From an uncultured Phycisphaerales bacterium (GTDB lineage: Bacteria; Planctomycetota; Phycisphaerae; Sedimentisphaerales; Anaerobacaceae), in the NCBI GenBank assembly GCA_937927975.1, contig CALEZT010000260.1, positions 1 to 30,683 on the forward strand: DNA of 30,683 nucleotides, read 5' to 3'. This document shows positions 1 through 30,683 of the stretch, piece after piece. A program made the position numbers and the translations under genes. Each line of letters starts with the position of its first letter. Positions within the stretch are counted from its first letter, which is position 1. Below the pieces are notes generated by a model. That model saw nothing but the letters and a program-made list of their open reading frames with translations. It searched no databases and was not told where the DNA came from.

Positions 1-630
1 GTTCTTCCCTTCCTGCCCTGGCTTTTCTCTGTGTCCCTCTGTGCCCTCTGTGGCAACCTTTCTTGGCCTTCTGTCGTCTTGTCGTTCCAAATGCCAGACT
101 CCCTCCGCATCGGCCGCGGTGCGGGCCTCCTGCTCCCGGCGCAGCTCTCGCATCGTGCGGTACAGGCTGTTTTCGATCCGCCGCTCGTGGACCAGCAGCC
201 GGTCCAGCACCTGGGCGCGGGCGAAGTCCGTCATCACCACATGGCCCAGGATCACCGCTTCCTCGTCGGGCTTCGGTTCGATCGGCAGCCCGTGCCTGGG
301 CCAGAGCACGATATCGCCGGCGTTCTCGCGGTAGATGGTGGCGAAGACCGCGCTGTGCAGCCGTTCGGCCCGCCTCAGCCGCCAGGCCAGACTCACCGCC
401 CGCTCGGCCAGCAATTCCTCCACCGCTCCCACCGGCGCCAGATCCGCCAGCATCCCCTCGCGGTAGAGATCGAACTGGGCGGGGTCCTCTCCATGAATGA
501 CCACCTGCTCGGCCAGGAGCCCATGCTTGACGGCGTTCTGCGAAGCAACCGCCTTGCCTTGGGCCGTCCGAGGCCCGGTGGACTTCTGCGCGTTGGAACG
601 ATTGGCCTGGATCTGAGCAACACTCGCCAT
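1..630 (-). CDS. STGPRT-family hypothetical protein, cut by left edge
   Basis: The frame opens at ATG 630 and has no stop through position 1, so 210 codons are visible and the C-terminus is missing. A good Shine-Dalgarno site (GGAGGG, 637-642) sits 6 nt upstream. The N-terminus contains STGPRTAQGK, then QNAVKHGLLA and an Arg-rich helix (SLAWRLRRAERL). I recognise this family as widespread in planctomycete genomes; its function is unknown to me. The helical, basic character could suit nucleic-acid or protein binding, but that is a guess. From about residue 180 the sequence changes character (ERQDDRRPRKVATEGTEG), because the frame enters a dispersed repeat. The native C-terminus may therefore lie earlier and the visible tail be acquired. 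The longer open frame on the opposite strand (31-663) is a GC-rich shadow. Confidence 0.8.
   Translation of the reverse strand, partial: MASVAQIQANRSNAQKSTGPRTAQGKAVASQNAVKHGLLAEQVVIHGEDPAQFDLYREGMLADLAPVGAVEELLAERAVSLAWRLRRAERLHSAVFATIYRENAGDIVLWPRHGLPIEPKPDEEAVILGHVVMTDFARAQVLDRLLVHERRIENSLYRTMRELRREQEARTAADAEGVWHLERQDDRRPRKVATEGTEGHREKPGQEGKN
25..60. repeat. Dispersed CTCTGTG/CCCTCTGTG repeat
   Basis: A short periodic tract made of CTCTGTGTCC, CTCTGTGCC and CTCTGTGGC units. I know similar 'ctctgtgt..ctctgtggc' tracts as common intergenic repeats in bacterial genomes of this type. Here it lies inside the open frame of the minus-strand gene, where it encodes VATEGTEGHRE. Confidence 0.5.
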
Positions 631-685
631 GAGCAGCCCTCCATACTTGGGAGACACTATTGAACGATACATCTCGCATTACGTA

Positions 686-698
686 CCGTATCATACGG
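686..698. promoter_or_regulatory. 13-nt palindrome upstream of STGPRT gene
   Basis: CCGTAT-C-ATACGG is a perfect 6-bp inverted repeat with a 1-nt centre, flanked by GTA and AC that nearly extend it. It lies about 56 nt upstream of ATG 630, where a promoter or operator would be expected. Its role is inferred from position only. Confidence 0.3.
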
Positions 699-700
699 AC

Positions 701-1114
701 AGGCTAGTTCAAAACGCAGCAAGCCCCGTGCCACCGCGAGCCTTTCTTGCATCCCGGCTGGGGGCGATGACAGGTCCTTGCCGCACAAGGGTTTACAGGC
801 GGTGATTCGCAGACGTCATGGAATCCCGGCGCGACGCCCCCAGGAGACTGCCACAATGGCAGTCGAGCGGGACCGTCAGTCTTGTAGGGTGTGCCGCGTA
901 CACCATTCTGGGGAAACCACCCCTTGGGGGTGTTCGCCACAGAAGACACCGAGAAGCCTTCGGCCGCAACCGAAGAACCCATAGCTGAAAAAAACGAAAA
1001 AAGCTGAAAAACAAGGAGAAGACTTCCAGCCCACCCGTAAGCCCTCGCTCTTTCCCCTATTTCGTCTTTTTTCGTTTTTTTCGGCTGAGCTTTCTTTCTT
1101 CCTTTCGGATAAAT
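701..1114. other. Gene-free stretch left of the insertion sequence
   Basis: No open frame here has both a ribosome-binding site and protein-like composition; the frames on both strands look like shadows. The stretch holds short G/C-rich tracts and a long A/T-rich inverted repeat at 987-1082. It resembles decayed intergenic DNA into which the IS inserted. Confidence 0.5.
987..1082. repeat. 17-nt perfect A-rich/T-rich inverted repeat
   Basis: GAAAAAAACGAAAAAAG (987-1003) is exactly the reverse complement of 1066-1082, with a 62-nt spacer. Imperfect matching continues outside the arms (AGCT on the left, GGCTGAGCT on the right). This could be a MITE-like remnant or a structured transcript end. 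The IS begins only 33 nt to the right. Confidence 0.6.
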
Positions 1115-1152
1115 AGGGACTGTCCCGAATGGCATGATGGCATGAAGATAAG
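1115..1152 (+). repeat. IS4 left terminal inverted repeat with 8-nt tandem insertion
   Basis: This arm matches the right end over 30 positions with one substitution (T against A in the tip). It differs by a tandem doubling of ATGGCATG, which is present once in the right arm. Confidence 0.85.
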
Positions 1153-1186
1153 GCGTGGGTTCTTGTAGGTGAAAACCAGGATGAAA

Positions 1187-1256
1187 GGCCTCCTTTGATG
1201 GATTTGATCTACGGGTAGTCAGAAAACCGAAGATCGGCTCGAATGCAAAGGAGGCC
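1187..1256 (+). promoter_or_regulatory. Stem sequestering the transposase ribosome-binding site
   Basis: GGCCTCCTTTG (1187-1197) is perfectly complementary to CAAAGGAGGCC (1246-1256), which contains the AAAGGAGG Shine-Dalgarno of the transposase. The 48-nt loop holds a small CCGA-AGA-TCGG hairpin (1228-1238). An RNA starting outside the IS would include both arms and hide the start site. A transcript starting inside the loop would not. Several IS elements are known to use such folding to limit transposase made from read-through transcripts; that it works so here is inference. Confidence 0.6.
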
Positions 1257-1260
1257 GCAG

Positions 1261-2643
1261 ATGGCCAGCATCGCACATTCACGGGATGTCCTCAAGAGGC
1301 AATGGTTCCATCGAAATGAGTTTCTTACGCAATATCTGCGGCCCGACCGGCTCCTCGAGGCCGTGAACGCGGCGAAATGCACCCACCGAGTGCGACTGTG
1401 GCCGCCGATGCTGACGCTGTGGACTTTCCTGGTCCAGGTGCTGCATCCGGGCTGGTCCTGTCGGGCGGCGGTAGCCGAAGTACTGGCCGAGCACGCGGCC
1501 GCCGGCCGACCGCTGGAGGCTTCGGCCGATCCCTCGGCGTACTGCCAGGCCCGACAGCGCGTGCCCTTGTCGGTGTATACGCAGGCGTTGCGTACGGTCG
1601 GCCAGACGTTGCAGGACAAGGTGGGCGACGCGTACCGCTGGTGTGGACGGCGGGTCTGGATCGTGGATGGGTCCAGTTGCTCGATGCCGGACACGCCCGG
1701 TCTCCAGAAGGCGTTCGGCCAGCCGGACGGGCAGAAGGAAGGCTGTGGCTTTCCCGTGGCCAAGCTGGTGGCGATGTTCTGCTGGGCCAGCGGGGCGGTG
1801 CGGGAGGTGGCGATCGGGCCCTACCGCAGCAATGAACTGAGCCTGTGGCGGCAGCTCTGGGATCAGCTCCAACCGGGCGATGTCGTGCTGGGGGATCGTG
1901 GCTATGGAGCGTATGCCGATCTGACGCAACTGGCGAGCCGCCGGTGTGACGGCGTGTTTCGCCTGCGAGGTGCTCGGGCCCGCACGCTGGATTTCCGCAA
2001 GGGCAAACGCCTGGGCAAGGAGGACCGGCTGTTCGTGTGGTCCCGACCGACCGTGCGTCCGCGGACCCTCTCGGCCGAGGAATATGCCCTGCTGCCGGCG
2101 AGTGTGACGGTTCGTGTCGTGCGTTTCCACACGCAGGTCAAAGGCTATCGCAGCCGCACGATCCTGGTCGTCACGACGCTTCTGGACCCGGTGGCGTATC
2201 CCCGCGATCAGATCGCGGCCCTGTACGGCGACCGCTGGACGGTGGAACTGCGGCTGCGGGAGGTCAAGACGACGCTCCGGATGGATGTGCTGCGGAGCCA
2301 GAGTCCTGACACCGTTCGCAAGGAGATCCTGATGCATTTCGTGGCCTACAATCTGATCCGGGCCCTGATGTGGCAAGCCGCCCAGGAGCACGGCCGATTC
2401 CTGCATCGGCTCAGCTTCGCCGGCACGATGGAGCATTTCCACGCGGTGGCCCCGTACCTGTGCCTGTTCCGCCACCGGTCCCAAGCCCTCGTCCTGTACC
2501 GGTTGTTGCTGTGGTGGGTCGCCTCGGACCGGCTGGCGGATCGTCCCCATCGCGTCGAGCCGCGTGCCATCAAGCGAAGACCCAAGGAGTACGACTTGCT
2601 CAACCGCCCACGAATCAAGATGCGAAAGGCCCTGTTAAGGTAG
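1261..2643 (+). CDS. IS4-family DDE transposase
   Basis: A 460-residue cut-and-paste transposase that binds the IS ends and catalyses strand transfer. Catalytic residues are visible: Asp136 in WIVDGSS, Asp212 in LGDRGY and Glu329 in the spaced signature Y-(2)-R-(3)-E-(6)-K (Tyr322, Arg325, Glu329, Lys336), which is diagnostic for IS4. I chose ATG 1261 because AAAGGAGG ends 6 nt upstream of it. The in-frame ATG at 1243 precedes that ribosome-binding site and would make it coding. The frame is full length and undamaged. It is the only gene between the inverted repeats, and its translation is probably limited by the upstream stem. Confidence 0.9.
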   Translation: MASIAHSRDVLKRQWFHRNEFLTQYLRPDRLLEAVNAAKCTHRVRLWPPMLTLWTFLVQVLHPGWSCRAAVAEVLAEHAAAGRPLEASADPSAYCQARQRVPLSVYTQALRTVGQTLQDKVGDAYRWCGRRVWIVDGSSCSMPDTPGLQKAFGQPDGQKEGCGFPVAKLVAMFCWASGAVREVAIGPYRSNELSLWRQLWDQLQPGDVVLGDRGYGAYADLTQLASRRCDGVFRLRGARARTLDFRKGKRLGKEDRLFVWSRPTVRPRTLSAEEYALLPASVTVRVVRFHTQVKGYRSRTILVVTTLLDPVAYPRDQIAALYGDRWTVELRLREVKTTLRMDVLRSQSPDTVRKEILMHFVAYNLIRALMWQAAQEHGRFLHRLSFAGTMEHFHAVAPYLCLFRHRSQALVLYRLLLWWVASDRLADRPHRVEPRAIKRRPKEYDLLNRPRIKMRKALLR

Positions 2644-2653
2644 ATCCCGAGGG

Positions 2654-2683
2654 CTTATCTTCATGCCATTCGGGACTGTCCCT
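2654..2683 (-). repeat. IS4 right terminal inverted repeat
   Basis: Read on the minus strand it starts AGGGACAGTCCC and matches the left end apart from one base and the 8-nt duplication there. It lies only 10 nt beyond the transposase stop codon. Confidence 0.85.
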
Positions 2684-2752
2684 CGGCATCTCCGCATCCG
2701 GGTCTGGGTTCATGTTCGTGCGTAGATTCGCCGATACAAATAGGATGCTCCC

Positions 2753-3526
2753 GTGCCGGACGCCAGGGAACGGTCCTGTGAACCCTCGAAGGACGACTTC
2801 GACTTGAAAACGGTTGTCAATCCATACGCTGCTGTCGGCTTTGGGCTGGCCTCGGTGTCGGCGGTCACCCAGCACTGGTCGCTCCCTGAGTTCTGCTGGA
2901 GCACCTGGCTGGCCGGACTCGTCTACGTGTGGGGCTGCACTCTCACGGCGGCCCTGCAGATCGTTCTCACCGCACGGTCGGACCAGGCCGCGTATGCCGA
3001 ACGCCTCCCATTCGTTCGGGGGATCCCGCCACGCTTCTTTCTCCTGGGCGTGACCGCGATCGCCCTGGCGACTGGGCTGCTGGCGTTCTACCTCTGTGCC
3101 TTCGTGTTCGGGTTTTACGGGTTGTTCCTCTCGGTGTTCGCGGAGATGGAGCCCATGGCTCTTTTCGGACGAAACGGCTTCATCAACTCGGATTTCTTCA
3201 CGCCGGTCATGCACCTGGCGGTCCGGTTCTGGCCCATGGCGGTCGGCGTCCTGATCGCCAACCGGGAGGACCTGTCCCGGCAGAATCCCTGGCGGCGTGT
3301 TCTGCTGCCCTTTGAAAGTGAAATCCTGCGAATGCACGTCATGATCCTCGCCTTGCCGGTCTTCTCGATGATCGCCTGGGCCCTCTTCCGGGAGGCATAC
3401 CAGTCGATCACCATTGTGCTCCTGATGGGGCTGTTCTATCTTCTGCCCAAGAAGAGGTCCCCGGACCGTTCGGAACCCAGCGAAGTTGCGGAACCCGTGG
3501 GTCAGGCGCCCGGCACAACGGAGTGA
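2753..3526 (+). CDS. Polytopic membrane protein, possibly DUF6498-like
   Basis: A 257-residue protein with about five or six hydrophobic segments: roughly residues 24-42, 50-70, 97-130, 146-166, 196-214 and 217-231. The start is GTG 2753, with AGGA at 2742-2745. An ATG start is not available without losing the first membrane segment. The aromatic first half (HWSLPEFCWSTWLAGLVYVW) recalls DUF6498 membrane proteins, a tentative resemblance from memory. No enzymatic motif is visible. The C-terminal 30 residues are hydrophilic and probably cytosolic. The gene starts 70 nt right of the IS, so its native promoter may have been displaced. Function unknown. Confidence 0.65.
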   Translation: MPDARERSCEPSKDDFDLKTVVNPYAAVGFGLASVSAVTQHWSLPEFCWSTWLAGLVYVWGCTLTAALQIVLTARSDQAAYAERLPFVRGIPPRFFLLGVTAIALATGLLAFYLCAFVFGFYGLFLSVFAEMEPMALFGRNGFINSDFFTPVMHLAVRFWPMAVGVLIANREDLSRQNPWRRVLLPFESEILRMHVMILALPVFSMIAWALFREAYQSITIVLLMGLFYLLPKKRSPDRSEPSEVAEPVGQAPGTTE

Positions 3527-3578
3527 TCGAGTTGCCCGATCCTCGGGAGTTGCTCGACCTCGCAGGCCGGAGGATCTG

Positions 3579-3607
3579 TTGCAGCGACATGGGGCTCTCG
3601 GTAAAAT
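3579..3607 (+). promoter_or_regulatory. Candidate sigma70-type promoter for the hydrolase/phosphotransferase pair
   Basis: TTGCAG (3579-3584), a 17-nt spacer and TAAAAT (3602-3607) give a predicted start near 3614, about 47 nt before ATG 3661. The -10 box is good; the -35 matches only in TTG. Confidence 0.4.
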
Positions 3608-3660
3608 ACGACCCGCGGCGACACAATTTCGCTCAGACAGCCACGGGAAGGAGAATGTCC

Positions 3661-4446
3661 ATGAAGAAGATGGCCAACAAGCGGCGCTTCGCTGCGATTC
3701 TGTGCCTGGTCTTGGCCGGTGGTCTCGCCGGGGCGGCCCTCTGGCTGGCGCCGCGACTGGCCGTGGGCCGAATCCGCACGAATGGGATCACATCGTACTA
3801 CGTGTATTCGGGTCCCGACGCCGATCGCGAAGAGAAGCTGCCCACGATCATCTTTGTCGGCCATCTGTTGTCCTCGCCGTTCAAGGATCTGGCCACCTTC
3901 AAGGACCGGTTCGACGAACCGGTGCTGCTGATCTGGTCGGGCCTGCTGCGCGACCTCGGGGAGAGTTGCGTCGTCGACGACGAAGCGGTCTGGGCGAGCA
4001 AGAGAGAGCTGTTCCCCAGACTGCTCGACGACTACAAGGCAAAGCTCCGCGTGGACGAAAGCCGGATCTATCTGACCGGGTACTCCTTTGCCGGCGTGTA
4101 CGCGTGGATGCTGGCCTATGACCGGCCTGAATGGTACGCCGGCGTCGTGCCGATGTCCGCCACGTCCTATCCCCGGCAGCTTCAGGAGAACCTGGAGGCC
4201 GGGAAACAGGTCGTCACGGTCTGGGTCCGAGGCGAAGCAGACGACGCTCTCCCGCGCGACCTTGCGGCGGACACGAGAACCGGCAGGACGATCGAAGCCG
4301 ACAATCCCGACTCTCGATTCGTCCTCAAGGCAGGCGAGGGACACAGGGACATGCACAAATACTGGCGGGAGAATCTCCAATACGTGCTGCAGTTTGACAA
4401 GAGGGGACGACAACGGGATGATGACGAAAGCGTGAACGCAGAGTGA
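3661..4446 (+). CDS. Exported or membrane-anchored alpha/beta hydrolase
   Basis: A 261-residue protein. Basic N-terminal residues (MKKMANKRR) are followed by a hydrophobic stretch at about 10-32, a signal peptide or anchor. The nucleophile elbow GYSFAG puts Ser142 in the GxSxG position. A late GEGHRDMH segment supplies the probable catalytic His, and an acid in the GEADDA stretch could complete the triad. The layout resembles esterase/PHB-depolymerase-type hydrolases; the substrate is unknown. ATG 3661 was chosen because GGAAGGAG lies 7 nt upstream; ATG 3655 is too close to it and 3523 has no site. The gene is followed after 25 nt by the phosphotransferase-like gene, so the two are probably cotranscribed. 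Confidence 0.75.
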   Translation: MKKMANKRRFAAILCLVLAGGLAGAALWLAPRLAVGRIRTNGITSYYVYSGPDADREEKLPTIIFVGHLLSSPFKDLATFKDRFDEPVLLIWSGLLRDLGESCVVDDEAVWASKRELFPRLLDDYKAKLRVDESRIYLTGYSFAGVYAWMLAYDRPEWYAGVVPMSATSYPRQLQENLEAGKQVVTVWVRGEADDALPRDLAADTRTGRTIEADNPDSRFVLKAGEGHRDMHKYWRENLQYVLQFDKRGRQRDDDESVNAE

Positions 4447-4471
4447 AGGTCGGCCCCGGTCGAGATTGGAT

Positions 4472-7087
4472 ATGTCCGACAAGACGATTCGATGGCTGAG
4501 CAGGCGGACGGCGGATCGGAGCAGGAATCTCATCGGCCCGAAGGCGGCGAGTCTTTGCACGCTGGTCCGGGTCGGGATGAGAGTTCCTTCGTGCTTCGTC
4601 GTGACCACCGCGGCCTTTCGAAAGCAGATGGAGGCCGACGACCTTGGCTCTCAGATCGCATCGCTCCTGGATCGTCTCGCGGACCGTTCGCAACAAACGC
4701 TCGCCGAAATCCGCGAACTCATGACTCGCGCTCCCCTCGCCGAGGACCTGCGTGAACATGTCGCGGCGGCATACGAGCGACTGGGCGCCACAGCAGTTGC
4801 CGTGCGTTCTTCGGCTACCGCGGAGGATCTGCCGGGACATTCGTTCGCGGGGCAGTATGAGACCACTCTGGGCGTGAGGTCCCTTGAAGAGTGCATCGCG
4901 GCAATCAAGCGGTGCTGGGCGTCGCTGTGGACCGAGCGGGCTTTCGAGTACCGCAAGCGCAACGGCATCGACCACCGCCAGGTCGAAATGGCGGTGATCG
5001 TACAACGGCAGATCGAACCCGATGCGGCCGGCGTCGCCTTCACGCTCGATCCGATCACGGGCAGTCGCAGCCGGATCGTGATCGAATCGTGCCGCGGTCT
5101 GGGCGAGGCGCTGGTTTCGGGCAAGGTCCAGCCCGACCGCATCCTGCTGCGAAAGAAGAACCTCTCGCTGATCCGACAGAGCGTCGTGGCCGACGAGCCT
5201 TCGCTCGATCTCCAGTCCGCCCGAAGGCTCGGTCGAGCCGTTCGGCGCATCGAGCGGAAGCTCGGCTCGCCGCAAGACGTCGAATGGGCGATCTGCGACG
5301 GCGAGCTCTGGTTCCTCCAGGCCCGGCCCATCACGGCGATCCCTCAGCTCAAGTCCTGGGAAGACCGGCAGGCCTGGGCCAACACAAACACCGGGGAAGT
5401 CATGCCGGACGTCACGACTCCCGTCACCTGGTCGATGATTCAACTGCTGTTCTATCCGCTCTTTCGCTCCGTCTGCCGGCTGGTGGGCGCGGATATCCGC
5501 AAGCACCCGGTTGCCGGCCTGGTGGCGGGCCGGGTGTATTTCAACGTCAATGCGGCCATGGCTGCAGGTCGGCCGTTCGGCCTCACTCCCGACAAAGCCG
5601 CAAGGTCCGAGACAGTCTTCGGCGGCGGACACACGAAGAAGTTCCTCCTCGGCGAGCTCGATATCCCCGACGAGGATCTGCCGGATCTCGGTTTCAGTTG
5701 GCCCCGCTACATCCTCTCCTGGCCTCAGATCATCTGGAGCCTGATCCGCCATTCCCCCAGGCGTGGGGACCGGGCCCGCGCCCGAATCAAGGAACGCGAC
5801 AATAAGCTCATCGCGACTGACCTGACAGCCACAAGCACGGTGGATCTGGCCCGACTCTTGACGACAAGCCTGTGGCAGAACGTAGGCGACCTGGATCTGC
5901 TGTACCTGATCACCAGCGCGCCGGCTCTCCTGTTCTTCGACATTGCCTGCCGACGTTGGCTGGGCGATCAGGATTTCACCCTGGGATATCGGCTCCTGGC
6001 CGCACAAGGCGGCATGGCCGACACCGAGGCGGGTCTGGACCTCTGGCGCCTCGCGGAACTGGCGCATGGCGATGCACAGACGGAAACGACGCTGCTGTCC
6101 GGCGACTCCTGGGATCTGGTGCGTGAGAGGCTTTGCGCAATGGAGTCCGGCCGGCAATTCCTCGATGCCTGGAGCCGGTTCATGGTCGAGCACGGGCACC
6201 ACTGCCGGGGCGAGTTGGAGTTCTTCAATGCCCGCTGGTCCGAGAGGCCCGACTACGTCCTGGACATGGTGCGCAACTACCTGCGTTCCATCGAGAGCCT
6301 GAACCCGCTTGAGAACCGCCGCCGGATCGCCGCCCAGCGCGACGAATTGGTCGAGCAATGCCGCGCCCGTCTGAAGAACCCGATCCAGCGGGCGATCTTC
6401 ACCCGGTCGCTCCGGAAGGTACGCAAGCTCGCCGTCGATCGGGAGAACTGGAAGAACGAGATCGTCCGCCAGTTGGCCATGCTGCGGCAAGTGCTCCTGA
6501 CACTCGGCGACAGACTGCACAAGACCGGCGTCCTGCTTGCCGCAGACGACGTCTTCTTTCTGGAGTTGGGCGAGATCGAGGCTCTGGCGGCGGGCCGGGC
6601 CGACTTCGACCCCAAGCCCCGAATAGCCGACCGCCGGGCGGAGCACGAAAAAAACAAGGCCTGCACGCCGCCGCCGGTGGTGGTGGGCCGGTTCGATCCG
6701 CGGAAACACGTGCTGCCCCGGATCGACGCGGCCGAGAAGGAGCTGAAGGGAATCGCCGTGTCGCCCGGCGTCGTGACAGGCAAGGCTCGGGTCATTCTTC
6801 GGACCGACGACCATGAGCACGTCGAGGCCGGGGAGATTCTCGTGGCGCCGTTCACCGACCCCGCCTGGACGCCCTACTTCCTCCCGGCGGCAGGCGTGGT
6901 CATGGACCAGGGCGGCATCCTCTCGCACGGCGCGATCATCGCCCGCGAGTACGGCATCCCGGCGGTCGTCAACGTCGGTCCCGCATCGAGAATCATCAAG
7001 ACCGGCCAACTCCTCCGCGTCGACGGCGACCGCGGCGTCGTCACTCTGCTCGAGCAAGCGGAATCCGGTCGTCACAGAAGCCAATGA
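4472..7087 (+). CDS. Rifampin phosphotransferase / PEP-synthase-like enzyme
   Basis: An 871-residue three-part enzyme. The N-terminal ATP-grasp (PEP/pyruvate-binding) domain, about 1-310, shows AVRSSATAEDLPGHSFAGQY and ends WFLQARPITAIP. A central domain begins with NTNTGEVMPDVTTPVTWS, the segment typical of rifampin phosphotransferases. The C-terminal swivelling domain carries GGILSHGAIIAREYGIPAV with the phosphorylatable His819. In this family ATP beta-phosphate passes via that His to an acceptor (rifampin) or to pyruvate. Length and central domain favour the rifampin-type branch, but the natural acceptor cannot be read from sequence. ATG 4472 was taken over TTG 4466; neither has a strong ribosome-binding site. 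A degenerate copy of its 3' end occurs at 8886-9002. Confidence 0.8.
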   Translation: MSDKTIRWLSRRTADRSRNLIGPKAASLCTLVRVGMRVPSCFVVTTAAFRKQMEADDLGSQIASLLDRLADRSQQTLAEIRELMTRAPLAEDLREHVAAAYERLGATAVAVRSSATAEDLPGHSFAGQYETTLGVRSLEECIAAIKRCWASLWTERAFEYRKRNGIDHRQVEMAVIVQRQIEPDAAGVAFTLDPITGSRSRIVIESCRGLGEALVSGKVQPDRILLRKKNLSLIRQSVVADEPSLDLQSARRLGRAVRRIERKLGSPQDVEWAICDGELWFLQARPITAIPQLKSWEDRQAWANTNTGEVMPDVTTPVTWSMIQLLFYPLFRSVCRLVGADIRKHPVAGLVAGRVYFNVNAAMAAGRPFGLTPDKAARSETVFGGGHTKKFLLGELDIPDEDLPDLGFSWPRYILSWPQIIWSLIRHSPRRGDRARARIKERDNKLIATDLTATSTVDLARLLTTSLWQNVGDLDLLYLITSAPALLFFDIACRRWLGDQDFTLGYRLLAAQGGMADTEAGLDLWRLAELAHGDAQTETTLLSGDSWDLVRERLCAMESGRQFLDAWSRFMVEHGHHCRGELEFFNARWSERPDYVLDMVRNYLRSIESLNPLENRRRIAAQRDELVEQCRARLKNPIQRAIFTRSLRKVRKLAVDRENWKNEIVRQLAMLRQVLLTLGDRLHKTGVLLAADDVFFLELGEIEALAAGRADFDPKPRIADRRAEHEKNKACTPPPVVVGRFDPRKHVLPRIDAAEKELKGIAVSPGVVTGKARVILRTDDHEHVEAGEILVAPFTDPAWTPYFLPAAGVVMDQGGILSHGAIIAREYGIPAVVNVGPASRIIKTGQLLRVDGDRGVVTLLEQAESGRHRSQ

Positions 7088-7100
7088 AGCGGACTCCTTT

Positions 7101-7139
7101 GAATGCCCCGCTCGCGGAAGCAGGACGCCAGTGGCATTC
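7101..7139 (+). terminator. Possible weak terminator after phosphotransferase gene
   Basis: GAATGCC (7101-7107) pairs with GGCATTC (7133-7139). A second alternative stem (ACGCC/GGCGT) ends in a TTTT tract near 7151. It is positioned just after the stop at 7087; no strong U-run is present. Confidence 0.3.
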
Positions 7140-7212
7140 CGCAGGGCGTTTTCATCAAATTCCGGATTTTGTGCGCCGATTCTCCGGGGCGACCGCGGAC
7201 ATAATAGCAGAA

Positions 7213-7233
7213 GTTCAGAGCAGCTCTGAGAAC
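7213..7233 (+). promoter_or_regulatory. Inverted repeat just upstream of the sigma factor gene
   Basis: GTTCAGAG-CAG-CTCTGAGAAC pairs over 8 bp with a 2-nt bulge and ends 14 nt before ATG 7248. It could be an operator or a 5' UTR hairpin; position is the only support. Confidence 0.25.
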
Positions 7234-7247
7234 GTAGTGATGGACGC

Positions 7248-7778
7248 ATGACGAACGCTGAGGATGACATCTTGGTCCGGCGGGCCTTGCAGGCAGACCC
7301 AGCGAGCTTCGAGCAGTTGTGTCTGCGGTACTACTCGCCGCTGATCGCGGTGGCAGACTCGATCCTTCTGGACCGGCACTTGGCGGAGGATGCCGCGCAG
7401 GAGGCCCTCGCGCATGCCTGCCGGCAGCTTCCAAGGCTCAAAGAGCCTGGACGATTTGGCGCCTGGGCGGCGGCGATCTGCCGAAACGTGGCGAAGGACA
7501 TGCTTCGAGACCGCATCCGGCGCCGGGCGTCTGCGGAAGACCGTCCGCCGCCGGGATCGGACCCGCGCCAAGACGGGAAAAACGAAGCCCTGACCGAAGC
7601 CGTGCGACGGTTGCCGCCGCGTCTGCGCGAGGTGGTCTTCCTGCGGTTCTACGACGGAATGAGCTACGAACAAATGGGCAATACCCTCGGCGCGACGCCA
7701 CAGTCCATCGACGGCCGACTTCGGCGGGCCAAGAAACAAATCGCGGCGTTCCTGAAGGCAAACGGGTTCGAATTGTAG
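7248..7778 (+). CDS. ECF-type RNA polymerase sigma factor
   Basis: A 176-residue sigma70-family factor of the extracytoplasmic-function class, which directs RNA polymerase to a stress or envelope regulon. Region 2 spans about 20-90 (FEQLCLRYYSPL...AEDAAQEALAHA...FGAWAAAICRNVAKDMLRD). Region 4 spans about 115-168 (LPPRLREVVFLRFYDGMSYEQMG, then the helix-turn-helix TPQSIDGRLRRAKKQI). The linker is short and regions 1 and 3 are absent, as usual for ECFs. It is followed after 13 nt by a membrane-anchored partner gene, the typical sigma/anti-sigma layout. Its ribosome-binding site is weak (TGATGGA). Confidence 0.9.
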   Translation: MTNAEDDILVRRALQADPASFEQLCLRYYSPLIAVADSILLDRHLAEDAAQEALAHACRQLPRLKEPGRFGAWAAAICRNVAKDMLRDRIRRRASAEDRPPPGSDPRQDGKNEALTEAVRRLPPRLREVVFLRFYDGMSYEQMGNTLGATPQSIDGRLRRAKKQIAAFLKANGFEL

Positions 7779-7791
7779 GCTGTGAGCACTT

Positions 7792-8970
7792 ATGAAACGG
7801 GAAGGTGACATGGATCGGCTGGACGAAATGCTCGCCGGGCATCTGCGCCGCGAGCCGGCCTCGTTCGACTTCGACCAGTGGGCCCGCAAGTTCCCCGAGG
7901 ACGCGAAGCTCGTGCAGACGGGATTCGCCCGGCCGGCGCCGAATCGAAGAATGCAACTGATGCAGATAGGGAGGTGTATTATGACAAGTCAATATACAAG
8001 GTTGGCTGGCGTGACGGTCGTGGTTCTGGCAGCGGTTTCTTTTCTGTTCCCGGGCGGTCATGGAATCGTGCCCGAGAGCGTTGTCTTGGCGGATGTTCAG
8101 AAAGCGGTTCAGGCACAAGAGACCGTCTTGGCGACCGGGAAGAGAACGCTGTGTTTCGGCCGGAAACCGGCTTTCGTGCCGCCGGGATTCGAAGAATTGT
8201 TCAGGAAGAACCTCGTTGCCCGGGAAGATGGTTCTTATACCTGGACGCTCATTTCGGAGACCTATGTGTCACCCCAGGGTTACGCCAACCTGGTGTACAC
8301 GCAAGACGGCGAATTGTTCGCACATGCCTGTGCCGACAGTCAAGGCGTCGCGACCTTCCTGTTTCCGCTTGCCAGGATGTACGTTCGTTTCCCGTTGTCG
8401 CAAGACTATCGGGACGCAATGGCCGGGTTCACGATTCAAGGGTTCATCCGGATGCTCTATCAGTCCGGCGACTACCGGAAGATCGGTCCCAAACAGATCG
8501 ATGGCATCAACGCGATCGGCTTCGAGGCAACGGATTGGAGCAAGCGAATGCCGAAAGCGCTCAACGCGAAAGCCGCTTCGTTCTTCCTGAGCGCGGGCGA
8601 CATGACCGCGCGAGCCTGGATCGATCCGGAAACCAAGCTGCCCATCCGCAATGAAGTGGAAGGCGAAATCGCGCCTTGCGTCGTGAGTCTCTTCGAAAAG
8701 GCGCATCTCACAATCGTAGACGACACTTTCACATGGGGTCTTCCAATCGACCCAGCGAAGTTCCTTCCCGAAATCCCCGAAGACTATCGGAAGATCACCC
8801 TACCGAACGGCGCCGCAATCGGCGCGACTGCCTCCGGCGTAGCCTTGGCGGCCACTGTGCCCTGGTGCATCTCTTCTGTCAGACGGTCCCGGCGGTCGTC
8901 CACGTCGGCCCCGCATCGAGATTCACCCGGACCGGCCAGTTCCTCCGCGTCGACGGCGACGGCAGCATAG
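7792..8970 (+). CDS. Membrane-anchored LolA-like partner of the ECF sigma, abnormal C-terminus
   Basis: A 392-residue protein. The short cytosolic N-terminus (MDRLDEMLAGHL...FDFDQWARKFPEDAKL) probably contacts the sigma factor. One membrane segment lies at about 71-92 (GVTVVVLAAVSFLFPGG). A long outer domain (about 95-345) resembles the LolA/outer-membrane-lipoprotein-sorting type found with planctomycete ECF genes, including the late WGLPIDPAKFLPEIPEDY. ATG 7810 is an alternative start, with GGGAAGG 4 nt upstream. From about residue 362 the sequence turns low-complexity (Ser/Arg/Ala). There the frame runs out of register through the fossil at 8886-9002, so the native C-terminus was probably lost. 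The anti-sigma role is inferred from context. Confidence 0.75.
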   Translation: MKREGDMDRLDEMLAGHLRREPASFDFDQWARKFPEDAKLVQTGFARPAPNRRMQLMQIGRCIMTSQYTRLAGVTVVVLAAVSFLFPGGHGIVPESVVLADVQKAVQAQETVLATGKRTLCFGRKPAFVPPGFEELFRKNLVAREDGSYTWTLISETYVSPQGYANLVYTQDGELFAHACADSQGVATFLFPLARMYVRFPLSQDYRDAMAGFTIQGFIRMLYQSGDYRKIGPKQIDGINAIGFEATDWSKRMPKALNAKAASFFLSAGDMTARAWIDPETKLPIRNEVEGEIAPCVVSLFEKAHLTIVDDTFTWGLPIDPAKFLPEIPEDYRKITLPNGAAIGATASGVALAATVPWCISSVRRSRRSSTSAPHRDSPGPASSSASTATAA

Positions 8971-9002
8971 TCACCCTGCTGGACCGCACGGAGCCTCAGT
9001 AG
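8886..9002 (+). pseudogene. Fossil 3' end of a phosphotransferase-like gene
   Basis: In the frame ending at TAG 9000-9002 it reads VPAVVHVGPASR...TGQFLRVDGD...IVTLLDRTEPQ. This matches the end of the 4472-7087 product (IPAVVNVGPASR...TGQLLRVDGD...VVTLLEQ). At DNA level I count 83 identical bases of 99 without gaps against 6956-7054. Similarity stops abruptly on the left of 8886. It is the tail of a second, mostly deleted copy or of a tandem duplication. It lies out of frame within the end of the LolA-like gene. Confidence 0.8.
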
Positions 9003-9589
9003 ATCTGATCCATCGTCCGGAAGAGTTCCGTGCCATCCTCCAGGAGAAACAATCGGCCGGCGTAGCCGTCCATCGGGCCGCGGATCTGCGAGTACTGGTA
9101 GGCGATGTTCCGCGGGACTCTCGCCCCCGTGTCGTTGAGGGTCATCAGGAAGCTCCCTTGCCCCAGAAGAGAAGCCACGCAGAAGTACACCCGGTCCCGC
9201 TCGCCCGGCAGGAAGTCGTCGTAGCGGTACTCGCGGACATTCGGCTCGCCGCGCAGTTTGTCGGCCAGGGCCTTCTCATCCGTCAGATGGGGAAGCTCGA
9301 CGAAGCGCCGATCGAAGTACTCGATGACATCCTGGACGTTGATGGAAATCGTAACCAGGTCCGTCTTCATCTCCAGGACCCGCTTGCCGTCGAGAGCCTC
9401 GTACTTCGACTCCACCGTCCGACGATCGGTGATCTTGTCCTCATCGCCAAACAGCACGGAATTCGCGTCGGGAGAGGCAACGTCGTCGGTCGTCACGGTC
9501 GGGGGCTCTTCGGTCTGAGGCTTGCTCCGACAGCCGAGAGAAAGAAGGGAAGCGACGACAGAGAGGCTTGCCAGGAATATGCGAATCAT
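8996..9589 (-). CDS. Small lipoprotein of unknown function
   Basis: A 197-residue protein starting MIRIFLASLSVVASLLSLGC, a lipoprotein signal with lipobox SLGC (Cys20), followed by a flexible Pro/Thr/Glu/Asp-rich linker. It should be lipid-anchored outside the cytoplasmic membrane. The body (about 55-197) has mixed alpha/beta composition with no motif I recognise. ATG 9589 was chosen because the signal starts there and GGGAGG lies 11 nt upstream; the longer frame from 9637 would be read through the palindrome. The gene converges on the fossil at 8886-9002 and overlaps its stop by a few bases. It follows leuB on the same strand, separated by the 9613-9654 palindrome. Confidence 0.75.
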   Translation of the reverse strand: MIRIFLASLSVVASLLSLGCRSKPQTEEPPTVTTDDVASPDANSVLFGDEDKITDRRTVESKYEALDGKRVLEMKTDLVTISINVQDVIEYFDRRFVELPHLTDEKALADKLRGEPNVREYRYDDFLPGERDRVYFCVASLLGQGSFLMTLNDTGARVPRNIAYQYSQIRGPMDGYAGRLFLLEDGTELFRTMDQIY

Positions 9590-9612
9590 AAGAGAACGTG
9601 CCTCCCAGGAAG

Positions 9613-9654
9613 CTGGATGGCAGGCTCGTTTGTACAAACCGGCCTGCCATCCAG
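9613..9654. repeat. 42-nt near-perfect palindrome between leuB and lipoprotein gene
   Basis: The arms CTGGATGGCAGGC (9613-9625) and GCCTGCCATCCAG (9642-9654) pair over 13 bp. The centre, GTTTGTACAAAC (9628-9639), is a perfect 12-bp palindrome on the same axis; only the two pairs between them fail. Outside, AGGAA and TTCCT extend the symmetry imperfectly. It lies 19 nt after the leuB stop, so it may end or stabilise the leu transcript. It has no U-tract and could equally be a REP-like mobile palindrome. Confidence 0.75.
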
Positions 9655-9673
9655 GATCAATTCCTTCGTTCGG

Positions 9674-10768
9674 TTACTCGGCGACCTTGGCTGCGATGAG
9701 GTCGCCGACCTCGGTGGTCGAGTAGCCCATCTTGCCGGCCGCGAGGGACTTCAGCTTGTTGGCCGTGGCCCACATCACCGCCTGTTCCATCGCGTCGGCG
9801 GCCTTCTCCTGGCCGAGGTGGGCCATCATCATGCCCGCCGCGCAGATCGCCGCCAGCGGATTGATGACGTTCTTGCCCGTGTACTTGGGGGCGCTGCCGC
9901 CGATGGGCTCGAACATGCTGACGCCGCCGGCGTCGGGGTTGATGTTGCCGCCTGCGGCGATGCCCATGCCGCCCTGGATCATGGCGCCCAGGTCCGTGAT
10001 GATGTCGCCGAACATGTTGCCGGTGACGATCACGTCGAACCACTCGGGGTTCTTCACGAACCACATCGTCGTCGCGTCCACATGATAATAATCGCGGGCG
10101 ATGTCGGGATACTGGGCCTGGCCCATCTCATGGAAGGCCCGCTCCCACAGGCCGTAGATGTACGTCAGGACGTTGGTCTTGCCGCTGAGGGCCAGCGTGT
10201 TCTTGTCGCCACGTCCGCGAGCCTTCTTGCCATGCTTCCTGGCGTACTCGAAGGCGTATTTGAGACAGCGGTCCACCTGGAACCGCGAGTAGACCGCCGA
10301 CTGCACGGCCACCTCGTGCGGCGTGCCCTTCATGGTGACGCCGCCGGTGCCGGTGTAGGCGTCGCCGGAGTTCTCGCGAATCACCACGAAGTCGATGTCC
10401 TCAGGGCCCTTGTTCTTGATCGGCGTCTCGACGCCGGGATAGAGCCGGACCGGACGCAGGTTGATGTACTGATCCAGTTCGAACCGGGCCTTGAGCAAGA
10501 TGCCCTTTTCGAGAATGCCCGGGGCCACGTCCGGATGACCGATCGCGCCGAGCAGAATGGCGTCGAACTTGCGGAACTCCTCGACCGCGCTGTCGGGCAG
10601 GGTCTCGCCCGTGCGTTTGTACCGCTCGCCGCCGAAATCGAAGTTCGTCAGGTCCACCTTGAACTTGAATTTGTCCGCCGTCGCCTTGAGGACCTTGACC
10701 GCCTCGGCGACCACTTCCGGCCCGGTCCCGTCTCCGGGAACCACCGCGATCTTATACGTCTTTGCCAT
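9674..10768 (-). CDS. leuB: 3-isopropylmalate dehydrogenase
   Basis: A 364-residue NAD-dependent decarboxylating dehydrogenase of leucine synthesis that converts 3-isopropylmalate to 2-oxoisocaproate in the cytosol. Family features: N-terminal VPGDGTGPEVV, the substrate loop and RENSGDAY segment, the metal-binding GNMFGDIITDLGA and the nucleotide site GGSAPKYTGKN. Length matches the family. The enzyme belongs to the isocitrate/isopropylmalate dehydrogenase superfamily; the leuA, leuC and leuD genes on the same strand support the LeuB assignment over isocitrate or tartrate dehydrogenase. It is separated from leuD by two sulfatase genes and a 175-nt gap with a repeat, so it may also have its own promoter. 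Start ATG 10768, with a weak AAGGAAA upstream. Confidence 0.92.
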   Translation of the reverse strand: MAKTYKIAVVPGDGTGPEVVAEAVKVLKATADKFKFKVDLTNFDFGGERYKRTGETLPDSAVEEFRKFDAILLGAIGHPDVAPGILEKGILLKARFELDQYINLRPVRLYPGVETPIKNKGPEDIDFVVIRENSGDAYTGTGGVTMKGTPHEVAVQSAVYSRFQVDRCLKYAFEYARKHGKKARGRGDKNTLALSGKTNVLTYIYGLWERAFHEMGQAQYPDIARDYYHVDATTMWFVKNPEWFDVIVTGNMFGDIITDLGAMIQGGMGIAAGGNINPDAGGVSMFEPIGGSAPKYTGKNVINPLAAICAAGMMMAHLGQEKAADAMEQAVMWATANKLKSLAAGKMGYSTTEVGDLIAAKVAE

Positions 10769-10818
10769 CGAACGATTTTCCTTTCTTAGTCACTCTCTCA
10801 CATTCTGTTCTCGAAGAG

Positions 10819-10918
10819 TGTCATCCTGAACGGAACGAAGTGGAGTGAAGGATCTGGGCTGCGAATTGAAGAGGGTTCTCGTTCGCAGGCCAGATCCTTC
10901 GCTACGCTCAGGATGACA
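10819..10918. repeat. Dispersed inverted-repeat element (TCATCCTGA...TCAGGATGA)
   Basis: TGTCATCCTGA (from 10819) is complementary to TCAGGATGACA (to 10918), and GAAGGATCTGG (10847-10857) to CCAGATCCTTC (10890-10900). This forms a nested stem of about 100 nt. I know this 'TCATCCTGAGC...GAAGGATC' element as a common intergenic repeat. It sits in the leuB-sulfatase gap; a related partial copy lies at 17938-17989. Confidence 0.65.
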
Positions 10919-10943
10919 AATCATTATTCGTGTGATCCACATT

Positions 10944-12431
10944 TCAGGACTGTCCGTCCTTTCGATTCGGGTTCGGCGTGGGCATTCGCGCCCCCACTTC
11001 GCTGCGCCATCGATGCAGAATCTGCCTCAACTCGGCGGCCTTTTCCGGCATCTTCATCGCCAGATCGTTTCGTTCACTCAGATCGTCGCGGAGATTATAC
11101 AGTTCGACGCGATTGTCTTCATAGAATTCGATCAGTTTGTAGTCGCCCACGCGGACGGCCCCGCCGGGCGAACCGCCCTGATTGCCATAGTGCGGGTAGT
11201 GCCAGTAGAAGGCCCGACGGTCCGGCCGGTTGGTCTGCTGCAAGAATGGCCTCATGCTCCGGCCGTCCAGGTGCTGATCGGGCTTGGCCGGCAGGCCCGC
11301 CATGTCCAGCATCGTCGGATAGAAGTCCGTGCTGATCACCGGCTCCTCGCACACGCTGCCGGGCTGCGTCACGCCGGGCCAGCGGACGATCATCGGCTCG
11401 CGAATGCCGCCTTCGTAGAGCCAGCCTTTGCCCGCCCGCAGCGGCAGATTGCACGTGGGGTGCCCTTCCGAGGTCGAGAGCCCGCCGTTGTCCGACATGA
11501 AGAATATGATGGTGTCCTTCGCCAGGCCCAGCCGATCCAGCGCATCGAGGACCTTGCCCACGGCCTGGTCCATCGCCTCGACCATTCCCGCGTAGACGGC
11601 GTGATCCTGGACGAGCCGAACCTTCCGGTCGCCCTCCTGGCCCCAGTCGGGCCCTTCGTGCCTGACCTGCTTTGCCTTCTCTTCGTACTTGGCTTTGAGG
11701 TCCTCGCGCGCCATCAGCGGCGTGTGGACGGAGTAGAAAGACAGGTACGCCAGGAACGGCTTATCCTTGTTGGCCTCGACAAACCGGCAGGTCTCCGTCG
11801 CCAGCCGGTCGGGCAGATGCTCGCCATCTGGACCATCCGAGAGTCGCGGGTTGCCGTAAGGCGAGAAGTACCGCTTGCCGCCGTAGGGGCCGCCTCGATC
11901 AATGCCGCCTTTGTTGACATCGAAGCCCTGATCCTCCGGCCAGAATCCCTCGGGCCCCAAGTGCCACTTGCCTGCGAAGAAGGTCGCGTAGCCGCCTTCC
12001 TTGAGAGCCTCGGCGACCGTCACTTCCGCCAGAGGCAGCCGGTCCTCGTATCGGGCCGGCAGTAGCGTTCTATTCGTGGTCCGGTTCTTGCCGACAGTGT
12101 CAGGTTGCGGAGCGCCGAAGTAGTCGGTCGTCGCCAGCCGGGCGGGGTACTTGCCCGTCATGATGCTGGCCCGCGTGGGCGAGCAGACGGGACACGCGGC
12201 GTAGGCGCTCGTGAACCGCATGCCGCTCGCGGCCAGCTTGTCCACGTTCGGCGTCTCGTAGAATGTGCTGCCATAGCAGCCCAGGTCCTTCCAGCCCAGA
12301 TCGTCCACCAGGAAGAATACAAAATTCGGTCTCTTCCGCGTCTGCCCGAAGAGCCTGGCCGCTGTGCCGCACCCGGAGAACCACAATGCCGCTCCGGCCC
12401 CCGCTGCCTTGAGAAAATCGCGACGCCTCAT
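10944..12431 (-). CDS. Type I sulfatase, Tat-exported, probable lipoprotein
   Basis: A 495-residue S1-type sulfatase that hydrolyses sulfate esters, probably of polysaccharides. RRRDFLK is a Tat motif, followed by a hydrophobic stretch and Cys21 in a lipobox-like FSGC. Catalytic Cys83 in CSPTR is the residue modified to formylglycine. Asp43/Asp44 (FLVDDLG) and SDNGG are metal ligands; GKWHLG and the C-terminal NLRDDLSERNDLA segment are typical. It overlaps the upstream sulfatase by 4 nt (ATGA), indicating translational coupling. The two proteins are homologous along their length, so they are tandem paralogues. The substrate cannot be inferred. An active formylglycine-generating enzyme must come from elsewhere, since the FGE-domain gene in this window is truncated. 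Confidence 0.93.
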   Translation of the reverse strand: MRRRDFLKAAGAGAALWFSGCGTAARLFGQTRKRPNFVFFLVDDLGWKDLGCYGSTFYETPNVDKLAASGMRFTSAYAACPVCSPTRASIMTGKYPARLATTDYFGAPQPDTVGKNRTTNRTLLPARYEDRLPLAEVTVAEALKEGGYATFFAGKWHLGPEGFWPEDQGFDVNKGGIDRGGPYGGKRYFSPYGNPRLSDGPDGEHLPDRLATETCRFVEANKDKPFLAYLSFYSVHTPLMAREDLKAKYEEKAKQVRHEGPDWGQEGDRKVRLVQDHAVYAGMVEAMDQAVGKVLDALDRLGLAKDTIIFFMSDNGGLSTSEGHPTCNLPLRAGKGWLYEGGIREPMIVRWPGVTQPGSVCEEPVISTDFYPTMLDMAGLPAKPDQHLDGRSMRPFLQQTNRPDRRAFYWHYPHYGNQGGSPGGAVRVGDYKLIEFYEDNRVELYNLRDDLSERNDLAMKMPEKAAELRQILHRWRSEVGARMPTPNPNRKDGQS

Positions 12432-13948
12432 GGGTTGTCCTTTCCGTCCCGGGCTCGCCTCCAGACCTGGAAATCATCGCGAGGCTTGCCCTGGGGCATC
12501 TTCGCTCCCACCTCGATCCGCCAGGCGTGGAGCATCCGTTTCAGTTCGTCCGCCTTGGCGGACATCTTCACGGCCAGATCGTTCCTTTCGCTCAGGTCGT
12601 CTTTAAGATTGTATAGCTCGACCTTGCCGTCCTCGTACCACTCGATCAACTTGTAGTCGCCCGCGCGGACCGCGCCGCTGGGACGATTGCCGCTGCCGTG
12701 ATAGTGCGGGTAGTGCCAGTAGAGCGCATCGCGTTTGGCCGTCCCGGCGCCTCGGAGCAGGGGAACGAGACTGACCCCGTCGACGTGCTGCTCGGGCTTG
12801 AGCGCCAGACCCGCCATCTCCAGCATCGTCGGATAGAAATCCATGCTGACGACCGACTCGTGGCAGACACTGCCCGACTTGGCGACGCCGGGCCACTTGA
12901 TGAGCATCGGCTCGCGAATCCCGCCTTCGTAGAGCCAGCCTTTGCCCGCCCGCAGGGGCAGATTACACGTGGGACCTTCGCGCCCGACCGTCGAGAGCCC
13001 GCCGTTGTCGGACATGAAGATCACGATCGTGTCCTGTTCGAGTTCCAGTGCTTGCAGCTTGTCCAGCACCCGTCCGACGCTGTCGTCGACGCTCTGGATC
13101 ATGCCGGCGTAGACCGCATGGTCCTGAACAAGCCGGGTTGCGTAGGGTCCGTAGACCTTTTCGGCGCGCGGGCCCTCGTGCTCGGGAAGCCCCTTGGCCT
13201 TGGCCTGGTACCTCTCGGCCAGTTCCTTCTTCGATTCGAGCGGCGTGTGCACCCCGTAGTGCGCCAGATACAACAAAAAAGGCCGATCCCTGCTCGCCTC
13301 GATGAACTTGAGCGATTCATCCGTGAGTCGGTCGGTCAGATACTCCCCATCCCGACCGCCCGCCGGCATCGTCTCCAGACTGCGATTGCCTTTGCTGTAC
13401 GGATGAAAATAGCTCGGCGGCGACCCCGAATGGTCTCCCCCGACGTTGATGTCAAAGCCCTGCCGGTCGGGGTAGTATTTCGCGCGGTCCGCATCGCGTG
13501 TTGACAAATGCCATTTGCCGACGTAGCCCGTCGCGTAGCCCACTTCTTTCAGGGCCTCGGCGACCGTCCCCTCCTCCAAGGGCAGGTGCTCGCGATACCC
13601 CGTGGGCGTCTGCGGGGCCCCGATCCAGTCTGTGATGCCCAGGCGGGCGGGGTGCTTGCCCGTCATGATGCTGGCCCGCGTGGGCGAACACACGGGACAG
13701 GCCGCGTACGCGTTCGTGAATCGCACGGACTGCGCCGCAAGCCGATCGATATTGGGCGTTTCGTAGAACGTGCTTCCGTAGCATCCCAAGTCCTTCCAGC
13801 CGAGGTCGTCGATCAGGAAGAACACAAAGTTCGGCTTGCGGCGCGTCGTACTCTGACGGCCGAGACCCGCGCGGGCGCAGAACCCCAGGATCGCCGTGGT
13901 GCCGGCGGCCTCAAGGAACTCCCGTCTGTTGAGAACTCTCCCGCTCAT
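12428..13948 (-). CDS. Type I sulfatase, Tat-exported
   Basis: A 506-residue paralogue of the downstream sulfatase. The signal holds NRREFLEAAG, a Tat motif, without an obvious lipobox, so the product is probably periplasmic and soluble. Asp47/Asp48 (FLIDDLG), Cys87 in CSPTR (the formylglycine site), GKWHLS and SDNGG are present. The two paralogues differ mainly in the loop after GKWHL and in the region around residues 175-215, which may set substrate choice. It starts 19 nt after the leuD stop, with AAGGG upstream of ATG 13948. It therefore appears to be transcribed as part of the leu operon. That position is unusual for a sulfatase. Confidence 0.93.
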   Translation of the reverse strand: MSGRVLNRREFLEAAGTTAILGFCARAGLGRQSTTRRKPNFVFFLIDDLGWKDLGCYGSTFYETPNIDRLAAQSVRFTNAYAACPVCSPTRASIMTGKHPARLGITDWIGAPQTPTGYREHLPLEEGTVAEALKEVGYATGYVGKWHLSTRDADRAKYYPDRQGFDINVGGDHSGSPPSYFHPYSKGNRSLETMPAGGRDGEYLTDRLTDESLKFIEASRDRPFLLYLAHYGVHTPLESKKELAERYQAKAKGLPEHEGPRAEKVYGPYATRLVQDHAVYAGMIQSVDDSVGRVLDKLQALELEQDTIVIFMSDNGGLSTVGREGPTCNLPLRAGKGWLYEGGIREPMLIKWPGVAKSGSVCHESVVSMDFYPTMLEMAGLALKPEQHVDGVSLVPLLRGAGTAKRDALYWHYPHYHGSGNRPSGAVRAGDYKLIEWYEDGKVELYNLKDDLSERNDLAVKMSAKADELKRMLHAWRIEVGAKMPQGKPRDDFQVWRRARDGKDNP

Positions 13949-13967
13949 CGGTTCGGCCCTTGTGAAC

Positions 13968-14453
13968 TCAGACGCCTGCCTTCATGATGTGATTGAGCAG
14001 ACCGCCGTCGCGGATGATCTCCAGTGCGAAGTCCGGCAGCGGCATGAACTGGATCTTCTTGCCGCTGGTCTTGTCCTGGATCACGCCGGCGTTGTAGTCG
14101 ATCTCGACCTCGTCGCCGTCGGCGATCTGGTCCACCGCCTCGGCCGACTCGATCAGGTAGAACCCGCAGTCGATCGCGTTGCGGTAGAAAATCCGTGCGA
14201 ACGACCGGGCGATGACGGTCTGGACCTTGGCGCCGCGGATCGCCCAGACCGCATGCTCCCGGCTGGACCCGCATCCGAAGTCGTCGCCCGCAACGATGAC
14301 GTCGCCGGGCTTGCTCTTCTTCACGAAGTCCTTGTCCAGGTCCTCCATGCAGTACTTGGCCAGCTCGGCCTCGTTGTCGGTATTCAAGTACCGAGCGGGG
14401 ATGATCTCGTCGGTATTGATGTGATCACGCTTGTAGACGTGTGCTCTTGCCAT
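13968..14453 (-). CDS. leuD: 3-isopropylmalate dehydratase small subunit
   Basis: A 161-residue swivel-domain subunit that completes the LeuCD isomerase (2- to 3-isopropylmalate). [12 protein letters not shown] is the family signature; [13 protein letters not shown] at the N-terminus is typical of the short LeuD form. ATG 14453 (MARAHVYK) is chosen because AGGA lies 6 nt upstream. The longer frame from 14498 is repeat-derived ([10 protein letters not shown]). The partner leuC lies upstream across a repeat-filled gap. Confidence 0.92.
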
Positions 14454-14466
14454 GAGATCCTCATTT

Positions 14467-14609
14467 CTGAAACCAAATCCGAAATTCGAAACAAGCACGA
14501 ATGATCAAAACCCAAAATCCAAAACGGGCCATCCGAAGTGCGCCAGCGTTTCTGTCATTTGAGTTTTCCTCGTTTTGAATTTGTTTCGGATTTCGATATT
14601 CGTGCTTTC
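14467..14609. repeat. Intercistronic inverted-repeat element, leuC-leuD gap
   Basis: The left arm has AATCCGAAATTCGAAAC and CAAAACCC. The right arm has CATTTGAGTTTT and TGAATTTGTTTCGGATTTCG, which is its approximate reverse complement. The element begins immediately after the leuC stop codon and fills the gap almost completely. It belongs to the same family as 15896-16070. Confidence 0.7.
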
Positions 14610-15872
14610 TTACAGATACTTCCTGGGATCAGCCAACTTCCCTTCGATCGCGCTGGCGGCCACCGTCGCCGGGCTGGCCAGGTAGACTTCGCTCTTGGGG
14701 CTGCCCATCCGGCCGACGAAGTTGCGGTTCGTCGAGCTGATGCACTTTTCGCCCGCGGCCAGAATGCCCATGAATCCGCCCAGGCACGCGCCGCAGGTCG
14801 GAGCGGAGATCACGCAGCCGGCGTCGTAGAACACGTCGAACAGACCTTCGTCCTTCGCCTGCTTCCAGATCTCCGGCGTCGCGGGCACCACGATCGTGCG
14901 GATCGCAGCCTCTTTGCCCTTCATGACCTTGGCCGCGATGCGGAGGTCCTCGATCCGCCCGTTCGTGCAACTGCCGAGGTAGGCCTGATCCATCGCCTGG
15001 CCCTGGCACTCGCCGATCGGCACCGCGTTGCTCGGCAGGTGCGGCAGAGCCACCGTGGGCTCGAGCTTCGAGCAATCGAACACCTCGGTCGTGAAGTACT
15101 GGGCGTCCGGGTCGGACTCAAACACCGTGTAGTCCTTGACATCCTTCAGGTGCGAATCCAAGTAGGCCTTGGTCACCTCGTCGAACCCGATGATGCCGTT
15201 CTTGGCGCCGGCTTCGATGGCCATATTGGTCATCGTCATGCGGGCCTCCATCGTCATCTCTTTGAGCGCCGGACCCACGAACTCCATCGCGCGGTAGAGG
15301 GCGCCGTCGGTGCCGATCCGCCCGATCACGTTGAGCATCACGTCCTTGCTGTAGACCCCGTGCGGCAGCGAGCCGTTGAGCACGAACTTCATCGACGCAG
15401 GCACCTTGAACCAGAGCTTGCCGGTGGCGACCGAGGCCGCCAGGTCGGTCGAGCCGATGCCGGTGCTGAAGGCCGCCAGGGCGCCGTAGGTGCAGGTGTG
15501 CGAGTCGCCGCCCACGATCACCTCGCCCGGCCGGATGTGGCCCTGCTCGGGCAGGATCGCATGGCAGACGCCCGCGCGGCCCAGCTTGTAGTAGTGCTTG
15601 ATCTTGTGGCGCTTGGCCCACTCATCGAGCCTCTTGTGCAGCTCGGCGCTCTTGATGTCCTTGGGCGGCTGGAAGTGGTCCGGCGTCACCACGATCCTGT
15701 CCGGGTCGAACACGCGATCCAGTCCCTTCTCCTTGAGCATCGAGATCGCCGGCGGCGTCGTCACATCGTGACACATCACCATGTCGATCCTGGCGTCCAC
15801 CAACTGCCCCGGAACGACCGACTTTTGCCCGGCCGCTCTCGCGAGGATCTTTTCCGTTATCGTCATTCCCAT
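14610..15872 (-). CDS. leuC: 3-isopropylmalate dehydratase large subunit
   Basis: A 420-residue aconitase-superfamily subunit that pairs with LeuD. Three [4Fe-4S] ligands are visible: Cys302 in SCTNGR, and Cys360 and Cys363 in [18 protein letters not shown] is the conserved N-terminal motif. The length fits the shorter LeuC type (about 420 residues) rather than the enterobacterial one (about 466); homoaconitase-like activity is possible but the leu context favours LeuC. Start ATG 15872 has AGAGGTGA 8 nt upstream. The oxygen-sensitive cluster means activity depends on iron-sulfur supply. Confidence 0.92.
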
Positions 15873-15895
15873 CTGCTGTCACCTCTTCAACTGAT

Positions 15896-16070
15896 AAATC
15901 CGAAATTCGAATTTCGAAATCCGAAACAAATCCAAAACTCAAAACCCAAATGATCGAAACTACTCCGTGCGAACGCATACGTCCGGTCCTCCAGATCGTA
16001 CTGTTTTGGATTTTGAGTTTCGGTCATTTGAATTTGTTTCGGATTTCGGATTTCGATATTCGGATTTCGG
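15896..16070. repeat. Intercistronic inverted-repeat element, leuA-leuC gap
   Basis: Long A/T-rich arms are present: ATCCGAAATTCGAATTTCG, GAAATCCGAAACAAAT and CAAAACTC on the left; ATTTTGAGTTTCGG, CATTTGAATTTGTTTC and GGATTTCGATATTC on the right. They are approximate reverse complements, separated by a GC-richer spacer (about 15960-15998). The element contrasts sharply with the GC-rich genes around it and would form a large hairpin in the leu mRNA. Confidence 0.75.
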
Positions 16071-16088
16071 CCCTGACTGTCCTAGAGT

Positions 16089-17642
16089 CTATAACTGAAC
16101 TTTCACCTGCGGCTGGTCTGTCGCCTTCTGCGCCGCCACCATCCGGTTGACCGCGTCCACGTACGCCTTGGCGCTGGCTTCGATGATGTCCGTCGAGACG
16201 CCGCGACCGATGAAGGTCCGGCCGTTCTCGCTGATGCGGACGGTCGCCTCGCCCAGAGCCTCGGTGCCCGCGGTGATCGCGCGGATCGAATACTCCGCCA
16301 GCTTGGGCCGCAGTTCCATCGCCTGGCGGATCGCCTCGTACGCCGCGTCGACCGGCCCGTCGCCGAACGCGACCGCGATCTTCGTTTCGCCTTTGACGCC
16401 GATCTTTACGCTGGCGGTCGGGAGCGTCCCGGTTCCCGAGGCGACATGCAGATAATCGAGCGTGTACGTCTGCTCGATCACGCGTATCTCGGCGTTGACG
16501 ATCGCCGCGACGTCCTCGTCGAAGACTTCCTTCTTCTTGTCCGCGATCTCGATGAACCGCTGGTACGCCTGCTCGAGTTCGTCCTTGCTGAGCTTGTAGC
16601 CGAGCTGCTTGCAGCGGTCGGCGAAGCCCGCGCGACCCGTGTGGCGTCCGAGCACCATGCGCGAGCCGCCCAGGCCGATCGTCTCGGGCGTCATGATCTC
16701 GTACGTCGAACGCTCCTTGAGGATGCCGTCCACGTGGATGCCCGACTCGTGGGCGAAGGCGTTGGCGCCGACGATCGCCTTGTTGGGCTGGATCACGAAA
16801 CCCGTGAGCTGAGAGACGAGCTGGCTGGTGCGATAGATCTCCTTCGTGTTGATGTTCGTGGACAGCCCGTCGCCGAAGGAATCCTGGCGGGTCCGGATCG
16901 CCATGACGACCTCTTCCATCGCGGCGTTGCCCGCCCGCTCGCCCAGTCCGTTGATGGTGCATTCGACCTGCCGGGCGCCGTTGCGAACGCCGGCCAGGGA
17001 GTTGGCGACCGCCACACCCAGATCGTTGTGGCAATGGGTGCTGATGACGCACTTGTCGATGCCTTTGACGTCGCTCTTGAGCCTGGCGATGATCTGGCCA
17101 TATTCGTAGGGCAAGACGTAGCCGACGGTGTCCGGGATGTTGAGCGTCGTGGCGCCGGCCTCGATCACCGCCGCGAGGACCTCGATGAGGAATGGGATCT
17201 CACTCCGGCAGGCGTCCTCCGGCGAGAACTCGATGTCGTCCGTGAAGTTCTTGCAGCACTTGATCGCCTCGACCGCCATCTTGAGGACCTGGTCGGGCTC
17301 TTTCTTGAGCTTGTGCTTCATGTGAATCGGCGACGTCGCGATGAACGTGTGGATTCGCTTCTTCTTGGCCGGGGCCAGGGCCTTGCCCGCCGCCTCGATG
17401 TCGTTGGCGTTGGCGCGGGCCAGGCCGGCGATCGTCGGGCCTTTGACCTGCTCGGCCACGAGCCTGGTCGCCTCGAACTGGGCGGGCGAGGAAACGGGGA
17501 ATCCCGCCTCGATGATGTCGACCCCGAGCACCGCCAGTTGCCGGGCGATCTCGAGCTTCTGCGGAATCGACATGGCCGCCCCGGGCGACTGCTCGCCGTC
17601 GCGGAGCGTCGTATCGAAGATCAATACTTTCTCACCAGACAT
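16089..17642 (-). CDS. leuA: 2-isopropylmalate synthase
   Basis: A 517-residue first enzyme of leucine synthesis that condenses acetyl-CoA with 2-oxoisovalerate. The TIM-barrel half has [12 protein letters not shown], the metal-binding STHCHNDLG and HESGIHVDG. The C-terminal part (about 380-517) is the LeuA dimer/allosteric domain, where leucine normally feeds back ([19 protein letters not shown]). ATG 17642 ([10 protein letters not shown]) is preferred, with GGAG 8 nt upstream, over the longer frame from 17678. It is the first structural gene of the operon and lies about 120 nt after the stop of a Leu-rich leader peptide, so it is probably attenuated by leucine supply. Homocitrate or citramalate synthase is less likely because leuB, leuC and leuD are adjacent. 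Confidence 0.92.
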
Positions 17643-17761
17643 TGTTGGCTCTCCAAACAAGATTTCGTAGCGGGCCATTATGCCGCAAGTGGGGCCGAAA
17701 CGCTACCGTTTTGCGTAACTACAGGAACTTGAATGAGTTGTGGTGATTCGGTTCTTTGCGC

Positions 17762-17839
17762 CTAGCGGCGCAGCAGCAGGGCCAGCCGGCCGATCAGGCC
17801 GTGGATGGGAAGGAGATGGATTGTGCTTGCCGTATCCAT
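17762..17839 (-). CDS. Candidate leucine leader peptide upstream of leuA
   Basis: A 25-codon frame from ATG 17839 to TAG 17762-17764 encodes MDTASTIHLLPIHGLIGR followed by LALLLRR. Seven of 25 residues are Leu, three of them consecutive CTG codons four to six codons before the stop. A GCGCC-GCTA-GGCGC stem spans the stop codon, and a further stem (GAAC.GAAT...ATTC..GTTC) follows before leuA. There is no Shine-Dalgarno, but the predicted promoter puts the transcript start only a few bases upstream, so it may be leaderless. This layout matches ribosome-mediated attenuation leaders of leu operons. I see no classic U-run terminator, so the mechanism downstream is uncertain. Confidence 0.6.
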   Translation of the reverse strand: MDTASTIHLLPIHGLIGRLALLLRR

Positions 17840-17849
17840 AGTTGTCACA

Positions 17850-17877
17850 AGTATACCTATCGGTCAGACGAATGCAA
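17850..17877 (-). promoter_or_regulatory. Candidate leu operon promoter
   Basis: On the minus strand TTGCAT (17877-17872), a 16-nt spacer and TATACT (17855-17850, 5 of 6 to consensus) predict a start near 17843, four nucleotides before the leader ATG at 17839. The -35 is weak. Confidence 0.5.
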
Positions 17878-17897
17878 GACTTTTCCGGAAAAAAGTC
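17878..17897. promoter_or_regulatory. Palindrome abutting the leu promoter -35 box
   Basis: GACTTTT (17878-17884) pairs with AAAAGTC (17891-17897) around a CCGGAA centre, directly upstream of the -35. It could be an operator for an activator or the end of the upstream gene's transcript; neither is proven. Confidence 0.35.
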
Positions 17898-17937
17898 CGT
17901 GACAGGCATCAGGGACGATCCGCGCGAGGGAGGGACT

Positions 17938-17989
17938 TGTCGTCCTGAACGCAGCGCAACGAAGTGACGAGCCTGTCCTGAGCGAAGCG
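17938..17989. repeat. Partial copies of the GTCCTGA(A/G)CG dispersed repeat
   Basis: GTCCTGAACGCAGCGCAACG and GTCCTGAGCGAAGCG occur in tandem in the gap after the 622-residue gene. They resemble one arm of the element at 10819-10918. Confidence 0.45.
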
Positions 17990-17999
17990 CCCGACCCGG

Positions 18000-19868
18000 T
18001 CAGTAGGCGGCCTTCCACGGGTTTTCCCGGCCGATCTTGGCTGCGGCGCCGACCTGCTGCTGCCTGGTCGTCAGCGGTCTTATCGGGATCGTCAGGGACA
18101 ACGGCGATTCGCTGCGTCGCTGGAGACTCCACGATTCCCGCGGCGACTCGATCCCGGCGGCCACCGCGTCGAGCGCGACGCTGGAGTAGACGGAAGGCGC
18201 CACGAACCTCGAGATCGCGCCCGTCGGGGCCATCGAGAGCGTGAAGACGATCGCGGCCTGCTCGATCTTGCGAAAATCGAACGAACGCCCCGAGCCGCGA
18301 TAGAGGACGACATCGACCCAGGCCTGGTTCGATTCGCGTCCGGCCTCCAGGCTCGCGGTCAGGCCGTCGAATTTCACTGCGTGCAAAGCGAAGACGCCTG
18401 CGACGGGGCCCGAAGCGAAATAGACGGGTTCCTCCAGGTCCAGCCGCTCGGAGAGGGTCAGGCCGGTCACCGCGCCTTCGAACTGCAGCCGCAATCGCAG
18501 GTCGCGGGCACGGATCGTGCCGTTGGCGATCTTGTCCAGCGAGATGTGCGTGTCGCCCCGGTCGGTGGCGAACAGCACCGCGCCGAGCACGTCGCCCTTG
18601 TCCTGGACCGTCATCAGGCTCGCGGAGGCGTAGTCGTGGCCGTCGTGCAGCATGCGGACCCGCACGCTGATCGGTCCGCCCGTGTCTTTCCAGTACCCGA
18701 CGAGGGGACGACGCTGGTTCCAGAAGTCGCCCAGATTGACGCTGCCCAGGGTGAAGTTCGGATGCAGGTACGTCCTGCCGACGATGTCGTGCTCGCCCGA
18801 GGAGTTGGTGACGAAGCTCTCGACCGCCACATGCTCGGCGCCTGAAGATCGGAAGCCCACGATCAGATCGTCGGGACATCGAATGCCCAGACGGTGCGCG
18901 TCGAGGCTTTCCCAGGCCTCCGTTTCAGGCATCAATCGGATGGAATCGCCCAGGCCTCGCTGGAGGAAGGCCAGGGTCGCCCGCGACAGCAGGGTCGAAT
19001 AGCTCCGGCTGTGCGGGCCCGCCCACTGCACGCTCGACGGATGGAACCGTCGGGCGACGTGGCTCCAGGCGAAGTTGTTCAGCCAGTCGAGCAGCTCCCG
19101 CGATGGCTCGTCGCGGACGTGCTTGAGCATCCGCGAGATCTCCTCGATGGCCACAGGGGTGTACGTCGGGCTGTTGTACTCGGTGAACGAGCCCTTCTGG
19201 CGGGTATAATCGTAGAAGCGTTGCAGACGCCCTCTGCCGTAGTCGAACAGGTCGCGCGCGTCCAGCCGCTCGCCCGCCACCAGCGTGACATACGTGCCCA
19301 TCAGGGCGATGTTCGTGTAGCCAGGACCCACGTCCCGCCGACGGATCGAACGGGCCGCGTGGAGGATCGAGGCGCGGACGCTCGGTCGCAGGTCCTCCGA
19401 CAGACGGTCCATGTGATCGATTGCGACCTGCAGGAGCTGCACGCCGCAGAAGTCCGCCCAGTTCCAGTCCGGCGGCGACATCTTGTCCAGCGGCTCTTCG
19501 AGGAACCACGGCCAGATCCCGTACGTCGGACTGTTGGGGTCCTGGTCCTGCAGGGCGATCACGCGGGTCAGGATCGCCTCGGCCCGCTCCAGGCGGTCGG
19601 CCTGGCCGCTGTCCAGCAGCGCCACCGCGTACTTGTGCGAGTCGCGGGTGCGGTGGACGGTTCCACCGGTCAGGGTCGTGTGGTAACCGGGCGAGGAGAA
19701 TTCGCCCGCAAGCATCCGCTGAGCGGGGTCGTACTGAGCATCCAAGCGGGCCAGGGCCCGCAGAAACGCCTGCCGACGGCCCTCGCTGGAAAACAGATCG
19801 GCCGCCAGGCACGGGCCGCAAAGCATCATCGCCGCCAGGAAGATCAGGGAGATTCGCAGATTGCGCAT
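18000..19868 (-). CDS. Exported 622-residue protein, possible alpha-toroid carbohydrate-active enzyme
   Basis: A signal peptide (MRNLRISLIFLAAMMLCG, cleavage after LAA near residue 23) is preceded by AAAGGAG, which sets the start at 19868. The N-terminal two-thirds is helical with aromatic and acidic loops (TYGIWPWFLEEP, PPDWNWADFCGVQLL, FTEYNSPTYTPVAIEEI), the look of an (alpha/alpha) toroid. The C-terminal part (about 330-620) seems beta-rich. This two-part layout recalls heparinase II/III-like lyases and related glycosidases. I do not recognise a catalytic signature, so the enzyme class is a guess. The nearby sulfatases make a role in sulfated-polysaccharide use conceivable. It is on the leu strand but upstream of that promoter, so it is separately expressed. 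Confidence 0.7.
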   Translation of the reverse strand: MRNLRISLIFLAAMMLCGPCLAADLFSSEGRRQAFLRALARLDAQYDPAQRMLAGEFSSPGYHTTLTGGTVHRTRDSHKYAVALLDSGQADRLERAEAILTRVIALQDQDPNSPTYGIWPWFLEEPLDKMSPPDWNWADFCGVQLLQVAIDHMDRLSEDLRPSVRASILHAARSIRRRDVGPGYTNIALMGTYVTLVAGERLDARDLFDYGRGRLQRFYDYTRQKGSFTEYNSPTYTPVAIEEISRMLKHVRDEPSRELLDWLNNFAWSHVARRFHPSSVQWAGPHSRSYSTLLSRATLAFLQRGLGDSIRLMPETEAWESLDAHRLGIRCPDDLIVGFRSSGAEHVAVESFVTNSSGEHDIVGRTYLHPNFTLGSVNLGDFWNQRRPLVGYWKDTGGPISVRVRMLHDGHDYASASLMTVQDKGDVLGAVLFATDRGDTHISLDKIANGTIRARDLRLRLQFEGAVTGLTLSERLDLEEPVYFASGPVAGVFALHAVKFDGLTASLEAGRESNQAWVDVVLYRGSGRSFDFRKIEQAAIVFTLSMAPTGAISRFVAPSVYSSVALDAVAAGIESPRESWSLQRRSESPLSLTIPIRPLTTRQQQVGAAAKIGRENPWKAAY

Positions 19869-19967
19869 GGTCCAGATTGCTCCTTTCGTCGTGTGCCCAC
19901 CCTTGGTGGGAGCCCCCATGATACGCCCGATCCCCCGCCAAGTCCATACGCGTCGCACACACCACGT

Positions 19968-20000
19968 GCGCCACATTTGGAACCTTGGCACATGTGGCGC
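19968..20000. repeat. 9-bp inverted repeat upstream of the 622-residue gene
   Basis: GCGCCACAT (19968-19976) and ATGTGGCGC (19992-20000) are perfect complements with a 15-nt loop, 100 nt upstream of ATG 19868. It could be an operator or a 5' UTR hairpin of that gene. Confidence 0.4.
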
Positions 20001-20313
20001 GATAGGGGCGCTGGAACCTGCTCGCGAGATCTTGGATAGGCCGAGTTCCCTGACGGCCCCAGGCCCAGGGGGTGCGCCCTCTGTTCATGGTGGGGAGACC
20101 GGCCGGGGGTGGTTCTCGCAGGGGTTAGCTGTGCATGGACGACCCGTCTGCAAGAACACGTAGTCATACGGATGGTATTGTTTGGGCGGGCAAGGGTATA
20201 ATGGAGCCATGGCCGGCGGCGGGGAGCGGGGTCTCCCTGCTCCCGTACTGCCGTTGGCTGTCTTCACGCCGAGCCGCTGTTCACGCCAGGCTCGTAGATC
20301 GGGAGGTGAGAAG
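20001..20313. other. Gene-free stretch
   Basis: No convincing gene is visible. A perfect TATAAT (20197-20202, preceded by GGG) could be a -10 box for the rightward genes, but no -35 stands out at the proper spacing. Confidence 0.35.
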
Positions 20314-20604
20314 ATGCACGCCGCACGCGGATTCCGGGGGATGCTCGCAGAGTGCCCATCGGGTCTGGACAGATCGCCTCGATTCACGGCTCGCGAGGAT
20401 GCTCCTCTGAACTGCACAAAAGATCTTCGGAATTCCAAGAATTCCTGGTCAATCCCACGCGCGAATCTCGCATTGTATTGTAGAAGGCCACGGGGCAGGC
20501 GGTCTGCGCCTGCCCAAGGCTGTTGTCGGAGTCTATCTATGCTGCCCAGCGGGTTCAGAGGTGTTGATGGGTTCATTCGCCATCTTGGAGGACTTGGACC
20601 ATGA
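20314..20604 (+). CDS. Small hypothetical open frame, doubtful
   Basis: A 96-residue frame whose ATG 20314 is preceded by a strong site (GGGAGGTGA at 20301-20309). Its TGA overlaps the ATG at 20601. The product is rich in Arg, Gly, Ser, Pro and Cys, with no hydrophobic core and no recognisable motif, so it may be non-coding or a decayed gene. Confidence 0.25.
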   Translation: MHAARGFRGMLAECPSGLDRSPRFTAREDAPLNCTKDLRNSKNSWSIPRANLALYCRRPRGRRSAPAQGCCRSLSMLPSGFRGVDGFIRHLGGLGP

Positions 20605-20681
20605 GAACTGTACTTGTGACCTTGAAAAGCATCGCCGTCAGATGTGGCTTCCTGGAACTCATTGAAAGGCAGGGTGTTTCC

Positions 20682-20909
20682 ATGAACCGACCATGCATCA
20701 CGCGAAGAGGACTCGTTCTGCTGCTGGTTGTTTCCACATTATGCCCGGTGCTCTACGCCGATTTCCGACTGGAGCAGCGAGTCATCGTACAGGGTGGAAT
20801 CGAGATGCCAATGTCCATCTATGCGGCTGACCTGGACGGCGATGGCGACCTGGACATCCTCTCGGCTTCTTCGGGCGACGACAAGATCGCCTGGTACGAG
20901 AACGAGTGA
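20682..20909 (+). pseudogene. Truncated exported VCBS/FG-GAP repeat protein
   Basis: A signal peptide (MNRPCITRRGLVLLLVVSTL, then CPVLYA) is followed by one VCBS/FG-GAP unit with the Ca-binding loop DLDGDGDLDI and the conserved ending KIAWYENE. A TGA then stops it at 75 residues, whereas such proteins normally carry many repeats. What follows belongs to a different protein in another frame, so this is a 5' gene fragment. The frame extends upstream to ATG 20601, but the signal peptide favours 20682. Confidence 0.7.
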
Positions 20910-20994
20910 ACGACTGGCAGGATTCGACAGCATCTGGTGGATCAACGAAGGCAAGGACTATCCGCATTTGTGGTGGGAAACCGTAGAGCAATGA
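20910..20994 (+). pseudogene. Orphan 3' end of a GLUG-type secreted protein
   Basis: In the frame ending TGA 20992-20994 it reads FDSIWWINEGKDYPHLWWE, the end I know from planctomycete GLUG-motif secreted proteins. It joins directly to the broken VCBS gene. The same DNA recurs at 21663-21696 inside the FGE-domain gene (34 nt, one mismatch). Confidence 0.65.
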
Positions 20995-20999
20995 AAGGG

Positions 21000-21440
21000 A
21001 ACCGCAGATGAACGCGGATGAACGCCGATGGGATCAGAACGAAATGGGCCGGTTGACGGAGAAGACGATCGGGTGCGCTTTCACCGTCAGCAACACCCTG
21101 GGATGCGGATTCCTGGAAAAGGTGTATGAAAACGCGTTGGCGCATGAACTCCGCAAGGTCGGCCTTAAGGCCGAGCAGCAGCATGGGATCACGGTCCACT
21201 ACGATGGGGTCGCCGTGGGCGAATATGCGGCCGACCTTCTGGTCGAAGGAGTCCTTCTTCTCGAACTCAAGGCGGTGAAGGACCTGGACGACATCCACCT
21301 GGCACAATGCTTGAACTACTTGAAAGCGACGAAACTCCCTCTGTGCCTGCTGGTCAATTTCGGCAAACCCAAGCTCGAAGTCCGGCGCATCGCCAACAAC
21401 TTCGGATTCTATCAGCGTTTATCCGCGTTCATCTGTGGTT
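21000..21440 (+). mobile_element. Possible GxxExxY cassette bounded by 30-nt inverted repeats
   Basis: The left arm 21000-21029 (AACCGCAGATGAACGCGG...) and the reverse complement of the right arm 21411-21440 (AACCACAGATGAACGCGG...) match at 27 of 30 positions. The GxxExxY core gene lies exactly between them, and both protein ends are encoded by the arms. No transposase or target duplication is visible. Mobility is an inference. Confidence 0.5.
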
Positions 21441-21541
21441 TCATGAATGACAGTTGTTTGACTCGGCGTTTCCATCGAACGGGAGGTATATTATGGTTGC
21501 TCCAAGCAGAATCCAGGCGTGTGCCGTCGTCGCTTTCCTGA
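21008..21541 (+). CDS. GxxExxY protein (PD-(D/E)xK nuclease-like fold)
   Basis: A 177-residue protein whose core matches the GxxExxY family: CGFLEKVYENAL holds the defining G-x-x-E-x-x-Y. AADLLVEGVLLLELKAV gives the Asp...Glu-x-Lys pattern of PD-(D/E)xK nucleases, and QCLNYLK...LPLCLLVNFG is also typical. The family's biological role is not established; nuclease activity is predicted from fold only. AAAGGGA precedes ATG 21008; MGRLTEK at 21044 is an alternative. The family core ends near residue 135. The remaining 40 residues read through the right inverted repeat and into the start of the next gene, so they are probably non-native. Confidence 0.75.
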   Translation: MNADERRWDQNEMGRLTEKTIGCAFTVSNTLGCGFLEKVYENALAHELRKVGLKAEQQHGITVHYDGVAVGEYAADLLVEGVLLLELKAVKDLDDIHLAQCLNYLKATKLPLCLLVNFGKPKLEVRRIANNFGFYQRLSAFICGFMNDSCLTRRFHRTGGILWLLQAESRRVPSSLS

Positions 21542-22380
21542 CCGTCGTTTCCACCGCCAGCGCCAAATACAGCGGCGGGACGGGCGAGCCGAACGACCCG
21601 TACCAGATCGCCACGGCCGCCGATCTGATCGCCCTCGGCGAGACGGTCAACGGGACCGAAGACATCTGGTGGATCAACGAAGGGAAGGACTATCCGAAGC
21701 TCAGTTGGGAAGGGCCTGCGGGCGTGGTTCTTGTTGACATCCCGGCCGGAACGTTTGAGATGGGGGACCACGACATCGCCGGATATAGAGACGACCAGAA
21801 GCCTGTGCACACGGTCGCGCTGGACGCCTTCCAGGTGAGCCGGTGCGAGATCACGAATGCCCAGTACGCCGAGTACCTCAACAGGGCGATTGCCGACGGC
21901 TTGATCCAGGTTGCCTGTGGAGTCGTGTATGCATCTGTGGACACCGACCTGGCCCAGCCGTATTGCGATGTCTATGCTTCCAGCTCGTATAGCCAGATCG
22001 AGTACTGCGAGGGGTACTTCACGGTGCGCAGCCGGGATGGCACGACAATGTCCGACCACCCGGTCGCCAGGGTGAGCTGGTACGGCGCCGCCGCGTTCTG
22101 CGACTACTACGGATACCACCTGCCCACGGAGGCCCAGTGGGAATACGCCGCTCGTGGGGGATACCACGACCCCTACTGCCGCTACCCCTGGGGCAACAAC
22201 GACATCGATTGCAGCAAGGCGAACTGCAAGCCCGACGGGGGCTTCTGCAATCCGCTGGGCCTGACGAGCTGGCCCTTCACGGTTCCTGTGGGTTACCACG
22301 GTCCGCAGGGGGCCTACGGCCTGTGCTTGCCGACAGGCAGTACAGCGAGGATCTTGATCGCCTCGCGATGGACCGGGTAG
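21493..22380 (+). pseudogene. Chimaeric, truncated FGE (sulfatase-modifying factor) domain protein
   Basis: ATG 21493 follows GGGAGG. The product has a signal peptide (ending STASA), then the start of a GLUG-type protein (YSGGTGEPNDPYQIATAADL) that jumps straight to its last module (IWWINEGKDYPKLSWE). An FGE-sulfatase domain follows (IPAGTFEMGD, VSRCEITNAQYAEYL, HPVARVSWYGAAAFCDYYG, LPTEAQWEYAARGG). The domain breaks after GPQGAYGL: the expected DMAGNVWEWC and the C-terminal third, which in true FGE hold the active-site Cys residues, are missing. The last 16 residues are out of register. It is probably inactive and cannot activate the sulfatases of this window. Confidence 0.75.
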
Positions 22381-22399
22381 TTCGTTCGCTCCCTCTTCC

Positions 22400-22428
22400 T
22401 TGACTACGGCCAGCCAAATGGGTACAAT
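22400..22428 (+). promoter_or_regulatory. Strong sigma70-type promoter for the PEP-CTERM gene
   Basis: TTGACT (22400-22405), exactly 17 nt, then TACAAT (22423-22428): each hexamer matches consensus at five of six. The predicted start near 22435 leaves about 220 nt of 5' untranslated RNA before ATG 22659, including a GGCAG-TGAAG-CTGCC hairpin. Confidence 0.65.
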
Positions 22429-22658
22429 AACGACTGACTTTCGATAAACTGCTGGCATCCCTGGACACGTTGCCTGCACACAATTTCCTCAACGGACGAG
22501 ACCCAATCGACACACCGCCCAGCGGGCAGTGAAGCTGCCGGGAGACGCTTCGTCGTGTGGCGATGACAGACGCAGGGAAGCGATACGCGTTTGTGAATCC
22601 GCTCGGGCTGTCCGAGTGTGAACGGTTTGGACAATCAGTTCAATCAAAGGAGCGTGTC

Positions 22659-23234
22659 ATGAAGAAACTAGCGGCAGTAAGCATCGTTCTGCTCCTTGCA
22701 GGGGCAAGTTCAGCAGGAATCGGCGGAGGAGATGTGAGCGGGCCCGACAGCGGGTTCGCCATCAACATGTCGCTCCAGAACGACATGACTTCGGGTTCGG
22801 ACATTTCCAGCGTGGCCATCGACGGCAGCACCGCATCCGCCTATACAATCATCTGGGACGATATCTGGAACATCGTGGGCCCGGCAGGCGCGAGCGTGAC
22901 GCCCAGCGGCCTTGACACTTCCTTGCTTACGCTGACGTTCGGCGACGCTCCGGATGGATTCAATCCCGGCGAAGGCATGACGTTCAGCCTTGATCCGGAC
23001 AAGGTGGGCGACCCGTCTTTCGGCGCCGTCGTGTCAGACTTGATCGGCGTCGAGTTGCTTTTCAGCTTCAGGGACGCGTCTATATGGCGAGGGGTTTTCG
23101 TGGACAATCCGGCCCAGGGAGCCGGCCTGATGATGGTGGAAGCAAGGCCGACCATCCCGGCGCCCGCGGCGGTGCTCCTCGGCACCCTCGGGACGGGTCT
23201 GGTGACCTGGCTTCGCAGACGCAGAACGCTGTAA
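22659..23234 (+). CDS. PEP-CTERM-type exported protein
   Basis: A 191-residue protein with a signal peptide (MKKLAAVSIVLLLAGASSAG) and a C-terminal sorting tag: IPAPAAVLLG, a hydrophobic stretch, then RRRR. This is the planctomycete variant of PEP-CTERM, in which the classic VPEP is replaced by IPAP. Such tags are processed by an exosortase, after which the protein is delivered to the outer surface or matrix. No exosortase gene lies in this window. The middle (about 25-160) is Asp/Gly/Ser-rich, beta-type, with no known domain. ATG 22659 has AAAGGAG 6 nt upstream. It has its own strong promoter and is monocistronic. Confidence 0.82.
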   Translation: MKKLAAVSIVLLLAGASSAGIGGGDVSGPDSGFAINMSLQNDMTSGSDISSVAIDGSTASAYTIIWDDIWNIVGPAGASVTPSGLDTSLLTLTFGDAPDGFNPGEGMTFSLDPDKVGDPSFGAVVSDLIGVELLFSFRDASIWRGVFVDNPAQGAGLMMVEARPTIPAPAAVLLGTLGTGLVTWLRRRRTL

Positions 23235-23326
23235 ATCGCTCATAATCGCGACGAAGGAAGACCGAAATATCGTCTGTCGCTATGCGATGATGTCTCGAAG
23301 TCTATGCTGTCGGTTCAGATCCTGGG

Positions 23327-23332
23327 TATAAT
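23327..23332 (+). promoter_or_regulatory. -10 box upstream of the PocR/AraC regulator
   Basis: A perfect TATAAT preceded by GGG lies 30 nt before ATG 23363. No clear -35 is present, so an activator or alternative recognition may be needed. Confidence 0.4.
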
Positions 23333-23362
23333 GGCACGATCTTGCTATGGTCGGAGTGCCCA

Positions 23363-24643
23363 ATGGCGGACCAACCCAGGTTGATCGACATTTTGACGCC
23401 CCGGACGTTCGAACGGATCGAACGGGGATTCCGGGGGCGGTTCAAGCTAGCGATGGAGACGACCGGCCGGGATGGAGTGGCGGTGGAGGGGCTGTGCAGC
23501 CCAGGGTGCCGGCCCCCTTTGTGTCGGCTCGTGCAGGAGGACCCCGAGGGGCGGTCGCGGTGCGCCGCCGAGCGCAGACGGGCCATCGAGATCGCGGTCG
23601 AGACCGGGCAACCCTTTATTACGATCTGCCACGCGGGGCTCGTGCTGGTCTGCGTGCCGATCGTCGATCGCGACACGGTTCACGGCGGGATTTTCTTCGG
23701 CAAATGCCTCTGGGAACCGCCGGGCGAGGGGCTGGACGGGGACGTCGTGTGTCGGCTTCGCGGGATCGCGATCGAACCTCAGAAGATCGCCAGGGCGATT
23801 CGGCAACTGCCCGTCGTGCGCGGTCGCCAGATCCACAGCGCCGCGGAATTTCTCTTCGACCTGCTCTACGAGATCTGCGGGCTGGACGCCAAGGTGATCC
23901 GCTGGCGTCAACAGCGGTCCAAGCAGCAGTCGGAGATCGGCCAGTTCATCCAGGAGCGGAAGAAGCTCGGGGCCGCCTGGCAGTATCCCCTGGAGAGCGA
24001 GCGGGCCCTGATCCAGAAAGTCAAGATCGGAGACCGCACCGGCGCCAAGGAGATCCTCAACGCGATCCTGGGCACGATCCTTTTCAAGGACATCGGGGAC
24101 CTGGGCATCCTGAAGGTGCGTCTGCTGGAATTGCTGACGGTGCTCAGCCGCGCGGCGGTCGAGGGCGGCGTGGACGTGCACACGATGCTGGAGAAGAACC
24201 TGGCGTATGTGAACAAGGCGATGCAGATCGACACGCAGGAGGACCTGTGCGCCTGGATCAGCGCGGCGTTGAACGAATTTCTGGAACTGGTGTACTCGTC
24301 GCGGGACGCCCGCAAAATGACGCAGATCCGACCGGCGATCGAGTACATCGACGCCCATTTCGACCAGGCGATCACGCTGGCCCAGATCGCGCGGGCTTCG
24401 CATCTGAGCGTCTCGCGACTGGCGCATCTGTTCAAGGAGCAGATGGGCGTCACTCCGATCGACTACGCCACCGGCGTGCGGATCGAGCGGGCCAAGGGGC
24501 TGCTGCTGGGCACGGACCTGAGCTGCACGGAGATCGCCCTGCAGGCGGGATACGGCAATCCGAGCTACTTCACGCGGACGTTCAAACTGTTCACGGGGAT
24601 GACGCCCCGCCAGTTCCGCGCGCAGAACCGCCGCGCGAGGTGA
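23363..24643 (+). CDS. PocR-domain AraC-family transcriptional regulator
   Basis: A 426-residue cytosolic regulator. The N-terminal PocR-type ligand-binding domain (about 8-165) has five conserved-looking cysteines (45, 49, 54, 67 and 89: CSPGC, LC, RC, ICHAG), a pattern suited to a metal or redox-sensitive ligand. The middle region (about 205-310) is helical, with YPLESERALIQKVKIGD. The C-terminal AraC DNA-binding domain (about 325-423) has two helix-turn-helices (ITLAQIARASHLSVSRLAHLFKE and CTEIALQAGYGNPSYFTRTFK). ATG 23363, with GGAG upstream, is preferred over TTG 23342. It is transcribed alone and converges on the signalling cluster; targets and ligand are unknown. Confidence 0.88.
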   Translation: MADQPRLIDILTPRTFERIERGFRGRFKLAMETTGRDGVAVEGLCSPGCRPPLCRLVQEDPEGRSRCAAERRRAIEIAVETGQPFITICHAGLVLVCVPIVDRDTVHGGIFFGKCLWEPPGEGLDGDVVCRLRGIAIEPQKIARAIRQLPVVRGRQIHSAAEFLFDLLYEICGLDAKVIRWRQQRSKQQSEIGQFIQERKKLGAAWQYPLESERALIQKVKIGDRTGAKEILNAILGTILFKDIGDLGILKVRLLELLTVLSRAAVEGGVDVHTMLEKNLAYVNKAMQIDTQEDLCAWISAALNEFLELVYSSRDARKMTQIRPAIEYIDAHFDQAITLAQIARASHLSVSRLAHLFKEQMGVTPIDYATGVRIERAKGLLLGTDLSCTEIALQAGYGNPSYFTRTFKLFTGMTPRQFRAQNRRAR

Positions 24644-24654
24644 ACCGGATGGTC

Positions 24655-24703
24655 GATTGTTGATCGCAGGAGAGCGACCCGCGACGCTCTTCAATCAACA
24701 ATC
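24655..24703. terminator. Bidirectional terminator-like inverted repeat between convergent genes
   Basis: GATTGTTGAT (24655-24664) and ATCAACAATC (24694-24703) pair perfectly over 10 bp. Inside, AGAGCG (24671-24676) pairs with CGCTCT (24685-24690). It lies between the stops of the AraC-type gene and the response regulator. There is no strong U-run in either direction. Confidence 0.5.
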
Positions 24704-24715
24704 AACCCTCTCCAA

Positions 24716-25177
24716 TCAACGATCCTCACTGCTGCCGCACCCGACGCATTCAGGCTCCTCCTGCTCCTGCGGCAGTTCGCTGATCGTCCAGTACACGTCG
24801 ATCGTCTTGATCGCTTCGACGAACTTCTTGTAGTCGACCGGCTTGACGATGTATCCGGCGGCGCTGAGCTTGTAGCTGTCCACGATGTCCCGGTCGTCCC
24901 GCGACGTGGTCAGCACCACGATCGGGATCTTCCTCAGCGAGGGATCGGCCTTGACGGCCTTCATGAGCTCCACGCCGTTCATTCGCGGCATGTTCAGGTC
25001 CAGCAGAATGACGCATGGCGTGGCGTTCGCCGGGTTCCGCAGGTACGCCAGGGCCTCTTCTCCGTTCGTCGCGTGCGACAGCGGATTGTTCAGCTTCAGG
25101 TCGCGGAACGCGCGACGCACGGTCATCATGTCGATCGCATCGTCCTCCACCAGGAGCACGGGCTTAGTGTTTCTCAT
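24716..25177 (-). CDS. Single-domain response regulator (Rcp/CheY-like)
   Basis: A 153-residue receiver domain without an output domain. The acidic pocket Glu11-Asp12-Asp13 (LVEDD), phospho-acceptor Asp60 (ILLDLNMPRMNG), switch Thr in VVLTTS and Lys in VKPVD are all present. The short tail contains Cys-x-x-Cys (ECVGCGSS). ATG 25177 follows GAAAGGA and overlaps the end of the upstream kinase by 14 nt, so the two are translationally coupled and presumably partners. Rcp-type regulators of this form commonly receive phosphate from multi-PAS kinases and pass it on by protein contact. The open frame continues upstream to 25417, but that part is the kinase gene read out of frame. Confidence 0.92.
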   Translation of the reverse strand: MRNTKPVLLVEDDAIDMMTVRRAFRDLKLNNPLSHATNGEEALAYLRNPANATPCVILLDLNMPRMNGVELMKAVKADPSLRKIPIVVLTTSRDDRDIVDSYKLSAAGYIVKPVDYKKFVEAIKTIDVYWTISELPQEQEEPECVGCGSSEDR

Positions 25178-27077
25178 ATTCCGTCCTTTCCTTCTGTTTG
25201 GGCAGGGTGAAGAAGAACGTGCTTCCTCGTCCCGGTTCCGACTCGACTCCCACGGTCCCGCCGTGCAGTTGCACGATCTTCTTGACCATCGCCAGACCCA
25301 GTCCGGTGCTGTCGCCGTTGGGGGAGGGCGCCAGCGTCTGGAACATCTGGAACAGCCGGTCGAAGTGCCGCTCCTCGATGCCCATCCCGTTGTCGGCGAC
25401 GATGAACCTCCAGACATCCCCCTCGTCCGAAGCCATGATGCGGATCTGTCCCCTGGGCTTGTCCATGTACTTGACCGCGTTGCTGATGAAGTTCAGGAAC
25501 ACCTGGGTGATCCGGATCTTCTGGCACGGCACGACCGGCAGCCGGCCCTCGACGCGGATCGTGATGTGCTCGGGCGCGCCGATCTGCTCGATGACCTCGG
25601 CCACGACCTCTTCGGTCTTGACGTCCTCGACGGCGTGATCACCGTGCCCGATCTCGGCGTACCGCAGAATGCCGTTGATCAGCAGGGTCATTCGCTCCAC
25701 CCGCTGACGCATCAGAGCGAGGGTCTCCCGTCCCGGCTCGTCGATCTTGTCCGCGTAGTCCTGCTCGACCCACTGGGCCAGCGTGGCGATGCCCCGCAGC
25801 GGGGCTTTGAGGTCGTGCGCCGCCACGTGCGCAAAATCGCGGAGCTCCTGGTTCGACCGCTCCAGATCGGCGATCGTGGACTTGAGGTTGCGGTTCAGGG
25901 CGTCGAGCATGTCTTCCGTCTTCTTTCGCTCGGAAATGTCCCTCGCGATGCCCAGGACCACGGTCTTGCCTGCGATCTGGACGGGATACGTGCGGATCTC
26001 GATGTCGATCTGCGTCCCGTCCTTGCGGTTGAGACGGAACTCCACCGGCCCGACGGGCCGACCCAGTGTGTTCTTGGCCAGGGCGCCGGCGGCCTTGGGG
26101 ACCTGGTTCATGGGCAACAGGCCCAGTTTCAAGAAGTTCTTCCCGATCAATTCCTCTTTCTTGTAGCCGCACATCTCCTCGGCGGCCTTGTTCCCGTCCA
26201 GGAACGTGCCCTTGAGATCGTTGAGGTAGTACGCATCCGGAGCGGACTCGAACAGGATCCTCAACCGCTCCTCGGAGTTCTTCAGCTCCTCCTGGGTGCG
26301 TTTGAACTCGGTGATGTCCCGTCCGGCGCCGATGATCTGGACCGCCTGCCCTTGATCGTCGCGCACCGGAGCGAGGTTCACGATCACGTCGATGGGCTTG
26401 CCGTCCTTCCTGACGGCGCGGAACTCGAGGTCCTCGACGTACTGGCCGGCCCCCGCGCGCTCCAGGGCGGCCCGACAGGCCGCATGAGATTCAGGCAGCA
26501 CCAGGGTCAGACCATTCGTACCCAGAACCTCCGCCATCGTGTAACCCATGTGCTGCTGCCAGGACCGGTTCACCGACGACAGCGTTCCATCCAGCTCCAT
26601 GAGGAACACCATGTCCGTCGAGGCCTGGAGCAACTGCCGATAGCGATTTTCCGAATCGCCGAGCTTGCGTTGGAGCATTTCGGAGGCACTGGTCTGCCCG
26701 ATCGTGATGAGGATCAACAGGCAGCGGTCCCACGTGGCGGCCAGCACGCGGGCGTTCACCTGCACGACGCCGCCGGCCTGATTGCCCCAGGCCGAGCCCA
26801 GCGGCATCTCCGCGCCGGCGCTGCCCGTGCGGGCGGCGCTGTCCAGCAGGCGACGCAGCCCCACGAGCAACTCCAGCGTCCCGGCCGCCTCGTCGCCTCC
26901 GACGATCAGCCGAAGACAACTGTTGGCGTGCAGAATGCGACCGTCGGGCGACATCACCGCTGCGGGGGCGGGAATCGCTTCGGTCAGGGCCGACGCCCAT
27001 TCGGGAACGGCAACCAAATCCTCGTGACATTCGCCGTTCAACGAGATTGTCTCTTCACTCATACGCGTTGCTTTCAT
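25164..27077 (-). CDS. Soluble multi-PAS sensor histidine kinase
   Basis: A 637-residue kinase with no membrane segment, hence cytosolic. Three PAS-like regions appear: about 28-128 (degenerate), 140-262 (ends GRDITEFKRTQEEL) and 266-388 (ends ARDISERKKTEDML), then a coiled coil. HisKA has its phosphorylatable His421 in AAHDLKAPLRG. The HATPase has N box NFISNAVKYM, G1 DNGMGI and G2 STGLGLAMVKKIV. The phytochrome-like HDLKAPLRGI box is usual for kinases that pair with Rcp-type regulators, here the next gene. ATG 27062 (MSEET) is an alternative start; neither has a clear ribosome-binding site. No haem or chromophore site is obvious, so the signal is unknown. Confidence 0.9.
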   Translation of the reverse strand: MKATRMSEETISLNGECHEDLVAVPEWASALTEAIPAPAAVMSPDGRILHANSCLRLIVGGDEAAGTLELLVGLRRLLDSAARTGSAGAEMPLGSAWGNQAGGVVQVNARVLAATWDRCLLILITIGQTSASEMLQRKLGDSENRYRQLLQASTDMVFLMELDGTLSSVNRSWQQHMGYTMAEVLGTNGLTLVLPESHAACRAALERAGAGQYVEDLEFRAVRKDGKPIDVIVNLAPVRDDQGQAVQIIGAGRDITEFKRTQEELKNSEERLRILFESAPDAYYLNDLKGTFLDGNKAAEEMCGYKKEELIGKNFLKLGLLPMNQVPKAAGALAKNTLGRPVGPVEFRLNRKDGTQIDIEIRTYPVQIAGKTVVLGIARDISERKKTEDMLDALNRNLKSTIADLERSNQELRDFAHVAAHDLKAPLRGIATLAQWVEQDYADKIDEPGRETLALMRQRVERMTLLINGILRYAEIGHGDHAVEDVKTEEVVAEVIEQIGAPEHITIRVEGRLPVVPCQKIRITQVFLNFISNAVKYMDKPRGQIRIMASDEGDVWRFIVADNGMGIEERHFDRLFQMFQTLAPSPNGDSTGLGLAMVKKIVQLHGGTVGVESEPGRGSTFFFTLPKQKERTEYEKH

Positions 27078-27107
27078 TCGGGAATCCGATAGGTCGGATC
27101 CAATCCT

Positions 27108-30077
27108 TCAGGACACACATTGACACACTTGCTCCACGACCGAAGGGCCCTGCTCCAACGGTAGAGGATTCCTCGGGAACGAGAACAGGAACGTGGTTCC
27201 CTGACCGACCTGGGACTCGACCCAGATCCGTCCGCCGTACATCTCGACGATCTTTTTGACCACCGCCAGACCGACGCCGGTGCTTTCGAACTCGTCGCGA
27301 GGCGCGAGGGTCTGGAAGAGACGGAAGATGCGGTCGAAATGCCTGGCGTCGATGCCCGGCCCGTTGTCCGAGACGCTGAAGCGCCAGAAGTCGCCGTCTT
27401 GCACGCAGCCGACCCTCACCTGGCCGACGGGTTTGTCCATGAACTTGATCGCGTTGCTCAGCAGATTCTGGAACACCTGCCCGATGCGGGTCTTCTCGCA
27501 CTCGATCGTAGGCAGGCCGGGCTCGACGACGACGGTCACATGCTCCGGCGGCGTCAGGCTGTCGACGAGGCTCGGGATCAGTTCGTTCAGATCCACCGGC
27601 ACGAGGTCCTCGCGGACCCGCCCGACGCGGGAATACTGCAGGACCCCGTCGATCAGGTCGTGCATCCGCCCGACGCGACTCTGGAGAAGATCCAGTTGTT
27701 CCTTCGCGTCGGCGCCGAGCTTGTCGCCGTAATCGGCGCAGAGCCATTCGGAGACGAGCCTGATCCCGCGAAGAGGGGCCTTCAGATCGTGCGAGACCAC
27801 ATAGGCGAAGTGCGTCAACTCCTCGTTGATCGCAGCGACCTTCTGGAGCAAAGCCGTCTGCTTCTGCTGGGCGGTTTGCTTCTCGGTGACGTCGCGGAAA
27901 CACCATACCCGACCGACGATTTGGTCGCCGAGCATTTGGGGTTTCGAATAACGTTCGATGACGCGCTCATCCACGAACTCGAGCATATCGAAACTCTCGG
28001 CTTCGGGATGAGCATACAAGTCCTGGACTTTGGCCAGAAACGAATCCGGGTCCTTCAATTGCCCCAGCACGAAGGACAGAACATCTTCGTCGTCTCGCGA
28101 TTCCAGAACCTCGTCGGGAATCCGCCAAAGCGTCTGGAACTGGGTGTTCAACCCTCGGATCTTGCCGAGGCGATCCACGACGAGAATCCCGTCGGCGGTG
28201 GATTCCAGCGTCGCTTCCAGCAGGGAGAACGATTCCTTGCGTTCCTCCTCCGCGCGTTTGCGGTCGGTGATGTCGGTCGCCACCGCCAGCAGTTGACGGC
28301 AGACGCCGTCGTCATCGATCAGGGGCACCTTCGTCACGGTGAGCCACCGGGTCGTTCCGTCGGGGTACGTGCTCGGCTCTTCCGGAATCACTTTGGCCTT
28401 GCTGCTGGTCAGCACTTCCTGATCGCCTCGCCGCCATCGCTCCAGATGCTCGAGGCTCGGAGCGACATCGGCGTCGCATTTGCCCTCGATTTCTCCCACT
28501 GTGGTCTCGCACGCCTTCGCGAGCGCCTCATTGGCGACCAGAAACCGGCCGTCCTGCGATTTCACGAACACGAAACCCGGAATGGAATCGATGACCAGTC
28601 GCAGGAAGTTCCGTTCCTTTTCGATCGCCATCTCGACGGTGCGTCGTCGCCTGGCGTCGCCCCAAATCAGCAAGGCAATTCCAGCAAGGAAGAGCACACA
28701 CAGGACCAAGGCAATCAACATATGACGCCAGACTCGCGCGCCGGCTTCTGCGTAAGCGGCGCCGACCGGTACCGCGGCCAGGTCCATGGAGATCTCTCCC
28801 ACGGACCGCCCGAACCCGGCGATCGGACCGTACCGCTGGACCAGGGATTCCGGCGCATCCTCCGGCCGGCTGTGGCACTGAAGGCATCCTTCGGTGAATC
28901 GACGTGGCAGGGCCCAGACGAAGTGCTTCTGGCCCTGCTCGAAGAACTCGATCACGCCGGACCAGGAGTCCACCTCGGGATGCTCCTGGAAATAGCGGAT
29001 GAGCGATTCCTCCGCCGGAGTCGCGCGATTGACGGGGTTTCGAGGATTGGTCGAAGGGAAACGCACGATGGTTTCAGGGAATACCTTGCGTACTTCGTCG
29101 AAAACGCTCCTGGCGACGAAGGAGGTGGACATCGCCTCGGGAATGAACTCGCCCTGGGCGACCCGCTTCTCCATTTCGGGTCGGATGCTCTTGCCCACGT
29201 AGTCCCGCAAGGCCTTCTCGACCTGGACCGCCAGTCGCGACTGCTGATCCGCCATCGTGTCGATGTGTTCGCGGGTCCATCGCCACGTTGCGACCAACAC
29301 CACCGCCAGGAACGTTACCGCCAGCAACCCCATTCCGATCAGGAGGCCTGCCTGTTGGTTTCTGCCCGGCAGGAATGGCGCCGGGAGACCCTGGAAACCG
29401 CGAGCAGGCTGCGACTGACGGACTGGCTCGTTCGCCTTGCGGCATGCCTCGCGCCAGGACCACACTCGCACGCCTGCCCAGAGAAGGGCCGCTGCGATCA
29501 GCGATGCGAGCAGCGACTGACGCCGGGCGGTGCCGACGACAGCTTTCCAGTCATTCGCGAGCGAGTCGATCCCGACGACCATCAACACCTCGCCGCTGTT
29601 GGGATCGTGCACAGGCGCCAGGGCGCAGACGAACGTGCCATACTCATCCGTCATGGGCCCGAACGCCGCCGGCTTGCCTGTGGCGAAGACCTGGAGGTCG
29701 CTCGCGGCCGGCCTTTCATACACCGTGCCGGGCGGACTGGCCATGGGGTCGTCCTTGGCGTAGTTCTCCGGCCCGAAGACCAACCGGCCGTCGCGCAGAG
29801 CCAGGGTGTAGATGCCTCGGTGGGAACAATACGTTCCCAAGGCAGTCAACTGACTGCGGATGAACTCATAAGCCGGGGTCCCCTCGTCGGCTGCGGTGAA
29901 GGACAGCTCTCTGACCATCCGAAGGTCGAGCGTTTTCGCAACGTGGACCGCATGGTCCACCAGGCAGTCCCGCATCCTGGAATCGACGCGACGCGTACGA
30001 AGCTCGCCCACGCACCAGCCTGCTCCGACAAGAGCGACACAGAGCAAACACGCTGTCTTGCTCATACGATTGTTCAC
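27108..30077 (-). CDS. Dual-sensor histidine kinase with CxxCH haem-type domain
   Basis: GTG 30077 is preferred because AAAGGGG lies 5 nt upstream, giving about 989 residues. Order: membrane segment about 9-26; extracytoplasmic sensor 27-186 (Cache/PAS-like, HDPNSGEVLMVVGIDS); membrane segment 187-205; cytosolic linker; membrane segment 243-265; second extracytoplasmic domain 266-451 with CLQCH (398-402), the c-type haem attachment motif seen in Tll0287/DUF3365-type sensors; membrane segment 452-472. Cytosolic PAS domains follow at about 490-607 and 620-734. HisKA has His763 (SHDLKAPLRG), then an HATPase (NLLSNAIKFM, DNGPGI, GVGLAVVKK). The layout suggests combined small-ligand and redox or gas sensing. 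The catalytic core is nearly identical in DNA to that of the next kinase upstream. Confidence 0.88.
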   Translation of the reverse strand: MNNRMSKTACLLCVALVGAGWCVGELRTRRVDSRMRDCLVDHAVHVAKTLDLRMVRELSFTAADEGTPAYEFIRSQLTALGTYCSHRGIYTLALRDGRLVFGPENYAKDDPMASPPGTVYERPAASDLQVFATGKPAAFGPMTDEYGTFVCALAPVHDPNSGEVLMVVGIDSLANDWKAVVGTARRQSLLASLIAAALLWAGVRVWSWREACRKANEPVRQSQPARGFQGLPAPFLPGRNQQAGLLIGMGLLAVTFLAVVLVATWRWTREHIDTMADQQSRLAVQVEKALRDYVGKSIRPEMEKRVAQGEFIPEAMSTSFVARSVFDEVRKVFPETIVRFPSTNPRNPVNRATPAEESLIRYFQEHPEVDSWSGVIEFFEQGQKHFVWALPRRFTEGCLQCHSRPEDAPESLVQRYGPIAGFGRSVGEISMDLAAVPVGAAYAEAGARVWRHMLIALVLCVLFLAGIALLIWGDARRRRTVEMAIEKERNFLRLVIDSIPGFVFVKSQDGRFLVANEALAKACETTVGEIEGKCDADVAPSLEHLERWRRGDQEVLTSSKAKVIPEEPSTYPDGTTRWLTVTKVPLIDDDGVCRQLLAVATDITDRKRAEEERKESFSLLEATLESTADGILVVDRLGKIRGLNTQFQTLWRIPDEVLESRDDEDVLSFVLGQLKDPDSFLAKVQDLYAHPEAESFDMLEFVDERVIERYSKPQMLGDQIVGRVWCFRDVTEKQTAQQKQTALLQKVAAINEELTHFAYVVSHDLKAPLRGIRLVSEWLCADYGDKLGADAKEQLDLLQSRVGRMHDLIDGVLQYSRVGRVREDLVPVDLNELIPSLVDSLTPPEHVTVVVEPGLPTIECEKTRIGQVFQNLLSNAIKFMDKPVGQVRVGCVQDGDFWRFSVSDNGPGIDARHFDRIFRLFQTLAPRDEFESTGVGLAVVKKIVEMYGGRIWVESQVGQGTTFLFSFPRNPLPLEQGPSVVEQVCQCVS

Positions 30078-30144
30078 GAAAACCCCTTTCTCAGTCAATC
30101 GACCTATCAGCATGCAAGTCATTACGCAGCGACGGAGCACTCAC

Positions 30145-30683
30145 TCACTCGGAAGCCCGCGACGGCATCCGTTGCGGCACTGTGAAACAGAACGTGGCGC
30201 CCTGACCGACCTGGGACTCGACCCAGATCCGTCCGCCATACATCTCGACGATCTTCTTGACCACCGCCAGACCGACGCCGGTGCTTTCGAACTCGTCGCG
30301 CGGCGCGAGGGTCTGGAAGAGACGGAAGATTCGGTCGAAGTATTTGCCGTCAATGCCCGGCCCGTTGTCCGAGACGCTGAACCGCCAGAAGTCCCCGTCC
30401 TGCACGCAGCCGACCCTCACCTGGCCGACGGGTTTGTCTATGAACTTGATCGCGTTGCTCAGCAGATTCTGAAACACCTGCCCGATGCGCGTCTTCTCGC
30501 ATTCGATCGTGGGCAGGCCGGGCTCGACGACAACGGTCACATGCTCCGGCGGCGTCAGGCTGTCGACGATGTTCGGGACCAGCTCGTTCAAGTCCACCGG
30601 CGCCATGTCCTCCTTGATTCGCCCGACACGGGAATACTGCAGGACGCCGTCGATGAGGTTGTGCATCCGGGCGACGCGGCTCT
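30145..30683 (-). CDS. Histidine kinase catalytic core, cut by right edge
   Basis: Only the last 179 codons are visible; the start lies beyond the window. The part seen is the end of the HisKA dimer helix (SRVARMHNLIDGVLQYSRVG) and the complete HATPase domain (NLLSNAIKFI, DNGPGI, GVGLAVVKKIVEMYGG). It ends 67 nt before the GTG of the next kinase, on the same strand, so all three kinases and the regulator may form one operon. Except for its last dozen residues it is almost the same as the 27108-30077 product. Confidence 0.9.
   Translation of the reverse strand, partial: SRVARMHNLIDGVLQYSRVGRIKEDMAPVDLNELVPNIVDSLTPPEHVTVVVEPGLPTIECEKTRIGQVFQNLLSNAIKFIDKPVGQVRVGCVQDGDFWRFSVSDNGPGIDGKYFDRIFRLFQTLAPRDEFESTGVGLAVVKKIVEMYGGRIWVESQVGQGATFCFTVPQRMPSRASE
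30202..30683. repeat. Direct repeat of 27201-27682 (kinase core duplication)
   Basis: The two stretches align without gaps at a constant offset of 3001 nt to the right edge of the window, with only scattered, mostly synonymous differences. Similarity falls away left of about 30187. The repeat covers the HisKA end and HATPase domain. Confidence 0.9.

Follow-up and report, generated by a model that had tools for sequence, protein, structure and literature searches.

A putative leaderless leucine attenuator ahead of leuA in Sedimentisphaerales that may act through Rho

Leader peptides with a run of leucine codons are of a kind already known. The closest known system to the locus described here is the leaderless leuA leader of Streptomyces lividans, which has a leaderless peptide, LeuL1 (MRFGLLLLSCRGEGL), before leuA and no typical intrinsic terminator (PMC8079986). 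The LEU element found before leuA in Actinobacteria is presented with a conserved pseudoknot and with its Leu run paired to the leuA Shine-Dalgarno (SD) sequence, and its mode of action was left open by the authors in 2005 (PMC1262725); the missing terminator at the Leu-run leader of Streptomyces was remarked on again in 2021 (PMC8079986). The planctomycete leader analysed here resembles LeuL1 in that it is a Leu-run peptide before leuA, predicted to be leaderless, and has no typical intrinsic terminator. It differs from LeuL1 and from the LEU element in that it belongs to another phylum and has a frozen hairpin at its stop codon, a C-rich tract poor in G and a second block that resembles a promoter, whereas the base-stem pairing of the Leu run with the SD sequence in the LEU element is not seen here.

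Several other leader systems share single features with this one. Escherichia coli tnaC is a Rho-dependent leader attenuator in which a short ORF is followed by a Rho-sensitive region. The same arrangement is given for orf34 of Salmonella speF (PMC6386406). In contrast to both, only base composition points to a Rho site at the present locus, a shortage of leucine would be the state that is sensed, and the start would be leaderless. In Corynebacterium glutamicum, the ilvBNC transcript starts 1 nt from the leader start codon (PMC11857589). That system likewise combines a branched-chain amino acid leader peptide with a near-leaderless transcript but belongs to another operon and phylum and includes a terminator hairpin. 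Canestrari, in 2020, is said to have described polycysteine leaderless short ORFs of mycobacteria, which likewise combine a leaderless start with a run of the regulating codon but involve cysteine, another phylum and another operon. In the open-licence literature, we found no description of a leucine leader or of a leaderless leader in Planctomycetota; a survey that tallies such genes across a range of phyla, Planctomycetes included, mentions neither leucine nor leuA in its accessible part (PMC4833913). Judged by titles and the opening lines of abstracts, none of the papers that we found there in looking for Rho-dependent leucine leaders deals with an exchange of a terminator for a C-rich tract. 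The present locus would extend leaderless amino acid leaders to Planctomycetota.

The window, that is, the whole stretch of 30,683 nt that was analysed, encodes on its minus strand leuA (2-isopropylmalate synthase, 16089..17642; TIGR00973, NF002086), a leuC-type 3-isopropylmalate dehydratase large subunit (14610..15872) and a leuD-type small subunit (13968..14498, the ORF as listed, with an uncertain start). Ahead of these genes, positions 17839-17762 of the minus strand hold MDTASTIHLLPIHGLIGRLALLLRR followed by TAG. The frame previously read from this sequence was confirmed: it consists of 25 codons, 7 of them Leu, runs from the ATG at 17839-17837 to the TAG at 17764-17762 and ends in LALLLRR (leader ORF, 17762..17839). 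The absence of an SD sequence before the leader ATG, also claimed by the earlier note, holds as well; leuA itself, with its ATG at 17642, is preceded by GGAG (17651..17654). A putative promoter, P1, consists of a -35-like TTGCAT (17872..17877, minus strand; a 3/6 match to TTGACA, with TTGCA common to most of 21 aligned leaders), a 16-nt spacer and the -10-like TATACT (17850..17855, minus strand). The latter is present as noted earlier, with a gap to the ATG of 10 nt, not 11, and the start site of P1 would be expected near 17843. The ORF also contains an inverted repeat, GGCC-TGATC-GGCC (17788..17800, minus strand), recognised by eye, and altered versions of it, again judged only by eye, occur in a number of relatives. 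Predictions for the window do not single out this region: P1 is absent from the promoter scan, which instead predicts a promoter within the leader (GTGACA-17-CACAAT, 17848-17820), the fold of the leader region is not unusual (z = +1.0), and the Rfam covariance models gave 0 matches in the window at the gathering score. By itself, the window sequence is little proof, and the evidence is comparative.

A scan for LeuA yielded 80 loci, among which L001-L029 and L031 are planctomycetes, many of them Phycisphaerae or Sedimentisphaerales. The same leader layout was found in most planctomycete loci with enough upstream sequence, the exceptions being L011, L025 and L028. For a wider search, a model was built from 21 leaders (R1) that contains no leuA sequence. 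It matched 68 of the 397 genomes of the class, and all 67 matched loci that were retrieved carry leuA (11 of these loci were among the sources of the model); the leader was found in 61 of the 67 by the ORF finder and in 5 more by later scripts, and the remaining locus, L144, has only an irregular stem. When 24 genomes of relatives were searched, R1 gave one strong match (E < 1e-7) in each of 18, mostly members of the model, and 8 weaker matches (E 0.1-0.9). No strong R1 match was found ahead of genes other than leuA, and the 6 genomes matched among 392 of the phylum were all already among the class matches. In Sedimentisphaerales, the order of the relative L002, leuA is present in 131 of 148 genomes, 5 of which have no upstream sequence; 120 of the 126 remaining loci have the leader or at least its stop hairpin. 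These loci comprise 109 with a class I leader or stem, 11 with class II and 6 with neither, and the class I count includes four stem-only cases (L185, L210 and L222, which are cut upstream, and L214, in which no ORF was found). The R1 search and this order sample are less biased than the leader sets picked by patterns that are used below. In a quick LeuA tree, the window's LeuA falls inside class I, next to L098 and L001, the three class II rows group together in a single clade (support 100), and the three rows of loci that have no leader fall at two places inside class I. Conservation of the leaders extends to loci whose LeuA is only about 57-60% identical to that of the window. The short frame and its Leu codons, whose conservation had been proposed as a check, are retained in close and distant relatives. 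Outside the phylum, 50 leuA loci were examined; in 48 of them the upstream sequence was long enough, and a weak leader candidate was seen in 2. The Nitrospinota locus L056 has METKRIALTVTEESSVRPARPLSLLLLGRQAE 166 nt before leuA and 7 nt after TAAAAT, possibly an unrelated leaderless Leu leader.

The reading frame of the leader is tied to the hairpin at its end. In 75 leaders picked without a frame condition (a larger, later set required the frame), the distance from the ATG to the stem was 1 modulo 3 in 73, with 9 different lengths among the correct picks. The two exceptions, L108 and L114, and one of the 73, L122, are wrong start picks, and the correct start restores the frame; it is also correct in 5 leaders added by hand. 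In L114, the start appears to be GTG, located 7 nt after TAAAAT. The counts by codon position that follow refer to 73 leaders, namely the 75 without L114 and L122 and with L108 corrected; the larger set (104-109 leaders) never contained L013 (contig end), L144 (odd stem) or L122. The last codon of the run, which enters the stem, encodes Leu in all 73 leaders (CTG in 51, TTG in 22), although only its last two letters pair. The codon before it (-1) is Leu in 55, Ile in 15 and another in 3, and codon -2 is Leu in 65. The Leu run uses all of CTT, CTC, CTG, CTA, TTG and TTA, six synonymous codons. In the larger set, Leu accounts for 22% of codons when the leader is read in frame, compared with 8% and 5% when it is read out of frame. 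The N-terminal half of the peptide varies among relatives, and certain leaders have only 2-3 Leu. A short ORF with a Leu run upstream of a leucine synthesis operon is what would be expected of an attenuator sensor. A separate feature of the early ORF is ACAATT or a close form of it (Thr-Ile) at leader nucleotides 16-21, present in 55 of 109 leaders, where shuffled sequences give 12.6, and mostly at the same position; it is perhaps an early-ORF element for leaderless initiation.

A match of at least 5/6 to TATAAT lies 5-11 nt before the start codon in 70 of 101 leaders when the most upstream in-frame ATG is used, and two control windows of equal width give 5 and 1; this figure is in part built in, and the invariance of the hairpin arms is built in, since leaders were admitted by patterns that needed most arm letters and a -10-like hexamer (at least 4/6) near some start. 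The set for this test holds 102 distinct leaders out of 104, and the set of 109 leaders, which includes a few duplicates, is not identical to the 109 order genomes. An SD-like word precedes only 3 of 101 leaders, against 87 of 102 leuA genes. From these patterns, we infer a leaderless transcript that starts at the AUG or a few nucleotides before it. The conserved frame, the Leu codons and the -10 spacing support the proposal of the earlier note that a leucine leader peptide lies at or within a few nucleotides of the 5' end, and we regard such a leader as very probable.

The stem reported earlier at the stop codon is a 6-bp inverted repeat, TGCGCC-GCTA-GGCGCA (17757..17772, minus strand), with arms at 17772-17767 and 17762-17757; its 5' arm begins at the second nucleotide of the last Leu codon (CTG), and the stop codon lies within the repeat. 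All 73 leaders of class I have TGCGCC, 4-7 nt and GGCGC with identical arms (the picking pattern already demanded most of these letters). In the 11 leaders of class II, which form a sister clade, the hairpin is TAGCCC-N4-GGGCTA in every case, and the peptides end in LALRG, LAPRG, LALLG or LAPLG. Class I and class II hairpins alike have a 5' arm that begins at the second nucleotide of a Leu codon (xTG in class I, xTA in class II), and three pairs differ compensatorily between them, which supports an RNA stem if the two hairpins are homologous. The arms are invariant within each class, which a simple stem would not require. In L003, L027 and L093, as well as L122, the hairpin has a palindromic loop of 43 nt with both arms intact. 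The loop in these four, and by their peptides also in L205 and L206, is 39 nt longer and GC-rich, and the addition looks like a small repeat element that was inserted several times. A DNA operator dyad is disfavoured by loops that measure 4-7 nt and, in three or four cases, 43 nt with intact arms. No recurrent partner for either arm was found in class I leaders, and for the 3' arm in particular the best antiterminator-type pairing is the same as in shuffled sequences (5.14 against 5.12). Classical attenuation in the window is rejected, given that there is neither a terminator nor an alternative partner for the hairpin arms.

The terminator scan found no terminator-like site in the window. Between the hairpin and leuA, a strong intrinsic terminator is present in 2 of the 109 leaders of class I and in none of the 11 of class II (0.7 and 0 in shuffles), and under laxer criteria a terminator-like site appears in 15 of 109 leaders against 5.3 in shuffles. 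Elsewhere in the class, that is, in 40 of the 77 genomes that carry leuA in the class sample and lie outside the order sample, mostly the top-scoring ones and presumably of other orders, a strong terminator precedes leuA in 34 of 40 loci (0.3 in shuffles), and in 25 of these 34 it is preceded by a Leu-rich ORF. The earlier note was thus right to take the missing U-run terminator as the sign of a variant mechanism, most loci elsewhere in the class having one. In the 34 loci, the stop codon region pairs with the 5' arm of the terminator over a mean of about 7.8 bp against 5.1 in shuffles, as exemplified by the antiterminator-type pairing of GATCGTAGGG with CCCTGCGATC; 10 of the 34 have 5 bp or fewer. 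These leaders look like classical attenuators. They likewise have a Leu-rich leader in the same place with its stop codon inside a pairing segment but include a terminator and an antiterminator segment, neither of which was found in the window's order. Terminator-bearing leucine leaders include L231, L241, L243, L252, L254, L255 and others of L223-L262. The phylum sample supplied another 20 genomes (L263-L282), of which 6 (L264, L268, L271, L274, L275 and L279) have a Leu-rich ORF together with such a terminator and 14 do not. The terminator-bearing form is the wider and probably the ancestral one. A -10-like hexamer precedes 11 of the 25 terminator-bearing Leu-rich leaders (6 with a 5/6 match) and an SD-like word 7, so that a leaderless start is less clear elsewhere in the class. 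One class thus holds the same kind of sensor with a textbook terminator and, in the window's order, without it; given both forms, the change of effector is readable in the sequence and could be tested by swapping modules.

Rho loads on C-rich, G-poor RNA (rut sites). A tract of this composition, likewise present in relatives, follows the hairpin in the window (17719..17756, minus strand), as would be expected after the ORF of a Rho attenuator. In the window's order, C makes up 29% and G 5.6% of the 32 nt after the stem (45% and 2% in nucleotides 8-15), and C exceeds G there in 103 of 104 leaders. In contrast, the 32 nt after the stop codon of the 25 terminator-bearing leaders contain 29% C and 26% G, and C reaches at least three times G in 0 of 25. 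The Rho RNA-binding domain is encoded in 20 of 22 genomes of relatives, with a strong match in 19.

A conserved block, block 2 (TTTcanAtAAtcGTgGcATTTTnGCnCnTTTTnGGGCATAAT; 17677..17718, minus strand), is present in 75 of 86 leuA upstream regions and is a putative second promoter, P2, with a -35-like GTAGCG (17706-17701) and a -10-like CATAAT (17682-17677). The distance from CATAAT to the leuA ATG peaks at 33-35 nt, with a minimum of 26, and a strict block 2 pattern with a spacing to an ATG occurs in 3 of 10 genomes, always before leuA. In L025 and L028, the block is present and the leader absent. A promoter for a leader-free leuA mRNA would fit these observations; the -35 part is non-canonical, and P2 is not predicted by the promoter scan of the window. 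Block 2 was also considered as an RNA hairpin, a possibility rejected for want of a consistent covarying stem. By eye, its GTGG...ATTTT resembles the end of the terminators found elsewhere in the class, with their 3' arm and U-run, but its pairing with the C-rich tract is no better than in shuffles (5.09 against 5.14, n = 64), and a derivation of the block from a terminator 3' arm is an impression.

For the locus as a whole, we favour a leaderless leucine attenuator in which the classical sensor would have been kept and the effector exchanged, most likely for Rho-dependent termination, a reading that these comparisons leave evenly balanced; for Rho itself as the effector, our confidence falls slightly short of that. 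The P1 RNA would start at the AUG or a few nucleotides before it, and a 70S ribosome would initiate there and translate about 25 codons, the final part of which is the Leu run. With ample Leu-tRNA, the ribosome would arrive at the stop codon, within the hairpin or immediately beyond it, and depart, exposing the C-rich tract; Rho would load on it, most P1 transcripts would end before leuA, and the remaining short RNA would end at the hairpin as a protective structure. When leucine is scarce, a ribosome held on the Leu run would cover the 5' arm, the hairpin could not form, and more P1 transcripts would continue into leuA, with P2 providing a basal transcript without the leader. Comparison among relatives supports the leader, its frame and Leu identity, the start near the 5' end, the hairpin, the tract, the lack of a terminator and the P2-like block as components of this scheme; the leucine response, the role of Rho, the activity of P2 and the reduction of Rho termination by a stalled ribosome would be its predicted properties. 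The last of these is the weakest step. Going by known ribosome footprints, the C-rich tract should lie beyond the reach of a ribosome that has stalled on the Leu run, so that simple masking as in tnaC would not work. Several observations count against the proposed attenuator: P2 would allow leuA to be expressed without the leader, the near-invariant letters of the hairpin would be unnecessary for a roadblock or a 3' protector, and the leaders with only 2-3 Leu, the 6 of 126 loci without a leader and the terminator-like sites found in 15 of 109 leaders under laxer criteria fit it poorly. More specifically, and quite tentatively, the order might have rebuilt a classical attenuator by keeping the Leu-run leader and replacing the terminator and antiterminator with a sequence-frozen hairpin and a Rho-loading tract, the hairpin being read by a partner (the ribosome, a Rho complex or an RNA-binding protein) that relays the position of the ribosome. 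If true, this would be a ribosome-to-Rho attenuator without competing RNA structures.

Rho might be dispensable if the hairpin alone paused or ended transcription without a U-run and a stalled ribosome masked its 5' arm, letting the polymerase pass. In its favour, Leu conservation is highest at the three codons that adjoin the stem, the 5' arm starts within a Leu codon in both hairpin classes, and the 4 loci with the 43-nt palindromic loop retain both arms; we nevertheless consider it unlikely, as the 9 nt after the stem contain 0-3 T in 100 of 109 leaders, a ribosome at the stop codon would mask the hairpin as well, and the G-poor tract would be left unexplained. It is also conceivable, if improbable, that the P1 transcript is a trans-acting small RNA that ends at the frozen hairpin, with P2 alone serving leuA. 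The frozen hairpin letters with no recurrent partner, the proximity of the P2-like block to leuA and its retention upstream of leuA in L025 and L028, where the leader is missing, would suit a small RNA, but strong matches to the model occur only before leuA, the ORF contains Leu codons, and the leaders elsewhere in the class resemble plain cis attenuators.

A mechanism like that of the actinobacterial LEU element, with Leu codons pairing to the leuA SD and control of leuA at the level of translation or structure, seems more doubtful again, even though the gene is the same, the Leu-run leader is similar and a terminator is absent there too. The complementarity between the Leu run and the leuA SD is no greater than in shuffles (4.64 against 4.76), no recurrent partner was found for either arm of the hairpin, and the distance from leader to leuA varies by hundreds of nucleotides. 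For the same lack of pairing and variable distance, and with a promoter-like block in between, the earlier suggestion of a perhaps translational mechanism finds no support. We give slightly less weight still to a relic, that is, a leader that no longer regulates after decay of its terminator: a strong terminator is missing from 107 of the 109 leaders of class I and from all 11 of class II, and some loci have lost the leader completely, but the frame, the Leu identity, the promoter spacing, the hairpin and the tract persist over the whole range of LeuA identity given above (to about 57-60%). Finally, a functional micropeptide, such as a small membrane peptide, in place of a sensor has very little to recommend it, since the Leu-rich composition and the C-terminus that is basic in many leaders are offset by the varying N-terminal half, the presence of Ile instead of Leu at one codon in 15 of the 73 leaders and the tie between the end of the peptide and an RNA hairpin.

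Other sequences lie next to the leucine genes in the window. Downstream of leuD, two sulfatase genes are located side by side on the minus strand (10944-13948). Upstream of the leader, the minus strand contains a 663-codon ORF (18000-19991) with no Pfam match at E 0.001. Immediately upstream of the -35 of P1, the minus strand reads GACTTTTTTCCGGAAAAGTC at about 17879-17898, and AAAAGTCTTGCA, likewise upstream of the -35, is common to several close relatives; the GACTTTTTTCCGGAAAAGTC region may be where the upstream unit ends, or it may be an upstream promoter element.
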